Below are positions 1 through 64,000 of a stretch of 64,000 nt of DNA, piece by piece. The notes beneath the pieces are model-generated. The model made no database searches and had not been told where the DNA came from. It was given only the letters and a program-made list of their open reading frames with translations. Source of the stretch: Alkalimarinus coralli (lineage in GTDB: Bacteria > Pseudomonadota > Gammaproteobacteria > Pseudomonadales > Oleiphilaceae); the NCBI RefSeq assembly GCF_023650515.1, contig NZ_CP096016.1:1202001-1266000 (forward strand), read 5' to 3'. The translations under genes were made by a program, and so were the position numbers. Positions within the stretch are counted from its first letter, which is position 1. Each line of letters opens with the position of its first letter.

Positions 1-1
1 A

Positions 2-265
2 AAAATCTATATGACCGCAAGCGCCCAGGAAAGAGCCGAGCGGAGATATCGACAGTTGAAAGACAAGGTGGAAGGTGTTAAAATCGCGACCCTTTTAAGC
101 GAGATACAAGAGCGTGATGCCCGAGATAGTGGGCGTGAAACAGCTCCACTTAAGCCTGCTGAAGACGCTGTAATCATCGATACAACAGGCTTGGGGATAG
201 AGCAAGTGCTTAGTCAGGTGCTCAAGTTAGTTGACGAAAGAGTAATCAACTCTGCACAGGGTTAA
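2..265 (+). CDS. cmk: Cytidylate kinase, C-terminal part (5' end outside window)
   Basis: The reading frame is open from the window edge, so this is the 3' end of a longer gene and the ATG at 11 is internal. The kinase phosphorylates CMP/dCMP with ATP in the cytoplasm. The visible 87 or so residues contain the family's C-terminal signature: an [19 protein letters not shown] stretch (the Arg-rich lid and the APL-P-DA motif), followed by the [11 protein letters not shown] segment. It lies 146 bp upstream of rpsA, the usual cmk-rpsA order in Gammaproteobacteria. The identification is firm despite the truncation. Confidence 0.93.
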
Positions 266-411
266 CCCGCTATAAAAGAAGCAAAATTAGATAGAAAGAA
301 TTTATAACCACTCAAAGCTGTAATCGCCAGCAATTGATGCTTTGAGTAACTTAAAACTGACCGTATTGGCTGGTAATACGGAATTAAGCGTTAAATCGCA
401 TAGGACTCATA

Positions 412-2091
412 ATGAGCGAAAGCTTTGCGGATCTATTTGAAGAAAGTTTAAAAGAAATCGATATGAAACCCGGCTCTATTATTAAGGGCACGGTAGTAGA
501 TATTGATAGCGACTGGGTAACAGTCTTTGCGGGGCTGAAATCTGAAGGCGTTATACCTGTTTCTCAATTTTATAACGATGCTGGTGAGCTAGAGTTAAGC
601 ATTGGGGACGAAGTTGATGTAGCCTTGGATGCAGTCGAAGACGGTTTCGGTGAAACTAAACTTTCTCGTGAAAAAGCTAAACGTGCTGAAGCCTGGACTG
701 AGCTTGAGAAAGCGTTTGAAGCAGAAGAAGTGGTTACTGGTGTTATTAACGGTAAGGTTAAAGGCGGTTTCACTGTCGACGTTAAGAGCATTCGTGCGTT
801 CCTGCCTGGTTCTTTGGTTGATGTTCGTCCAGTGCGTGACACTCTGCACTTGGAAGGTAAAGAACTGGAATTTAAAGTTATCAAGCTTGATCAGAAGCGT
901 AACAACGTGGTTGTTTCTCGTCGTTCTGTTCTTGAAGCTGAAAACAGTGCTGAGCGTGATCAGTTGCTGGAAAACCTTGCAGAAGGTATGGCTATTAAGG
1001 GTATCGTTAAGAACCTTACTGACTACGGTGCATTCGTAGATCTTGGTGGTGTTGACGGTCTTCTACACATTACCGATATGGCTTGGAAGCGTATTAAGCA
1101 CCCAAGTGAAATCGTAAACGTTGGTGATGAAATCGACGTTAAAGTACTTAAGTTTGATCGTGAGCGTAACCGTGTATCATTAGGTCTTAAGCAGTTGGGT
1201 GAAGATCCATGGGTTGCTATCAAAGCACGTTACCCTGAGAACACTCGTGTAACTGCACGTGTTACTAACTTGACTGACTACGGTTGCTTCGCAGAGCTTG
1301 AAGAAGGCGTTGAAGGTCTGGTTCACGTTTCAGAAATGGATTGGACTAACAAGAATATTCACCCATCCAAGGTTGTTAATGTTGGTGATGAAATTGAAGT
1401 TATGGTTCTTGATATTGATGAAGAGCGTCGTCGTATCTCTCTAGGTATCAAGCAGTGTCATTCAAACCCATGGGAAGATTTCTCGGGTAACTTCAATAAG
1501 GGTGACAAGATTTCCGGCAAGATTAAGTCTATCACTGACTTCGGTATCTTCATTGGTTTGGATGGCGGTATTGATGGTCTAGTTCACTTGTCTGATATCT
1601 CTTGGAACGAAACTGGAGAAGAAGCGGTTCGCAGCTACAAGAAAGGTGACGAAATTGAAACGGTTATCTTGTCTGTAGATCCAGAGCGTGAGCGTATTTC
1701 TCTAGGTATCAAGCAGCTGGACAGCGATCCATTTGCTGAGTTTGTTCAAGATAATGACAAGGGTACAGTTCTTACGGGAACCGTAACTTCTGTTGATGCT
1801 AAAGCGGCAACTGTTGCTTTAACTGATGAAGTTGAGGCTGTTCTTAAGGCGTCTGAAATTAGTCGTGATAAAGTTGAGGATGCTCGTAACGTCATCAACG
1901 AAGGCGATAAAATCGAAGCTAAGATCATTCATGTGGATCGCAAAAATCGCGTAATCAACTTGTCTGTTAAGTCTAAGGATGTAGACGACGAGAAGGTAGC
2001 GATGAAAGAAGTTCGCGAAAAGCAGGTTGAGTCAGCGGGTCCTACAACGATCGGCGATTTGATCAAAGCTCAGATGCAAAACAAGGACTAA
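412..2091 (+). CDS. rpsA: 30S ribosomal protein S1
   Basis: A 559-residue protein, the normal length for gammaproteobacterial S1, which delivers mRNA to the 30S subunit. Six OB-fold S1 repeats are visible at about residues 21-87, 105-171, 192-260, 277-347, 364-434 and 451-520; repeats 3-5 carry the typical [17 protein letters not shown]-type motif. The start [13 protein letters not shown] matches the family N-terminus. The 146-bp leader after cmk is long enough for the translational autoregulation known for rpsA, but I did not fold it. Codon use looks highly biased, as expected for an abundant ribosomal protein. A strong intrinsic terminator follows. Confidence 0.98.
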
Positions 2092-2142
2092 TCTCCTTTA
2101 TTGTTGTCACTTCTGAGGGTAGAGGTGATAAGCTGAGAAAAT

Positions 2143-2173
2143 AAAAAAAACGGGCTAATTGCCCGTTTTTTTT
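2143..2173 (+). terminator. Intrinsic terminator after rpsA
   Basis: Stem CGGGC (2151-2155), loop TAATT, stem GCCCG (2161-2165), flanked by A8 on the left and T8 on the right. The symmetry would let it work in both directions. It separates rpsA from ihfB. Confidence 0.9.
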
Positions 2174-2230
2174 GGTATTTTTTTCTTGTTCGGCTACACT
2201 AAAGACAATAAAAAAGGAAAGGGATCGTCA

Positions 2231-2527
2231 ATGACCAAGTCTGAATTAGTCGAAATTATTGCGTCAAAGCAAACACAGTTATCTGTCAAAGATGTTGAGT
2301 TAGCCGTAAAAACGATAATTGACCTTATGTCTCAAACACTCTCTCAGGGGCAGCGTATTGAGATTAGAGGTTTTGGAAGCTTTTCACTGCATTATAGGGC
2401 TCCCCGTTCGGGAAGAAATCCAAAAACTGGAGAGTCTGTTCAGTTGTCAGCAAAGTATGTACCTCATTTCAAGCCTGGGAAAGAGCTTAGGGATCAGGTG
2501 AATGACAGTTTGAAGGCGGGTTATTAG
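2231..2527 (+). CDS. ihfB: Integration host factor subunit beta
   Basis: A 98-residue DNA-bending protein of the HU/IHF family that pairs with IhfA. The start at [10 protein letters not shown] is chosen because an AAGGAAAGGG Shine-Dalgarno sequence sits just upstream at 2214-2223; the longer frame to 2159 runs back into the rpsA terminator. Diagnostic features are the [10 protein letters not shown] strand, then [15 protein letters not shown], the beta-arm that intercalates into DNA with its Pro, and the C-terminal [12 protein letters not shown] helix. The position after rpsA is the conserved cmk-rpsA-ihfB order. Confidence 0.97.
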
Positions 2528-2666
2528 TCTGGCTGTAGCTGGCTAAAAACATGTCGTTTAATGCTAAAGCATTTCAAGTTTGATGTGTTATTATGTGGGG
2601 GCTTAGCGTCTGCAGTGTGTTCTTAGCTGGTGGGCAGTTCCACTTACTGATATATCGGAAAAAGCT

Positions 2667-2960
2667 ATGTCGTTAATACGACGAATTACTTACATTATTT
2701 TCGCCGTTATCGTTTTATTGATTGGCGTTCTTTTTACTTCCCGCAATAATCAGTTAGTATCTATTGATTACCTTATTGGAAGGTCTGACGAGTACTATCT
2801 CGCATTTTGGTTAATTTCCTCTTTTGTGCTGGGTGGGCTTCTTGGGGTCTTTGCTAGCAGCTCTGCAATTCTAAAATTAAAGACTCAGAAAAAACGTAGC
2901 GAAAAAAAGGCAAAAAACACCGAGGTTGAGTTAAGTCGCATTAAAGGTGGTGCCGCCTAG
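2667..2960 (+). CDS. lapA: Lipopolysaccharide assembly protein A (LapA, DUF1049)
   Basis: A 97-residue inner-membrane protein with two transmembrane segments, about residues 8-25 and 44-66, joined by a short loop and followed by a charged, probably coiled-coil tail (KLKTQKKRSEKKAKNTEVEL). In enterobacteria LapA works with LapB to direct FtsH to LpxC and so set the rate of LPS synthesis. The gene lies 8 bp before lapB, as in other Gammaproteobacteria, so the pair is almost certainly co-transcribed. Family assignment rests on size, topology and neighbour. Confidence 0.9.
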   Translation: MSLIRRITYIIFAVIVLLIGVLFTSRNNQLVSIDYLIGRSDEYYLAFWLISSFVLGGLLGVFASSSAILKLKTQKKRSEKKAKNTEVELSRIKGGAA

Positions 2961-2968
2961 GGATTCTG

Positions 2969-4141
2969 ATGGAGACGGTTTTTCAGTGGCTAATGCTTGT
3001 TGTTGCAATTGGTATTGGTTGGGCTTTAGGGTACGCAACGCGAAGCAAGCTGTTCTCAGGCAGTGACTCTCCACCTTCTTCAAATTTAAAAGATCGTCTT
3101 AAACTCCTATTTGAAGCCTACTCGGATGAGGCTGTTGATTCGTTTGTGCAGTCTCTTGAGGTTAATGGAGAGACAATAGGGATGCATTTGTCTATCGGAA
3201 AACACTTCCGCAAGAATGGAGAGGTCGAAAAGGCGTTACTTGTTCATCAAAATCTGATGTCTAGGCCTGAGGTGCCCAGTCACTACTCGAGTGAAGTTAT
3301 CTTTGAGCTGGCAAAAGACTATATGGTTGCTGGCTTGCTGGATCGGGCGGAATCTCTATTTCTCCAGCTGAAAGACTCAAGAGAGTTTGGTCAAAAAAGC
3401 TTAATGTGTCTGGTTGACATATATCAGCAAGAGAAAGAGTGGGGGAAGGCGTTAAATTGTGGTTTAACTTATCATTCGAGTAAGGGGGAGGATATTTCAG
3501 TAATGCTCTCTCATTTTTTATGTGAGTTAGCCGAATTGTTGATTAAAGAGCATGATTACTGGGATGCTCGAAATAAGCTAAGAGAGGCTCTAGCGCTAAA
3601 CAAAAATTGTGTTAGGGCGACACTGCTGTTGGCAGAGATGCATGTTAGTGAGGGGCATTATGCTGAGGCGGTGGCAGTGCTTCGAAAGGTTGAAGGGCAG
3701 AACTATCGCTTTATTCCTGAGATTGTCCCCGTCCTTTTTGAGTGCTCGCAGCAACTTAAGACGGAAGAGAGGTTTCGCCAGTACCTGGAAAAGTTGTCTG
3801 ATAGAAATGAGTTATCCAGTATTGTTCTAGCGATTGCAGAGAGTTATAGGCGAGAGAAGGGGGTGTCAAAAGCTGAAAGCTTTTTGTCAGAAAGCCTCAT
3901 AAAAAAGCCCAGTTTAAAAGGGTTGGATCGGCTAATGGATTACAGGTCTCTTCTGGTTGATTCTGAAGGAAAGCAAAGGGACTTGAGTATTGTTAAGCAG
4001 GTGACCCAGCTGCTATTGGTCGATAGGCCTGTATATCAGTGTGAAGGGTGTGGCTTTTCCGGAGAGGTGCTTCATTGGCAGTGCCCAAGCTGTAAGGGGT
4101 GGGAATTGATTGCGCCGATTGAAGGGGTTCACGGTGAATAA
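2969..4141 (+). CDS. lapB: Lipopolysaccharide assembly protein B (LapB/YciM)
   Basis: A 390-residue protein with an N-terminal membrane anchor (about residues 4-21), a long stretch of TPR-like helical pairs facing the cytoplasm, and a C-terminal rubredoxin-type zinc knuckle with Cys358, Cys361, Cys372 and Cys375 (CEGC...CPSC). LapB couples FtsH to degradation of LpxC, and the zinc domain is needed for that function in E. coli. Length, domain order and the adjacent lapA all agree. Confidence 0.95.
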   Translation: METVFQWLMLVVAIGIGWALGYATRSKLFSGSDSPPSSNLKDRLKLLFEAYSDEAVDSFVQSLEVNGETIGMHLSIGKHFRKNGEVEKALLVHQNLMSRPEVPSHYSSEVIFELAKDYMVAGLLDRAESLFLQLKDSREFGQKSLMCLVDIYQQEKEWGKALNCGLTYHSSKGEDISVMLSHFLCELAELLIKEHDYWDARNKLREALALNKNCVRATLLLAEMHVSEGHYAEAVAVLRKVEGQNYRFIPEIVPVLFECSQQLKTEERFRQYLEKLSDRNELSSIVLAIAESYRREKGVSKAESFLSESLIKKPSLKGLDRLMDYRSLLVDSEGKQRDLSIVKQVTQLLLVDRPVYQCEGCGFSGEVLHWQCPSCKGWELIAPIEGVHGE

Positions 4142-4216
4142 TGCTGATGGGATTGACTGTAGAGTAGCTTTGTAAGCGAGAATTTTTTGTTTTTTACTTA
4201 GGTGGGTTGATATTAA

Positions 4217-4918
4217 ATGGATGCTGAGAATTTGTCACCAGTGATTGTGGCTCTGGACTATCACTCTAAACAGGGTGCACTGGCGATGGCTGATAAACTT
4301 AACCCTAGGCAGTGCAGGGTTAAGGTTGGTAAAGAGTTGTTTACGTTGTGTGGCCCGGAAATACTTGAAGAGCTTCATAAGAGAGACTTTGAGGTGTTTC
4401 TGGACTTAAAATTCCATGATATTCCTAACACTACAACTAAGGCTGTTCAGGCGGCAGCTGATTTGGGGGTTTGGATGGTTAATGTTCATGCCTCAGGTGG
4501 GCGCAGAATGATGGAGTCATGTTGTAATGGCTTAGCGAAATATCGTACCCCCCCAAAGCTAATTGCTGTTACCGTACTTACGAGTATGGAAAAGCAAGAC
4601 CTTAGCGATATTGGGTTGGATGTTGAGCCTATTGATCATGTGAGGAGGCTTGCTAAATTAGCGTCAGATTCAGGGCTTGATGGTGTTGTCTGCTCCGCTC
4701 AGGAAGTGACGGCCTTGCGTGAATTGTGTCCGGGTGATTTTAATTTGGTGACGCCAGGAATTCGACCTTTGAGTTCAGCGAAAGGGGATCAAAAAAGAGT
4801 GATGACTCCAGAGGAGGCGATTGCTGCAGGGTCGGACTATCTAGTAATAGGTCGTCCAATCACTCTGGCAGCTGATCCCGCTGCTGCACTTGAGGACATT
4901 ATAAAAGCGCTTGGCTAG
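4217..4918 (+). CDS. pyrF: Orotidine 5'-phosphate decarboxylase
   Basis: A 233-residue enzyme that converts OMP to UMP, the last step of de novo pyrimidine synthesis. Motifs: [10 protein letters not shown] near the N-terminus, the catalytic D-x-K-x-x-D block in [12 protein letters not shown], the VNVHASGG strand, and TPGIRP...[18 protein letters not shown] for phosphate binding. It follows lapB by 75 bp, as in Pseudomonas and relatives. The start 4217 lacks a strong Shine-Dalgarno, but no nearer in-frame start preserves the first strand. Confidence 0.97.
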
Positions 4919-4983
4919 ATTTTGCGGGTGTTTGTGAAGGGGGGGGCAAATGGCACTTTCTTAAGACACTGTGACCCGGTATA

Positions 4984-5059
4984 GTCATTCCCGCGCAGGC
5001 GGGAATCCATTTGGAGCGGAGTCTAAGGCCTTATGGGCCCCCGCATTCGCGAGGATGAC
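4984..5059. repeat. Palindromic intergenic repeat (REP-like)
   Basis: A compact imperfect palindrome between pyrF and tRNA-Asn. The outer arms GTCATTCCCGCG (4984-4995) and CGCGAGGATGAC (5048-5059) pair at 10 of 12 positions. An inner hairpin ATTCCCGC / GCGGGAAT (4987-4994, 4999-5006) forms within the left arm. Read as protein, the repeat gives the SRAGGNP...WAPAFARMTR pattern that often appears as false ORFs in genomes rich in this class of repeat. No second copy was seen in this window. Confidence 0.7.
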
Positions 5060-5134
5060 AAGATTAAGTAAGTGGCATTTTTTTGGGGGGGGAAGGCCTT
5101 TTGTGGGTATACGGCCTCCTCTCAAATTTAAAGC

Positions 5135-5184
5135 AAAAAAAAGCCTGAAATAATTTATCATTTTCAGATATATTTCAGGCTTTT
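5135..5184 (-). terminator. Intrinsic terminator for tRNA-Asn
   Basis: A perfect 14-bp stem, 5139-5152 with 5171-5184 (AAAAGCCTGAAATA and its complement), with an 18-nt loop. Read on the minus strand it ends in a run of about eight T, and it lies 9 bp beyond the 3' end of the tRNA. Confidence 0.85.
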
Positions 5185-5192
5185 AGAATACT

Positions 5193-5268
5193 TGGCTCCT
5201 CGAGCTGGGCTCGAACCAGCGACCCACGGATTAACAGTCCGTTGCTCTACCAACTGAGCTATCGAGGA
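5193..5268 (-). tRNA. tRNA-Asn (anticodon GUU)
   Basis: A 76-nt cloverleaf on the minus strand with encoded CCA. The acceptor TCCTCGA pairs with TCGAGGA. The D-loop AGCTCAGTTGGTAGAGC, the anticodon loop CTGTTAA (anticodon GTT) and the T-loop GGTTCGAGCC are all canonical. An identical copy lies at 20742-20817, and the first 19 or so bases upstream of the tRNA are also shared. Confidence 0.97.
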
Positions 5269-5408
5269 ACAAATCAGTTGAGGCGCGTATACTAATAATC
5301 TTGTGTTGTTTCGTCAAGCCTTTATCAAATAAAACCTTAAAAAGTTAGCAAGAGCAGTTACAGGTTCCTAAAGGCTTGAGTATATTGACTATTTTAGAGT
5401 TACAGAGT

Positions 5409-6593
5409 TTACCCTAGCGCTTTTTTGATTCTTTCGATAGCAGACTCAAGCACTTCCATGCTGGTAGCAAAGCTCAGTCGCATATGCCCAGGTGTGCCAA
5501 AAGCAGACCCTGGCACCAGAGCAACTCCTACAGTAGAAAGTAGTTGCTCGGCAAGCTCTACATCGGTTGATACGCCTTCTGTTGCATCGATAGCGCCCTG
5601 AAAGCTCGGGAAAACATAAAATGTTCCGTCTCCGTCAATACAGCTGACGCCAGGTATTTCATTAAGAGCATCAACAAGGTAATCATGCCGCTTTTTAAAC
5701 TCGCTAACCATTGAGGCGACACAGTCCTGTGGGCCATTTAAAGCCGCTTCTGCTGCTGCCTGTGAAATAGAGGCTGGGTTAGAGGTGCTCTGGGATTGAA
5801 TTTTCTTCATTGCTGCAATGACTTTTTGTGGGCCGGCAGCATATCCTATGCGCCAGCCTGTCATTGAGTAAGCCTTTGATACACCGTTTAATACGAATGT
5901 TCTGTCGTAAAGCTCTGGGCACGTGTTTACAATATTGCAAAATGGTTCATCGCCCCAGATGATGTGCTCGTACATATCATCAGTTGCGATATAGATGTTG
6001 GGATGCTTTTTCAGTACGCTCGCAATTTCGCTTAGCTCCTGTCGCGAATAGGCAACGCCTGTTGGGTTTGAAGGGCTGTTAAGCACAACAAGTTTAGTCT
6101 TTGGGGTAATGGCGTTTTCTAACTGCTCAGCTGTTATTTTAAATCTCTGTTCCTGCGAGGTTTCAATAACGACAGGGGTGCCTTCTGCAACAAGAACCAT
6201 GTCTGGGTAAGAAACCCAGTACGGGGCAGGGATTATTACTTCATCGCCCGGGTTCAAAAGCGCTAGGGCGAGATTGAAAAAGCTTTGCTTGCCGCCAGAC
6301 GAAACCAAAATCTGGGCGGGCTCATAAGAAAGGTTATTGTCGCGCTTAAACTTGTTAATAATTGCTGCTTTAAGGCTTGGTGTACCGTCAACTGCTGTGT
6401 ATTTGGTTTTACCTTCATTAATTGCTGCAATAGCGGCGTCTTTAATATGGCTAGGGGTGTCAAAGTCAGGCTCGCCTGCACCAAGACCAATAATATCTTG
6501 TCCCGCTGCCCGTAATTCGGCTGCTTTGTTCGTTACTGCAAGAGTAGGAGAAGGTTTGATTTGTTGTACACGATTAGAAAGTTGAACGTCCAA
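5409..6593 (-). CDS. Class I/II PLP-dependent aspartate aminotransferase (subgroup Ib)
   Basis: A 394-residue fold-type I aminotransferase that moves the amino group of aspartate to 2-oxoglutarate in the cytoplasm. Visible: GLGAGEPDFDTP at the N-terminus (alpha-carboxylate binding), the YTAVDGTPSLK segment, NSPSNPTG (PLP/substrate Asn), the PLP-binding lysine Lys240 in NGVSKAYSMTGWR, and the C-terminal MRLSFATS arginine. The sequence type resembles the thermophile/Rhizobium AatA branch rather than E. coli AspC, so related activities such as prephenate or arogenate transamination cannot be excluded. It is transcribed away from uvrB. Confidence 0.9.
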   Translation of the reverse strand: MDVQLSNRVQQIKPSPTLAVTNKAAELRAAGQDIIGLGAGEPDFDTPSHIKDAAIAAINEGKTKYTAVDGTPSLKAAIINKFKRDNNLSYEPAQILVSSGGKQSFFNLALALLNPGDEVIIPAPYWVSYPDMVLVAEGTPVVIETSQEQRFKITAEQLENAITPKTKLVVLNSPSNPTGVAYSRQELSEIASVLKKHPNIYIATDDMYEHIIWGDEPFCNIVNTCPELYDRTFVLNGVSKAYSMTGWRIGYAAGPQKVIAAMKKIQSQSTSNPASISQAAAEAALNGPQDCVASMVSEFKKRHDYLVDALNEIPGVSCIDGDGTFYVFPSFQGAIDATEGVSTDVELAEQLLSTVGVALVPGSAFGTPGHMRLSFATSMEVLESAIERIKKALG

Positions 6594-6837
6594 GCTTGCT
6601 ATCCTCGATAAGGAGTGTTCAGATGTTAATAATAAATCGCCCGAATTGACGAATTTACCTTGATTAGCTAATCATTCGACCATACTTCATGTATAGACAA
6701 TAAATAGGGTATCAATACGTCGTTTTTGGTGTTTTAGTCACCCAAAACGAGCCAATAATAGCATTTTATAACCGCTTGTGATAATGGTTTTTTCAAGAGC
6801 TACTTAGAATAAAGTGGCTTTTTTGTTGAGATGTGAT

Positions 6838-8856
6838 ATGACGAAAGAATTTAAAGTACACTCGAATTTTAAGCCGTCAGGAGATCAGCCTGATGCAATA
6901 AAAGATCTGGTTGAAGGTATTGAGGCAGGGCTTTCACATCAAACCCTATTGGGCGTTACCGGCTCAGGTAAAACATTTACCATTGCAAATGTTATCGCTG
7001 CGGTTAAGCGGCCGACGATAATTATGGCGCACAATAAGACGCTTGCTGCCCAGCTGTATGGGGAGTTCAAAGAGTTTTTCCCTGAAAATGCAGTCGAGTA
7101 CTTCGTTTCATATTACGACTATTATCAACCTGAAGCCTATGTTCCATCTTCAGATACATTTATACAAAAAGATGCTGCGGTTAACGAACATATTGAACAG
7201 ATGCGGCTATCTGCGACCAAGGCATTGCTAGAAAGAGAGGACGCAATAATCGTTGCGACTGTATCAGCAATCTATGGCCTGGGTGATCCTAACTCTTACC
7301 TGAAAATGATGCTTCACCTCGATCGGGGTGACAGAATTGATCAGCGCAAGATAGTGAGTCGCTTGGCTGATTTGCAATACACGCGCAACGATGTTGAGCT
7401 CCATCGAGCAACCTATCGTGTGCGTGGGGACGTGATTGATATATATCCTGCTGAGTCAGAGAAAGAGGCTGTGCGCATTGAGCTATTCGATGACGAAGTT
7501 GAGAGTCTTGCGCATTTTGACCCATTAACTGGTGAGGTTCTGCGGCGAGTACCCCGTATTACTATTTACCCCAAGTCTCATTACGTTACTCCACGGCAAA
7601 AAATTCTTGACGCAATAGAGGATATTAAGCTTGAACTTGCAGAGCGATTAGCTCAGTTGAAAGGTAACAATAAGCTTGTCGAAGCCCAGAGACTGGAAGA
7701 GCGAACCCGCTATGATATTGAGATGATGAATGAGTTGGGCTACTGCAACGGTATCGAAAACTACTCAAGATACCTCTCTGGCCGTGGGAATGGGGAGGCA
7801 CCGCCAACCTTGTTTGATTACCTTCCGGCGAACGCTATGTTGGTTGTTGACGAATCCCATGTAACGGTTTCTCAAATAGGAGGGATGTATCGAGGGGATC
7901 GGTCGCGAAAGGAAACTTTGGTCGAATATGGATTTAGGTTGCCGTCGGCTTTGGATAATAGACCTATGCGTTTCGATGAGTGGGAGAGAATTTCGCCGCA
8001 AACGGTTTTTGTGTCAGCGACACCGGGGGACTATGAGGCTGAGCACTCAGGTAGAACGGTTGAGCAGCTCGTGAGGCCTACCGGTCTTTTAGATCCATTG
8101 ATTGAAGTCCGGCCAGCGACGACCCAGGTTGATGACTTACTCTCAGAGATCCACAAACGTGTGTCCAGCGGTGACCGTATTCTGGTAACTACGTTAACCA
8201 AACGAATGGCTGAAGATTTGACCGATTTTCTAATGGAGCACGGTGTACGTGTTCGATATCTCCACTCTGATATAGATACGGTAGAGCGGGTTGAAATTAT
8301 TCGCGACCTGAGGTTGGGGGAGTTTGATGTACTTGTTGGGATTAACCTGCTCAGAGAGGGGCTGGATATGCCCGAGGTATCATTGGTTGCGATACTCGAT
8401 GCCGATAAAGAAGGATTTTTACGCTCAGAGCGCTCCCTGGTTCAAACCATTGGCCGTGCGGCGAGAAACTTAAATGGAGCGGCAATACTGTATGCAGATA
8501 AAATAACAGGGTCTATGCGGCGCGCCATTGATGAAACGGAGCGAAGACGAAAAGTTCAGCAAGAATTTAACGCCAAGCACGGAATTACGCCAAAAGGCCT
8601 TGATAAAAAGGTTACGGACATAATGGAAGGGGCTGTGATACCAGGCCGTAAGGTAGGGCCATCTAAAAAGGTTGCTGAAAAGGGTGCGCGTTATAGTGTT
8701 GATATTAAGTCCAGAACGCCGGAAGAACTGTCGAAAGAAATTTCGAGGCTGGAAGATGAAATGTACCGTGCCGCAAGTGACCTGGATTTTGAAAAAGCAG
8801 CTCAGTTGAGAGATGACGTGGCCGCCTTGAAAGAGGCTGTTTTAGGTCACAGATAG
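6838..8856 (+). CDS. uvrB: UvrABC system protein B (excinuclease helicase subunit)
   Basis: A 672-residue protein that is loaded by UvrA at DNA lesions, verifies damage and recruits UvrC. I chose ATG 6838 ([18 protein letters not shown]), which fits the family N-terminus; the GTG at 6814 adds eight unrelated residues. Walker A GVTGSGKT, the damage-verifying beta-hairpin [16 protein letters not shown], the DEAD-like DESH box, helicase motifs V/VI ([23 protein letters not shown]) and the C-terminal UVR motif that contacts UvrC are all present. No convincing LexA box was seen in the 240 bp upstream. Confidence 0.98.
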
Positions 8857-8923
8857 AGGGAGGGCTTTGCCCATGATCCCCTGTGTTTTACGCTATTGTT
8901 CTTTTGTGCTTGAGTGAAGTTCT

Positions 8924-10105
8924 TCAGGTATTGGAGTGCCATAGGGTCAAGTCACCTAACCATGGAATCCCAGCGGCTGACTCTCTTAATTTATTGATCA
9001 AGTTAGGTGGTGTTTTGCTACTGGCGTTAATGAAAAGTTCTACGGATACCTTGTTGTTAAGGTAATGAAGGTTAATTTTCTGTTCGTTCTCAATAGAAAT
9101 CAGACCTTGCCAGGCATGCTTCAGGGTTTTTATGACTTCATCTCTCAATGGTAAAGATGCAGAGGTAGCATGTTCTCCATTATGATCGTCATCCTCTGCA
9201 TCAATATGAAATGTAACGTCTCTAATGTGAGAATACTGTTTTTTTAGGCGGCGAGTTACGTGTAACCCAATTTGATGCCCTTCTGATACACTTATTGAGG
9301 GACGAACCTGCAAATGGACATCAACTATAACGTCTGGGCCCATGTGGCGGCTGCGAAGCTCATGGACATTTTTAATGCCCGGTGTTTCTTTAATAAACTC
9401 TCGTAACTCGTTGGTTTCTTCGGCTGACAGCGCGGTATCTACAAGCTCCTTAATACTATCCCACGACAAATCCCACCCTACTTTAGCTATCATTAGGGCA
9501 ACAATAATCGCGGCCGTAGTATCTAGCCAGCTAATGCCGCTCATTGCGCCTGCTATTCCAATAAAAACAACAATGGAAGAAAGGGCATCTGTGCGGCTAT
9601 GCCACGCGTTTGCAATGATTAAATCTGACTTAACTTGTTTTCCGATATGGTACGTGTATCTAAAAATCAGCTCTTTCGCGAGTATTGATATGAAGGCGAC
9701 CACCAATGCAGGCCAAGTGGGTATTTCTATTACGCTTTGAGAAATCAATCGCATAACACTATCCCAAGCCATTGCGCCTGCTACAGCGACCAATAGGCAG
9801 CCGAGAAAGACTGTGCCGAGGGTCTCAAACCGTTCGTGGCCATACGGATGATCCTCATCCGGTTCCAAACGAGAATATTTTGTAATTGCAATGACCAGCA
9901 CATCGGTTAGCGCATCAGAGAACGAATGAAGGCCATCGGCAATAAGGGCGTATGAATGTGATACGAAACCAAATAGTATTTTCAGTACGCCTAAAGAGAT
10001 ATCGATTACCATGCCAATCAACGTCACCTTTTGGGCCTGCTTCTGAAACGTCGCTGACTTATTGTCGTGAGTTGGCGTTTGGTGAGCTATGTCGTGATTG
10101 TGCAT
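8924..10105 (-). CDS. Cation diffusion facilitator family transporter
   Basis: A 393-residue inner-membrane metal:proton antiporter. It has six transmembrane helices in the first 210 or so residues and a C-terminal cytoplasmic ferredoxin-like domain (HELRSRHMGPDVIVDVHLQV). The metal-site motif DGLHSFSDALTD in helix 2 and the H-x-x-x-D pair in helix 5 (NAWHSRTDALSS) mark the zinc/iron exporters. A His-rich N-terminus (MHNHDIAHQTPTHDN) may bind metal. The protein is about 90 residues longer than FieF because of an extra C-terminal extension of unknown role. It runs convergent with uvrB. Confidence 0.9.
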   Translation of the reverse strand: MHNHDIAHQTPTHDNKSATFQKQAQKVTLIGMVIDISLGVLKILFGFVSHSYALIADGLHSFSDALTDVLVIAITKYSRLEPDEDHPYGHERFETLGTVFLGCLLVAVAGAMAWDSVMRLISQSVIEIPTWPALVVAFISILAKELIFRYTYHIGKQVKSDLIIANAWHSRTDALSSIVVFIGIAGAMSGISWLDTTAAIIVALMIAKVGWDLSWDSIKELVDTALSAEETNELREFIKETPGIKNVHELRSRHMGPDVIVDVHLQVRPSISVSEGHQIGLHVTRRLKKQYSHIRDVTFHIDAEDDDHNGEHATSASLPLRDEVIKTLKHAWQGLISIENEQKINLHYLNNKVSVELFINASSKTPPNLINKLRESAAGIPWLGDLTLWHSNT

Positions 10106-10416
10106 AATGGTTTGATTATATCGAACTTAGTTGAGCATATACGTAGCGAGTGCCTTTTTACCTGAAAGTGTTCATTAATTGCTTGTACACGATAAGGCAG
10201 CTACTTTTTGGGGTAAATCCAAATTGTAGCACTGCTTTGTAAGGCTATACTATATTAAAGCACTAACTATAATCTGGTAATTGCTGAAAGTTGTTGAATT
10301 AAAAGGGGATATATCTATTATATAGCGATATACACGGTATGAAGTGCCAGGCTCATTCCGTATGACTATACGATAGTCAAAATTACATAAGATTGCACAA
10401 ATGGATAGTGACTGTG
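10106..10416. other. Intergenic region between divergent CDF and PilZ genes
   Basis: About 310 bp without a supported gene. The minus-strand frame through it overlaps the PilZ gene and resembles nothing. It must hold promoters for both divergent genes; AT-rich stretches around 10250-10340 are candidates, but no clear operator was seen. Confidence 0.5.
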
Positions 10417-10689
10417 ATGAAGTCCAGCCCAGAAAAACGTAAACACCCAAGAATAAAAGTGTCTTATGATGTGGAAATTGTGCACCCCGCCAAAGGGTGG
10501 AGGCGCTTTCAAACTCGTGATATCTCAAATACAGGGATATTTATAGTGGGTGACACATCATGGAGTGCTCTTGAAAAAGGCCAGATTGTTCGAGTGAAAA
10601 TCGAGACAGCAGACTTTTTTGAACCTATGAATCTAGACATGAGAGTTGTCAGGCACACAGTGGATGGTAATGGATTGTCATTTGTATAG
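10417..10689 (+). CDS. PilZ-domain protein (putative c-di-GMP receptor)
   Basis: A 90-residue single-domain protein. The c-di-GMP binding signature is present: basic EKRKHPRIKV at the N-terminus (the RxxxR switch, here RKHPR) and DISNTGIFI (the D/NxSxxG motif), followed by a small beta-barrel pattern. Starts at TTG 10393, GTG 10408 or GTG 10414 are possible, but ATG 10417 places the basic motif at the usual distance. Isolated from its neighbours, so no target pathway can be proposed. Confidence 0.82.
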   Translation: MKSSPEKRKHPRIKVSYDVEIVHPAKGWRRFQTRDISNTGIFIVGDTSWSALEKGQIVRVKIETADFFEPMNLDMRVVRHTVDGNGLSFV

Positions 10690-11165
10690 TTTGGCTAAAA
10701 ACAGTTAGCGCCTTCCGAGTGACCACTCATATCACGAAGTTTTATCTATTTACTGGGTATAGCGACTTACATGGTAAGTAGTGAGGTACGTTAACTGTCA
10801 TAATGTTGACTTATTTGTGCACATTGGTACGGAGTTGTAGAAAAGCGCAATAAAACCGTCATAAATGATCCTTTTATCTTTAATTAATCTAAGTCATTGA
10901 TTATAAAGTAAATTATAATTGGTTAAAAAATAACCAATCTAATGATAATGGAGTAGTTTAGGGGGATCTGAGAAGTTTTTTTGTGGTTTTCAACAAAGTT
11001 ATCCACAGAAACAGTGGATAAATGACAAAAAGTTCATGTTCCTGCTATTCAATCGTAATAATTCTCTGGACTTAATAAAAAATTGAATAACTAAGGTTAG
11101 TTTAGGACTGGTTTGTTATAATTCGCGACGATTCTGAAGATACCTTATCCGAGAGATTTTAGACG
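10690..11165. other. Intergenic region upstream of pyrD
   Basis: About 475 bp with no credible ORF on either strand, very AT-rich at 10870-10960. It contains the DnaA-box-like inverted repeat listed separately and presumably the pyrD promoter. Nothing else was recognised. Confidence 0.5.
10999..11021. promoter_or_regulatory. Inverted pair of DnaA-box-like sequences
   Basis: TTATCCACA (10999-11007) matches the consensus DnaA box exactly. After a short spacer, GTGGATAA (11014-11021) is its inverted partner, giving 8-bp arms with a 7-bp loop. It lies 145 bp before pyrD. Function is inferred only from the motif. Confidence 0.45.
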
Positions 11166-12191
11166 ATGGCATATAAATTAGTTCGAAACCTCCTTTTTCA
11201 ACTATCTCCAGAGGTGGCTCACGAAGCTTCTTTGGATTTGATTAGTGCCTCTGAGCGGATGGGGATTCTTAGACCCTTTATCAAGCCCCCCCAGATTGAA
11301 CCGATTGAAGTAATGGGGGTGACATTTAATAACCCGGTAGGTTTGGCCGCGGGCCTGGATAAGAATGGCGATCATATTGACGGGTTGGCTGCTTTAGGGT
11401 TTGGCTCTATAGAAATTGGAACCGTGACCCCAAGACCACAACCGGGGAACCCAAAACCTCGGCTATTTCGCATTAAAGAGCGTGAAGCAATAATCAACCG
11501 AATGGGGTTTAACAATTTAGGGGTCGACTACCTAATAGAAAATGTAAAAAATGCCCGATACAAAGGTGTGTTAGGAATAAATGTAGGCAAAAATTTTGAT
11601 ACACCTGTTGAACAAGCGACAAATGACTATCTAATTGGAATTCGTAAAGTATACCCTTTTGCTACCTATATAACGGTCAATGTATCTTCACCAAATACAC
11701 CAGGGCTTAGGGATCTTCAGTTTGGGGACTCCCTAAAACAGCTCCTTGAAGCCATTAAGGAAGAGCAACAAAAGCTGAGCATTGAACATGGCAAATTAGT
11801 GCCTATTGCGATCAAAATTGCGCCTGATATGAAAAGTGAAGAGATTCGATTGGTCTCCGATGCCTTCAAGCAGTTTGAAGTCGATGGTGTTATTGCAACC
11901 AACACCACGATCAGTCGTGTGGGGGTTGAAGGTTGTCAATATGCAGATGAGACAGGAGGATTAAGCGGCGCTCCGTTGACGCACGTGTCCACGGATGTAG
12001 TGAAAGCGCTTTATTCTGAACTCGGGGATGAAATACCTATTATAGGTGTTGGGGGAATCATTGATGGTGCATCTGCAGCGGACAAAATTGAAGCGGGTGC
12101 CAAATTAGTGCAAATTTATTCAGGGTTTGTATATCACGGGCCGTCATTGATTAGAGAGGCCGCCCAAGCTATTGCATCTGTAAAAAGGTGA
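11166..12191 (+). CDS. pyrD: Dihydroorotate dehydrogenase, quinone-dependent (class 2)
   Basis: A 341-residue membrane-associated FMN enzyme that oxidises dihydroorotate with ubiquinone. The N-terminal helical extension (residues 1-40, [19 protein letters not shown]), which binds membrane and quinone, is diagnostic of class 2. Catalytic serine and substrate-binding asparagines lie in [17 protein letters not shown] and phosphate contacts in ATNTT and GVGGI, and [11 protein letters not shown] near residue 60. Length is typical. It is transcribed alone and followed by two hairpins. Confidence 0.97.
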
Positions 12192-12214
12192 AATGAATAG
12201 GGTGGTTATCGAGT

Positions 12215-12263
12215 CCAGGCCCTATGAAGGGCCTGGAAAGAGCGGGCGGAGTGCCCGCTTTTA
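12215..12263 (+). terminator. Tandem hairpins after pyrD
   Basis: Hairpin 1: CCAGGCCC (12215-12222) with GGGCCTGG (12229-12236). Hairpin 2: AGCGGGC (12241-12247) with GCCCGCT (12253-12259), followed by TTTAT. The second has the form of an intrinsic terminator. Confidence 0.8.
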
Positions 12264-12356
12264 TGTTTTATATAAGTATTGAGTATCATCAACGGTAGGT
12301 GAATTTGTTTAGTTACACACGTGATGATGAAAGCGTTTGAAATAAATTGTGCCTGA

Positions 12357-12566
12357 TTATGTGGTAATGCCTGGTATTTTATGAATCCCTGAGACTCCGG
12401 TCATTCCGTCCCAGTTATCGATTCGACCATCCCGCCATCCATTCATCCATTGCTGTTTGGCTGTAGGGGTTTCTGTAGGGCATTGAGATTTTGATTTACC
12501 GCTTAGGCCTGCATGATAACCGCGCTTGTATGCACGATCACTAACATCACGTTTTTGTCTTCTCAT
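12357..12566 (-). CDS. rmf: Ribosome modulation factor
   Basis: A 69-residue basic protein that dimerises 70S ribosomes into inactive 100S particles in stationary phase. The family pattern is clear: MRRQKRDVSDRAYKRGYHAGLSG, then a Cys-Pro (SQCPTET) and QQWMNGWRDGR. The C-terminal 15 residues extend beyond the E. coli protein. GAGG lies about 15 nt upstream of the ATG on the minus strand. Confidence 0.93.
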   Translation of the reverse strand: MRRQKRDVSDRAYKRGYHAGLSGKSKSQCPTETPTAKQQWMNGWRDGRIDNWDGMTGVSGIHKIPGITT

Positions 12567-12953
12567 TCTTATATGACCTCGATATTTATTTATGGTGATA
12601 ACGATTAAGCTTAAGTGAAAAACACCTAATTAACGTCTAACCTCCTATAAAGTGCTCGAAAAAATCAATATGACTAGACCTCTCAACTCAAGCCACTCCA
12701 TTTGACTTGGCTTACCTAAAATGGCTATTTCGCCTAGAGGTCAATATTTAGTAAAGCAGAAATAAAAACAGCTTGTATACGAATTAATCGATCTATAAAA
12801 ATAATCTTATATTGCATTTTATTATATGAAGCATTAAGGCACTGTTTTAGTTGCAGTTGAGAGCGAGTGCTAATAGCCTGGAAAGATCTCTAAGCGGGTT
12901 AAAATTTTGTAACCTTATTTGTAACCAATTATTCCTTGCGTTTGTATCTATTT
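12567..12953. other. Intergenic region between rmf and rlmKL
   Basis: About 390 bp, AT-rich, no supported gene. The divergent neighbours imply that both promoters lie here. No repeat or clear operator was found. Confidence 0.5.
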
Positions 12954-15194
12954 ATGATGAATAAACTACTACCTGTATTCGCTACCTGCCCGAAGGGGCT
13001 GGAATATGTGCTTGAAAAAGAGCTTGATGAACTGCTCCATAGGCCGGCAAAGGTAAGGCCAGCAGGTGTTGCTTTTGAAGCATCGCTGCCAGAAATTTAT
13101 CGCTTTATTCTGTGGTCGCGCACCGCAAACAGGGTTCTTCTCGAGCTTGCGAAATCAACTGTGCACACCGCTGAGCAGCTGTATGACCTTGTATACAGTA
13201 TTGACTGGCAAGCGCATATGGGGGCCGAGAATACGTTGGTCGTTGATTTCTCTGGTCAGTCAAAAAATATAAATAATACTGCTTTTGGCGCTGTAAAAGT
13301 AAAAGATGCGATTGTCGATCAGTTTCGGGATCGGGTTGGTGAGCGGCCGAGTGTTACACGAGACTCGCCCGATATTCGTGTCAACGTCAAGCTTGCGAAA
13401 GGTTCCGCTGTTGTTGCGTTAGATCTGTCTGGTGAAAGCTTGCACCGGCGTGGGTATCGAACTGAGGCGGGTAAAGCCCCGATTAAAGAGAACCTTGGAG
13501 CGGCTCTGCTGCAACGCTGTAACTGGGCAGAACTAAGTCAAAACGGCGCATCTATTGTAGACCCTATGTGTGGGTCTGCAACGCTGCTGGTTGAAGCAGC
13601 AATGATTCAGTGTGACAAGGCGCCTGCGCTTGACCGGGCGGAATTCGGCTTCTTGAAATGGCGTCAACATGATGATCAGACATGGAAGACGCTAATTGAT
13701 GAGGCGATTGAGCGGTTTGAGTGCGGTTTGAATAGGTGCATTGTCCGGCAGGCAGATGGTTGTAACCGTATGCTAGGGTTTGATGCTGATGACTCTGTTA
13801 TTGCTGTGGCGCGTAACAACATTAAGCGGGCAGGGCTTGAGCAAGTTATCTGTGTGGAGACGCAAAGCCTGTCAGCGTTACAGGGAATTGCGAAAGCAGA
13901 GGCATCGGATAGTACTAGTGCCTATGTTCCTGGGCTGGTGCTTACAAATCCTCCATATGGAGAGCGCCTTGGCGAGCTAGAGTCGCTAAAAGGGCTCTAT
14001 CGTAGCCTTGGTGATAAATTAAAAAGTGAATTTGAAGGGTGGAAAGCGGGCATATTTACCGGGAATGTGGATCTGGGACGGCGGGTTGGGCTTAGAAGTT
14101 ATAAGCAATACAAACTGTTTAATGGCAGCCTGCCAAGTCAGCTAATCTTAATTGATGTATTGCCCGAGAATTATGTAAAAACGGATGACAGTATTGAGTC
14201 CCGGGTTTTGCTTAGTCGCCGTCGATTGGTTGTTGCAAACCCAGAGCGAGCTGCGATGTTTGCGAATCGGGTCAAGAAAAACCTTAGAACTATCGGGAAG
14301 TGGGCTAAAAAGAATAAGCTTGAGTGTTATCGTGTTTATGATGCTGATATGCCTGAGTTTTCGTTGGCGGTTGATATCTATCGAGACTGGGTTCATGTTC
14401 AGGAGTATGCGGCCCCAGCGTCTATTGATGAGAAATCCGCCAAAGAGCGCTTGAGCGAGGCGTTGAGTGTTATACCGGATGTCTTGCAAGTTCCCGCCGA
14501 GCAAGTGGTAATTAAGCAGCGGCGCCGACAAAAGGGGGATTCCCAGTATGAAAAACATGACCATGAATCCCAGCGCATGGTTGTCGATGAGTCAGGATGT
14601 AAGTTTTATGTAAACTTAATTGATTATATTGATACGGGTTTATTCCTTGATCACCGGCCTGTCAGAAACTGGATTCAGCAAAATGCTTCAGGTAAAAGCT
14701 TCCTTAATCTCTTCTGTTACACTGCTGCTGCAACCATGCATGCCATTAAAGGTGGGGCAAGTGAAACGGTTAGTGTTGATATGTCGAATACCTATCTCAA
14801 GTGGGGGAAGGAAAACCTGGCATTGAATGGCTTTTCTGAGCAGAAGCATTCGTTTGTTCAGGCAGACTGTATGCGCTGGTTAGATGTGTCTAGCGATAAG
14901 TTTGATATGATTTTTCTCGACCCGCCAACATTTTCCAATTCCAAAAGAATGGATGGGGTATTGGATATACAGCGCGACCATGTAGATATGATTAATAAAG
15001 CGATGAGGTTGCTTAGAAAAGGTGGTGTGCTGATATTTTCTAATAATCTAAGGCGCTTTAAATTAGATGAAGCAGCACTGTCCGGTTTTAAAATAGTAGA
15101 TATATCAAAGTCTACAATAGATAAGGATTTCGAAAGAAATAGCAGAATCCATCAGTGCTGGCGCATTGAGCATAAAACGCTCGGGCTCAGTTGA
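12954..15194 (+). CDS. rlmL: Bifunctional 23S rRNA methyltransferase (m2G2445 and m7G2069)
   Basis: A 746-residue fusion of RlmL and RlmK, the usual arrangement in Gammaproteobacteria. A THUMP domain (about residues 50-160) precedes the first Rossmann methyltransferase with DPMCGSATLLVEAA (SAM motif I) and the catalytic TNPPYGERL. The second domain carries FLNLFCYTAA (motif I) and FLDPPTFSNSKRM. ATG 12954, or 12957 just after, is preferred to the TTG at 12936. The stop codon is 8 bp from the left end of an IS200/IS605 element; the coding sequence itself is intact. Confidence 0.96.
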   Translation: MMNKLLPVFATCPKGLEYVLEKELDELLHRPAKVRPAGVAFEASLPEIYRFILWSRTANRVLLELAKSTVHTAEQLYDLVYSIDWQAHMGAENTLVVDFSGQSKNINNTAFGAVKVKDAIVDQFRDRVGERPSVTRDSPDIRVNVKLAKGSAVVALDLSGESLHRRGYRTEAGKAPIKENLGAALLQRCNWAELSQNGASIVDPMCGSATLLVEAAMIQCDKAPALDRAEFGFLKWRQHDDQTWKTLIDEAIERFECGLNRCIVRQADGCNRMLGFDADDSVIAVARNNIKRAGLEQVICVETQSLSALQGIAKAEASDSTSAYVPGLVLTNPPYGERLGELESLKGLYRSLGDKLKSEFEGWKAGIFTGNVDLGRRVGLRSYKQYKLFNGSLPSQLILIDVLPENYVKTDDSIESRVLLSRRRLVVANPERAAMFANRVKKNLRTIGKWAKKNKLECYRVYDADMPEFSLAVDIYRDWVHVQEYAAPASIDEKSAKERLSEALSVIPDVLQVPAEQVVIKQRRRQKGDSQYEKHDHESQRMVVDESGCKFYVNLIDYIDTGLFLDHRPVRNWIQQNASGKSFLNLFCYTAAATMHAIKGGASETVSVDMSNTYLKWGKENLALNGFSEQKHSFVQADCMRWLDVSSDKFDMIFLDPPTFSNSKRMDGVLDIQRDHVDMINKAMRLLRKGGVLIFSNNLRRFKLDEAALSGFKIVDISKSTIDKDFERNSRIHQCWRIEHKTLGLS

Positions 15195-15270
15195 TTTTTT
15201 ACTTTGACCAAAATCCGCGCCATGCCCCGCCCTAAAGGACGGGGAAGGATAGCGGAAACCGCGAAGCGGT

Positions 15271-15687
15271 TTAATGGGGTCTGTTTTGTTGCTCGATGTA
15301 TTGCCTAACCACACTGATAGGTGCACCACCGACACTTCCCGCAAAGTAGCTGGGACTCCAAAGAGCATTTTTCATGTAGGCTGATTTTATTAGCTCGGGG
15401 TGATGCAATTTCAATTTCCTACTGGATACCCCCTTCAAGCTATTAACCAATTTTGATAAGCAGACTTTGGGCGGGAAGTTCACTAACAAGTGAACATGGT
15501 CTCCTTCACCATTGAACTCTGCCAGCTCAACATCGAACTCTTTGCATACGACTAAAAACAGTTCATGCAGCGTTTCTAAATGAGCGGAATTAAAGACAAC
15601 ATGCCGATACTTGGTCACGAAGACCAAGTGTGCATGGAGCATAAAAACACAGTTTCTACCTGTTCGATAAGGCTTGTTTTCTTTCAT
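15271..15687 (-). CDS. tnpA: IS200/IS605 Y1 transposase TnpA
   Basis: A 138-residue HUH single-strand DNA transposase. It shows HLVFVTKYRHVVF, the HUH pair His64-Val-His66 in GEGDHVHLLV, and the catalytic Tyr130 in SVVRQYIEQQ. The start MKENKPYRTG is chosen because the upstream frame runs into the tnpB leader. Length and motifs are intact, so the protein could be active. Confidence 0.92.
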   Translation of the reverse strand: MKENKPYRTGRNCVFMLHAHLVFVTKYRHVVFNSAHLETLHELFLVVCKEFDVELAEFNGEGDHVHLLVNFPPKVCLSKLVNSLKGVSSRKLKLHHPELIKSAYMKNALWSPSYFAGSVGGAPISVVRQYIEQQNRPH

Positions 15688-15708
15688 AGACCAATTATAC
15701 TCAACTCT

Positions 15709-16773
15709 ATGAAAAAGACAAAGACACTCCGAGTTCGTGTAAGAGATAACCACGCATACTTGCTAGGCCAAATGGCTCGGCAAGTTAACTATGTGTGGAA
15801 TTTTCTCAACGAACTAAGCCTCCGCTCGGTCAAAGAGCGTGGTGTCTTTATGTCAGCCTATGACTTGCAGAAGTACACCGATGGCGCTGGCAAGCTGTTA
15901 GGCTTGCACAGCCACACGGTTCAAGAGATTGGCAAAGAATACGTTACCCGTCGTAAGCAATTCAAAAAGGCCAAGCTGAACTGGCGCAAGTCTGGTGGTG
16001 TTCGCCGCTCACTCGGCTGGATACCGATCAAGACGGGCGCGTCTAAATGGAAAAACGGCCAAGTATTCCACAACGGCCACCACTTCAAGATTTGGGACAG
16101 CTACGACCTGTCGAAATACAAGTTCCGTTCGGCCAGTTTCAGCGAAGACGCTCGTGGACGCTGGTACTTCAATGTCGTAGTCGATGTTGAAGCGGAGCAA
16201 TCAACAGGCACACAAGCTGTTGGTATCGACTTGGGCTGTAAAGAAGCGGCTACGTCTTCCCACGGCGACAAGCTGCTTGGTCGTAACTATCGCACCCTTG
16301 AAGCGAAGCTGGGTCTAGCTCAACGCGCTCGTAACAAAAAGCGGGTGAAGGCGATCCACGCCAAAATAGTAAACCGCCGTAAAGATGGTATTCATAAGTA
16401 CACCTCGAAACTTGTACAAGAGAATGCAGCCGTCTTTGTCGGGAATGTATCAAGTAAGGGTCTCGCTAAGACAAAATTAGCCAAGTCAGTGCTAGATGCT
16501 GGCTGGGGCATGATGAAAACAATACTGGAATACAAGTGCGATCACGCAGGTATTGTTTTTGATGAAGTTAACGAGGCATATACAACCCAAGCCTGTTCGT
16601 GCTGCGCGGTCATACCCGACAGCAGTCCGAAAGGTAGGACAGGACTTGGAATAAGAGAATGGACTTGTAGTGCTTGTAACACTACGCATGATCGAGATAT
16701 TAATGCAGCCAAGAACATTCTTGCGGTGGGGCTACACCGTCTTGCGGAAGGAAAGGTAGCGACTACTCTGTAG
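15709..16773 (+). CDS. tnpB: RNA-guided nuclease TnpB (IS605 OrfB)
   Basis: A 354-residue protein starting at MKKTKTLRVRV. The RuvC-I aspartate is Asp174 (VGIDLG), RuvC-III is THDRDINAAKNI (Asp330), and a zinc ribbon is formed by Cys296/Cys299 and Cys320/Cys323. At the usual RuvC-II glutamate position the sequence reads AVFVGNVSSKG, with Gly245 in place of Glu. Glutamates at 286 and 289 (DEVNEAYTTQ) might substitute, or the nuclease may be inactive. TnpB is known to cut DNA guided by an RNA from the right end of its element and helps the element persist. Confidence 0.9.
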   Translation: MKKTKTLRVRVRDNHAYLLGQMARQVNYVWNFLNELSLRSVKERGVFMSAYDLQKYTDGAGKLLGLHSHTVQEIGKEYVTRRKQFKKAKLNWRKSGGVRRSLGWIPIKTGASKWKNGQVFHNGHHFKIWDSYDLSKYKFRSASFSEDARGRWYFNVVVDVEAEQSTGTQAVGIDLGCKEAATSSHGDKLLGRNYRTLEAKLGLAQRARNKKRVKAIHAKIVNRRKDGIHKYTSKLVQENAAVFVGNVSSKGLAKTKLAKSVLDAGWGMMKTILEYKCDHAGIVFDEVNEAYTTQACSCCAVIPDSSPKGRTGLGIREWTCSACNTTHDRDINAAKNILAVGLHRLAEGKVATTL

Positions 16774-16853
16774 TCGCCCTAGTCTTAGGGCTGTAATGGC
16801 CCTAAGAATCCCTTCGTTTACGGAGGGGAGAAGTCAATAATACCTCAGTGCCG
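16700..16853 (+). ncRNA. Predicted omega/right-end RNA of TnpB with its guide
   Basis: By analogy with other TnpB elements, the guide RNA overlaps the 3' end of tnpB and the element's right end, and its guide is the flank just beyond 16837, here TAATACCTCAGTGCCG. Hairpins at 16775-16806 (CCCTAG...TAGGG-type complementarity) and 16810-16827 could form the scaffold. Boundaries are approximate; the RNA is inferred and not seen directly. Confidence 0.35.
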
Positions 16854-16870
16854 TTAGGCACCTTGGTATT
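16839..16870. terminator. Hairpin between rlmKL/IS and the outer-membrane protein gene
   Basis: GTGCC-GTTA-GGCAC forms the tip (16848-16861). AATACC (16839-16844) with GGTATT (16865-16870) forms the base, with a 3x3 internal loop between. The T-run is weak. It may once have served rlmKL before the IS separated them. Confidence 0.4.
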
Positions 16871-16879
16871 AGTTTGGAC

Positions 16880-17530
16880 TTAAAATTCGTACTTTAACCC
16901 CAAACCAAAATGAAGTGTATGAATGTCTGATGCAGTACTACGATGGAGCCGCCCGGCTTCTGCGGTAACATACCAATTTTCGACTACGTTAAAATCAAAA
17001 CCTGCAAGCCAGCTCATACTGAACTTTGAGCCTGGGAAATCGTCAGGCAGGTCTTCCCAGGTTGACTTTTCCTCGGCTGTTGCGTCGGCATTAACATAGG
17101 ACATTCCCAGTTGAACGTAGGCAGAAGACCACTCTGCGAGAGGGTAGTGTATGCCCATATACCAGCTTGCGAAGTGGTTTAGCGCGATCGTTGCATCAGA
17201 TGCCACAATTGTGTTTTGGCCACTTGAGTTTTTAACGATATCGCCATTTTCGTCTCTTAATATCTTAGTGCCCGGAACGGTGTCATCAGTCAACCCAAAG
17301 CCAAAACGCGCTTCTGTCTTAACGTAGTCGGTAATATAGGTTCCCATGGTAAATGATGTTGCCCAGTTTTTCGCGGTTGAGCTACTACCGATTGAGCGAA
17401 AATCTATCAGCATGGTGTTGATGGCTATGTAGTCCAGGCCTGCCTTTTTGGGGCTGTCATCGGCTTCCGCTGCGGCTAGGTTTAGTGATAAAAGCGAAAA
17501 TAGGGCAAGGGTACGAGCTAGAAACTTCAT
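16880..17530 (-). CDS. Outer-membrane beta-barrel protein, porin-like
   Basis: A 216-residue exported protein of unknown specific role. The start at MKFLARTLALFSLL gives a clean signal peptide with likely cleavage after AAAEA. The mature part shows alternating hydrophobic/polar strands (FASWYMGIHYPL, WYVTAEAGRLHR), and the C-terminus ends in LHFGLGLKYEF. A terminal Phe in such a context is the usual signal for BAM-mediated outer-membrane insertion. It resembles the small OmpA/OmpW-type 8-stranded barrels, but I cannot assign a subfamily. It is transcribed alone. Confidence 0.7.
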   Translation of the reverse strand: MKFLARTLALFSLLSLNLAAAEADDSPKKAGLDYIAINTMLIDFRSIGSSSTAKNWATSFTMGTYITDYVKTEARFGFGLTDDTVPGTKILRDENGDIVKNSSGQNTIVASDATIALNHFASWYMGIHYPLAEWSSAYVQLGMSYVNADATAEEKSTWEDLPDDFPGSKFSMSWLAGFDFNVVENWYVTAEAGRLHRSTASDIHTLHFGLGLKYEF

Positions 17531-17923
17531 TATTAGTTGGAATCCCATGTTAAGTAGATAGTATCTATAACTGGCGTACATGTTTAGGTGTAGATGTATC
17601 ACCGAAGCTAATGATTTATTTGTATATTTATGATGCTGAATTGTGCCGCATTAGGATAAGGCAATTCGCTGAATAGTGTCACAAATTATTGAAGTTTCGT
17701 ATATATTTGTTACTAATATTGGTTAATATGTACAAGGTTCGCTGAGTGTCAGGCCGATAGCGCTCTAAAGATTTGAAATAGTCAAACTAGTAAGGCGTGT
17801 AAATAGTAAGACATATAAAGCTGATTTCGAAGCGGTATGCCACAACACGGTGTGTTGAGTTGTACTAGGGATGTTAGTTGTAATAGGGATGTTAATTGTC
17901 GTATGGATGTATGGGGTAGTGCT
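17531..17923. other. Intergenic region with 18-bp tandem repeats near its right end
   Basis: About 390 bp between divergent genes. Apart from the repeats at 17859-17912 and a small inverted repeat CAACAC-GGT-GTGTTG (17843-17857), nothing recognisable is present. Confidence 0.5.
17859..17912 (+). repeat. Three 18-bp tandem repeats
   Basis: GTTGTACTAGGGATGTTA (17859-17876), GTTGTAATAGGGATGTTA (17877-17894) and the more divergent ATTGTCGTATGGATGTAT (17895-17912). They lie directly before the ATG at 17924 in an upstream in-frame extension, where they would encode a six-residue repeat around C-x-R-D-V. Confidence 0.8.
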
Positions 17924-18421
17924 ATGGAAACATGGAGCAATAAGCAGGTATTTGAAAAACTGGGGGAAGCGCTTTTTGAAGCACAGTCACTCGAAGCGGT
18001 ATTGGTTAACCTGTTTGCAGGTGTTGCTCATGAGTGCCATGAGGTGGACTGGCGGCCTGGACTCCAGGCTCTTCTGGATGACAGGGAGTCAAACCAGATT
18101 TTGAAAAAACTGGAATCGTTATTTCTGCAGTTGGACTTGCCACCCTATCTAATGCCTGTGCTGCATCAAGCACTGATTGACCGTAACTGGTTGTTGCATC
18201 ACTTTTATTTTGATTTTGGACGGTCTCTCTTTGGTGGAAGTGGCGCTGAGCAAGCGGTGAACATTTTGGAAGAAAAAATGGCGTTTGTTGCTCAGTTGGT
18301 GGTCAACTTGAATGAGCTGTTAATTGATCGACAGCTAAATGAAGACAGTACGCATGACGTTATCAATAATCGACTTGTAAGAACTGTCGATGCTTACCTG
18401 GGAAGAAGGGAGTTTTTGTAG
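17924..18421 (+). CDS. Hypothetical helical protein with a HEPN-like RX4H motif
   Basis: A 165-residue protein, probably all-alpha and soluble. I chose ATG 17924 (METWSNKQVF); an open extension to 17837 consists largely of the 18-bp repeats. Residues around IDRNWLLHHFYFDFG contain Arg-Asn-x-x-x-His, which fits the HEPN nuclease-like motif R-x4-H followed by a helix. HEPN is inferred from this motif and the helical pattern only; no partner nucleotidyltransferase lies beside it. It is convergent with 18472-18966. Confidence 0.6.
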   Translation: METWSNKQVFEKLGEALFEAQSLEAVLVNLFAGVAHECHEVDWRPGLQALLDDRESNQILKKLESLFLQLDLPPYLMPVLHQALIDRNWLLHHFYFDFGRSLFGGSGAEQAVNILEEKMAFVAQLVVNLNELLIDRQLNEDSTHDVINNRLVRTVDAYLGRREFL

Positions 18422-18471
18422 CAATTTAAATTGAACGTCACTCCTTTGGAGCATCGGTCTTATTGGTCTTG

Positions 18472-18966
18472 CTAAATAAGGCCGTCTTCACGAGCCATTA
18501 TTAGCAGAGAGAGCACATTGTGTTCAGCCTGCTCAGTGTTGAAATTATTGTCCTGAATGATCTGGTTTTTGTTGTCTATAATTTCCTCAAAGCTTTTGTT
18601 GGTGAATAGGCTTGTTACAGGAGTAAGCTCAAAAGTGGGCTCTTCGTCAAACGTTTCGTATAGCTTCTCGAGTAACTCGGTATCATAGTCAATGCCATCT
18701 ATATAGACGGGAATTCCATCCAGATCGCCATTCATTTCTCTGATAATATCAATACCGGATACGCCATTATCATATAAATGCTGAAGGGTTTCCTCAGGCA
18801 GGGTTGAGTTATGGGGGCTCCAATCATCGTCAGGCATTACGAGCACATTTTTGATTTGTCCATCAGGAAGAGACCATGCGATACAGATTGGGAAGCAATC
18901 TTCATCGTAGCTGCTGCTTTCGATGTCTAAAAACTGTGGCTGGCGGTTGAGTGCGTTGCTGGACAT
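18472..18966 (-). CDS. Hypothetical protein with DEDD exonuclease-like fold
   Basis: A 164-residue protein, very acidic. FLDIESSSYDEDCFPICIAWS at residues 12-32 looks like an Exo I motif (D-x-E). VYIDGIDYDTELLEKLY would correspond to Exo II, and AEHNVLSLLIMAREDGL to Exo III (usually H-x-A-x-x-D), where the aspartate seems replaced by Ser. It may therefore be a degenerate RNase H-fold protein that binds nucleic acid without cutting. This is motif-level inference; no homologue was recognised by name. Confidence 0.55.
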   Translation of the reverse strand: MSSNALNRQPQFLDIESSSYDEDCFPICIAWSLPDGQIKNVLVMPDDDWSPHNSTLPEETLQHLYDNGVSGIDIIREMNGDLDGIPVYIDGIDYDTELLEKLYETFDEEPTFELTPVTSLFTNKSFEEIIDNKNQIIQDNNFNTEQAEHNVLSLLIMAREDGLI

Positions 18967-19160
18967 GTTTAGTTGTGCTGCCTATTCCTGCTGTGAGTGC
19001 TGGTCGGGGATTATACTGGTCAATTGTTGAATGTCGAGTACGCAACCCCTCCAGTTGGCGTGTTTTCACTGCAATAGGCCGAGAATACTGTTAGATTTAG
19101 GGGATTTACGTTACTCTCTGGGGAAAGCCGTGCAGTTAATGTATATGAGTCGAGGAAGCA

Positions 19161-20480
19161 ATGCAGTTAGATTTTTTTAATCAAGGGTTAATGTCGTTTT
19201 TGCAACATTCGCCAACACCTTTTCACGCAGTCTCTAACATGGAGTCAGAGCTTATAAAGGCTGGCTTTATTTCACTTGATGAGTCCGCGGAGTGGACATT
19301 CAAAGCCAATGGTCGCTATTTTGTTACTCGCAATGGCTCTTCACTCATCGCCTTTACTGTAGGGGCTGAACCAGAAGATGGTGTTCGCATGGTTGGCGCT
19401 CACACAGATAGCCCGTGCCTTAAAGTAAAACCTACCCCTGAGGTTAAGCAGAAAGGTTTTTTCCAATTGGGTGTAGAAGTTTATGGTGGTGCCTTGCTTA
19501 ATCCATGGTTTGATCGTGACCTATCTATTGCTGGTAGAGTTACGTTCGTTGATACGGAGGGCAGGTTGGCAAGTGGGTTGGTGGATTTTAAGAGGCCGGT
19601 TGCGGTTATTCCCAGCTTAGCGATTCATCTTGATAGAGAAGCCAATAACAATCGAACGATTAACGCGCAAAAGGATTTACCGGTCATTCTGACTCAGCTG
19701 GGAGAGAATGAAGATATTTCGTTTCGGGAAATACTCAAATCAGAATTGCAGAAGGCCTATGCAGGTGCAGCCGTTAAAAAAGTGTTGGATTATGACTTGT
19801 GTCTGTATGATGTTCAGCCCCCATCCTATCTCGGTCTTAACAGTGAGTTTATTGCCTCTGCGCGACTCGATAATTTGCTCAGCTGTTATGTGGGCTTATC
19901 CAGCCTGTTGAATGCTGCTAATGATGGTGAGAATGGGTTGCCAACAACGATGCTTGTGTGCAGTGATCACGAGGAGGTTGGTAGTCAGTCCGCAGAAGGT
20001 GCTCAAGGCCCGTTTTTGATGAATGTGTTGGAGCGCATTTACCCTGACTCGCAGCAAAGAGCGAAAGTGATCAATGCATCAATGATGATATCTGCTGATA
20101 ACGCGCACGGGGTGCACCCTAACTTTTCTGATAAACACGACAATAATCACGGGCCGCTAATCAATGAGGGGCCGGTTATTAAAATTAACGCTAACCAGCG
20201 ATATGCTACCAACAGTGAGACGAGCTCATTATATAGGCATTTGAGCGAAAAGCTTGCATTGCCATATCAGAGTTTTGTTGTGAGGAGCGATATGGCGTGC
20301 GGTAGCACAATTGGCCCTATTACGGCGGGCAATATTGGTGTAAGGACGCTGGATATTGGAGTGCCTCAATTTGCAATGCACTCCATAAGAGAGATGATTG
20401 GAAGTAAGGATGCGTTTACGCTTTATAAGGTGCTCGCCCAGTTTTTTGCGGAAAAAAGTCTTAAGGTTGATCGTATATAA
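19161..20480 (+). CDS. apeB: M18 family aminopeptidase
   Basis: A 439-residue di-zinc aminopeptidase that removes N-terminal (often acidic) residues; cytoplasmic, probably dodecameric. Metal ligands and catalytic residues are in GAHTDSPCLKV, the ASARLDNLLS aspartate, CSDHEEVGSQSAEG and ISADNAHGVHPN. The C-terminal MHSIREMIGSKD histidine completes the site. Length is standard. GAGG sits just before the ATG. Followed by the tRNA-Pro/tRNA-Asn pair on the other strand. Confidence 0.95.
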   Translation: MQLDFFNQGLMSFLQHSPTPFHAVSNMESELIKAGFISLDESAEWTFKANGRYFVTRNGSSLIAFTVGAEPEDGVRMVGAHTDSPCLKVKPTPEVKQKGFFQLGVEVYGGALLNPWFDRDLSIAGRVTFVDTEGRLASGLVDFKRPVAVIPSLAIHLDREANNNRTINAQKDLPVILTQLGENEDISFREILKSELQKAYAGAAVKKVLDYDLCLYDVQPPSYLGLNSEFIASARLDNLLSCYVGLSSLLNAANDGENGLPTTMLVCSDHEEVGSQSAEGAQGPFLMNVLERIYPDSQQRAKVINASMMISADNAHGVHPNFSDKHDNNHGPLINEGPVIKINANQRYATNSETSSLYRHLSEKLALPYQSFVVRSDMACGSTIGPITAGNIGVRTLDIGVPQFAMHSIREMIGSKDAFTLYKVLAQFFAEKSLKVDRI

Positions 20481-20559
20481 CTATTGAAGGGAGGCTGACA
20501 GGGTGACTGTCGGTCTTCAGCTCAGTTTAAGTCGGCGGTTTGGGATTTTAGATAAATAG

Positions 20560-20636
20560 TGGTCGGGGTAGAGAGATTCGAACTCCCGACATCCTGCTCC
20601 CAAAGCAGGCGCGCTACCAGACTGCGCTATACCCCG
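20560..20636 (-). tRNA. tRNA-Pro (anticodon UGG)
   Basis: A 77-nt minus-strand cloverleaf with encoded CCA. The acceptor CGGGGTA pairs with its complement, the D-arm is GCGCAGTCTGGTAGCGC, the anticodon stem-loop is CCTGCTTTGGGAGCAGG with anticodon TGG, and the T-arm contains GTTCGAATC. It lies 105 bp downstream of the second tRNA-Asn, so the two may be co-transcribed. Confidence 0.96.
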
Positions 20637-20741
20637 AGGTACTATAGTAAGCAATAGTAAACGTACTAATAGTGTTTTATGCTGAATACTAGCAAGAAAT
20701 TTCTTTAGAGTTGAAGTCAAAAATTGACATCAATAAAGAAT

Positions 20742-20817
20742 TGGCTCCTCGAGCTGGGCTCGAACCAGCGACCCACGGATTAACAGTCCGTTGCTCTACC
20801 AACTGAGCTATCGAGGA
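20742..20817 (-). tRNA. tRNA-Asn (anticodon GUU), second copy
   Basis: Identical over all 76 nt to the copy at 5193-5268, and the immediate upstream bases (ACAAATCAGTTGAGGCGCG) are also identical before the sequences diverge. The shared flank suggests duplication of the gene with part of its promoter-proximal region. Confidence 0.97.
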
Positions 20818-21041
20818 ACAAATCAGTTGAGGCGCGAATAATATAGATAAGCTTAATTATCGTCAACTGCAAATCGTTAAAAATATGAAAATTTATCTGA
20901 AGCGTATTTCGGCTTGTATCATCCTCAGTTTTTCTGTGAAGAGCCCCGATTAGCAGTTTTAGAATATTCATCCATACTTTAAGAGGTCATAACTGCGTTC
21001 GGCACGTTCAATTTTTCGGAGAGATCATTAAGGAGGACGTT

Positions 21042-21944
21042 GTGGGTGTATCCAAGATATTAGTCGTCATAGATCCAAAGAGAGATAATCGAATACTTCT
21101 TGAACGTTCCCGTCGACTAGCGATAATTTACGATGCGTCAGTTGAGCTTTATATTGCGGCTTATAGTTCTGCGATTGAAGGAAGCCACTGGTTTGATAAA
21201 GAAGGTTTGAATTCGGCGCATGCAGGGTATATTCACGCTAAACAGGCGTGGTTAGCCAATCTTGTAGAGTCCCTTGAGGCTGAAGGTGTCAAGGCCACAG
21301 GTTACGTTGAGTGGGCAAAACCGCTACACCGTGCAGTGCTTGAAAGAGCGGATTGCACAGATACCAGCTTGATTCTAAAGCAAGCAGATCACCACTCTGT
21401 AATGGTTAAAGCACTGTTTACCAATACGGATTGGCACTTGATACGGGAAAGCAAGACACCACTTTTGTTTGTGCACGAGAATGAATGGGGGAGTCATTTA
21501 AGTGTTGCAGCAGCCGTTGACCCACTCCATATACATTCTAAACCTGAAGACCTGGATGATAAGCTATTACAGTCGGCGCATGACTTAGCGTGTAAACTAC
21601 CGGCAGAGCTTCATGTTGTTCATGTTTATGAGCCGATTCCAACTGGCGCTATTGCAGAGTTTGACGCAGTGATTGCAGACTATGAGTTTTATCGAGAAAA
21701 AGTCAGGAGTCGGCATCGTGAAAGTCTGGATGAGCTGCTGAAAAGAAATGTAGAGTCAACAACGATTGTTCATTTTGAAGAAGGCATTCCTGAAAGAGTG
21801 CTTCCTCATGTCGTCAATGAGTCGGGTATCGATATAATTGTAATGGGGGCTGTTTCGCGGAGTGGTTTGGATAAAATTTTTATCGGCAGCACAGCTGAAA
21901 GAGTTCTAGACAATTTAATGTGTGATATCTTGATTTTGAAATAA
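21042..21944 (+). CDS. Tandem-domain universal stress protein (UspE-like)
   Basis: A 300-residue protein with two Usp domains (about 1-148 and 150-300). The first begins ILVVIDPKRDNR. The second ends with the ATP-binding pattern VMGAVSRSGLDKIFIGSTAERVLDNLMCDILILK (G-2x-G-9x-G-S/T type). Start is GTG 21042, supported by a strong AAGGAGG at 21030-21036. Usp tandem proteins act in stress survival. It lies 45 bp upstream of the yheT-like gene. Confidence 0.9.
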   Translation: MGVSKILVVIDPKRDNRILLERSRRLAIIYDASVELYIAAYSSAIEGSHWFDKEGLNSAHAGYIHAKQAWLANLVESLEAEGVKATGYVEWAKPLHRAVLERADCTDTSLILKQADHHSVMVKALFTNTDWHLIRESKTPLLFVHENEWGSHLSVAAAVDPLHIHSKPEDLDDKLLQSAHDLACKLPAELHVVHVYEPIPTGAIAEFDAVIADYEFYREKVRSRHRESLDELLKRNVESTTIVHFEEGIPERVLPHVVNESGIDIIVMGAVSRSGLDKIFIGSTAERVLDNLMCDILILK

Positions 21945-21989
21945 CATGAGACGAATACATATTCGAGGCACTTATCGAGGTTTGATTTA

Positions 21990-22937
21990 ATGGAGTACAG
22001 AGCCCCGTATTTTTTTAAAAATGGGCATATCCAAAGCATTTACCCGTCACTTTTTCGTAAACTGAATGATCAATTTATGGTGCGGGAACGGGTTGATATC
22101 GAAGATGGTGATTTTTTAGATCTGGACTGGGCTCGCATTGGGGCACGGCGTCTAGTGGTTATTAGCCATGGGTTGGAGGGGCATAGTCGTCGTCCCTATA
22201 TCATCGGTATGGCAAAGGCCGCAATCGATAATGGCTGGGATGCCTTGGCGTGGAATTTTCGCTCTTGCGGAGGTTCAATGAATCGTCACTTGCGCTTCTA
22301 TCATAGTGGAGCGACAGAAGACCTGCACCGTGTTATTGATTACGCACTTGAGTCTGGTGGCTATGATGAGGTAGCGCTTATTGGTTTTAGTATGGGAGGG
22401 AACTTGTCGCTCGTTTACTTGGGCCAGCAGACAATACAGCCAAATCCTTTAGTAAATAAAGCTGTCGTATACTCCGTGCCATGCGACCTAAGTGCAAGTG
22501 CTGAACAGCTGGCGCAACCTCAAAACAGGATTTATATGAGGCGCTTTCTAAAAGAGCTTAAAGCCAAAATGCAGGCAAAAAAAAAGTTGTTTCCTGAGCT
22601 GCTGGATTTAACCGACTATGATGAAATAAAAAATTTCCGGCAATTTGATGACCGGTATACCGCGCCTATTCATGGCTTTAGAGATGCAGAGCATTACTGG
22701 ACTCACTGCAGCAGTCGACGCTATATAAGAAATATACAGGTACCAACATTAATTGTTAACGCAAAGGATGATCCGTTTTTAGCAAGCGCCTGCTACCCCC
22801 ATGATGAAGTCGATGCTAATCCGCAGGTGCATTTAGAAACGCCTGAGACGGGTGGGCATGTCGGCTTTGTTAGTTTCAACAAAAACAATCTATATTGGTC
22901 GGAGCAGCGTGCAATTGCATTTCTTAACAAGGGCTAA
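21990..22937 (+). CDS. yheT: Alpha/beta-fold hydrolase, YheT family
   Basis: A 315-residue serine hydrolase. The family's N-terminal signature is NGHIQSIYPSLFR, with VVISHGLEGHSRRPY for the oxyanion region, AWNFRSCGGSMNR, and the nucleophile elbow GFSMGGN. The acid is in NAKDDPF and the catalytic His in GGHVGFV. The substrate is unknown; members are annotated as carboxylesterases. A 19-bp tandem duplication begins at its stop codon. Confidence 0.9.
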   Translation: MEYRAPYFFKNGHIQSIYPSLFRKLNDQFMVRERVDIEDGDFLDLDWARIGARRLVVISHGLEGHSRRPYIIGMAKAAIDNGWDALAWNFRSCGGSMNRHLRFYHSGATEDLHRVIDYALESGGYDEVALIGFSMGGNLSLVYLGQQTIQPNPLVNKAVVYSVPCDLSASAEQLAQPQNRIYMRRFLKELKAKMQAKKKLFPELLDLTDYDEIKNFRQFDDRYTAPIHGFRDAEHYWTHCSSRRYIRNIQVPTLIVNAKDDPFLASACYPHDEVDANPQVHLETPETGGHVGFVSFNKNNLYWSEQRAIAFLNKG

Positions 22938-22969
22938 CTGTAAGTATAAAGGCTAACTGTAAGTATAAA
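22932..22969 (+). repeat. 19-bp perfect tandem duplication at the yheT stop
   Basis: GGCTAACTGTAAGTATAAA occurs at 22932-22950 and again at 22951-22969. The first copy contains the yheT stop codon TAA, so the duplication does not alter the protein. Confidence 0.9.
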
Positions 22970-23021
22970 GGGTCGCTGCAAGGTCGAGTGCGGCGCTTGG
23001 TCACCGGTCATCAACCGCCTT

Positions 23022-23747
23022 TTAGAGTAGTGGTGTGAGTGTTTCCCAGATATGATCTAAAAGGATGGGTTGTGCGCTTTCAGTAGGGTGTATTCCATCT
23101 GACTGCATCAGCCCGGGTTTTAACGCGATATCTTCCAGCAAGAAGGGCACCAGTGAAACATTGTTTTCTTCAGCGACCGTTGTGAATATATCGAAAAATC
23201 CTGATGTATAGCGACGCCCATAATTCGGAGGGATGCGCATGGCAATTAGGACTGGCGTTATATTGTTCTCTTTTGCTTGGTCGATAAGTGTTTGAAGGTT
23301 TGCCTTGATGATATTGAGAGGAAATCCTCGAAGGCCGTCATTACCTCCCAGTTCAATAAGCAGTATTGAGGGGTTATGCCGACGAATTATTTCAGGCAGG
23401 CGCTTAACGCCGCCATCAGTCGTTTCACCGCTGATGCTGGCGTTGATAACGTTGTAGGACTTGTTTTCCTGTTTCAATCTGTTTTCGAATAGTGATACCC
23501 ACCCCTTTTCGGTGGGCACTCCATAGGCGGCGCTGATGCTATCGCCTAGCACCACGATGGTATTGTTGGCCCCGTGAGCAGCCGTTGTGAAAAGTATAGC
23601 GGCTATCGATAGTGTGATAACAAGGTAAATGGTTTTCAGCCGTTGCCCGAACTGTAACAGGTTAAAGCACCCGCTTATTGTTGTAGAGCCATAGACTATG
23701 GCGCGTAATTGCGACTTTAGGTTGAAACGTTCAATAGACAAATGCAT
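23022..23747 (-). CDS. tesA: Arylesterase / acyl-CoA thioesterase I (SGNH hydrolase)
   Basis: A periplasmic GDSL-type esterase, 241 residues in this frame. The blocks are VLGDSISAAYG (nucleophile Ser), SGETTDGG (Gly), GGNDGLRG (Asn) and DGIHPT (Asp-His). The hydrophobic signal segment (IYLVITLSIAAILFTTAAHGA) begins about 38 residues after the only available ATG, so the N-terminus is longer than usual; a non-ATG start closer to the signal peptide is possible but none is obvious. It is divergent from ybbA with only 41 bp between, the conserved tesA/ybbA arrangement. Confidence 0.9.
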   Translation of the reverse strand: MHLSIERFNLKSQLRAIVYGSTTISGCFNLLQFGQRLKTIYLVITLSIAAILFTTAAHGANNTIVVLGDSISAAYGVPTEKGWVSLFENRLKQENKSYNVINASISGETTDGGVKRLPEIIRRHNPSILLIELGGNDGLRGFPLNIIKANLQTLIDQAKENNITPVLIAMRIPPNYGRRYTSGFFDIFTTVAEENNVSLVPFLLEDIALKPGLMQSDGIHPTESAQPILLDHIWETLTPLL

Positions 23748-23788
23748 AGTGTTTAAATATCCACCGGTAAATTAAAAGGGAAGGTGTT

Positions 23789-24463
23789 GTGGACGAACCT
23801 TTGATAATAAAAGTGCAAAATGTATCCAAACGAGTTCCGTTAGCTGACCAGACACTTGAAATATTGAGCGCTATTGATCTGGAAATCAAGAAGGGAGACT
23901 CTTTAGCCATCGTGGGTCGCTCCGGGTCGGGTAAAACAACCCTGCTTGGGTTGTTGGCCGGACTTGACTCCGCATCAGACGGATCAATTTTTATATTAGG
24001 TCGAGATCTGTCTAATATGAGTGAAGAAGAGCGGGCAGCGTTACGGGCTGAATATATTGGTTTTGTCTTCCAGTCTTTTCAGTTGTTGTCATCATTAAGT
24101 GCCTTGGAAAATGTAATGTTGCCCTTAGAGCTGAGAGGTGATCAGCATGCCAGACAAGAGGCAGAGCAGTTTTTAGCCAGAGTAGGGCTGGCGGAGCGTG
24201 CTGGGCACTACCCTCACCAGCTATCAGGTGGCGAGCAGCAAAGAGTTGCTATTGCGAGAGCCTTTGCCTGTAAACCTTCAATTTTGTTTGCCGACGAGCC
24301 TACCGGTAATTTGGATACCGTTACAGGGCAGACCATTATTGAACTCCTGTTTGACCTCAACCGGGTCGAGCAAACAACACTGGTGATGGTGACTCATGAC
24401 GACTCGCTCGCAGCAAAATGTAATTCTACACTGCGACTGGAAAACGGTAGGGTGTTGACCTGA
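23789..24463 (+). CDS. ybbA: ABC transporter ATP-binding protein YbbA
   Basis: A 224-residue ATPase of the LolD/MacB type. Walker A is GRSGSGKTT, the Q-loop FVFQSFQLL, the signature LSGGEQQRVAIARA, Walker B ILFADEPTGNLD and the H-loop VTHD. Start is GTG 23789 after AAGGGAAGG. It pairs with the permease encoded 37 bp downstream. The physiological substrate of YbbAP is not firmly established; envelope lipid or hydrophobic compound handling is suspected. Confidence 0.93.
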   Translation: MDEPLIIKVQNVSKRVPLADQTLEILSAIDLEIKKGDSLAIVGRSGSGKTTLLGLLAGLDSASDGSIFILGRDLSNMSEEERAALRAEYIGFVFQSFQLLSSLSALENVMLPLELRGDQHARQEAEQFLARVGLAERAGHYPHQLSGGEQQRVAIARAFACKPSILFADEPTGNLDTVTGQTIIELLFDLNRVEQTTLVMVTHDDSLAAKCNSTLRLENGRVLT

Positions 24464-24500
24464 TAGCTATTGGAATAATGCTTAACGAGAGTAATTAACA

Positions 24501-27017
24501 ATGCGGCAGCGTGTCATAAAAATAAGCAGCAAATTATTGCGAAAAGAGTTTCGCCACCGGGAGCTCAAAATATTGTTCCTGGCGACCGTCATTTCTGTCG
24601 CTACCGTATCACTTATTTCGCTTCTTGGAGATCATCTGCAAAAGCTCATTGTTCAGACTTCAAGTCAGTTTATTGCGGCAGACCGGCAATTAAAGAGTCC
24701 AAGAACAGTACCAAGCGGCTGGATAGAAACGGCGAAGTCTCTCAATTTAGAGACCGCACATACGCTAAATTTTGCTTCTATGCTTTTTGCCGGTGATGAA
24801 ATGCAGTTGGTGAGCGTGAAAGCGGTATCGGATGGTTATCCTTTAAAGGGGGCGCTGGAAACGTCAGAGCAACCATTTTCACCCGCGAAAACGACCAATG
24901 AGATACCAAGCCCTGGAACAATTTGGCTAAACCCTCGTCTTTTTTCTCTAATGTCTGTTAGTAAGGGCTCAATAGTCTCTATCGGTGACAAAGAGTTTAA
25001 GGTCACACAGGTTATCAATCGAGAGCCTGATGTCGGGTTCGGGATGTCGGCTGTCGCTCCGCGTGCGATGATTAACATCGCTGATATTGATGCGACCGGC
25101 GTTGTTCAGCCAGGAAGCCGTCTCAGCTGGACCTACCTTTTTGCTGGAAGCGACTCTGCATTAACGGCCCTGGATTTTTGGCTTAAGCCAAAGTTGAGTG
25201 GAAGCCACAAGTGGGTTGGAGTCAAGGAGGGTAGGCCTGCAATTGCCAGCTCTATTGAGAAAGCTGAAACTTATTTATTGCTGGGTGGCAGCTTGGCCGT
25301 GCTGTTAGCCTGCGTCGCTATCGCCATGTCTTCACGACAGTATTCGACGAAACAAGTTGATGCTGTTGCTCTATTAAAAACACTCGGCCTGAGTGGCTCG
25401 CAGGTTGTAAGTATTTTTGCATTGCAGATTACATTTATCTTTCTGATTGCCGGGTTTGCTGGCACGGCACTTGGGCTGGCTGGTTATGCGTTAGGTATTA
25501 GCAGCCTTGGGAGTTTGTTCCCTGAACTAAGTTACTCATTGAACTGGTATGATTTTAAGTTAACTACACTGTTTGTGGGGTGGGCGACAGGCGCAGTGGT
25601 CATGTTAACGTTTGCTCTGCCGCCGATTATTAATCTTAAGCTCGTTCCTCCGATGAAGGTTCTAAGAAGAGAGACGGCTGGGGTTAATCGTTTCAACTGG
25701 TTGATAGGCGTTGCGGGGGGGTGCGGTACGTTATTGTTACTGTACCTGTATAGCCAGGACTGGATATTGGTTGCCATTTTAATGTCATCATTTGCGGTGC
25801 TTTCGGCGCTGTTGTTATTGGTCTCTTTTGTGCTGCTGAAGACTGTAAGCATTATAGGAACAGGGGCCAGTACCTACTGGCGTTTGGGCGTATCATCGAT
25901 AGTCAGGCGACGTTGGCAAACTGTATTTCAAATACAGGTTTTTTCATTGGCGCTTCTACTGTTAGCGGTCATTTATCTAACTCGAACGGCACTGCTCGGT
26001 GACTGGCAGGCTCAATTACCGGAGGACGCTCCGAACCACTTTCTTATCAATATTAGCCAAGAGCAGGTCGAAGATATCGCGTCCTATTTTGATCGCGAAG
26101 GGGTAAGAACAAGTGGTTTGTACCCAATGGTTAGGGGGCGGCTGAGCCATATCAATTCCACGCCGGTCAAAATGGCTGTTAGTAAGGAAAAGGACTTTAA
26201 CGCCCTGAATAGAGAACTGAATTTGACCTGGAGCGACCGGCTGCCGTCCGATAACACCCTCAAAAAGGGGGAGTGGTGGTATGAAAGCCGAGAGCAAGAG
26301 GCAAATAGAGTGTCGGTTGAGTCAACCCTGGCCGAAAAATTAGGATTGAAACTTGGTGATCAACTGACGTTTACAATTGGTGATCGGCAGGTTGATGTCG
26401 ATATTCAGAGTATCCGAACGGTTGAATGGGATAGTATGCGACCTAATTTCTATATGATTTTCCCAGAAGGCGTATTGGATCGCTTTCCCTCTACGTTTAT
26501 TACCAGTGTCTATCTCACTTCAGAACAAAAAAGTTTGCTTAATGCGCTTTCGAGAAAGTACCCCACGATCACCATTTTGGAAATTGACCAGCTGATAGGA
26601 AAAGTCAGGCATATTATCTATCAGGTATCGACAGTGATTGAGCTGATAATGTATCTGATTTTGGCGGCCTCGTTCTTGGTTGTAATGGCATTGATTAATA
26701 TATCAATGAGCGAGCGTTATCGAGAGGGGGCTCTGATGAGAACACTTGGGGCAAACTCAAGGTTGGTTTTAGGCAGCCAGTTTGTAGAGTTCACAGTGAT
26801 TGGCTTGCTATCAGGCCTTATTGCTGTTGTTGGTGCGGAGTTTGTTGTTTGGGCCATACAAAGCAAGCTGTTCAACTCCGACTTTGTGGTGCATACGAGT
26901 ATCTGGCTGTGGCTCCCCGTCGCAAGCGGAATAGTGATCGGGTGTGCAGGTTATTACCTTGTAAGAAAGGTCACCCGATCATCTCCATTGGCTATACTGA
27001 GGCAAGACATTGGTTAA
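24501..27017 (+). CDS. ybbP: ABC transporter permease YbbP (FtsX-like)
   Basis: An 838-residue inner-membrane protein with two FtsX-type permease cores (about residues 255-385 and 705-830), additional central helices near 395-500, and large periplasmic MacB-like domains after the first helix and in the middle. LRKEFRHRELKILFLATVISVATVSLI forms the first helix; the FtsX signature is seen in VALLKTLGLSGSQV and ALMRTLGANSRLV. It forms a transporter with YbbA. Length fits the family. Confidence 0.93.
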   Translation: MRQRVIKISSKLLRKEFRHRELKILFLATVISVATVSLISLLGDHLQKLIVQTSSQFIAADRQLKSPRTVPSGWIETAKSLNLETAHTLNFASMLFAGDEMQLVSVKAVSDGYPLKGALETSEQPFSPAKTTNEIPSPGTIWLNPRLFSLMSVSKGSIVSIGDKEFKVTQVINREPDVGFGMSAVAPRAMINIADIDATGVVQPGSRLSWTYLFAGSDSALTALDFWLKPKLSGSHKWVGVKEGRPAIASSIEKAETYLLLGGSLAVLLACVAIAMSSRQYSTKQVDAVALLKTLGLSGSQVVSIFALQITFIFLIAGFAGTALGLAGYALGISSLGSLFPELSYSLNWYDFKLTTLFVGWATGAVVMLTFALPPIINLKLVPPMKVLRRETAGVNRFNWLIGVAGGCGTLLLLYLYSQDWILVAILMSSFAVLSALLLLVSFVLLKTVSIIGTGASTYWRLGVSSIVRRRWQTVFQIQVFSLALLLLAVIYLTRTALLGDWQAQLPEDAPNHFLINISQEQVEDIASYFDREGVRTSGLYPMVRGRLSHINSTPVKMAVSKEKDFNALNRELNLTWSDRLPSDNTLKKGEWWYESREQEANRVSVESTLAEKLGLKLGDQLTFTIGDRQVDVDIQSIRTVEWDSMRPNFYMIFPEGVLDRFPSTFITSVYLTSEQKSLLNALSRKYPTITILEIDQLIGKVRHIIYQVSTVIELIMYLILAASFLVVMALINISMSERYREGALMRTLGANSRLVLGSQFVEFTVIGLLSGLIAVVGAEFVVWAIQSKLFNSDFVVHTSIWLWLPVASGIVIGCAGYYLVRKVTRSSPLAILRQDIG

Positions 27018-27117
27018 ATGGAGGTTATTGCTGTTAAACCCCTTAAGAACCATTTAAAATTATTATTATAGTAACTTATGCACTTATAAACATTGGATAT
27101 GGATAACGGATAATAAT

Positions 27118-28284
27118 ATGAAAAAAAGGATATGTAATCGTTCATGGATCGCACCTTTGGTATTCGCGTGCTTAACGGTTACCGGGTGTGGGGATAACTC
27201 AGCCAGCAGCCAGCCTGACAAGAGTGCACCGCTGCCATCCGTCGTGGTAACAACAGTGAGCAGTGAGTCAATAAACCCTTCCCGACGTTTCATCGGTCGA
27301 ACAGAAGCGGTTGAAGATGTTCAAATTAAAGCGCGCGTAAGTGGATATTTACTTTCGATGAACTTTGCCGAAGGACAGGACGTTAAAAAAGGCGATCTGC
27401 TATTTGAGATTGACCCTAAACCCTATCAGACTGAGGTATCCCGTTTATCCGCAGAGGTCAGTCGACAGCAAGCCAGCCTAACCAATGCCAAGCGTAACTT
27501 CCGAAGGGGTAACGAACTCATAGAAAAAGGTTTTATTAGTGCCATGGAGATGGATGATCTCATTTCACGAAGAGATCAGGCCAAGGCGTCTCTGGAGTCG
27601 AGCGAGGCGGCATTGGAAACAGCTAAACTAAACCTGTCTTATACCAAAATTGTGGCACCTATATCCGGGCGCATTGGCCGAAAGTCTCTTAGTATTGGTG
27701 ACTTGGTCAGCCCTGAATCTGGTGTCTTGGTTACCATTGTGACGGTCGACCCTATGTATGTCACATTTGATGTTTCAGAGAAATTACTTACATCAGAGAA
27801 TCAAAAAAACAACCCATCTTCAGATAAGGTAAAGAAACTGCCAATCCCGAGTATAGAGCTCCCGAATGGTGATATGTATCCTCATAAAGGAAAGTTTGAT
27901 TTTATTGATAATCGGGTTGACCCCGCAACAGGCACAGTAAAAGTCAGAGCCGTCTTTCCGAATGAAAAAGGGCTACTTATTCCGGGCCAATATGTAACGG
28001 CTGTGGTAACTGCCAGTGAAGCGCAGAATGCTATCCTTATTCCACAAGCCGCAGTTTCTGAAGATCAGCAAGGCTATTTTGCCATGGTGGTTGATGACAA
28101 AAATACTGTGCAAGTTCGCCGGGTTGAAATGGGAGATCGAGTTGAAGTCAGCTGGGTGGTGGATAAAGGGCTTTCTGAAGGCGATAAGGTGATTGTAGAA
28201 GGGCTTCAAAAAGTAAAGAAAGGGCAGCAGGTTAACCCTGTCGATCAGACTGTTAAAGCGTTTGACGAAACGAATAGTAAATAG
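27118..28284 (+). CDS. RND efflux pump periplasmic adaptor (membrane fusion lipoprotein)
   Basis: A 388-residue MFP-family protein. An N-terminal lipobox LTVTGC (Cys24 region) predicts a lipoprotein anchored in the inner membrane. The lipoyl half-motifs flank a hairpin of coiled-coil helices (about residues 100-170, with FRRGNELIEKGFISAMEMDDLISRRDQAKASL), then beta-barrel and membrane-proximal domains (GQYVTAVV). It resembles AcrA/MexE-type adaptors. The pump gene follows 18 bp downstream. No TetR/LysR regulator or TolC-type channel gene is adjacent, so an outer-membrane partner must be encoded elsewhere. Confidence 0.92.
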   Translation: MKKRICNRSWIAPLVFACLTVTGCGDNSASSQPDKSAPLPSVVVTTVSSESINPSRRFIGRTEAVEDVQIKARVSGYLLSMNFAEGQDVKKGDLLFEIDPKPYQTEVSRLSAEVSRQQASLTNAKRNFRRGNELIEKGFISAMEMDDLISRRDQAKASLESSEAALETAKLNLSYTKIVAPISGRIGRKSLSIGDLVSPESGVLVTIVTVDPMYVTFDVSEKLLTSENQKNNPSSDKVKKLPIPSIELPNGDMYPHKGKFDFIDNRVDPATGTVKVRAVFPNEKGLLIPGQYVTAVVTASEAQNAILIPQAAVSEDQQGYFAMVVDDKNTVQVRRVEMGDRVEVSWVVDKGLSEGDKVIVEGLQKVKKGQQVNPVDQTVKAFDETNSK

Positions 28285-28302
28285 TGGCAGGGAGCCTGAT
28301 CT

Positions 28303-31300
28303 ATGTTTAGTCTATTTTTTATTGATCGCCCAAAATTTGCATTTGTCATATCAATTGTTATCACGTTGGCGGGGCTGCTTTCGATTCCGTTGTTGCCTAT
28401 CGCGGAATTCCCTGACGTAACCCCCCCTGTTGTTAATGTATCTACTAGTTATCCTGGCGCTGACGCCGAAACCGTTCGCGATACCATTGCAACACCTATT
28501 GAGGCAGAACTTAATGGTGTTGAGGGGGCTCTTTATATGTCCTCCAACAGCGCGAATGATGGCAGTTATTCACTTAATATTACTTTTGAAGTGGGTTCTG
28601 ACCCGGACATGGCACAGGTCAGGGTGCAAAATCTGGTTCAGCAGGCGATCCCAAAGCTGCCTGAAGAAACGACAAAGCAAGGTGTGAATGTTAATAAGCA
28701 ATCAACCTCCATGACCATGATTGTTAATTTATACTCGCCAGACGACACTCATGATGCGCTTTTCCTTTCAAACTACTCCAGCCTGAGCATTACTGACGCG
28801 TTAGCCCGTATTAATGGCGTGAGTGAAGTGACCATAATGGGGGCACTGGATTACGGCATGCGAATATGGCTCAACCCTGACAGGTTGGCGAGTCTGAATT
28901 TGACTGTACAGGATGTATTGAATTCGGTAAAAGAACAGAACATTCAAGTGGCCGCGGGTCAGGTTGGTGCGCCGCCAGCACCCAGTTATCAGCAGTTCCA
29001 ATATACGCTTAGAACGACAGGCCGACTAACCAGTGTTGAAGATTTTGAAAATATTATATTGATTGCACGAGAGGACGGTTCGTCTGTCAAACTTAAGGAT
29101 GTTGCCCGACTGGAGCTTGGCTCTCAGAGCTACGCTTCTTTCGGTAAACTGGATAACAAGCCGAGTACGGTGATTGCTATTTATCAGTTACCGGAGGCCA
29201 ATGCACTGGATATCTCTGAAGCCGTGAACGCCGAAATGGAGAAGCTTAAGGAAGATTTCCCGGATGGCATAGAATATGGAATTCTGTATGACACGACCAA
29301 GTTTGTTGATGAGTCTATAAAAGAAGTAGCAATTACGCTGTTTCAAGCGCTGTTATTAGTTGTGTTGGTGGTTTACATCTTCTTGCAGGATGTGAGATCT
29401 ACCCTTATCCCCGCTATTGCGATACCTGTATCACTCATAGGTACGTTTGCTGTTCTGTTACTGACCGGAATGAGCATCAACACCGTCACCTTATTTGCAC
29501 TGATTCTTGCGATTGGTGTCGTGGTTGATGATGCGATAGTAGTGATTGAAAATGTCCAACGGCATATGGGAGAGGGGTTGTCTCCTAAAGATGCCACTCG
29601 GCAAGCAATGAAAGAGGTGTTCGGGCCTGTCATTGCAACGACGTTGGTGCTGCTTGCTGTTTTTGTCCCTGTTGCACTGATGCCTGGTATTACCGGTCAG
29701 ATGTATGCCCAGTTTGCGGTAACAATATCGATTGCTGTGTTGATCTCATCGGTTAATGCGCTGACGCTGAGTCCTGCATTATGTGCAACGCTTCTGCGCC
29801 CCCCAGCGGCTAAAGGCGAAAAGAAATCCGGCTGGTTCTTTACCAAGTTTGAGAAGGTGTTTAGTAAACTCACTGGGGGGTACGTAAGTTGGGTTCGTGT
29901 CCTGGTTCGCCGGTTGGTACTAGTGTCGCTGCTATTGGGGTTGATAATAGGTAGCACAGGCTTCTTGCTTAAAACGTTGCCCACAGGGTTTATTCCACCG
30001 GAAGACAAGGGCGCATTTATGATTGATATTGCGTTACCGGACGGCGCTTCACTTCAAAGAACAGAAGCGGTGCTGGAGCAGGTTACCAATATAATTAATG
30101 AAGAAGCCGGTGTTGCTAACGCGATGACGGTAAGTGGTTACAGTATATTGAAAGGTGCTGCTTCTTCAAACGCAGGTTTGGCGATTGTGATATTAGACCC
30201 CTGGGATGAGAGACCGGGTTCAGAGCTCCATATGTTTAGTATTTTGCAACGAATCCAGGGAAAGCTATTTGCACTTCCTGATGCCAATATATTTGCGTTT
30301 CCTTTGCCTGCCATTCCAGGTATAGGTGCGACTGGTGGCTTTGAGTTTGTTCTGGAAGACACGTTGGGGCGGTCCCCATCGGAGTTGGCGGGTGTCATGC
30401 GCTCGCTTATTTTAAAGGCCAATGAAGCCCCGGAAATAGATAAAGCATTTAGCTCTTTTAGAGCCGATGTGCCACAAATATTTATTGATGTTGACCGTGT
30501 TAAGGCTCGAAACCTTGGTATTCCTTTGAATGATGTATTTCTCACCATGCAAACGCTGTTAGGTTCGCTTTACATCAATGACTTTAATAAATTCGGCAAG
30601 GTATATCGTGTAATGATGATGGCTGATGCTGAATACCGCAGTGATGTTAGAGATATTGACCGGTTCTACGTGCGAAGCCAAAATAATGAGATGGTTCCAC
30701 TGGGCACGTTGATTGAAACCAAGCCTATATTAGGGCCTGAGGTGGTCACTCGATACAACTTGTTTGCATCGGCAAATATTAATGGTAGCGCTGCACCCGG
30801 ATATAGCTCAGGTCAGGCGATTGAAGCGATGGAACGAATTGCAGCCGAGGAACTGCCTTCAGGGTACGCATTTGAATGGACTGGCATGACCTACCAGGAG
30901 CTGGCGGCTGGTAACCTTGCACCGCTGCTATTCTCGTTAGCGATTATATTCGTTTACTTGTTCCTGGTTGCTCAGTATGAGAGCTGGTCTATTCCGCTGA
31001 GTGTTATGTTTGCAGTGCCTATAGCGGTGCTTGGTGCGTTACTGGCGGTAGGTGTCGTTGGTATGGCTGTGAACTTATATACTCAAATCGGGCTGGTATT
31101 GCTCATAGGCTTATCCACCAAGAGCGCAATTCTGATTGTGGAGTTTGCTAAGAACTTACGGGAAGAAGAAGGGCTGTCAGTATGGGAGTCGGCCATAAAA
31201 GCAGCGGAGTTAAGGTTTAGAGCTGTTCTGATGACTGGTTTGTCGTTTGTACTGGGCGTTATTCCGCTGGTGCTTTCAACAGGGGCTGGTGCCGTGAGCC

Positions 31301-31440
31301 GGTTGTCTCTTGGTTTTGCTGTTCTAGGGGGGATGTTGTTGTCGGTCATCGTTGCTACCCTTCTTGTTCCTGCGTTTTATGTTATTTTGCAAAGAACCCG
31401 CGAGCGGTTTAAGCAAAAGGAGCAGGCTGAGCAGGCATAA
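28303..31440 (+). CDS. RND multidrug efflux permease, HAE1 family (AcrB-like)
   Basis: A 1045-residue inner-membrane trimeric proton antiporter. N-terminal MFSLFFIDRPKFAFVISIV starts TM1; two large periplasmic loops and 12 transmembrane segments are apparent. Proton relay aspartates lie in TM4 GVVVDDAIVVIENVQRH, and the lysine in TM10 is within GLSTKSAILIVEFAKN. Length and motifs match AcrB/MexF. It probably exports hydrophobic drugs or solvents; the exact substrate is not predictable. Confidence 0.95.
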   Translation: MFSLFFIDRPKFAFVISIVITLAGLLSIPLLPIAEFPDVTPPVVNVSTSYPGADAETVRDTIATPIEAELNGVEGALYMSSNSANDGSYSLNITFEVGSDPDMAQVRVQNLVQQAIPKLPEETTKQGVNVNKQSTSMTMIVNLYSPDDTHDALFLSNYSSLSITDALARINGVSEVTIMGALDYGMRIWLNPDRLASLNLTVQDVLNSVKEQNIQVAAGQVGAPPAPSYQQFQYTLRTTGRLTSVEDFENIILIAREDGSSVKLKDVARLELGSQSYASFGKLDNKPSTVIAIYQLPEANALDISEAVNAEMEKLKEDFPDGIEYGILYDTTKFVDESIKEVAITLFQALLLVVLVVYIFLQDVRSTLIPAIAIPVSLIGTFAVLLLTGMSINTVTLFALILAIGVVVDDAIVVIENVQRHMGEGLSPKDATRQAMKEVFGPVIATTLVLLAVFVPVALMPGITGQMYAQFAVTISIAVLISSVNALTLSPALCATLLRPPAAKGEKKSGWFFTKFEKVFSKLTGGYVSWVRVLVRRLVLVSLLLGLIIGSTGFLLKTLPTGFIPPEDKGAFMIDIALPDGASLQRTEAVLEQVTNIINEEAGVANAMTVSGYSILKGAASSNAGLAIVILDPWDERPGSELHMFSILQRIQGKLFALPDANIFAFPLPAIPGIGATGGFEFVLEDTLGRSPSELAGVMRSLILKANEAPEIDKAFSSFRADVPQIFIDVDRVKARNLGIPLNDVFLTMQTLLGSLYINDFNKFGKVYRVMMMADAEYRSDVRDIDRFYVRSQNNEMVPLGTLIETKPILGPEVVTRYNLFASANINGSAAPGYSSGQAIEAMERIAAEELPSGYAFEWTGMTYQELAAGNLAPLLFSLAIIFVYLFLVAQYESWSIPLSVMFAVPIAVLGALLAVGVVGMAVNLYTQIGLVLLIGLSTKSAILIVEFAKNLREEEGLSVWESAIKAAELRFRAVLMTGLSFVLGVIPLVLSTGAGAVSRLSLGFAVLGGMLLSVIVATLLVPAFYVILQRTRERFKQKEQAEQA

Positions 31441-31465
31441 ACCTGCTCATCTATTTTAGCGTGGT

Positions 31466-31509
31466 TTAAGGCGTGAGCTATATCAGATTAAGGCGTGAGC
31501 TATTTCAGA
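31466..31509 (+). repeat. 22-bp tandem duplication after the RND operon
   Basis: TTAAGGCGTGAGCTATATCAGA (31466-31487) is followed directly by a copy with one mismatch (TATTTCAGA at its end, 31488-31509). It lies between two convergent genes. Confidence 0.85.
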
Positions 31510-31574
31510 GCCTGTCTTAAACCGCTGCTAAAGAGTTTTCTATCTAACTCTATGCCATTTCTCATGGTCTGGCT

Positions 31575-32762
31575 TTACGCCCAGGCGATATCAAGCACGG
31601 TTCGTGCGTCATCATAGTTAACCTCTTTAGGGTTAAACATGATGGAGCCATCGTTGATGGTCATATCGGCAATTTTTGAAAGGTCAGTTTTTGCAACTTT
31701 GCCTGTCTCTTTTAGTGTGCGGGGTAGCTTGCAGCATTTATACAGCTCATCCCGTATCTGCTTAATAAGTTCGATAGACTTTTCAGCCCGCAGGTTTGCC
31801 GGTGTGGCTGCATAGATATCGGCTCCGCCTAATGAAAGCAGCAACTCACCTAACGGTGCTCGAATCTCCTCAAGGTTAAACTCAAGTACGTAGGGAAGGA
31901 ACAAGTTCATGCAGAGACCATGAGGAAGATGGCACGCAGCACCCGCGCTGTGCCCAAGCGAGTGAACCATACCGCACATAGAATTTGAGAAGGCGATGCC
32001 TGCCATTGTAGAGGCTTGGGCAAGCTCAAGCCGGGCTGTTTTATTATTTGGGTTATCGATAACCTTTAAGAGGTTATCACTAATTTTACGCACTGCCGCA
32101 GAAGCATAAGCGTCGCTGATTGGGTTTTTCGCGGTGCAGGTAAACGCTTCAATAGCGTGAGTCATCGCATCCATCGCAGTCATGGCTGTAATATGGGCTG
32201 GCAGCGTGAGCGTCATCCTTGGGTCTATTATGGCTGCATTCGGCAACAAAAACGGAGAGGCGAAGGGAAGCTTTACGCCCTTTTGAGTGTCAGAGATGAC
32301 CGCAACGGAAGTGACTTCAGAGCCCGTTCCCGCGGTTGTAGGGACGACAAAAAAGGGCTTAAGGGCTTTTTTAAGGTTGCCCGCACCAGAATAGTCGCCA
32401 ATGTCATCACCACCTTCTGATACCAAGATATTGACGCCTTTGCAGGTATCAATAACAGAACCCCCACCAATGGCTATAATAGAGTCGCACTTTTTCTTTC
32501 TATAGAGTTTGGCTATTTGAGTGACCACCTCTTTAGATGAATCAGCCGGCACATCATCGTATATATCGACAACGTTTAGCTCGCTCTCTTCACAGGCGGT
32601 TAATACATAGTCTACTAATCCCGCGCCTCGAACCCCTTGGTCAGTAATGATAATGGACTTGGAAGCACCGAGTGATCTTAGTTCAAAAGGGATATGTTCG
32701 AGTGCTGCATTACCCGCAATCACTTTTACGGGGCAAAAAAATTCGTAAAAATCCTGGCTCAT
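31575..32762 (-). CDS. Iron-containing alcohol dehydrogenase (group III)
   Basis: A 395-residue NAD(P)-dependent dehydrogenase of the Fe-ADH family. The dinucleotide motif is AIGGGSVIDTCKG. Metal ligands are expected in IIDPRMT (Asp), MTHAIEAF (His), and HSLGHSAGAACHLPHG (two His). PTTAGTGSEVT is the family signature. Its start overlaps the stop of the upstream gene by four bases, indicating translational coupling. Substrate range is unknown; in oil-degrading marine bacteria such enzymes often oxidise medium- to long-chain alcohols, which is only a suggestion here. Confidence 0.92.
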   Translation of the reverse strand: MSQDFYEFFCPVKVIAGNAALEHIPFELRSLGASKSIIITDQGVRGAGLVDYVLTACEESELNVVDIYDDVPADSSKEVVTQIAKLYRKKKCDSIIAIGGGSVIDTCKGVNILVSEGGDDIGDYSGAGNLKKALKPFFVVPTTAGTGSEVTSVAVISDTQKGVKLPFASPFLLPNAAIIDPRMTLTLPAHITAMTAMDAMTHAIEAFTCTAKNPISDAYASAAVRKISDNLLKVIDNPNNKTARLELAQASTMAGIAFSNSMCGMVHSLGHSAGAACHLPHGLCMNLFLPYVLEFNLEEIRAPLGELLLSLGGADIYAATPANLRAEKSIELIKQIRDELYKCCKLPRTLKETGKVAKTDLSKIADMTINDGSIMFNPKEVNYDDARTVLDIAWA

Positions 32763-33295
32763 GATTTGTTCACCGTGATGAGGTTGGAGGCCATTTGATA
32801 ATATATTCGAGCACCATGAAGGAGTTTTTCAGGAAGCTTTACTTCGTGTGGGTACTCTTTTAATGCGCGCTCAGCCAGAAGCTTGGGTAATATAAACGCT
32901 TCTACTCTGTTCAGTATTCGTGTTACCCGCAGAGCATAACTAATATCGCCATTCACCATCATACGGTCATTGGCGAAGGCTTCAGAGGTGCTTTCCTGAA
33001 ATGAGAGTACCAGAAAACTATGAGTTAAATGTTTGAAACCGATACTAAGATCTACCTTTTCCTCAGGATTGCTGCTTAAAAAAACAAGCTCTCCGTTAGT
33101 TGTTTTTTTTGCCGAAAAGCTCGGGCCGTTAGGTAGCACTGTCATCTGAAACGAGAAGCCATCAGGCAACATGTTGACTTCTTTTTTTATCGTATCGTCA
33201 ACCTGGCTAATCGCTTGTAAAGCCCGACCGATGACATTCATCATCAGTTTTACGTATAGGCGTTTAGCCTTGGAGATAGGGGAGGGTAATACCAT
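32759..33295 (-). CDS. SCP2-like lipid-binding protein (putative)
   Basis: A 178-residue soluble protein with a pattern like the sterol-carrier-protein-2 fold: a central stretch VDLSIGFKHLTHSFLVLSFQESTSEAFANDRMMVNGDISYALRV-type, alternating strands then helix, and the MVNGD turn typical of SCP2 domains. No signal peptide. It is the first gene of a two-gene unit with the Fe-ADH (ATGA overlap), which suggests that it presents a hydrophobic alcohol or acyl substrate to that enzyme. The family call is tentative. Confidence 0.55.
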   Translation of the reverse strand: MVLPSPISKAKRLYVKLMMNVIGRALQAISQVDDTIKKEVNMLPDGFSFQMTVLPNGPSFSAKKTTNGELVFLSSNPEEKVDLSIGFKHLTHSFLVLSFQESTSEAFANDRMMVNGDISYALRVTRILNRVEAFILPKLLAERALKEYPHEVKLPEKLLHGARIYYQMASNLITVNKS

Positions 33296-33341
33296 AAGCG
33301 CTCCGGATATAAGGCGTATTAATTAACGCATGTTCTATTAA

Positions 33342-33357
33342 TAGAGTAAACGCTCTA
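33342..33357. promoter_or_regulatory. Candidate operator upstream of the SCP2/Fe-ADH unit
   Basis: Inverted repeat TAGAG (33342-33346), spacer TAAACG, CTCTA (33353-33357), 47-62 bp upstream of the minus-strand start. Short dyads like this are often bound by TetR-type regulators, but none is encoded nearby. Confidence 0.35.
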
Positions 33358-33535
33358 ATGAGTCAAGCCTATAAAATGCTTTGATTTAAGCTGGGAATAC
33401 TTATTGATGTTTACTTGTTCTAAGGCTTTAATATTAAATAGGCTTTAAGCATATCTCTGCCTGGTTGTGGTACGGCTTTGAATGAAGTCCGTTATTTTTG
33501 TTCGGCTATTTATCTACATTCTGTAAGGTTCAATT

Positions 33536-34447
33536 ATGAGTTTAAAAGGGTTCTGGAGACTCGGGGGGAGCTGTTTTACCCTTCTTTTTGCCATTTTATG
33601 TACATCATCTGTACAGGCTTCTGAGGGCACGCCGGAAGATCTAACATGGAAGAGCTTAAAATATGCGGGTTCCAAGTTTTTTATTAGCCTGGATACTGAG
33701 GTTAATGTTGAGATGATCAGTAAAGAGCAAGCGAAGGGAGAGCTGATTACACCAAAAGAAGGAGAGGGGAAAGCGCCGATATCGGACAAGATAGTAAAAA
33801 TTAATGTCAAAAATAGCGTAGTAGGGAGTGATACCGACTTTACAGTTTGGATGGAACCTGACACCACTGTGCTTCAGCGGACATCGATATACGGTGGAAT
33901 AAAAAAGTGGTACAGAACGTATCGTTTTATGACGGATAAAGTTTATTCTGACAAGCGTAAACCTGCGAATGGTGATGAAAAAGACCAGCCATGGAGTGCC
34001 TGGACTGACATTGCTCAGGGATTTTTCAAACTTGATGACACAGAACAAAAAGCCACCATTAGCGAGTCGGAAGCCCTTTTTTATTTAATCGGCACGGCTG
34101 GGCTTAAAAAAACAGGTGACTCCGCAGAGTTGAATATGTATGACAGAGGGGGTGTCATTAAAGCGGTGGTGAATGTTATTGGTGCGAAGCGCGTATTTGT
34201 TGACTACCGTATAAATAAGGATGGCGAGACAACCAGGGTAAGAAAGAAAGTGGTAGCACTTGAAGCTGTTGTTGATGCGAAGTCGATTAAGGAAGGCGGT
34301 AACTTGGAGAAGTTTAAATTCTTAGGTTACAAAGACGATGTTCGGTTGTTGATTGATCCAAAGCTCAATGCCATTTTGGAAATTTCAGGTGCAGTTGAGT
34401 ATGTTGGTGATGTCACCATCCGGCTGGAAAATATTACGCTCAACTAA
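33536..34447 (+). CDS. Hypothetical exported protein
   Basis: A 303-residue protein with a signal peptide (GSCFTLLFAILCTSSVQAS, cleavage near residue 29), so probably periplasmic. No family was recognised. The mature part is beta-rich and repeats short strands typical of periplasmic domains that fold like DUF3108 (KWYRTYRFMTDKVYS, VKINVKNSV...), but I cannot confirm this. It is alone, with a GGCGCTTT/AAAGCGCC hairpin just after the stop. Confidence 0.6.
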   Translation: MSLKGFWRLGGSCFTLLFAILCTSSVQASEGTPEDLTWKSLKYAGSKFFISLDTEVNVEMISKEQAKGELITPKEGEGKAPISDKIVKINVKNSVVGSDTDFTVWMEPDTTVLQRTSIYGGIKKWYRTYRFMTDKVYSDKRKPANGDEKDQPWSAWTDIAQGFFKLDDTEQKATISESEALFYLIGTAGLKKTGDSAELNMYDRGGVIKAVVNVIGAKRVFVDYRINKDGETTRVRKKVVALEAVVDAKSIKEGGNLEKFKFLGYKDDVRLLIDPKLNAILEISGAVEYVGDVTIRLENITLN

Positions 34448-34462
34448 TTATGGTCGACATGC

Positions 34463-34482
34463 GGCGCTTTGTTAAAAGCGCC
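34463..34482 (+). terminator. Hairpin after the exported hypothetical gene
   Basis: GGCGCTTT (34463-34470), loop GTTA, AAAGCGCC (34475-34482), followed by only TTAAA. A weak intrinsic terminator. Confidence 0.5.
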
Positions 34483-34581
34483 TTAAACGACCTTTGGCAA
34501 AGGCCAACTAGAAAGGTTGGCTGAGGTCTGGGCGTTGAGTTGTTGATCGTGTCATCAATAACTCAACAACTTTTCGCAACG

Positions 34582-35394
34582 CTATTTTCCTGCAAAGTGC
34601 GGAGCGCGCTTCTCGATAAATGCGTTAACCGCTTCCTGGTGATCAGCGGTATTGTGACTAATTCCCTGAAAACCCGCGCACACATCTAAAAAATCTCGCA
34701 ACTGCATTCGCTGTGCCTTTTTCATGAGGCGCTTGGTGTATCTCACTGCATGAGGCGGTTTAGAAGCAATTTGCTGAGCAAATGCCTGCCCTCGGCTCAG
34801 CAACTCGCTTGCGGATAGAACCTCCAATACCAGGCCAATGTCTAATGCCTCTTTTGCATCGATAATTCGTCCGGTAAATGTCAGCTCCGCCGCTTTTTGG
34901 TAGCCGATTAATTTTTGTAGATACCAGGCTCCTCCATCTCCGGGAATGATGCCGAGGTTAATAAATGTTTCGCCAAATTTGGCCTTGTCTGATGCAAGTC
35001 TGATGTCACACATGCATGTAAGATCAAGGCCTGCGCCTATGGCTGGCCCATTAACCAGTGCGATAGAGGGAACCTCAAGCGTGTCCAGTGCTAATGGGAT
35101 TCTCTGAATGCCTTCACGATACGTTCGCTCTAAGGTTTGTACATCACCACTGAAGTCGTGACTCCGGCTTTGCATATCCTTAATATTGCCCCCGGCAGAA
35201 AAAGCAGCCCCCTGGCCGGTGAAAATCAACACAGATACATTCGGTGTGTGGTTGACCCAGTCTACCGTAGCAACGATATCGTCGATCAGCCGTGTGCCAG
35301 TTAGTGCGTTTCGCACGTCGTTTCGGTTAAACGTCAGAGTGGCGATATTTGAACTGATGTCCAGGGTTGAATCAACCAAAGCAGGTCGTTGCAT
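34582..35394 (-). CDS. Enoyl-CoA hydratase/isomerase family protein (crotonase)
   Basis: A 270-residue crotonase-fold enzyme. The oxyanion-hole segments are FSAGGNIKDM and PAIGAGLDLTCMCDIRLAS. The first catalytic glutamate is in FGETFINLGIIPGDGGAWYL, whereas the second position (usually Glu after the GG turn) is not obvious, so the reaction (hydration, isomerisation or another) is uncertain. Its ATG begins on the base after the ydbL stop codon, so it is the last gene of a ydbH-ynbE-ydbL unit. This is an odd partner for an envelope lipid-transport operon. Confidence 0.88.
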   Translation of the reverse strand: MQRPALVDSTLDISSNIATLTFNRNDVRNALTGTRLIDDIVATVDWVNHTPNVSVLIFTGQGAAFSAGGNIKDMQSRSHDFSGDVQTLERTYREGIQRIPLALDTLEVPSIALVNGPAIGAGLDLTCMCDIRLASDKAKFGETFINLGIIPGDGGAWYLQKLIGYQKAAELTFTGRIIDAKEALDIGLVLEVLSASELLSRGQAFAQQIASKPPHAVRYTKRLMKKAQRMQLRDFLDVCAGFQGISHNTADHQEAVNAFIEKRAPHFAGK

Positions 35395-35715
35395 CTATTT
35401 TTTCACCCATTTGCCAGTTTGAGTTTCAACAATTTCGCCTGACTGAGCTTTTTCAATGAGCTTTTTACCAGCCAATAGCTCGACATCTTTGATTGGCAGG
35501 TTATTTTTTGCAGCCACTTTTGCATAGGCCGCTTTTCGTTTGGCATTCACTTCATCAATGAGGGCCTTAACTTCATCTGACTCTTTAATAAGCCCGATAT
35601 AGCCATTTATTTTTTCACCAACCAGCCCCTGAGATTTTGCGTCACCCAAATCCAGGGCGAAAGCAGGCAAACTGATGATTAGGCTTAATATTGCTATTAG
35701 TAAACGGTTCTTCAT
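35395..35715 (-). CDS. ydbL: YdbL family protein (DUF1318)
   Basis: A 106-residue exported protein. The start at MKNRLLIAILS is supported by AAGGAGCCC on the minus strand and gives a short signal peptide ending in FALDL. The remainder (DAKSQGLVGEKINGYIG...ANRKAAY-like) is the DUF1318 pattern. YdbL works with YnbE and the AsmA-like YdbH in the E. coli envelope; the same gene order here supports the assignment. Confidence 0.9.
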   Translation of the reverse strand: MKNRLLIAILSLIISLPAFALDLGDAKSQGLVGEKINGYIGLIKESDEVKALIDEVNAKRKAAYAKVAAKNNLPIKDVELLAGKKLIEKAQSGEIVETQTGKWVKK

Positions 35716-35725
35716 GAAGGGCTCC

Positions 35726-35914
35726 TTAGAATATATCGCTTTTCTCATCGAATAGATTATCCAGCTCTTTCTCAACTTTAATCTTTATTTCATGCTCAAT
35801 TTTTACGTTAAGGTTTATTGTGATTGGCTTTTCGGGTGCCGCTACTTCTACCTTCGGCGTGCATGCCGTTAACAGAAAAACGGATGATGCCAGGAATAAC
35901 GTATGCTTTACCAT
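35726..35914 (-). CDS. ynbE: YnbE-like outer-membrane lipoprotein
   Basis: A 62-residue lipoprotein starting at MVKHTLFLASSVFLLTAC. The lipobox LTAC places the lipidated Cys at residue 18. After it comes a beta-forming stretch (ITINLNVKIEHEIKIKVEKEL) typical of YnbE, which multimerises and contacts the end of the YdbH bridge. A start four codons upstream (35926) is possible. It lies between ydbH and ydbL as in E. coli. Confidence 0.88.
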   Translation of the reverse strand: MVKHTLFLASSVFLLTACTPKVEVAAPEKPITINLNVKIEHEIKIKVEKELDNLFDEKSDIF

Positions 35915-35953
35915 GCAGGTCTCCATGATGATCTGGTTATTATTTAACGCCTG

Positions 35954-38596
35954 TTATTGGTATCTTTCACTTATTCGTTTATTGATATCTTCGCTCAACT
36001 GAAGACTTTTAAACAGTGCTTTTAGGTTATTTTCTATATTAATATTAAAGTCGAACGCTTGTCCCTGTCTGAAGTTGGGGTTCTTTCCAGCTAACGAAAC
36101 GCCTAATAGTAAGTCTCCATTCGTCTGATAATCGACGTTGCTCTCAAGCTTTTGATAGTGAAAGTCCTCCAGTGTTGAAAACGCTAGAAGCAGGTTCTCA
36201 TTGTTCCGTGCCATGCTTTTGAATGCGTCAGACTGCTTAAATTTAATCCAGCCGCCAGGTGGGCGAGCACTGAGATAACCATTGTTTACAACAACGTCAC
36301 TGTTATGAAACTCCAATGGAATAGAGCCGTCTATCGTGCCTTCTCCTGTGACCGTTTCTTTTTCCAGCGCCAGAAGGTCTTTAAGCGAGACGCCTCTGAC
36401 GTTCATATTGACAGACGTATCGATGTTAGAGGGCTGAATAACAAATGGGGCCGAGCTAGAAACGGTGCCAGACAGCAGGGTTGCAGAAAGGTCTGTAATG
36501 TTGAGTTGTAGCAGTGCAAGGTCGAAGTCACCAATAGCCCAGGTAAAGTGACTTTTTATTTCTTCAATAGGGAAACCTGGGTCAAAGTAATCGATGGTTG
36601 CGACAGCGTTCGTTCCTGTCACTGTCATGTCCTCGGTAATGTCAGTGTCGCTTAATACAGACAATCCTTCGAAAAACATTTCATTCCACGCTCCAGACCA
36701 GTTATAGGCATTGCTGTGTATTGCGGCGCTAAATTTACCATCCCCTAGTAATGCCAATTGGCCTTCGGTATCAAAGGTACCCCCTTTAAGTGTTAGCGGA
36801 TCCGGGATATTTGGGCTGTATTGCGTAAGCCATTCATATGCGTTGGGCAGGTGCGCCTGCCATTTCAGAGTGCCGGTTTGGTCGCTGGGGGTTATCGTCA
36901 TTTGTCCTGTTGCGACCATTTTTTCCCACTGGATATGCCAATTAGAGAGTTCTATAACACCATCAGTAATACTCCATGGGCTGGTAAGCTCCATAGCAGG
37001 TAGTTGTGTTGCTGCAACAAACGGCTCGGTATTTAGCGTTAACTTACCACTTGCATGTATAGGTGTGTCTAACGTCATTGCATCGCTGATACTCAACAAT
37101 AGATGGCCGTGGGGGAGGCCGACCTGCGTTCGCTCTTCGCTGGTGGTGTCTTTTATGGCCCAGTCTGCCCAGCTTAATCTCATTGGTTGAAGAAGTGAGA
37201 CTACCCAGGCGTCATTTTTATTTGATACCTCTGCTGATAAGCTAATGTCCGAATGTTTGGGCCATGGCCGGTAAAACGACCCTACGGAACCCGTTACATC
37301 CAGTGCTGCTTTGAGCGGCTTTAGCTGTTTAAGAGATAATCTGCCGGTGCCACTGAGTTGAGTTTGTTTTTTATGGCCGTTACTAAAGGAAAAGCTCACA
37401 GGGGACAGGATTGAAGACGCTATCTTCATATTCGATGCCGCCGCAATAGGCGTTGATGCAACAACGGGTTGACTAATAGTGAGCACCATAGATGGCTCAA
37501 AGGTTCTGTCGTCAGGCGGCTTAAGCCATTCTGTGAGCTTCTTTTTGATTAAGGGGGAGCCTTCCAAATAAGCCTGAGAGGGTGAAAAGGTCGTTTTCAA
37601 TTGTTGATTAGCTAACTCAACGAGCAATGACTGACGTGTGGTAACTCTATTGTGATTAAGGCTCAGTTCAACCTCCAGACCTTGTTCTGAGGTTAGCGTT
37701 AATCTCGGTAACTCGATGACGCTGTTAAAATTACCTTGCCAGTTACCAGACCATACTCCCTTCAGTGAACTACCTTCCTTCTGAAATTGTTTAATAAATG
37801 CTAAGTCTGCGACAATGGGGAGGTGGCGAATATGAGACAAATCAACAGCAAAACGGCCTGAGCTATCTAACTTTTCTTCAGTTGAATGCAGTTTAATCGT
37901 GGCGCTGGAAGTTACCTCATGCTGATCTTTGATTGCTGCCGATATTACGTGCTCGTCCCCAAAGGTTGCCGTTAGGTTCAGGTCTAGCGTTTTTATTTTA
38001 CTCACCAACGATATATCTACCGCGTTTTTACTTGCAGTCATTGTTAATGAGGCCTGGTTCAGCAGTAGTGAATCGCGATCTGTGGTTATGTTTGGATGCT
38101 CATCCGATGTTTCGATTATTTTGATGCTTTTTATCGATAGCGAAGGTGCGCCCTTAAGGTGCTCGAAGTTTTTAAAAAAATGATGTACTTGCGTTGTGCT
38201 TAGCGTGGCTGGAGTACTCTTTGACGACTGGTGATAGCTTGGGTGAAACCACTCAATGCTATCGATCTCAACCTGCTCAACTTCTCTGCGAATAATGCTT
38301 TCAAGAGAGTAACCCATTGATACATTGTTTATCTTGGCAACTAGCACAGGATTTTCGTGAGTTGCCTTATGGCTTTGCTTGGTCTTGGGGATTTTATACA
38401 GATCAACGTGCTGAATATTCCACCCGGAAAGAGAAGGGCGACTATATGCCCAGCGCTCTAGCTGATAGTGATAGGGCGCAACGATTGCGTTCAGTGCCTG
38501 AGGCAGCCAGTAAGGCAGCGTATACCAGCTTGTTAGTAGCGCTGTTAATAAAGCTATTATTAGCAGGAGTGGCGCGGCAATGGCCCATCGTTTCAT
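35954..38596 (-). CDS. ydbH: YdbH, AsmA-like intermembrane phospholipid transport protein
   Basis: An 880-residue protein with one N-terminal inner-membrane helix (APLLLIIALLTALLTSWYTL) and a very long periplasmic part rich in beta strands, ending in the conserved GYLSARPPGGWIKF...LESNVDYQTNGDLLLGVSLAGKNP segment (Dicarboxylate/DUF748-like C-terminal region). YdbH, TamB and YhdP form the hydrophobic-groove bridges that carry phospholipids to the outer membrane. The length equals that of E. coli YdbH, and the ynbE-ydbL genes follow directly. Confidence 0.92.
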   Translation of the reverse strand: MKRWAIAAPLLLIIALLTALLTSWYTLPYWLPQALNAIVAPYHYQLERWAYSRPSLSGWNIQHVDLYKIPKTKQSHKATHENPVLVAKINNVSMGYSLESIIRREVEQVEIDSIEWFHPSYHQSSKSTPATLSTTQVHHFFKNFEHLKGAPSLSIKSIKIIETSDEHPNITTDRDSLLLNQASLTMTASKNAVDISLVSKIKTLDLNLTATFGDEHVISAAIKDQHEVTSSATIKLHSTEEKLDSSGRFAVDLSHIRHLPIVADLAFIKQFQKEGSSLKGVWSGNWQGNFNSVIELPRLTLTSEQGLEVELSLNHNRVTTRQSLLVELANQQLKTTFSPSQAYLEGSPLIKKKLTEWLKPPDDRTFEPSMVLTISQPVVASTPIAAASNMKIASSILSPVSFSFSNGHKKQTQLSGTGRLSLKQLKPLKAALDVTGSVGSFYRPWPKHSDISLSAEVSNKNDAWVVSLLQPMRLSWADWAIKDTTSEERTQVGLPHGHLLLSISDAMTLDTPIHASGKLTLNTEPFVAATQLPAMELTSPWSITDGVIELSNWHIQWEKMVATGQMTITPSDQTGTLKWQAHLPNAYEWLTQYSPNIPDPLTLKGGTFDTEGQLALLGDGKFSAAIHSNAYNWSGAWNEMFFEGLSVLSDTDITEDMTVTGTNAVATIDYFDPGFPIEEIKSHFTWAIGDFDLALLQLNITDLSATLLSGTVSSSAPFVIQPSNIDTSVNMNVRGVSLKDLLALEKETVTGEGTIDGSIPLEFHNSDVVVNNGYLSARPPGGWIKFKQSDAFKSMARNNENLLLAFSTLEDFHYQKLESNVDYQTNGDLLLGVSLAGKNPNFRQGQAFDFNINIENNLKALFKSLQLSEDINKRISERYQ

Positions 38597-38761
38597 AACT
38601 TGAGACTGACTCGTTGCTCGATGATTAAACTATTTCACCTGATTAACTATAGCTTGTAAACTAACTGCCGCGTTTGACCGGTGCTCCAAGCAATAAATTA
38701 AGTGCTCACTGGAGCTCAAAGCGCTTTTTCTATGCGGTATTTAGAGTGTTAATTTTAAGGA

Positions 38762-40126
38762 ATGTCATTGTCTTCTGCTAAAAACAGTCAAGCGCTGAGA
38801 AAATACCTTGCCAAGTACTCGGAAGAAGAGACATCGTTGTTTTATAACACCGACCTTTTGAGTTGCTTAACTGCCAATGGTAAACGATATGCGCATTCAT
38901 TGGTTATACCTCTTTACGACGAGCCTTTTTCTGAGGTTGAGCGGTTGCTGAATCGTTGTTTTGCATGTTCTGACAACGAGCCGAACCGTTGCAAACCCGT
39001 TTTATATATATTGGTTGTTAACTGTCCTGAGGGTGGCGAAGAAAGTGCGACTGATAGAACCCTGGAATTATTTCAGCACCTGAACGATTTGATTGAGCCC
39101 TTAAACAGCGTTGAGAATATCCTTTATGGAAAACATAACAATGGCAATGGTATCGTCATTGTTGATAGGTGCAGTGCTGAGCGGAGAATACCTATCAAAC
39201 AAGGTGTTGGTTTAGCTCGGAAAATAGGTGCAGATATCGCCTGTTTGCTAGTTTCAAAAGGTGTGATTAACTCGCCATGGATTCACTCTACCGATGCCGA
39301 TGTTGTTTTACCGGAAGACTACTTTAATGGTGCTCATCGATTAAGCTCCGGGAGCGACAAGCCTATTGCCCTTGTTTATCCTTTTCGGCACAGCCCGGAA
39401 GAGGGATATGAAGAGGCTTGCGAGCTTTATGATTGGTCGCTACGGTATTATGTTGAATCTCTAGAGTGGGCAGGGTCGCGTTATGCGTACCATACGATTG
39501 GCAGCTTAATTGCGGTTCACTTTGAAGCCTATGCTCAGGTAAGAGGGTTTCCAAAACGCTCAGCAGGAGAAGACTTTTATCTGCTCAATAAACTCGCAAA
39601 AGTAGGGGTGGTTGAGAGTTTAAAAGCACCGGTTGTCACCGTGTCTGCCAGGCCAAGCCATAGGGTGCCTTTTGGCACAGGGCCAGCGCTTAATAAAATT
39701 GCTCAGAGCCCGGATCCTGTTGCGGAATACCTCTTTTATCATCCAGAAATATTCACTCAGCTAAAAACAGCCATTGCGGTGATAAAAAAGAGTTGGCAGG
39801 TTCGTGATATGCAATCTTTTAGTTCGGCAGCAGATATTGTGGCTGCGCTCGGCTTCCAAGGCTTAATAGAAGCTGACGTGTTAGACGCTTTAGGGTTTTT
39901 CGCAGCATGGCAACACGCAGTTAAACAATCGAACGATGAGAGCCAATTCTCTAGGCAGATGGATACGTGGTTTGATGCGTTTAAAATCCTCAAGTTTGTT
40001 CATTACCTGAGAGATCAGGCTTATCCATCAATTCCTCTTCAAACCCTGTTGATGTGCACTGAAAGAATAAGTCCTACGTTAAGAGGCAGGGCGGCTCAGC
40101 TGCTGGCCAATGTTAAAAATGTCTAG
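38762..40126 (+). CDS. Glycosyltransferase, family 2-like
   Basis: A 454-residue soluble protein. The GT-A fold pattern is seen: SLVIPLYDEPFSEVERLLN (nucleotide-binding start), HSTDADVVLPEDYF (the DxD motif that holds the metal and sugar nucleotide) and RSAGEDFYLLNKLAKVG (the GED acceptor/catalytic motif). The C-terminal 140 residues are helical and not recognised. There is no membrane segment. AAGG precedes the ATG. The acceptor cannot be inferred, as no polysaccharide cluster is adjacent. Confidence 0.8.
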   Translation: MSLSSAKNSQALRKYLAKYSEEETSLFYNTDLLSCLTANGKRYAHSLVIPLYDEPFSEVERLLNRCFACSDNEPNRCKPVLYILVVNCPEGGEESATDRTLELFQHLNDLIEPLNSVENILYGKHNNGNGIVIVDRCSAERRIPIKQGVGLARKIGADIACLLVSKGVINSPWIHSTDADVVLPEDYFNGAHRLSSGSDKPIALVYPFRHSPEEGYEEACELYDWSLRYYVESLEWAGSRYAYHTIGSLIAVHFEAYAQVRGFPKRSAGEDFYLLNKLAKVGVVESLKAPVVTVSARPSHRVPFGTGPALNKIAQSPDPVAEYLFYHPEIFTQLKTAIAVIKKSWQVRDMQSFSSAADIVAALGFQGLIEADVLDALGFFAAWQHAVKQSNDESQFSRQMDTWFDAFKILKFVHYLRDQAYPSIPLQTLLMCTERISPTLRGRAAQLLANVKNV

Positions 40127-40716
40127 CATCACTTAGCCTTGCCGCATATAGACCCACTCAGCATTTGCCCATCAAAGGACGGGCGTTAGATTTTGAGAGG
40201 GATACTTGAGTAGAATAACGCGTGTACCACATGGCTAATGAAGTGGGCACCGTCTAGTCTAAAAATAGCCCAATTGAAGCGACCTATGAAGTATTTTGTG
40301 ATTTATGGGTACGAGCACAGCTCACTAACAGAGGCTGTTATGAGTCTTTCCCTTGTCAAACGGTGACGTATAATTCAGAAAGAAAATTACGAATTATGGG
40401 TAACTCATCGGAATATTGAGCGCTTAGTATGGTGTTATTTAGTGTGGCTATGTTGCTGTTTAATAATGGGTTTGTTAATAAAGCTCGCAGCGCGCGAAGG
40501 ATATAAACCCTGTTTGAGTCAGTACAAATCATAGTACCACTTGAATATGTTATACAGCAGCTGTCTAATACGGTAAATTACAGCAACTGTATAAGAAACT
40601 GTTGAACTAAACCGCTTCGCGGTAGCTTTTCGTTAGCCTCAGACATCCTGCAAGATCTCATTGTTCGACCAAACTTATCTCCAGCCAATATCGGCTGATT
40701 CTAAAGGAGATAAGAG
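40127..40716. other. 590-bp gene-free boundary between core genome and mobile region
   Basis: No ORF of interest on either strand. The last 110 bp (ACCGC-TTC-GCGGT at about 40611-40623; TATCTCC near 40676 and GGAGATA near 40704 in inverted orientation) may belong to the left part of the IS91-type element. No attI-like or intI sequence was found. Confidence 0.45.
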
Positions 40717-41574
40717 ATGACTCCATTACGTCAGAAAATGATTGACCTTATGCTGGTCAAGAGATTTTCTCCCCGCACTCAGCAAAGTTACCTATATAGT
40801 GTCCAGTCATTGGCACAATACTATCATTGCTCACCGGATCAACTGGGGCAGGATGAGATTCAGCGTTATCTGATTTACTTGGTGAAAGAGAAGAATCTGG
40901 CGGCAAACAGCTGTCGTTTGCAACTGAACGGCATCCGTTTTTTCTTTCACCATGTGTTAAAACGACCCCCTTATCATTTGGTTCTGCATTATCCTCGTCG
41001 CCCGCTACAGATACCGGAACTATTAAGTCGTAGTGAAGCGTTGCGTATTGTGAATGCTCCGCAGAACCTCAAACACCGAACTCAGTTGAAGTTGTGTTAT
41101 GGCTGTGGTTTACGGGTCAGTGAAGTGGTGGCCGTACGGATTAAGGATATCGATGGCGAGCGTCAGTTGCTCCGGGTCGAGCAAGGGAAAGGCGCTAAAG
41201 ATCGGTTTGTTCCGCTGTCGCCAAGGCTATTGGAACAGTTGCGAGAATATTGGAGACACTACCGTCCCCGAGAGCACCTGTTTGATTCAAACCATCTTGG
41301 TCATGCCACTGGAGTTTCAACTGTCCAAAGAGTCTACACCCGCAGTAAAAAGCAGGCGGGAGTCACGAAAAAAGGCGGTATTCATGCACTACGCCATGCC
41401 TTTGCTACCCAGCAACTGGAAGCGGGATTGCCGATTCACTTGCTCCAGTGTTGGTTAGGGCACAAGGATATCCATACCACGATGCGCTATGTTCACTGGG
41501 TGCCGCACTATCAAGCTGGTCGGAGCTGTTTTGCCGACTTATTGGACAAGGGAGGCTATCATGCTCCCGATTAA
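40717..41574 (+). CDS. Tyrosine recombinase associated with IS91-type element
   Basis: A 285-residue integrase of the XerC/D type: SAM-like N-terminal domain (FSPRTQQSYLYSVQSLAQYY), then the catalytic core with Arg in CGLRVSEVVAVRIKDID, the Lys beta-hairpin GKGAKDRFVPL, HALRHAFATQQLE (His-x-x-Arg), WLGHKDIHTTMRYVH (His and nucleophile Tyr). It lacks the extra helix region that marks integron integrases (IntI), and it points the same way as the cassettes, so it is not the array's integrase. AAAGGAG precedes the ATG. Confidence 0.88.
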   Translation: MTPLRQKMIDLMLVKRFSPRTQQSYLYSVQSLAQYYHCSPDQLGQDEIQRYLIYLVKEKNLAANSCRLQLNGIRFFFHHVLKRPPYHLVLHYPRRPLQIPELLSRSEALRIVNAPQNLKHRTQLKLCYGCGLRVSEVVAVRIKDIDGERQLLRVEQGKGAKDRFVPLSPRLLEQLREYWRHYRPREHLFDSNHLGHATGVSTVQRVYTRSKKQAGVTKKGGIHALRHAFATQQLEAGLPIHLLQCWLGHKDIHTTMRYVHWVPHYQAGRSCFADLLDKGGYHAPD

Positions 41575-42718
41575 AATGTCTGACGTATTAGCTCAATTTG
41601 GAGCATCCTATTCGAAACAGTACCCTTTGCGCCCAGAGCAGCAACAGGTAGTCACTTGCATAAAGCAGTGCCGCACCGGAGTTTTGGGCGGTGTGCAGCT
41701 ACACTGTAACCATTGTGGGTTTGAGCGTTCTCACTATTACTCATGCCGAAACCGGCACTGCCCTCAATGTCAGCAGCAGGCTTCTCAAGCTTGGCGTGAC
41801 CAGCGGCAGCAGGATCTATTGCCAGTCCCATACTTCCACCTGGTGTTTACGCTACCGCATTCACTCAACGGGTGGGTAAGGCTGCACCCGAGAGAGATCT
41901 ACGGGTTACTCTTCAATGCTGTTTGGCAAACACTAAAGCAGTTTGCCAGTGATCCGAAACGCCTGGATGGGCAGTTGGGTATGACAGCAGTGCTGCATAC
42001 TTGGGGGCAACAGCTTGATCAACATGTCCACTTGCATTGTCTTATTCCCGCAGGCGCCTGGAATCAGGAAACTCAGCAATGGCACCCCGCTCGATCATCG
42101 TACCTGTTTCCGGTTAAGGCCCTATCCAGGGGATACCGGGGCCGTATGGTGAGTTTGTTGCGGCAAGCGTATGGAAACGGGGAGTTGGAGGGCATAACGC
42201 GCAAGGGAGAGGTCGATAAACTGCTGAATGAGTTAATGGGGAAAAACTGGGTTGTTTACACCAAAACATGTCATGGAAATCCTGAACGAGTGCTGGATTA
42301 CCTGGCCCGTTATACCCATCGAATTGCCATCAGTGAATCACGTCTGCTAGAGCTAAAAGAGGAGTCTGTGCGGTTTCGCTGGAAGGACTACCGGGATGGC
42401 CAGCATAAAATAATGCAGCTAGCCGGCATAGAGTTTTTGCGGCGATTTTTGCAGCATGTGTTACCCAAAGCATTTATGCGCATTAGACATTATGGTTTTC
42501 TATCGAACCGGTACCGGAAAATTAAACTAGAGGCCATCAGGAAAAAACTGATGAACACAAACAGTCGGGATGCTACGACCCGTTCCGCAATGGATACAGA
42601 AGAAAATGATATAAAGGTAAAAAGTGCATCCGTGTGGTATTGCAGTCGCTGTAAGTCGATAGATACCCGAATATTGCCATGGATTGCACTATTAAAGGAG
42701 CGCCCGAGAATGATCTAA
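41561..42718 (+). CDS. IS91 family transposase (HUH, rolling-circle type)
   Basis: A 385-residue transposase. The start at ATG 41561 follows AGGGAGG and overlaps the recombinase by 14 bases, so the two are translationally coupled. Features: zinc ribbon CNHCGF...CRNRHCPQCQ, the HUH motif HVHLHCLIP, catalytic Tyr in VLDYLARYTHRIAIS, and a C-terminal Cys pair in WYCSRCKS. The length is near full size. It should mobilise flanking DNA by one-ended, rolling-circle-like transposition. Confidence 0.9.
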   Translation: MLPIKMSDVLAQFGASYSKQYPLRPEQQQVVTCIKQCRTGVLGGVQLHCNHCGFERSHYYSCRNRHCPQCQQQASQAWRDQRQQDLLPVPYFHLVFTLPHSLNGWVRLHPREIYGLLFNAVWQTLKQFASDPKRLDGQLGMTAVLHTWGQQLDQHVHLHCLIPAGAWNQETQQWHPARSSYLFPVKALSRGYRGRMVSLLRQAYGNGELEGITRKGEVDKLLNELMGKNWVVYTKTCHGNPERVLDYLARYTHRIAISESRLLELKEESVRFRWKDYRDGQHKIMQLAGIEFLRRFLQHVLPKAFMRIRHYGFLSNRYRKIKLEAIRKKLMNTNSRDATTRSAMDTEENDIKVKSASVWYCSRCKSIDTRILPWIALLKERPRMI

Positions 42719-42963
42719 ACCAAAGAAAGCAGTCAAGGTAATATATGATATAAAAATCGTCAGAGGTCGTCTCTGGGGAGAAGTGCGGAACAAAAACAGT
42801 GCTTATCACTTAAACAACTAAAAGTCGGTGTATTTAGAGTTAAGAAGACTATATGAAATGATGATTAGCCAGCAAAAATCATAGAGCAGCAAGAAGATTG
42901 CTTGTCTCTCACATACCTCACCTCATACAATCCCTATATAAAGAAGCCGTGCTAGGCGGCTTA
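42719..42963. other. Spacer between IS91-type transposase and first attC
   Basis: AT-rich, with no ORF. Presumably holds the 3' (ori-type) end of the IS91-type element and possibly the remnant of a deleted cassette whose attC follows. Confidence 0.4.
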
Positions 42964-43022
42964 GTCCAACAGACGTTTATGCGCCATGCTTCGCACAGCG
43001 CATAAACGCTAAGATGTTATGT
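42964..43022 (+). other. Integron attC site 0
   Basis: R' GTCCAAC (42964-42970), a strong 11-bp stem CGTTTATGCGC/GCGCATAAACG, and R'' GTTATGT (43016-43022). 59 bp. R'' starts the next cassette; its complement ACATAAC is exactly the R' of attC 1. The cassette that owned attC 0 (it should start TTGGAC) is missing, probably removed by the mobile element on the left. Confidence 0.75.
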
Positions 43023-43037
43023 GCAGGGGGGGGGTGA

Positions 43038-43448
43038 ATGAATATTTTTAAATCTATTGTACTATCCCTGTTAGTATTTTTATTTCTTGGTCCTATTGTT
43101 GGTACGATAGTAGTTTTAGTAAAGGCTGGAGACTTTCATTTAATTATTTTTGTTTGGGGTTATATAATTGGGATGGTTCCTGCTGTTGTTACTTGCGTAA
43201 TCAACTTTATTTTGTTTTTAATTCTTCCCGACAAAATTAAAAGTTTTAGTTATGCCGTCGGTTTTTTAAGCGGAATAATATCATCTTCGTTATTGATTGC
43301 TGTGCTATTGCTTGATAATAATGAAAGAGGTGATTTTACTGATAAAGTGTTGTTGATTTTAGCACTAATTGCGATTCCAACGACTATATGTGGTGGAATC
43401 GTTAATTCTTACTTAAACAGGTGGTTGAATTCTGAATATCAAGCTTGA
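43038..43448 (+). CDS. Cassette gene 1: small membrane protein, unknown function
   Basis: A 136-residue hydrophobic protein with four likely transmembrane helices (about residues 5-27, 36-63, 69-92 and 105-126). No family recognised. The ATG is preceded by a run of nine G (43026-43034), which probably acts as its Shine-Dalgarno region and might be length-variable. AT-rich codon use differs from flanking core genes. The gene lies between attC 0 and attC 1, so it is an integron cassette. Confidence 0.75.
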   Translation: MNIFKSIVLSLLVFLFLGPIVGTIVVLVKAGDFHLIIFVWGYIIGMVPAVVTCVINFILFLILPDKIKSFSYAVGFLSGIISSSLLIAVLLLDNNERGDFTDKVLLILALIAIPTTICGGIVNSYLNRWLNSEYQA

Positions 43449-43459
43449 TCTCAACGTTC

Positions 43460-43558
43460 ACATAACAAGTTGCTGCAACGGACATGGTACAGTGGGCACC
43501 TTTTTTGAAAAAACACTCAAAAAAGTCGCCAACTGTACCATGCCGCAGAGCTAGGCGT
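43460..43558 (+). other. Integron attC site 1 (interrupted by intron 1)
   Basis: R' ACATAAC (43460-43466), L' GCTGCAACGGACA, a variable stem with TTTTTTGA...TCAAAAAA, L'' TGCCGCAGAGC, and the first two bases of R'' (GT, 43557-43558). The intron then interrupts, and the R'' continues at 45436-45440 (TAAAT), giving GTTAAAT. About 104 bp when joined. Confidence 0.85.
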
Positions 43559-45435
43559 GTGTGCCAGGCATGGCACTTAACTAGTTGGGTGAAAGTCCCG
43601 ATACCAGGTATTCGCAGAGCCGAAGGTTAGCCAAAGGGCAAGGGCCAACTCGTGAGGGGCGGTCTGAAGGAAGCTCAAGGCAAATTCGCGGGGCGATGAA
43701 CAAGAACCCAATAAGAGGTGTGACGTATTCGGGGCCAGTGGGCACGTGACCATTAAGCCCTCCATCTGCAATCGGGATACGTTTTATAAATTGGGCGTCT
43801 ACGCGAGGAAAGTTAAGTGTCTTACCCTGGGAGGTCTCCTGATGTTGCGCTGGGACGCTGCGTGCAGCTGAAAACCGCTGAGGGTCGAGCAATTGACTCC
43901 GACCGCACAGGAGAAGTCAGCAGAGGGCATAGTACCGGTGATTACTCGGCTGGATTTTTTTTTCCAGAAGTGAATGTCTAAGGGAAGGCCCGAACGGTGC
44001 CCTTTATCGGGTTTAAATGAAGAGAGTAGTTATTGAAACAATGGATCTAGGTATGGCATCCGAACAGGATGAAACCCAGGTTGGGTTATTCAAAGAAGAC
44101 GCTCCGGTTATCAATGATCAACTGATGGAACGGGTGCTGGAACGTGAAAACCTCCAACGTGCTTTCCGTCAAGTCAAACGCAACAAAGGAAGCGCGGGGA
44201 TAGACGGGATGACCGTTGACGACCTGACCGCCTTTGTCAATCAACACTGGCCCAAGATTCATCAACAACTTCTGGAAGGTAACTACCGGCCACAACCGGT
44301 CAGACAGGTAGAAATACCCAAGCCCAAAGGCGGTGTTCGGAAATTGGGTATACCAACGGTACTAGATCGCTTAATCCAACAGGCATTGCTCCAGGTCTTA
44401 CAAGCAGAGTGGGACGGAAGCTTCTCCCATTTTAGCTATGGTTTTAGACCGGGCAAGTCGGCCCATCAGGCTATCCGTCAATCGCAACACTTCATCAATG
44501 AAGGGTATAAGTGGACGGTGGACATGGATCTGGAGAAGTTCTTCGACAGAGTGAACCATGACAAGCTGATGAGCCTGATTAAACGCCGAACCCAAGATAA
44601 GCGTGTTCTTAAGCTGATCAATAGCTTCCTAAAGGCAGGAGCACTAAGCGGAGACGTTTGGGTTCCAGCTTCAGAGGGTACGCCCCAAGGAGGCCCCCTT
44701 TCACCACTGTTAGCGAATGTGCTCCTGGATGAATTTGATAAAGAGCTCGAAGCGAGAGGGCACAGGTTCGTGCGCTACGCGGACGATTGTAACATCTATG
44801 TGAAGAGTGCTCGTTCAGGCGAGCGCGTGTTGGCCTCGGTCACACGCTACTTATCAAACCGGCTAAAGCTCAAAGTAAACAGTGAAAAGAGTGCAGTTGA
44901 TCGACCTTGGAATCGCTCATTCCTGGGATTAACGTTTAGCCGACGAAGAAAGCGAAAGGTGAGCGACGAGTCAATACAACGTTTTAAGTATCGAGTCCGT
45001 CAAATAACCAAGCGAACCCGTGGGCGTTCCATAGAAGCAATCTACAAAGAACTTTCGGCGTACATGCGGGGCTGGAAGGCTTACTTTGGTATAGCGGAAG
45101 TAAAGTCTCCTTTATTAGACCTAGCTAAATGGGTACGGAGGAAGTTAAGATGCTATCTTTGGAAGCAATGGGGACGATCAGGCTACCGGCAGTTAAGAAA
45201 ACGGGGTATAGATAGATGGCTAGCCTGGAACACGGCGAAGTCAGCGCATGGCCCGTGGCGTTTGAGTGGGAGTCCGGCGTTAAGATACGCACTGCCAACG
45301 AAGTACTTTGTGGCAGTGGGTATACCGGAACTTGTTGATCGCAAATAACTCAATCAACCGAACCGCCATGGTACGTGATCCGTATGCCTGGTGGTGTGGG
45401 GGGAGAGGCATCGTGAGGTGTCTCCCTATCCCGAT
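43559..45435 (+). mobile_element. Group II intron 1 (IIC-like) in attC R''
   Basis: A 1877-bp intron: 5' end GTGTGCC, an early GTGAAAGTCCC segment typical of bacterial group II domain I, the RT/maturase in domain IV, domain V near 45361-45396 with a CCGCC...GGTGG base (CGC-type triad, as in class IIC), and 3' end CCCGAT. Ends were fixed by requiring reconstruction of attC: exons GGCGT and TAAAT join to GGCGTTAAAT, whose TTAAAT is complementary to the R' of the same cassette. IIC introns insert beside hairpins, and attC-specific IIC introns are known. Confidence 0.85.
44017..45348 (+). CDS. ltrA: Group II intron reverse transcriptase/maturase (intron 1)
   Basis: A 443-residue intron-encoded protein. 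RT blocks are GSAGIDGMTVDDL (RT1-2), SYGFRPGKSAHQA, VDMDLEKFFDRVNHD (first catalytic Asp), GTPQGGPLSPLLANVLLDEFDKEL, RYADDCNIYV (YADD) and LGLTFSRRR. The maturase X region is YMRGWKAYFGI. There is no HNH endonuclease, as in IIC proteins. All blocks are intact, so it is likely functional. Confidence 0.93.
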   Translation: MKRVVIETMDLGMASEQDETQVGLFKEDAPVINDQLMERVLERENLQRAFRQVKRNKGSAGIDGMTVDDLTAFVNQHWPKIHQQLLEGNYRPQPVRQVEIPKPKGGVRKLGIPTVLDRLIQQALLQVLQAEWDGSFSHFSYGFRPGKSAHQAIRQSQHFINEGYKWTVDMDLEKFFDRVNHDKLMSLIKRRTQDKRVLKLINSFLKAGALSGDVWVPASEGTPQGGPLSPLLANVLLDEFDKELEARGHRFVRYADDCNIYVKSARSGERVLASVTRYLSNRLKLKVNSEKSAVDRPWNRSFLGLTFSRRRKRKVSDESIQRFKYRVRQITKRTRGRSIEAIYKELSAYMRGWKAYFGIAEVKSPLLDLAKWVRRKLRCYLWKQWGRSGYRQLRKRGIDRWLAWNTAKSAHGPWRLSGSPALRYALPTKYFVAVGIPELVDRK

Positions 45436-45459
45436 TAAATTTCAAAGGAGAGTAATTCC

Positions 45460-45840
45460 ATGGATATCGGCTTTATAGTTATTCATGCAATGTGGTCTGC
45501 ATGTTCAGCATTACTAGTCGGGTTATGGCAAGAATTTGGAGAAACGCGAATCCCTCCTTTAGAGTGGATTCCCATTGATCAAGAAGAGCCTGAACTCAAA
45601 AGGTCAAAAAGGTCTGTTCAGCAGAGACTATGGTTTTTATCTTCATGTGCCATGTTAGGATTCTTTGTCGGTGCTCTAATTAGTTTCTACATAAAAGGTT
45701 TCATGATAGAAACGCCGCCAAATGAATATGCAATCATGTTTTATATATTGCTTGGTGGTTTTTTAATGCCAAACATCCTTTTGTTCTTAAACAAACTTAA
45801 AATTAGTAAGTATGCAGGCAAAGTGCTTGGAAAAATTTAA
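45460..45840 (+). CDS. Cassette gene 2: small membrane protein, unknown function
   Basis: A 126-residue protein with an N-terminal hydrophobic segment (FIVIHAMWSACSALLVGLW) and two further transmembrane helices (about 57-76 and 90-111), separated by charged loops. No family recognised. AAAGGAG precedes the ATG. The TAA stop lies in the R' site of attC 2 (ATTTAAC), which is interrupted at that point by intron 2. The cassette begins with TTAAAT, matching that R' in complement. Confidence 0.75.
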   Translation: MDIGFIVIHAMWSACSALLVGLWQEFGETRIPPLEWIPIDQEEPELKRSKRSVQQRLWFLSSCAMLGFFVGALISFYIKGFMIETPPNEYAIMFYILLGGFLMPNILLFLNKLKISKYAGKVLGKI

Positions 45841-47781
45841 TCGGGTAGCCGAGGGTCTCTAACCCTCAGCCCCCACAACACCCTGCATGCGGGTCCGCAC
45901 AGGGCGTTTCACTCAGGATAGTGAAGCTTAATCCAACCATCACGTAACGAGTAAAGCCCCTGAGATTTCAGGTAATCCAGAGATAAAGCCTGATTGATCC
46001 CTGGGGTCTTAGCGCTACGCCATGGGCCTTTGCTGGTAATGCCACACGCGACTGCGGCCTGGACATGAACACCTAGCCTCATCAGACTTCGTACCTTGGT
46101 TCGTGGCTTTCGCCACTGTCGCCAATAAGCCATTCTCACTCTGCGTCGAATCCAATGATCCAGATCGACACAAAGTTGATAGCAATTGGCGATACCAAAG
46201 TAATTAATCCAACCTCGTAAGTACTGGCTGATTTTGAAGAGTTGGTATTTCATCGACACGCCCCAGTTACGGTTCGTTAGTTGCCGTATTTGCTGCTTAA
46301 ATTTCAGCAGCGTTTTCGGGTGCCATTGAATGCGTCCTCCTTTGAAGGTAAACCCTAAGAATTTGCTTTCACTGGTTTTAACGACATGGCTTTTGGTCGT
46401 ATTAACGACTAATTTCAAACGGCGTTGCAGGTATCCACTGATACTCCGAAGAACCCGTTCGCCAGCACGCTTACTCTTCACTAAAATCGTAAAGTCGTCA
46501 GCATAACGAGCGAACTGGTGGCCTCGTTTCTCTAGTTCTTTGTCTAGCGGGTCGAGCATGATGTTAGCGAGTAACGGCGATAATGGCCCGCCTTGCGGAA
46601 CACCTTCTTGACTCTCACTATAGAGCTGGTTATCGCCATTCAATTTTAAGGTCAGCCCAGCTCGGAGGTAACACTTAATCAATTTGAGAAGACGCTTGTC
46701 CCTTACTTTGTAGCCAAGGTGCGTCATCAATAAATCGTGGTTAACTCGATCAAAGAACTTAGACAGGTCAACATCAACAGCAAAGCGGCGTCCCGTTTTG
46801 ATGATGCCTTGAACCTGCTTAACCGCTTGTTGCCCATTACGATTTGGACGAAACCCGAAACTATTGTTCGAAAAGTCTGGGTCGAAAATGGGTGTTAGGA
46901 CTTGGGCAATGGCTTGCTGAATAACACGGTCTGTGACCGTGGGAATCCCTAATTGCCGTTTACCGCCATCTGGTTTATCGATTTCAACACGCCTGACCGG
47001 AGAGGGTGAGTATTGACCTGTTTCGAGATCAGTTGTCACCTTAATCCAGTTGCCTGCTTTAACCCAAGCGGGGAACTCATCGATGGTCATACCATCAATG
47101 CCAGCGGCCCCTTTATTAGCTCGAACGCGTTTCCATGCTGCCTGAAAGTTCTCAGGGCGTAGTACTTGTTCAAGTAGATTTTCGCTAAAGGCTGGCTTCA
47201 TACCAGTACGCTGAGTCACGTCTTCACCGGTCGGTGTTCGTGTATTCAAGTCTGACAAGGCTCCTCCTTTATTCAACTAAGTGTTCAGGCCTTCACCATG
47301 TCCCATCCATTACGATGGGCGTTGGGCTACTATGCCGTCTGCTGACTTCTGCTTAATCACCCACAAGGTTACCCCTGCTGGCGCTATCGGTTTTCATCTA
47401 GTTCGCTCTCTTTGGTTGATGAGTCCAAAGAGCCAAGGCACTTCTATACCAGAGCCTTACTGGTTATTGACCGATCGCTTGTTAAGCAGATCTCCCCAGA
47501 TAAGAACATGAACTTTCCCTGCGCAACTGCATCATTTACGGTGGCCGTTAGATCACATGGCTTCGTCGTCTTGTGCCAACTCGCCTTCAGCCTACGCCTC
47601 ATATGATGTTCTTGTTCATCAGCTCGCAGTTTTGCTAGCGGCTTCCTTCAGACCAAACCTCGCGGTTAAGCCCTTGCCATTCGCTAGTAGTTAGCATCTA
47701 ATAACGATATTAATCGCTAAGGATGGTGACCTTCCTACAGAGGACTTTCACCTCATTAGTTCATGCCCATGCTGGGCGTAC
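45840..47781 (-). mobile_element. Group II intron 2 (IIC-like), minus strand, in attC R'
   Basis: A 1942-bp intron read on the minus strand. It has 5' end GTACGCCC at 47781, GTGAAAGTCC in domain I, the RT gene, domain V near 45875-45910 (AACGCCC...GGGTGTT base, CGC triad) and 3' end CCCGAT at 45840. Exons on the bottom strand are CTTGT and TAAAT, so the target is TTGT/T as for attC-specific IIC introns. Removing it gives ATTTAACAAGCGG on the top strand, a proper R'-L'. A GTGTACG start two bases earlier is possible from sequence alone but would destroy R'. Confidence 0.85.
45909..47276 (-). CDS. ltrA: Group II intron reverse transcriptase/maturase (intron 2)
   Basis: A 455-residue protein, about as long as the intron 1 protein but clearly different in sequence. 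RT motifs are GAAGIDGMTIDEF, SFGFRPNRNGQQA, VDVDLSKFFDRVNHD, GVPQGGPLSPLLANIMLDPLDKEL, RYADDFTILV and LGFTFKGGRI. The maturase domain has YLRGWINYFGI and no endonuclease domain follows. Intact. It is encoded on the strand opposite the cassette genes, following the orientation of the intron. Confidence 0.93.
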   Translation of the reverse strand: MNKGGALSDLNTRTPTGEDVTQRTGMKPAFSENLLEQVLRPENFQAAWKRVRANKGAAGIDGMTIDEFPAWVKAGNWIKVTTDLETGQYSPSPVRRVEIDKPDGGKRQLGIPTVTDRVIQQAIAQVLTPIFDPDFSNNSFGFRPNRNGQQAVKQVQGIIKTGRRFAVDVDLSKFFDRVNHDLLMTHLGYKVRDKRLLKLIKCYLRAGLTLKLNGDNQLYSESQEGVPQGGPLSPLLANIMLDPLDKELEKRGHQFARYADDFTILVKSKRAGERVLRSISGYLQRRLKLVVNTTKSHVVKTSESKFLGFTFKGGRIQWHPKTLLKFKQQIRQLTNRNWGVSMKYQLFKISQYLRGWINYFGIANCYQLCVDLDHWIRRRVRMAYWRQWRKPRTKVRSLMRLGVHVQAAVACGITSKGPWRSAKTPGINQALSLDYLKSQGLYSLRDGWIKLHYPE

Positions 47782-47878
47782 ACAAGCGGCTGCACCGGAC
47801 AAATTTCTGCTGTCATCTTTTGTGCAAAAAGACGCACAAAAGCCGCCATCAAAAATTTGCTCGGTGAGCCGGGCGTTA
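47782..47878 (+). other. Integron attC site 2, core piece (interrupted at both ends by introns)
   Basis: Joined structure: R' = ATTTA (45835-45839) + AC (47782-47783); L' GCTGCACCGGAC; stem with TTTTGTGC...GCACAAAA; L'' GCTCGGTGAGCCGGGC; R'' = GTTA (47875-47878) + GCC (49842-49844). Intron 2 splits R' and intron 3 splits R''. About 105 bp when joined. Confidence 0.85.
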
Positions 47879-49841
47879 GTGCGTCAAGCGAAGCTTGATG
47901 CATCTAGCAGGGTGAAAGTCCCTGCCGGGTAAGGGTTAGCCACTCACCCGTATCGAGTGTTGCGCCGGTCGCGGAGTTCAGGGAGAGAAAGTACTTTCCT
48001 GTCAGTGGATGCGTCCACTGACCACTGGACGAACAAAGCAGGTGAAGCGTACACAGAGAATCATATAGGCCATAGGGAATGCGTGTTCCTGAAGTGCTGG
48101 TATCGCTCCGATAATTAATAAAGTTCTGGTTGATGAGGCTTGTAACGCCGTCGAAGTCCATGCAAAGCAACCGTTAGTGGTGAGGTTGTGGAGAGCCAGC
48201 GGGGTTATCAAGCCGTGGCATGTATGAAGAGATGCATTAGGAACTTGAGAGATCCGAGTATGCTCCTGAAGGAACAGGTAGGGATGTTAAGCTTAAAAGC
48301 AAGACTAACGATGGCGACTCGGAAGTCGGATCAGTTCATAGTAGTCCGAGGGCGGGAAAACCGTCTACATGGCGAAGGGACTGACAGTTATATCACAGTG
48401 TGCAACAGACACATAGTCCGGACAAAGTAGGGCTGGAATCACTATGACAACCTCATTGCACACTATCGCATTTAAAGCACAAAGCCACCCCAAGCACAGA
48501 TTTCAGAACTTATATGGATTGCTAAGTGCTGATCTTCTGTATCAAAGTTGGGGGCAACTTAACAAGCAAACAGCAGCCGGTATTGATGGGGCCACAATCC
48601 CAGACTACCAAAAGCACTTGCCTGAAAATATTAATCGCCTAGCTGATCAGCTCAAACATAAGCAGTACCGAGCATCAGCTATCAAGCGAGTCTTTATTCC
48701 CAAAGCCAATGGTAAACAGAGGCCACTAGGGCTGCCAACAGTTGATGATAAAGTGGTTCAGCAGAGTGTTAGTCAGATACTGCAAAGCATCTGGGAACAA
48801 GACTTTCTGCGAAACAGCTACGGTTATCGACCGAACAAGAGCGCACATCAAGCCGTGAATAGCTTAGCCCTTAATCTGCAATTTCAGGGTTATGGTTATA
48901 TCGTTGAAGCTGATATCAAAGGCTTCTTCGATAATATGGATCATGCATGGTTAATTCAAATGCTGGAACAACGGATTGACGATAAAGCGCTTCTTAGTCT
49001 GATTAAACAGTGGCTGAAGGCACGAGTGAAATCACCGGATGGAGTGTTTAGTAAACCGGTGGCGGGCACACCGCAAGGTGGTGTCGTCAGCCCAGTGTTA
49101 GCTAACATCTACCTTCACTACGTGATTGACCTTTGGTTTGAAAAGAAAGTGAAGCCTCAGTTGCATGGCAGAGCTATGTTGATCCGCTACGCGGATGACT
49201 TTGTTGTGGCCTTTCAACGGAAGTGTGACGCAGAGAGTTTCTATCAGGATCTACCTTCACGACTCAGTAAATTTGGGTTAGAAGTGGCACCAGATAAAAC
49301 ACATTTGAAGCACTTCAGTCGGTTTCACCCTGGAAGAAAGCGCAGTTTTCAATTTCTTGGCTTTGAGTTCTACTGGAGTCAAGATGTGAATGGCAAACCG
49401 CGTTTGCGAAGGCGAACAGCACCGAAGAAACAGAAGGGTGCAATGAGTGAGTTTTACCGGTGGATAAAATATAATCGCTCTAAGCCGCTACGTGAGATTA
49501 TGCCTGTCTTGAGACGAAAACTGATGGGCTTTCGGAACTACTTTGGCTTACCTTCAAACAGTCGGAGCCTTGCCCGTTTATACACTTATGTTTTGCATAG
49601 TTTGTATAAATGGCTAAACAGGCGAAGTCAGCGAAGAAGCTATAACTGGAGTAGTTTCAAAGATATGTTAGGATATTTTCAAGTTGAACCAATACGAGTG
49701 AGCAAGAGAATGACACTTGTAGATTGGTATTAGGCACGTGAATTACACGAGCGAATATATAACTGAGGAGCCGGATGCGGTAGTTCCGCACGTCCGGATC
49801 TGCGTGGGGGCGGCTTGGGTAACCGGCCGTTCTACCACTAC
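47879..49841 (+). mobile_element. Group II intron 3 (AGC-type domain V) in attC R''
   Basis: A 1963-bp intron. It starts with GTGCGTCAAGCG, has GGTGAAAGTCCC in domain I, an RT gene, domain V near 49765-49803 (GAGCCGGATGCGG...CCGCACGTCCGG, AGC-type triad), a domain VI stem and 3' end ACCACTAC. Exons GGGCGTTA and GCCTCCC join to R'' GTTAGCC, the exact complement of the next R' (GGCTAAC at 50563). The domain V and protein differ from introns 1 and 2, so this is a separate intron class that also chose an attC. Confidence 0.82.
48444..49733 (+). CDS. ltrA: Group II intron reverse transcriptase/maturase (intron 3)
   Basis: A 429-residue protein. RT blocks are TAAGIDGATIPDY, SYGYRPNKSAHQA, VEADIKGFFDNMDHAWL, GTPQGGVVSPVLANIYLHYVIDLWFEK, RYADDFVVAF and LGFEFYW, and the maturase segment is RKLMGFRNYFGLPSNSRSL. 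No HNH domain. The blocks GVVSPVLANIYLHYVLD and FFDNMDH mark a lineage different from the IIC-type proteins at 44017 and 45909. Intact. Confidence 0.93.
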   Translation: MTTSLHTIAFKAQSHPKHRFQNLYGLLSADLLYQSWGQLNKQTAAGIDGATIPDYQKHLPENINRLADQLKHKQYRASAIKRVFIPKANGKQRPLGLPTVDDKVVQQSVSQILQSIWEQDFLRNSYGYRPNKSAHQAVNSLALNLQFQGYGYIVEADIKGFFDNMDHAWLIQMLEQRIDDKALLSLIKQWLKARVKSPDGVFSKPVAGTPQGGVVSPVLANIYLHYVIDLWFEKKVKPQLHGRAMLIRYADDFVVAFQRKCDAESFYQDLPSRLSKFGLEVAPDKTHLKHFSRFHPGRKRSFQFLGFEFYWSQDVNGKPRLRRRTAPKKQKGAMSEFYRWIKYNRSKPLREIMPVLRRKLMGFRNYFGLPSNSRSLARLYTYVLHSLYKWLNRRSQRRSYNWSSFKDMLGYFQVEPIRVSKRMTLVDWY

Positions 49842-49857
49842 GCCTCCCAAGGAAACT

Positions 49858-50568
49858 ATGAGCGAGTCTTGGCATAAAACTGAAACAGATTTAGACGCAG
49901 AAAAACATGTTGGTGATTTTTGGTCTCGCCATCGTGACGAATTGCAATCGGGTGAGTTCTGGGCCGACAGAATCAAACAGCTACGAGGAGAGCCTGTAAA
50001 GAGACTGGCAGTTGCTTTAGAAAATATGCCCTTACCCGCTTCTTTTAGAGAGGCAGCGATTGCTACAAGAGCTTTAATACGGGACAAAAGAAAGCAAAAA
50101 GCCTCCTATGATGAAGAGCTCGCTCTTTTGTATTGGCTGGCCGCCATTAACTCTTTTTCAATCCCCTATTCAGAAGTGCTCAAAGAGCCTGGTTATAATG
50201 TGATCGAGTCAATTCCTGGAAAGAAACTGAAAGGACTTCCTTTTTCCTACAAATCACTTGGCTATGAAAAACTAGCATTATTGAATAAAACAGACATCAA
50301 GTGGCTTACCGAAAGCTGGGGAGAGCCAGATGAGCATACAACACTTCATAAAATGCATAATGATGTTTGGGTTGAATATGAATTGAAACTGAAAGGTAAG
50401 AGAAAGCAAAGAGAAAAGGAGTTTCTAAATAGTATTGGCATGGGTGCTAATGCTAAACACGCTCTTCCAGAGCCATCTAACACCCGCAAAAATAGTAAAA
50501 GCACCAAATGGGTAGCGGTTGCTGTGATTTTTTTGGCGCTGTTACTCGCTGTGGTGTTGGGAGGCTAA
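49858..50568 (+). CDS. Cassette gene 3: tail-anchored hypothetical protein
   Basis: A 236-residue protein. The start MSESWHKTETDL follows AAGGAAACT and lies 16 bp after the 3' end of intron 3, directly in the cassette head. The body is helical and charged with no recognised family; the last 20 residues (WVAVAVIFLALLLAVVLGG) form a C-terminal membrane anchor. The stop codon TAA lies inside the attC 3 R' site (GGCTAAC), a common cassette layout. Confidence 0.72.
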   Translation: MSESWHKTETDLDAEKHVGDFWSRHRDELQSGEFWADRIKQLRGEPVKRLAVALENMPLPASFREAAIATRALIRDKRKQKASYDEELALLYWLAAINSFSIPYSEVLKEPGYNVIESIPGKKLKGLPFSYKSLGYEKLALLNKTDIKWLTESWGEPDEHTTLHKMHNDVWVEYELKLKGKRKQREKEFLNSIGMGANAKHALPEPSNTRKNSKSTKWVAVAVIFLALLLAVVLGG

Positions 50569-50633
50569 CAAGTGCAGGCAGCAGGACAAAATACTCGCAA
50601 GCTCGCATTTTGCCTCTGCTGCAGGCGTTAGGC
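50563..50633 (+). other. Integron attC site 3
   Basis: R' GGCTAAC (50563-50569), L' GCAGGCAGCAGGAC, stem AAAAT.../...ATTTT, L'' CTGCTGCAGGC, R'' GTTAGGC (50627-50633). Uninterrupted, 71 bp, the best-preserved attC in the window. Confidence 0.93.
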
Positions 50634-50658
50634 CCTAAAAGAAAGGAAGCTCTAGAGT

Positions 50659-51381
50659 ATGCTCCATGAAAAAATACCTAGCCAATCATCTCCTCGAAGA
50701 GGTAGTGATGACTATTGGGATAGAGGAGATGCAATAGTATGTGCAGGAGAAACTGTTAAAGGTGCGCATTTGCCAAGCTTTAGGTATTTTGAAAATGGCT
50801 TCGCAAGAGATAGGAAAAATTGTTATTGCATGGGGCGTAAATTACGTGGCGCGATTTCTGATTCCTTAAAGGTTTTAAATTATTGCTACGTTACAGATGG
50901 CCAAGGAGTTTGGACTCTAGGAGGCCAAATAAAAGATGCTGACGCTGAGAGTTTGATGGTTTGTGATGATGGTTATAAGCAACTAAGTGGCGGTGGTAAA
51001 GTACCATTTGGCTATGCCAAAGATAAAAATTGCGTTTACTATTTTAATTTTCAGGGTAAACCAAAAAAGCTGGCAAAAGCGAATCCAGATACTTTCATGT
51101 CACTAAACGATGGACTCTTTGGAAAAGATGACAAGTCAGTATTTTTTGGTTCTTTTCGTCTTGTTGGTGCTAAATTAGATTCGTGGGTAAAATTAGATGG
51201 CCATTACAGCAAGGATCAGAAAAAGGTATTCTCCGGCAATCGTGTAGTCAAAAATGCAATTATTGATACTTTCGAAGTAGACCCATTATTTAATTTCCTA
51301 GCTAAAGACCATGTTCATTTCTATCGAAATGACAATGAAATATCAGAGGCCGACTATGTCCGTATTAAATCCCGAACATAG
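50659..51381 (+). CDS. Cassette gene 4: DKNYY-repeat protein
   Basis: A 240-residue protein with five copies of a short motif of the DKNYY type: FARDRKNCYCMG, YAKDKNCVYYF, FGKDDKSVFFG, YSKDQKKVFSG and LAKDHVHFYRN, each followed by a strand such as RKLRGA or RLVGAKLDS. The DKNYY family is found in bacterial surface or cassette-borne proteins of unknown function. No signal peptide. It lies between attC 3 and attC 4. Confidence 0.8.
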   Translation: MLHEKIPSQSSPRRGSDDYWDRGDAIVCAGETVKGAHLPSFRYFENGFARDRKNCYCMGRKLRGAISDSLKVLNYCYVTDGQGVWTLGGQIKDADAESLMVCDDGYKQLSGGGKVPFGYAKDKNCVYYFNFQGKPKKLAKANPDTFMSLNDGLFGKDDKSVFFGSFRLVGAKLDSWVKLDGHYSKDQKKVFSGNRVVKNAIIDTFEVDPLFNFLAKDHVHFYRNDNEISEADYVRIKSRT

Positions 51382-51392
51382 TGCCAATAAAG

Positions 51393-51495
51393 GCCTAACC
51401 AAAAGCAGCAACGGACTCCATAATCTGTCGCGGTTTTTGCAAAGAAACGCAAAAAGCCCCGCCAAATTATTCCGCCGTTGTGCTTGGCGTTAGGC
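51393..51495 (+). other. Integron attC site 4
   Basis: R' GCCTAAC (51393-51399), L' GCAGCAACGGAC, long stem with GGTTTTTGC...GCAAAAAGCC, L'' TTGTGCTTGGC, R'' GTTAGGC (51489-51495). 103 bp and intact. Confidence 0.93.
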
Positions 51496-51524
51496 AATGT
51501 GAATTCACAAGGAAAGCACAATAA

Positions 51525-51887
51525 ATGAATTTAGAACTCCCAAAGGCATTAGTGTTATGGTCAAAACAAAATGACCATGCTGGTTTTATGTTGTTATCAA
51601 TTGAGCAAGGCATACAAAAGGGAGAATGTGTGTTTATGCTTTCCCCATCTTCAATTGAAGGTATTGAAAGTCAAATGGGTATCGTTGTTTCAGAATTAAA
51701 AGAGCAGGGCGAACATGACTTTTCAATTAGTTTAAATGAGTCAGGTATAGATATCTGTGTAGAACCAACTGATTTACCCGTAATTACATTTAAACTTAAT
51801 AATGAGTTTTCGGGAGATGTATTTACCGAGTTTGATGGTAAAGTACAATGTATTGGTTCAGTAGAACCGGCAAAGAAAAATGCCTAA
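51525..51887 (+). CDS. Cassette gene 5: hypothetical protein
   Basis: A 120-residue soluble protein of unknown function, with alternating strands and one central helix (IEGIESQMGIVVSELKEQG) and a cluster of acidic residues. No signal peptide or membrane helix. Its stop codon TAA lies in R' of attC 5 (GCCTAAC at 51882-51888), where an IS1111-type element is inserted two bases later. Low-GC codon use is like cassettes 1 and 6. Confidence 0.72.
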   Translation: MNLELPKALVLWSKQNDHAGFMLLSIEQGIQKGECVFMLSPSSIEGIESQMGIVVSELKEQGEHDFSISLNESGIDICVEPTDLPVITFKLNNEFSGDVFTEFDGKVQCIGSVEPAKKNA

Positions 51888-51889
51888 CA

Positions 51890-52372
51890 TCTATATGACC
51901 GGTGTTTGTCAAGGGCACAAATCTCCGTAGGCCCCCAAGGAAAAGGACTCGGAATTTTAACTGTCCCCTGAGTCCTGTTTTTTCTACTGCTGTCGATTCT
52001 TTCATCACCGTAGTCAGCTCAGAAGAACTGCTCACAAACATCTATCGAGGTTCTGCTGAAGGTTTCCCTTCAGTATGTACCTACCTTGAAGCCAAGGCGA
52101 TACCCTAGAAATCAATCGGTTACCCTTGGTTCCGGCGCTTCAAAAGTCGGGCTCGCTTTACAACCTGCGTCCAGTTACAGCTCACTCGGTCAAGGGGCAG
52201 TTCCAAAACAAATCAGGGCGGTACAACATACTGTCCATTCAAGGCAGAGGTGGTTCGCGTATCGTCCAATTAAGAGGCGTGAAGTTCAAGACTTAGGACG
52301 TTAACCCCTTATACTCTGGCTCACGCTTGACACCAACAGTTATACGTTGGGGCTCAGTATGTTGTACCTAAA
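51890..52372 (-). ncRNA. Predicted bridge-RNA region of the IS1111 element
   Basis: Long non-coding 3' part of the IS. IS110-family recombination uses a structured RNA whose loops pair with target and donor. A small hairpin CCAAC-loop-GTTGG at about 52333-52350 with AGTTATAC in its loop is one candidate structure; I did not derive the base-pairing to attC. Inferred from element organisation only. Confidence 0.35.
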
Positions 52373-53416
52373 CTAAGCGTTAAAAAAATATTTAATATCG
52401 AAAGCGTCATTCCTCTTGAGAATAAAATAAACCGCACGACCGAGCTTGTGGGCTAGCATGGAGATTGCCTTGCCTTTACCGTGTTTTCGAGAGTTCTTTT
52501 CAATAAACTTTTTTGCCTGAGGGCTTTCTCGTATCAACAGCACAGCCGCTTCGCTGAAGGCCCACTTGAGATGAGCATTGCCAATTTTACCACCGGAATA
52601 ACCGTAGTTTTTACCTGCAGATTCTTTGGCGCACTTAACCAGACGAGAGTATGAACAGAAGTCCTGCACGGTAGGAAATCGATGAATGTCCTGAATCTCA
52701 TATAGAATGGTTAACGCGAGAACTAATCCAATTCCCGGCACAGTTTGCAAACGATAGAACGCGCGAGGGTCGTACTGCTTGGCATGTTTAACGATAAAGC
52801 GCTCAATGGCGACGATTTTCTCTTGCAAGATATCCATCGTGCCGATATCAGTCTCAACATTCATTCGTACCGCGGGGTCTTTAAAGCGTTCGATAATATG
52901 AAGGCGGTTGCCTTTCTTACTAATCTGCTTTTCGAACGGCGGTAAATTGTACTGATAGTTGGTGATGGAGATATGAGCCTGCACTTCACCTTTTAGATGA
53001 ACCAGGTAGCAACGACGGCGCATCAGATCACGGATAGGGCGAGCTTCAGGCGGGTAGACATATGCCATAGGAAAGTTCTTGCCCAACATAATGCGGGCAA
53101 TCTTCTCGGAGTCGATTTTGTCATTCTTAGTTTTACCGCCATGAATGCACTTCATATAAAGAGCATGACCGAGGATAAATTTAATTCCCTGTTGATGACA
53201 GACATCAGCAATCCAGTACCAGGAGAAAATACACTCAACGCCGACTACAAGGTCTTCCCGATAGGGCTGAATTAAATCAAGGAAGGTTTGGGCGTCAGTC
53301 GGTATATTCTTGTGAATCAGAATGTTAGCCTTCTGATCAAGGATGCAGACAAACATCATTTTGGTATGTAAGTCGATACCACAGTGAAATTTGTGCTGTT
53401 TAGTATAGAATTTCAT
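52373..53416 (-). CDS. IS110/IS1111 family transposase
   Basis: A 347-residue DEDD-type recombinase. The N-terminal RuvC-like domain begins HCGIDLHTKMMFVCILD, with NDKIDSEKIARIML further on. The C-terminal Transposase_20 domain contains TVPGIGLVLALTILYEI and the serine-bearing YSGGKIGNAHLKWAFSEAAVLLI. The gene is intact and preceded by GGAGGCC on the minus strand. Used with an element-encoded RNA to recombine into attC. Confidence 0.93.
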   Translation of the reverse strand: MKFYTKQHKFHCGIDLHTKMMFVCILDQKANILIHKNIPTDAQTFLDLIQPYREDLVVGVECIFSWYWIADVCHQQGIKFILGHALYMKCIHGGKTKNDKIDSEKIARIMLGKNFPMAYVYPPEARPIRDLMRRRCYLVHLKGEVQAHISITNYQYNLPPFEKQISKKGNRLHIIERFKDPAVRMNVETDIGTMDILQEKIVAIERFIVKHAKQYDPRAFYRLQTVPGIGLVLALTILYEIQDIHRFPTVQDFCSYSRLVKCAKESAGKNYGYSGGKIGNAHLKWAFSEAAVLLIRESPQAKKFIEKNSRKHGKGKAISMLAHKLGRAVYFILKRNDAFDIKYFFNA

Positions 53417-53518
53417 AATGATGGCCTCCTGAGGTATGTGCCTTTGAGCACGTTACATCTTGGATGGTAGTTCAACCTACCAAGCCCGAAAATCCTTGGG
53501 AGGTCATCATTAGTATCA

Positions 53519-53624
53519 AGTGCATCTTGCGGACACTCACTACGCGCGGTCTTTTGTGCATGGCTTCGCCATTGTTGCACAAAATTCCGCACTCCGTTCG
53601 TGCGCGCAAATGCAGGCGTTAGAT
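53519..53624 (+). other. Integron attC site 5, right part
   Basis: Completes the R' GCCTAAC at 51882-51888. L' GTGCATCTTGCGGAC, stem TTTTGTGCA...TTGCACAAAA, L'' GCGCAAATGCAGGC, R'' GTTAGAT (53618-53624). R'' heads cassette 6, whose own R' should read ATCTAAC, which is not found downstream. Confidence 0.85.
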
Positions 53625-53629
53625 TCATT

Positions 53630-53854
53630 ATGTATTCTGAACATCAAGCAAGGGAAAAGTTCTTAGCCTTTATAAATAGGAAAATTGGCGGAACCGAGAA
53701 AGAATTCGAGATCAAGAATATTCGTTTATCTGATCGCAAAGACTATTGGATAATTGGTGCCAATGCTATCTCTCCAATGCATCAAGCAGGAGGGGGGTAC
53801 GGCTATCTACTAGATGTCTTCAGCCGCGACACTAACAAGACACTCACTCTATAA
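53630..53854 (+). CDS. Cassette gene 6: small hypothetical protein
   Basis: A 74-residue protein starting 6 bp after R'' of attC 5 (MYSEHQAREKF). The pattern (helix, then two-strand segment WIIGANAISPMHQAGGGYGYLLDV) vaguely recalls small Imm35/YrhB-like immunity domains, but this is not secure. No attC follows, so it is either the last cassette or has lost its 3' end. Confidence 0.6.
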   Translation: MYSEHQAREKFLAFINRKIGGTEKEFEIKNIRLSDRKDYWIIGANAISPMHQAGGGYGYLLDVFSRDTNKTLTL

Positions 53855-54290
53855 AAAATCAATAACTCATCATTCATTCGATATTTCGCTCTCAATAACG
53901 TGAAAAAGAGTAAGTCAACAGGCCATTACTCGCTTCCTGTTGGAGTCTGATAGACATTTTGTAAGGTTGACGAAAAACCCGGTCAGTCCGAGATCGTCAT
54001 GAATCCTCAGGCGAAAGCCTGATCATCTTGGTAGGTAAGACCAAAACACGTTATCAGGCTGACAATAACTCCCTACAACGTTGCAACCCTCTATGACGTT
54101 GGTAACCCAGTGCCTGATAAGCCTCTTTCACCTAACTGTTAATATGGGTGTCTTGTTAACTGTTTACATTTCTTGTAAATGGGGCTGGTTAAATATCCAG
54201 TGTTGAGCAGGTGCTGTCAACTGTTAATATGGGTGTCTCGTTTAATCCGTTTAATCTATCTACGGGATCGTTATACGCAATAGGATATTT
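53855..54290. other. Gene-free region with hairpins and repeats after the last cassette
   Basis: 436 bp without a credible ORF. It holds a GAAA tetraloop hairpin TCAGGC-GAAA-GCCTGA (54007-54022), the inverted pair TTATCAGGC (54051-54059) / GCCTGATAA (54112-54120), and a 20-bp direct repeat (listed separately). A GTTATAC near 54270 resembles an R'' site but has no matching R'. Probably decayed mobile DNA. Confidence 0.5.
54134..54238 (+). repeat. 20-bp direct repeat, two copies
   Basis: AACTGTTAATATGGGTGTCT at 54134-54153 and 54219-54238, separated by 65 bp; both are followed by [TC]GTT. Possibly the ends of a lost insertion element. Confidence 0.8.
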
Positions 54291-54686
54291 ATGCTTACAA
54301 CAACAATTCAGCCAAGGTTTAATGACACTGATGCCTTAGGTCATATAAGCAACACATCATTTCCTGTTTGGTTTGAGGAAGCTAGAACCGCTTTATTTGA
54401 AATATTTCATCCTTCTCTAGATATTGAGACTTGGCCTCTGATTTTGGCTAAGACAGAGATTGATTTCCTAGCTCAAACTTATTGGGGCAGTGAGGTTAAA
54501 ATAACAACATATATAGGAAAGCTTGGTAGTTCGTCCTGTCACATTATTCAAGAGGCACGACAAAAAGAAAAGTTAGTTGCTAGAGGTCTAGCTATATTGA
54601 TCTATTTTGATTATGAAACTAATAAATCCGTTAGTATTCCTCAAGATATTCGAGAGAAATTATCTCAACATCTAGTTAAAAAATAG
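54291..54686 (+). CDS. Acyl-CoA thioesterase, 4HBT/YbgC type
   Basis: A 131-residue hotdog-fold protein. The N-terminal RFNDTDALGHISNTSFPVWFEEART is the characteristic Asp-x-x-GH-N pattern, with the catalytic aspartate in the TDALGH turn. VEIDF-like strands and FDYETNKSVSIP follow. It hydrolyses acyl-CoA thioesters; the preferred chain is unknown. Weak AGGA precedes the ATG. Its place beyond the last recognised attC leaves open whether it was a cassette. Confidence 0.85.
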   Translation: MLTTTIQPRFNDTDALGHISNTSFPVWFEEARTALFEIFHPSLDIETWPLILAKTEIDFLAQTYWGSEVKITTYIGKLGSSSCHIIQEARQKEKLVARGLAILIYFDYETNKSVSIPQDIREKLSQHLVKK

Positions 54687-54917
54687 GCGCATTGTTCGTG
54701 TTCTACAAGAGTAGACTTTCCAGTATCAAATTTCTCAAACGCTGAATGGTTAATTTCAAAAAGACTAAGTAAGTCGCAAGAATTACTGAATAATTCTAAT
54801 CTCAATGTAACAGAAGTAGCGGCGGAAGTTGGTTACGAAAATATATCTCATTTTATTGCAGCGTATAAAAAGAAGTATGTAGACTACGGACAAAAAATCT
54901 CTTTAGCGTCAATATAA
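54687..54917 (+). pseudogene. AraC-family regulator remnant (C-terminal HTH)
   Basis: The frame continues directly after the thioesterase TAG stop. From about 54717 it encodes PVSNFSNAEWLISKRLSKSQ, then ELLNNSNLNVTEVAAEVGYE and NISHFIAAYKKKY, the second helix-turn-helix of an AraC/XylS activator including VAAEVGY and the SHF helix. There is no start codon or N-terminal half, and the last residues are unlike the family. It overlaps the convergent imm11-like gene by 34 bp. Confidence 0.75.
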
Positions 54918-55459
54918 ACTAGTTCGCTAAACCCTTTTGACTCCAAATGTTTTTTCAAGCTTTCATGAATGATGATTTCACCCATGCCTTTCGCTATTCG
55001 AAACATTAGCATCCCCGTTACTGGTTTTGGGGCTAGCCCCAGCTCTTCAGCCGAGTTGCTAAATAGTTTTTTATCACCAATGTAAACGTTTCCTTCGCCT
55101 GCGGGCTTTACGACGCTAATAAGATTAAATGCTTTAAAGCCGGTATGTTTTACTTCATCGTCTTCTGTTTCTAAAGTGGCATCGTAAGTGATGATATTGC
55201 TAACACCCGCTTCCTTCAAAGCCTCTATAAATTCATTACTGGCTACAGGGAGGCTATCATAATAGTTAAGGGGCGTTCCTTCTTCATAGCCCTCCTGAAT
55301 ATATACCGGAATGGGTACCTTTGGCTCCTCGGTAAAGGGTGTGCCAAAACACCAATCATCGTTAAGATCATTTGGTAAATCAGGCATATTGCAAAGCATC
55401 ATGCCATTCTCAACAGAATCAATGCTAGATGACAACATGTAGTAATTATCTTTTTCCAT
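54884..55459 (-). CDS. Imm11-like immunity protein (DUF1629-type)
   Basis: A 191-residue soluble protein resembling the imm11 family: NYYMLSSSID near the N-terminus, GTPLNYYDSLPVASNEFIEALKEAGVSN (the P-x-x-S strand-helix step), FKAFNLISVV and FRIAKGMGEIIIHESLKKHLESKGFSELVYI at the C-terminus. Imm11 proteins neutralise polymorphic toxins. No toxin gene is adjacent, so this would be an orphan immunity gene, often seen next to cassettes and secretion islands. The family call rests on the sequence pattern alone. Confidence 0.5.
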   Translation of the reverse strand: MEKDNYYMLSSSIDSVENGMMLCNMPDLPNDLNDDWCFGTPFTEEPKVPIPVYIQEGYEEGTPLNYYDSLPVASNEFIEALKEAGVSNIITYDATLETEDDEVKHTGFKAFNLISVVKPAGEGNVYIGDKKLFSNSAEELGLAPKPVTGMLMFRIAKGMGEIIIHESLKKHLESKGFSELVYIDAKEIFCP

Positions 55460-55686
55460 TTTCCCTCATACTTCAAATCATTCCTTTAAATTTACCATTT
55501 TATTAGGCATCTAGTTATACTGTCTACTTCTCCATTAATGAGACTGTGTGGACTTTCAAGGCTTTGATAGAGGGCGGCTAATACCTCGCTCCAAACGCTA
55601 GCTGTTTTAGCGTTCCCCGCTGACTGCCTGGCCACTCGTTCAAATAACACCTATAGAATTTTATTACCAAGATAGAGAAATCGTTA

Positions 55687-56577
55687 ATGTTAAATCAGCT
55701 TAACCAATGGGAGTATAAAACTTCCGCTGGATTTACTGTCCGAGGTTTTCATACCGAGGTGACTGGGAAACCTGTTATTCACTTTGTTCATGGCAATGGC
55801 TATTGCGGTTTGGTTTATGAGGAAATGCTGCGGCCGTTAACTGAGCACTATGATATCTTTATTAGCGATATCCAGGGCCATGGTGATAGTGATATTGGAG
55901 GGCATTTTCGAGGCTGGAACCGGAATGCCGAACTCTGTGCAGAGGTTTGGCAGCACTACCGTCAAACGCTTTGGTCCGATGTACAATCAGTTGCAATGGG
56001 GCATAGTTTTGGTGGTGTGATATCTACTTTGATGATGGTAAATAACCCGTCTCTGTTTGATCAAGGGGTATTGTTAGACCCGGTTTTTCTCAACAAAACA
56101 CTGATGAGGTTTGTTGTGTTATCTGAGCCTTTTGGGTTGCTGAAATTTAGCTCTCTGGCTCGCAGAGCAAAAAGTAGAAGAAGCGAATGGGATAACAAGC
56201 AGCAAGCGTTTGACTACTTTCACCAGCGAGGCATGTTTAAAGGTTGGGAAGACGCCTGTCTGTGGTCTTATATCAATCATGCACTTAAAGAAACCTCCAA
56301 TGGGCTAAAGCTCAAGTGCCCTCCGCGTAGAGAATCTGCGATATTTGCGTCATTTCCAAAACGTTTATGGTCTTCATTAGACCGGCTTGCAACACCAACA
56401 CAACTATACTACGGCGAGCGGAGTTATCCTTTTGTTTTGAAGTCTGCGGATGTGTTGCACGACACGAACAAATTTGTGACGAGTGAAGCTGTGCCGGGCA
56501 GGCATTGTTTTATGCAAGAGCAGCCGAAACAAACGGCTGATAGAATATTGGCGTTTTTGTCTAAATCACTAGACTAA
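55687..56577 (+). CDS. Alpha/beta hydrolase
   Basis: A 296-residue serine hydrolase of the alpha/beta fold. The oxyanion HGNGYCG, the strand DIQGHGDSD, the nucleophile elbow MGHSFGGVIS, and the late PGRHCFMQEQP histidine are visible. A cap insertion of about 70 residues lies between the nucleophile and the acid. The substrate cannot be predicted. It is the first clearly chromosomal gene after the mobile region and is followed by a hairpin shared with the convergent peptidase gene. Confidence 0.87.
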   Translation: MLNQLNQWEYKTSAGFTVRGFHTEVTGKPVIHFVHGNGYCGLVYEEMLRPLTEHYDIFISDIQGHGDSDIGGHFRGWNRNAELCAEVWQHYRQTLWSDVQSVAMGHSFGGVISTLMMVNNPSLFDQGVLLDPVFLNKTLMRFVVLSEPFGLLKFSSLARRAKSRRSEWDNKQQAFDYFHQRGMFKGWEDACLWSYINHALKETSNGLKLKCPPRRESAIFASFPKRLWSSLDRLATPTQLYYGERSYPFVLKSADVLHDTNKFVTSEAVPGRHCFMQEQPKQTADRILAFLSKSLD

Positions 56578-56588
56578 TTATGAAAGAG

Positions 56589-56614
56589 CCCGTTGAACAC
56601 AGTTGCTCAACGGG
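56589..56614. terminator. Hairpin between convergent genes
   Basis: CCCGTTGA (56589-56596) pairs with TCAACGGG (56607-56614) around a 10-nt loop. No long T-run, but the place between two convergent genes fits a bidirectional terminator. Confidence 0.6.
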
Positions 56615-56624
56615 TTGACTCCTG

Positions 56625-58172
56625 CTATTTGACGATACTGGCAGAGAGTATTTTAGAACGCACCTGATAGCCCTCTGTTAGCGTCTCCACAACGGGGTCG
56701 TTAACAAGCCGGCTTCTAGTTCTAGGTTTTATATTCTGTTTGATGCTCCAGCGCTTGGTGCTCACTGTCTGGCCTGCCGGGTTTACTACAGTTGACTCGA
56801 TTTCTACTTCAATGACGGATATTTCACTGTGATTTTCCGCATAGGCTTGAAGGGCTCTATTTTTCCCTAGCTTATGCTTAATCTTGATATATTTCTCCGG
56901 GTTGTTGGGCAGTTCGAGTTTAGCGAGCTTGATTCTCGCACTTTTTCCGTTGTCACCTTGAGCCTGCGCGGCTTGTTCAAAGTGGCGTATTGCATCTCGT
57001 TGATTGCCCTGAAGTTGCGCAATATTACCCAAACCAAGTGCTGCCACAGAGGTCGGAAGCAGTTGCGCACTGCGGGAAAAGTCTTTCTTGGCCTGTTCAT
57101 AGTTCCCTAGTTTTTCGTTTGATATGCCCTTCTTCAGGTAGCTTGAGAACTGCTCTGGGAACAGTGAGACGGATTTCTCATACTGTTTTACTGCTAAACT
57201 GTCTTTGCCCTGAGCGCTGTATATGTCGCCTTTTGTGGCATAGAAAAGCGCTTCATTAGGCTCTGACTTAATCGCTTTGTTAATTTCAGTCATGGCCGAA
57301 GAAAAATCCTTTTTGGCAATCAGTGCGGCGGCTTTGTCTTGTGAGCGGTAGGCGTCAGTTTTGCTCAGAAGGTATTTCATATGCTTTTGAAATTCAGCTT
57401 TACCACGGTAGTTTCCGGTAGACGCAAAGCGAGACACATGATCCTGGTTTGCTTCTACTCTACTTGGAGACGGAGGGTGGGAAGCAAACAGGCCTTGCAG
57501 CCAATTTGACTGCTGGTTTTTCGACATTTCGACAAATAGCTGCTGGAGTTCTACGGCGGCATTTAAATCATAGCCTGCTTTGGCCATATATTTCATGCCG
57601 TACTTATCTGATTCCAGTTCATGCTCCTGGCTGTATTGCGCCATGGTTAAGCTAGCGCCCATGGTTGCACCGCCAATAATCAGGTCTTTGTAGTCTGTAC
57701 CTTCCACGGCCATACCTAGCCCCATCATGCCGTATTGCACGATCATTCCTTGCTGGATGCGCTGCGCGCTATGGCGGGCCGCAGCATGAACAATTTCATG
57801 GCTTAGCACGGCGGCCAATTGTGCTTCATCTTTCAGCTTTACCAGTAAGCCCCTGTTTAGCGCAATCTTTCCAGATGGTAGTGCCCAGGCATTGGGTACG
57901 GAATTATTAAGTATCACAAACTCGTAGGGTAGGTCGGGACGGTCACTCACTGCAGCGAGCTTTTTGCCAACACTGGCCACATATAGCGTTAGCTCTGGGT
58001 CAAGGTAATACAAGCCCCCCTGTGACTGCTGTGCTGGCTTGTACTGAGATTGCCCGATCTGGGCGTCCTGGCTCTCAGGAACAAACATCAACTGCTGCTC
58101 ACCTGTAACCGGGTTTACGGCACAACCCACTGACAAAGCAGCTAATAATAGTACGGTAAAAAGTCTTAGCAT
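56625..58172 (-). CDS. M48 family metalloprotease lipoprotein with TPR repeats
   Basis: A 515-residue lipoprotein: lipobox at LLAALSVGCAV (Cys17), an M48 peptidase domain with HEIVHAAARH (HExxH, zinc) and ELESDKYG (third ligand Glu), then 6-7 TPR units from about residue 275 to 400. The C-terminal 110 residues hold an unrecognised beta domain. It is related to BepA/YfgC, which degrades stalled outer-membrane proteins in the periplasm, but longer by the tail domain. A CACCATATGGTG palindrome lies 33 bp upstream. Confidence 0.88.
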   Translation of the reverse strand: MLRLFTVLLLAALSVGCAVNPVTGEQQLMFVPESQDAQIGQSQYKPAQQSQGGLYYLDPELTLYVASVGKKLAAVSDRPDLPYEFVILNNSVPNAWALPSGKIALNRGLLVKLKDEAQLAAVLSHEIVHAAARHSAQRIQQGMIVQYGMMGLGMAVEGTDYKDLIIGGATMGASLTMAQYSQEHELESDKYGMKYMAKAGYDLNAAVELQQLFVEMSKNQQSNWLQGLFASHPPSPSRVEANQDHVSRFASTGNYRGKAEFQKHMKYLLSKTDAYRSQDKAAALIAKKDFSSAMTEINKAIKSEPNEALFYATKGDIYSAQGKDSLAVKQYEKSVSLFPEQFSSYLKKGISNEKLGNYEQAKKDFSRSAQLLPTSVAALGLGNIAQLQGNQRDAIRHFEQAAQAQGDNGKSARIKLAKLELPNNPEKYIKIKHKLGKNRALQAYAENHSEISVIEVEIESTVVNPAGQTVSTKRWSIKQNIKPRTRSRLVNDPVVETLTEGYQVRSKILSASIVK

Positions 58173-58483
58173 TGTTATCCCTAATTTACTGTGAATTCAT
58201 TGGTCACCATATGGTGTGATGAGCATTGTGATATCAGGGCTATTTTGACCAATTTTAAGATGGGTCTGCAATAGGCTCATGACTATATTGTTTCCTAAAC
58301 GTTTACTTAGCAGACTAAATCGAGGTTAAAGAAATACTGTTTCGTTGAAAGTCACTCTCGTGAGGGCTATAGTGCCACCCAAATACCTAACAACTCAATC
58401 GACCGGAAATGGTAGATTGGGAATGGCTGATTATGGTATCTGTATTTTTCAAACGTATAAATCTTCGCTATTTATAAGCAGGA
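58173..58483. other. Intergenic region between divergent M48 and DUF599 genes, with a 12-bp palindrome
   Basis: About 310 bp with no gene. CACCATATGGTG (58205-58216) is a perfect palindrome near the M48 start and a candidate operator. Otherwise AT-rich promoter DNA. Confidence 0.45.
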
Positions 58484-59188
58484 ATGATGTTTCCAGATTA
58501 TCTATTTGATATAGCCGCCATCGGCTGGTTTGCTGTGCTTTGGTCAGGGTATGGTTATTACGCTGACTATCGTGGTAAGAAAAGGCCTACCTTATCCAGT
58601 ACCCTTGACCTTTACCGTGGGGACTGGATGAGGCGCGTGCTGATGCGAGAGAACCGTATTGCAGATGCCTCAGTGTTAGGAAACCTTGAGCGGAATGGTG
58701 CTTTTTTTGCCTCAAGCAGCCTGCTTATTATGGCAGGTATTTTAACCGCAATCGGTTATGCCGATCAGGCGATGGCTGTTTTTCAAGACTTGCCCGTGGT
58801 TGCGACTGATGGGCGCACAATGTGGGAACTTAAGCTAGCGACGTTGCTGGTGGTCTTTATCTACTCGTTTTTTAAATTCACATGGTCGATGAGACAGTAC
58901 AACTTTTGCTCTGTATTGGTAGGGAGTGCTCCATTGGCTAATGAGGAAAAAGTGAGCCCGGCCGCGCGTAAAGCATTCGCAAACAGTGCAGCCGAAGTTG
59001 CCAATTTAGCTGGCGACACGTTCAATCTTGGGCTGAGATCATACTACTATGCGCTTGCTGTACTGGCATGGTTTATCCATCCAGCTGCATTTATGGTGGC
59101 GTCAACTGCGGTGGTCGTTATTTTATACCAGCGGGAGTTCCGTTCTGAAGCGCTACAGGTTTTACGGGCAGGCAAAGATTTTGATTAG
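58484..59188 (+). CDS. DUF599 family membrane protein
   Basis: A 234-residue inner-membrane protein with four transmembrane helices (about 4-24, 72-90, 115-135, 186-214). The conserved block YGYYADYRGKKRPTLSSTLDLYRGDWMRRVLMRENRIADASVLGNLERNGAFFASS is characteristic of DUF599. No function is established for the family. It starts at ATG 58484, with GGAATG nearby. Confidence 0.85.
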   Translation: MMFPDYLFDIAAIGWFAVLWSGYGYYADYRGKKRPTLSSTLDLYRGDWMRRVLMRENRIADASVLGNLERNGAFFASSSLLIMAGILTAIGYADQAMAVFQDLPVVATDGRTMWELKLATLLVVFIYSFFKFTWSMRQYNFCSVLVGSAPLANEEKVSPAARKAFANSAAEVANLAGDTFNLGLRSYYYALAVLAWFIHPAAFMVASTAVVVILYQREFRSEALQVLRAGKDFD

Positions 59189-59205
59189 TAGAAACTGACT
59201 TCATC

Positions 59206-59280
59206 GTAAATCGGGTGCGGGGCACCCTCGTGCGAGTATCTTGTTAATTGTAAATCGGGCGCGGGGCACCCTCGTACAAG
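59206..59280 (+). repeat. 31-bp direct repeat after the DUF599 gene
   Basis: Copies at 59206-59236 and 59250-59280 share GTAAATCGGG(T/C)GCGGGGCAC and then CCTCGT(G/A)C(G/A)AG, with three differences. The inner GGGTGC/GGGCAC bases can pair, so each copy could form a small hairpin. Confidence 0.85.
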
Positions 59281-59342
59281 GATCAAGAGCTTCTACCGAT
59301 AAATACGACGACTAAAATATTGAATATGAGATGTAATATTTT

Positions 59343-59849
59343 ATGAAAAATGATCCTGTTTTATTAGGTAAGGTAGAGCGTTTTGTTGGCTCACTCGCCC
59401 AGTGTGGAGAGCTTGGTATTAAACCGGTATTTGCTGCTCCAAATGAGCTGATCTTGGAATTGCCGTATTCCAAAGCCATTATTGGCAACCCGGATACGGG
59501 GGTTATTCATGGCGGAGCCATTACCACACTAATGGATACCAGTTCGGGGTCTGTTGTTATTTGCGGGCTGGAAGAGTTTGAACTGTGTCCAACGCTCGAC
59601 CTTCGTGTTGACTATATGCACGCTGCAGAACCGGGTAAACCGGTATTTGCAAAGGCAACCTGCTACAAAATCACCCGCAATATTATATTTACTCGCTGCT
59701 TGGCGTATCAGGAGACCGATGAAGAGCCGGTTGCCCAGTGCGTTGCAACATTTATGAGAATAGGCGCAGAAGCAACCCCTTTGCCATTTAGACAGATGAT
59801 TATGGGGGAAGAAATAGTTGATGGCTTGAGCAAAGAGGGGAGTGTGTAA
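59343..59849 (+). CDS. PaaI family thioesterase (first of a pair)
   Basis: A 168-residue hotdog-fold thioesterase. The key motif is VIHGGAITTLMDTSSGSVV (HGG-x-hydrophobic-D), followed by PTLDLRVDYMHAAEPGKPVFAKATCYK. The C-terminus extends about 25 residues past the usual fold. It overlaps the next gene by one base (TAATG), so the two are co-translated and may form a heteromer. Confidence 0.88.
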   Translation: MKNDPVLLGKVERFVGSLAQCGELGIKPVFAAPNELILELPYSKAIIGNPDTGVIHGGAITTLMDTSSGSVVICGLEEFELCPTLDLRVDYMHAAEPGKPVFAKATCYKITRNIIFTRCLAYQETDEEPVAQCVATFMRIGAEATPLPFRQMIMGEEIVDGLSKEGSV

Positions 59850-60280
59850 TGGATTTAAGAAATATTGTAGCCCGTGCTCACGAAAACGGTGACTATTCAG
59901 AGCTGATTGCCACTATTCCTTACGCCGTGACTATCGGTGTTGAGTGTGAGCGGTTTGGTGATGAAGTGTTATTTAAGCTGCCCAGAAAGAAAAGCAATAT
60001 AGGGAACCCCATTTTACCGGCTATCCATGGCGGAGTAATCGGCGGGTTTATGGAAATATCGGCATCACTCTATCTATTGATGTTTCAAGATACCCCTAAG
60101 CTGCCAAAAATAGTCGATATATCATTGGATTACCTAAGGGCGGGCTTGGACAAAGATACCTATGTAGAGTGCAAATTGACTCGACAAGGGAGTCGAGTTG
60201 CCAATGTTATTGTTACTGCCTGGCAAAAATCCCGCGATGAACCGATTGCTTTAGCCAGGGCTCACTTTTTGTTCAGTTAA
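59849..60280 (+). CDS. PaaI family thioesterase (second of a pair)
   Basis: A 143-residue hotdog protein: AIHGGVIGGFMEISASLYLL carries the HGG motif, but the usual Asp is replaced by Glu (GGFMEISA), and PKIVDISLDYLRAGLDKDTYVECKL follows. It is a paralogue of the upstream gene, and the changed active residue suggests different or lost activity. ATG overlaps the preceding stop. Confidence 0.87.
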   Translation: MDLRNIVARAHENGDYSELIATIPYAVTIGVECERFGDEVLFKLPRKKSNIGNPILPAIHGGVIGGFMEISASLYLLMFQDTPKLPKIVDISLDYLRAGLDKDTYVECKLTRQGSRVANVIVTAWQKSRDEPIALARAHFLFS

Positions 60281-60412
60281 TCTTTGGTTAGCATGCTTGA
60301 AATTATTTTCACTGCCCCCAGATAAGGTTTCACCAGCATGCTACTTGAGGGTTAGACAGTAGTTGCTAACTTAATAAACCCGCTCCCAAATGAAAAGAGA
60401 GTTAAGTTAAAT

Positions 60413-62320
60413 ATGACTGTAGAAACAAAAAAAGAGACCTTAGGTTTTCAGACCGAAGTTAAACAACTTCTTCATTTGATGATCCACTCTTTGTACAGTA
60501 ACAAAGAGATATTTCTTCGAGAGCTAATATCAAATGCGTCTGATGCAGAAGACAAATTGCGTTTCGAAGCCTTATCAAAGCCAGAGCTTTACGAAGATGA
60601 TGGTGAACTTAATATTCGTTTGGCGTTCGATAAAGAAGCCAACACAGTTACCATTACAGATAATGGTATTGGTATGTCCCGTCAGGATGTGCTTGACCAT
60701 CTAGGTACCATTGCGAAGTCAGGTACTGCAGACTTTATGAAGAGTCTGTCTGGCGACCAGCAAAAAGATTCGCAGCTGATCGGTCAGTTTGGTGTTGGTT
60801 TCTACTCATCATTTATCGTTGCAAAGCGTGTAGAAGTCTTTACTCGTCGTGCAGGACTTGATGCATCGGAAGGTGTTCGCTGGGAATCTGAAGGTGAAGG
60901 CGAATTTACGCTTGAGACCATCGAGAAGAAAGAACGCGGTACATCGATTGTACTTCACCTGAAAGATGAAGAGAAAGAGTTTGCAGACGGGTGGCGTTTG
61001 CGTAGCCTGGTTAAAAAATACTCTGATCATATCTCTTTCCCGGTAGTTATGCTGTCGGAGCCAATGCCTGCGGCAGAAGGTGAAGAAGCGAAAGAGCCTG
61101 AAGATGAGACGATTAACGAAGCAACAGCCCTTTGGACGCTCTCTCGCTCTGAAGTAAAAGACGAAGAGTACAAAGAGTTCTATAAGCATATAAGCCATGA
61201 CTTCCAAGACCCTTTGACATGGTCTCACAACCGTGTAGAAGGTAAGCTTGAATATACTAGCTTGCTGTATGTCCCTTCAAAAGCACCGTTTGACATGTAT
61301 AACCGCGAAGCGCCTCGAGGGCTTAAGTTATATGTGCAGCGTGTCTTCATTATGGATGATGCTGAGCAATTTTTACCTCTTTACCTGCGTTTTATTAAAG
61401 GTGTGGTTGATTCAAATGATCTGTCACTTAATGTCTCTCGTGAAATTCTGCAGAGCGATAAAGCAGTTGACAGCATGCGTAGTGCATTGACCAAACGTGT
61501 CCTTGATACGTTGACCAAACTCGCAAAAAATGACCCTGAAAAATACCAGGCATTCTGGAATGAGTTTGGCCAGGTTATTAAAGAAGGCCCAGCAGAAGAT
61601 ATGGGCAACAAGGACAAAATCGTCAAGTTGCTCCGCTTTGCCTCTACACATACCGGTAAGACCGATCAGGATCAGTCAATTGAAGACTATATCGGCCGAA
61701 TGAAAGAAGGTCAGGATAAGATCTACTATATCGCCGCTGATAGCTTCGGTACCGCGACCAGCAGCCCTCACTTGGAGATCTTCCGCAAGAAGGGCATCGA
61801 AGTGCTCATCATGTCAGACCGCATTGATGACTGGATGATGTCTTACTTAACTGAGTTTGATGGCAAGCAGTTCCAGGATGTCGCGAAAGGCGAACTTGAT
61901 CTGGGTGATGTAGAGAACGAAGAAGTTAAAAAGCAGGAAGAGGAAGCGACTAAGGAACTAGAGAGCTTACTCACTCAAATTAAAGAGTTGCTTAAAGACA
62001 AAGTAGCCGATGTTCGTGTGACCAGCCGTTTGACTGACTCCCCAGCATGTTTAGTGGTTGGCGAGCAGGATATGGGCGCTCAAATGAGACGTATCATGGA
62101 AGCGGCGGGTCAAAGCCTTCCTGATAGCAAGCCAATTTTTGAGTTGAACCCTGAGCATCCACTTGTTACTCGGTTAAACGAAGAGCAAAACGATGACCGC
62201 TTTAACGATTTGGCTTGGGTATTGTTCGATCAGGCAGCGTTGGCAAGTGGCGATGCACTGAAAGAGCCGGGTGCTTTTGTTAGTCGCTTGAACAAGCTGT
62301 TGCTTGACCTGAGCAAGTAA
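60413..62320 (+). CDS. htpG: Molecular chaperone HtpG (bacterial Hsp90)
   Basis: A 635-residue dimeric ATP-dependent chaperone of the cytoplasm. The N-terminal GHKL ATPase has [32 protein letters not shown] and [14 protein letters not shown]. The middle domain has [15 protein letters not shown] and [10 protein letters not shown], and the C-terminal dimerisation region has ERLT-like [21 protein letters not shown]. Length is typical. Unusually acidic segments at about 215-225 and 490-520. A clear terminator follows. Confidence 0.98.
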
Positions 62321-62364
62321 CAAGTTTTACTGATAAGCAAGTGAACGGTAACGTTCACTCGATA

Positions 62365-62396
62365 AAAGGCAGTCTGTATAGGCTGCCTTTTTTGTT
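62365..62396 (+). terminator. Intrinsic terminator after htpG
   Basis: AAAGGCAG (62365-62372), loop TCTGTATAGG, CTGCCTTT (62383-62390), then further T. A separate perfect hairpin GTGAACG-GTAA-CGTTCAC (62341-62358) lies just before it. Confidence 0.85.
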
Positions 62397-62470
62397 TTTG
62401 GGAATGGAGTTATTCATATCGGATAGAATAACTCTATACTTACAGAAACAATTACCAAAAAGGAATGCAT

Positions 62471-62555
62471 ATGGATGAGTTTATGGAAGCCGCTATAGAG
62501 GAGGCTGAACGTGGTTTAGCTGAAGGAGGAATTCCTATTGGTTCAGTCATCGTTC
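62471..62555 (+). pseudogene. Cytosine deaminase (Fcy1-like), 5' part before IS3-family insertion
   Basis: ATG 62471 after AAGGA opens MDEFMEAAIEEAERGLAEGG and IPIGSVIV, the N-terminus of a nucleoside/cytosine deaminase. Interrupted after 62555 by a 1263-bp IS. The target triplet TTC (62553-62555) is repeated at 63819-63821, and joining the pieces restores the frame exactly (ATC GTT CAT AAC). Confidence 0.85.
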
Positions 62556-62618
62556 TGACGTGGTCTAATAGATTTGTACACACCAGTTAAGAGATAATCC
62601 TAAAAACTGGAGTGAAAA

Positions 62619-62912
62619 ATGGCAGCAAGAAAGAAGTACTCAAAAGAGTTTAAATTAGACGCGATTAGTCTGGTAATTGACCAGGGCTATTCGAAGGCTG
62701 AAGCGGCAAGAAATCTTGGTATTAATCCTAACGTTTTAGGGCGCTGGATCAAAGAGCACGAAAATGATGATGGTCACGCATTCCGCGGCAATGGAAAGCT
62801 GACACCGGAACAAGAAGAGCTTCGCCGCTTAAGGGAAGAAAACAAACGGCTCAAGATGGAGCGCGACATCCTAAAAAAAGCAGCCACCTTTTTTGCCACG
62901 GAAGCAAAGTAA
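62619..62912 (+). CDS. IS3 family transposase OrfA
   Basis: A 97-residue DNA-binding protein with an HTH ([37 protein letters not shown]) and a leucine-zipper-like tail ([21 protein letters not shown]). Near its end, seven A followed by G (62873-62880, read as A-AAA-AAA-G) is a -1 frameshift signal. Slipping there enters the orfB frame, which is open from this point, and yields the OrfAB transposase (62619-63787). Confidence 0.9.
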
Positions 62913-62941
62913 AATACGCTTTCATCGCCCAGCATAAAAAG

Positions 62942-63787
62942 GTGTGGCCTATTGGCATTATGTGCCAACAATTGGGTGTTACACGTTCAGGTTATTATAG
63001 TTTTTTAAAACGCCAAGCTACTATGTCTGACGATCCAACTCATACCGAAATGATTGAATGGATACAAGATATCGCAGAGTCAAGTGAGCATACATACGGC
63101 TACCGAAGAATGAAAAAAGCGCTGAATATTCTTGGCTATCGGGTAGGCAGGAACAAAACTAGAAAGTTAATGAAAGAAGCTGGTGTTAAGGTCAAGCACA
63201 AGAAAAAGTATAAGGTCACGACAAACAGTAATCATAAGCAACCTGTATTCGATAATCTGTTAGAGCGGGAGTTTGCAGTTGAAAAGCCTGATCAGGTTTA
63301 TGCCTCAGATATCACGTATATCTGGACACAAGAAGGTTGGCTGTATTTAGCTGTTGTGATTGACCTTTACTCAAGAAAGGTTGTTGGCTGGAGCATGAGT
63401 TCGCGAATGAAGGCTCAGATGGTTTGTGATGCACTCAAGATGGCAATTTGGCAAAGACGCCCGCAGGCCGGGTTAATACATCATTCTGATCGGGGGAGCC
63501 AGTACGCCAGCAAGGAGTTTAGAAAACTTCTAACGCTGCATAATTTTAATGGAAGTATGAGCAAGAAAGGTGACTGTTGGGATAATGCGGTTGTTGAAAG
63601 TTTCTTTGGAACTTTGAAGCAAGAACGTGTTCAATGGAAAAGCTATCAAACACGACATGAAGCTCAGCAAGACATCCTGGAGTACATCTCAGTGTTTTAT
63701 AACAATCAGCGGATGCATTCCTATCTGGGCTATCGAAGCCCGGCGGAATTTGAAAAAGAAATGACTGAACTAAGAAAAGTAGCTTAA
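62942..63787 (+). CDS. IS3 family transposase OrfB (expressed as OrfAB by -1 frameshifting)
   Basis: The DDE catalytic part of the IS3 transposase: HTH_21-like N-terminus ([21 protein letters not shown]), then the rve domain with [10 protein letters not shown] (D), [11 protein letters not shown] (D) and [16 protein letters not shown] (E). The independent GTG start at 62942 is probably not used; the frame extends back to the slippery site at 62873. All catalytic residues are present. Confidence 0.92.
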
Positions 63788-63818
63788 CTGGGTTGTACAA
63801 CTTTGGTTGACCACGTCA

Positions 63819-64000
63819 TTCATAACGGAACAGTCGTAGGAAGAGGGCACAACCGTAGAGTACAGAAGGGCAGTGTCGTTTTACATGGCGAGATGGATGC
63901 GTTTGAAAACTGTGGTAGACGGTCAGCTGACTTTTATCGGGAGTGCACCCTGTATACAACGCTTTCACCATGCCCCATGTGCAGCGGAGCCATTCTGCTA
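63819..64000 (+). pseudogene. Cytosine deaminase (Fcy1-like), 3' part (continues past window)
   Basis: Resumes the interrupted deaminase: NGTVVGRGHNRRVQKGSVVL, then HGEMDAFENCGR (zinc His and catalytic Glu) and LYTTLSPCPMCSGAILL (zinc cysteines). The pattern is closest to the yeast Fcy1 type of cytosine deaminase and distinct from tRNA deaminase TadA. It converts cytosine to uracil in that family. The 3' end lies outside the window. Confidence 0.88.

Follow-up and report, generated by a model that had tools for sequence, protein, structure and literature searches.

An attC site of Alkalimarinus coralli occupied in its two half-sites by opposed group II introns of different lineages

Group IIC introns use a DNA hairpin instead of IBS2 in target recognition, as described in the accessible text of PMC3898094. 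Among them, the introns of the group IIC-attC (S.ma.I2 type) are reported, in the accessible part of PMC7923331, on the bottom strand of the R'' half-site of attC sites, with the junction TTGT/T, an upstream hairpin and an orientation antisense to the cassettes; the same source names the upstream half-site R'' and the downstream one R', a convention followed here. For IIC introns located in R' on the top strand there is one published precedent, from Enterobacter cloacae (Rodriguez-Martinez 2012, as cited in the accessible part of PMC7923331). Outside the IIC class, the available text of PMC7923331 describes a single metagenome case, UHB.I2 (IIB1/CL1), which lies directly after an attC in the orientation of the cassettes, has the boundaries UUGCG..GU and is given there no conserved exon; use of a hairpin instead of IBS2 by IIB introns at attC sites is put forward in that text as a speculation. 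IS1111-type elements, in the descriptions available, resemble such introns in being mobile and in using attC half-sites as targets, but are DNA transposons.

The window analysed here, a stretch of 64,000 nucleotides from the 4.83-Mb genome of Alkalimarinus coralli (G000:C1:1202001-1266000), carries successive gene cassettes together with their attC sites; positions given below refer to the window, unless marked as genomic. An intI family profile search of the genome at the family cut-off revealed no intI adjoining this array, and the sole intI above the cut-off (genomic 3317509-3318444) is located about 2.07 Mb away, so that the array is a CALIN. Just upstream of it (40717-42718), the gene of a tyrosine recombinase and that of an IS91-type transposase overlap; the recombinase scores below the integron integrase cut-off. 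The first two attCs of the array contain three complete group II introns. attC 1 (43460-43558, plus strand) extends from R'' (ACATAAC) to GGCGT, where its R' is interrupted by intron 1; its match to the covariance model R1, described below, spans 43460-43564 (62.5 bits). The cassette that terminates with attC 2 contains an ORF of 126 aa (45460-45840, plus strand), for which no Pfam match was found and whose stop codon overlaps the junction of intron 2. The following sites, attC 3 (50563-50633, 61.2 bits) and attC 4 (51393-51495, 67.5 bits), both on the plus strand, are unoccupied and belong to the R1 training set. Within 51885-53624, an IS110-family transposase gene (52373-53416, minus strand), flanked by an R''-like GCCTAAC (51885) and by the remaining part of an attC (R1 match 53511-53624), looks like an attC-targeting insertion sequence placed in the R'' of a further attC. 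Elsewhere in the genome, a 94-bp attC is repeated in two arrays (G000:C1:3310024-3315676 and 3511554-3520627), partly at 1509-bp steps, which suggests repeated cassettes.

attC 2 is split into three segments, all read on the plus strand. The first five bases of R'', ATTTA (45835-45839), are followed by intron 2, after which the site resumes with AC at 47782. The core (47782-47878), intact and exactly 97 bp long as originally predicted, comprises the L''-L' hairpin plus GGCGTTA and scores 65.8 bits with R1. The final three bases of R', GCC (49842-49844), stand after intron 3, and the next cassette begins there. The outer segments were assigned from the sequence and, for R'', also from uninterrupted relatives. 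When the flanks are joined without introns 2 and 3, a complete attC is obtained (ATTTAACAAG...GGGCGTTAGCC), in which the order R''-L''...L'-R', the AAC/GTT pair and a hairpin are all recognizable, as indicated by the R1 score, the fold and the uninterrupted relatives. The junctions, ATTTA(45839)/intron 2/AC(47782) and GGCGTTA(47878)/intron 3/GCC(49842), agree with the TTGT/T on the bottom strand and the GTTA/GCC on the top strand of the original prediction, in which the two half-site labels had been swapped: the half-site of intron 2 is R'' and that of intron 3 is R'. Junctions, Rfam matches and sequence thus confirm that two different, opposed introns occupy attC 2, one per half-site.

Folded alone as DNA, the core reaches -22.4 kcal/mol on the top strand and -29.0 kcal/mol on the bottom strand. 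The top-strand stem stops 7 bases short of the intron 3 junction, leaving GGCGTTA unpaired, and the bottom-strand stem stops 5 bases short of the intron 2 junction, leaving CTTGT unpaired; these two unpaired stretches are the IBS1s of introns 3 and 2, respectively. When the empty site is folded with its flanks joined, GGCGTTA also pairs in part with the following GCC, through a small GGC/GCC pairing at the R' end. Relatives of the 97-bp core, inspected with 14 bases of flank per side, are present in 24 of the 163 genomes of the family, G000 included. The window copy apart, those matching from the first base read ...TA/AC... on the left and ...GTTA/N or GTTG/N on the right. They are related to attC, as the original prediction required, and, at identities of 96.9% or less, run uninterrupted through both junctions; the closest (L114, in G079), 96.9% identical, reads CATTTA/ACAAGCGG...GGGCGTTA/AATG. 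Among the relatives so compared, the window copy alone is interrupted at both ends.

attC sites were searched for by means of a covariance model, R1, derived from 21 unoccupied attCs and built because scores based on the arms only, dropped for this reason, were too weak and missed obvious attCs. attC 1 and attC 2 are outside the training set. R1 favours the attCs of loci with a relative of intron 3, since 15 of its 21 training attCs come from such loci, never being the occupied site itself. attCs of other make are missed: in G000, three of the four sites of intron-1-type copies are found (L010 is missed), and in 11 relatives (L077-L080, L082, L084, L086, L110, L111, L132, L133) no junction is recognised. 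Junctions missed by R1 were judged by eye, where read, from an upstream AAC half-site and CGT/TA at the junction; two of the junctions so judged lie in attCs of annotated cassettes. In G000, 150 of 964 first-look candidates were scored with R1, and the attC count at E<=0.01 is therefore at least 35.

Intron 2 (45840-47781, minus strand, 1942 bp) is inserted in the bottom strand of R'' (CTTGT/TAAAT), antisense to the cassettes. It matches RF02001, RF01998 and RF00029 on the minus strand (D1-D4 and D5-D6), has the domain V triad CGC, as expected for a IIC ribozyme, and the EBS1 loop ACAAG. Its reverse transcriptase/maturase (45909-47276, minus strand, 455 aa; PF00078, PF08388) is an open frame with an intact YADD. 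It is a textbook IIC-attC intron, showing no essential difference from the S.ma.I2 type as far as the latter is described in the accessible text, apart from sharing its attC with another intron; its spliced junction would be CTTGTTAAAT in a bottom-strand transcript. Within its lineage, 15 of the 19 junctions read, including those of the 450-aa and 455-aa types of G000, coincide with the R'' of an R1-recognised attC, the remaining ones being L095, at a terminator, L102 and L107, both attC-like when judged by eye, and L015, which stands behind another copy of an intron. The EBS1 loop is ACAAG in 15 of 16 bottom-strand R'' IIC introns read (ACCAG in L102). In the RT tree the bottom-strand R'' IIC rows make up a single supported clade, in which L095, located after a terminator, is also included. 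Four intron-2-type and four intron-1-type copies are present in G000. Two of the former stand head to tail with no spacer (L064, G000:C1:1583584-1586890): one lies in the R'' of an attC, while the second has the 3' end of the first as its 5' exon, with no EBS1 match.

Intron 1 (43559-45435, plus strand, 1877 bp) is also a group IIC intron, inserted in the top strand of the attC 1 R' (GGCGT/TAAAT). Its Rfam matches, RF02001 and RF01998, cover parts of D1-D4, and its reverse transcriptase/maturase (44017-45348, plus strand, 443 aa; PF00078, PF08388) likewise has an open frame and an intact YADD. Judging from the description available for the Enterobacter cloacae intron, the two are alike in class, in attC strand and in cassette orientation; unlike that intron, intron 1 is chromosomal, and its EBS1 loop, ACGTG, is found in relatives from several families. 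Such relatives are present in a number of genomes, and also on the plasmids pR148 and pPp47, where they occupy the aadA1 and aac(6')-Ib4 attCs. The EBS1 loop sets the two IIC groups apart, being ACGTG in every one of the top-strand R' introns read (13) and, L102 excepted, ACAAG in the bottom-strand R'' ones; the loops of L084, L133, L013 and L095, for which the motif search landed elsewhere, were excluded. In two introns at terminators, L134 and L135, pairing with the exon involves bases 1-3 of the EBS1 loop. A single clade of the top-strand R' IIC introns was not demonstrated in the RT tree, where long branches are seen for L062 and L005.

Intron 3 (47879-49841, plus strand, 1963 bp) is inserted in the top strand of the attC 2 R' (GGCGTTA/GCC). 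On the plus strand it matches RF02005 (D1-D4) above the cut-off and, in D5-D6, RF00029 at 37.9 bits, below the gathering score of 40. Its reverse transcriptase/maturase (48444-49733, plus strand, 429 aa), an open frame with an intact YADD, contains RT and maturase domains only (PF00078, PF08388). The AGC triad of domain V, the RF02005 match and the position of the RT outside the IIC rows all set it outside group IIC, while the AGC domain V and the GUGYG..AY ends are those of IIB introns. In the RT tree long branches (1.67 and 0.92, with 100/100 support) separate its RT from those of IIC introns; introns 2 and 3 differ, as predicted, both in domain V, CGC vs AGC, and in their RTs, which lie across a fully supported split. 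A position-wise pairing scan located EBS1, TAACGCC (48143-48149, plus strand), the complement of GGCGTTA. Over 23 introns of the family, the mean EBS1-IBS1 pairing was 5.67 out of 6, a value reached in none of 40 exon shuffles (range 5.48-5.63); matched changes on the two sides are seen in L021 (CAACGCC/GGCGTTG) and L032 (TAACATT/AGTGTTA). L034, L035, L058, L089, distant rows, short rows and loci added later were omitted from the scan; the EBS1 motif is absent at the aligned place in L034, L035 and L040, and pairing is imperfect in L023 and L024. For EBS2-IBS2, the best mean in the same number of introns, 3.43 out of 6, fell within the range of 40 shuffles (3.13-3.52), a comparison in which poor alignment could hide a signal. 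The spliced junction would be GGCGTTAGCC in a top-strand transcript.

Relatives of the intron 3 RT were detected at 42 loci in all, the closer ones in marine Gammaproteobacteria and some distant ones in other phyla; matches on plasmids are all below 60%. A set of 36 sites was drawn from 40 distinct 5' ends by dropping the 5'-truncated L026 7992 and L040 3037, the distant L043, which lacks GTTA, and L058, whose 5' end is altered. L035 and L052, with identical junctions in two genomes, were merged as one, and the distant members L087, L088 and L090 were retained. The 5' exon ends with GTTA in 33 of the 36 sites, with GTTG in two and with GTCA in one (L024). Nineteen junctions coincide with the R' of an R1-recognised attC (E<=0.05), always on the strand of the intron; L023, truncated where its contig ends (E=8.3), and L167, at E=0.3, were counted as misses. 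These data suggest that intron 3 may represent a little-described lineage, often choosing the downstream half-site. Like UHB.I2 it is not IIC, follows an attC directly and has the cassette orientation; its family is set apart from UHB.I2, as the latter is described in the accessible text, by a mostly GUGCG 5' end and a conserved GTTA exon. New here would be the lineage itself, which is not IIC and whose conserved target is the R' of attCs, UHB.I2 being one isolated likeness in the print sources available.

Two further arrangements were observed in this family. L025, L034, L035 and L052 have a common non-attC site, ...CTACAG(T/C)CTCGTTA, located about 150 bp after an attC in L034 and L052; in L034 and L035 the EBS1 region is rearranged. 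In Catenovulum sediminis (L026), a 648-bp cassette is present twice (2370-3017 and 5894-6540, 99.8% identical), one copy being followed, after GTTA, by an intron 3 relative, the other being without intron; this would be compatible alike with intron insertion after the duplication and with integrase insertion beside an intron-bearing site.

The arrangement of attC 2 had been proposed as the only case of its kind, a view superseded by the finding of three more doubly occupied attCs, which makes four, in three genomes (G000, G059 and G496). Among the attCs of G000, at least 35, five carry a bottom-strand R'' intron, four a top-strand R' intron and two carry both; in the second of these (C1, genomic 3307504-3307609) the core is flanked by an intron of the intron-2 type and one of the intron-1 type. 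In G059 the intron-2-type copy contains two stops, and in G496 the part of the R' intron that was seen is limited to its 5' end. Under independence, two or more doubly hit sites among at least 35 attCs have P=0.09. Double occupancy of attCs recurs and requires no special cause; selection for it was considered and rejected as superfluous, independent hits being sufficient. No attC with opposed introns in its two half-sites was found described in the literature searched, key subscription papers lying outside that search.

On these grounds, it is very probable that two retromobile group II introns entered attC 2 separately, each by way of a strand-specific hairpin and of the unpaired bases 3' to it. 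The elements directly observed are the junctions, the domains, the EBS1 complementarity, the empty relatives and the recurrence. Each intron would have recognised the DNA hairpin formed by one attC strand, together with a few unpaired bases 3' of the stem. Intron 2, a IIC-attC intron with EBS1 ACAAG, would have entered the bottom strand by reverse splicing 3' of CTTGT, with R'' split as a result; intron 3, a non-IIC intron with EBS1 TAACGCC, would have entered the top strand in the same way, 3' of GGCGTTA and within R'. Since the two targets share neither an end nor a strand of the one hairpin, either insertion would spare the other target, leaving core, stem and the other tail untouched, so that double occupancy would arise without cooperation. 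Reverse splicing and hairpin recognition, like the order of the events and any current activity, are what we infer from sequence.

Intron 3 might instead be an ordinary homing intron for the 7-mer GGCGTTA, found in arrays merely because these are rich in the 7-mer, with the hairpin irrelevant, a reading which appears rather unlikely. Its EBS1 does pair with the 7-mer, sites with neither attC nor clear hairpin exist (e.g. L024, L053, L060), and, of the 70 other copies of GGCGTTA in the array-rich loci, 31 are themselves R' of attCs. However, G000 contains 1002 copies of GGCGTTA vs at least 35 attCs, an attC share of about 3.5%, to be compared with 19 of 36 intron sites. The chance of 19 or more attC sites out of 36 is 1.6e-10 at 10% per site and 0.19 at the rate of the array loci, 44%: the family prefers arrays or attCs, and counts alone do not separate the two. 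Strong hairpins adjoining IBS1 (p<=0.02, 60 shuffles), seen at 10 of the 19 attC sites, also argue against simple homing in that they adjoin 6 of the 17 non-attC sites, including the terminator-like L167. The scan, moreover, gave no signal for EBS2-IBS2, a pairing used by the IIB introns described in the accessible text of PMC3898094. Against the preferred reading stand the 11 non-attC and nine attC sites at which no such hairpin reaches the threshold, the family members with a missing or imperfect EBS1 match, and the GGC/GCC pairing in the joined empty site. A broader proposal is advanced tentatively, at somewhat less than an even chance: the non-IIC lineage of intron 3 may have given up EBS2-IBS2 and come to rely, like IIC introns, on a DNA hairpin plus an EBS1 match of 6-7 bp, tuned to the top-strand R' of attCs. 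Since it enters 3' of the crossover, with AAC...GTTA left intact, such an intron would become a spliceable 5' leader of the next cassette and could be moved by the integrase along with it; together with the two IIC lineages, attC would then serve three lineages as a target, with a separate half-site and EBS1 for each.

Two more explanations concern the arrangement as a whole. Recombination between arrays, or between dispersed intron copies, could have joined an intron-2-bearing and an intron-3-bearing attC half, and the four intron-1-type plus four intron-2-type copies of G000 make recombination possible, as does the presence of two intron-2-type copies head to tail. Nevertheless, the core is one continuous attC of 97 bp with matching arms, 96.9% identical to an uninterrupted attC, and the three other doubly occupied attCs have different cores, so that this origin is very unlikely. 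Selection of the arrangement for freezing cassettes in place, compatible with the splitting of the R'' AAC by intron 2 and with the change of the attC 1 R' GTT into GTG by intron 1, seems most improbable, given that the integrase crossover is intact beside intron 3 and that two double hits among the attCs of G000 fit the independence of five R'' and four R' hits. Separate entry of the two introns is therefore retained as the preferred reading.

The consequences for the cassettes differ among the introns. Within the site, only AAC/GTT is known to matter strongly to the integrase. At the junctions, intron 2 changes the R'' AAC into CAC and intron 1 the R' GTT into GTG, while intron 3, inserted 3' of the point G^TTA at which the integrase crosses over, keeps GTTA and leaves AAC...GTTA intact. 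The original prediction that both introns of attC 2 block excision is thus likely to hold for intron 2, which splits AAC; intron 3 need not by itself block excision, because the crossover is intact, and, when alone, it may keep the site functional and travel with the following cassette as its leader. Similarly, restoration of the transcript by splicing, also predicted, is possible only for introns 3 and 1: intron 2, being antisense to the cassettes, cannot splice from the cassette mRNA.

attC sites represent a natural test bed for the choice of DNA by group II introns, in which, on one and the same hairpin, three lineages are directed by different EBS1 loops to two ends and two strands. Should the AGC-type lineage indeed substitute a hairpin for IBS2, hairpin recognition would extend beyond the IIC introns; if an attC bearing intron 3 stays recombinogenic, the intron would be a neutral passenger of integron cassettes.
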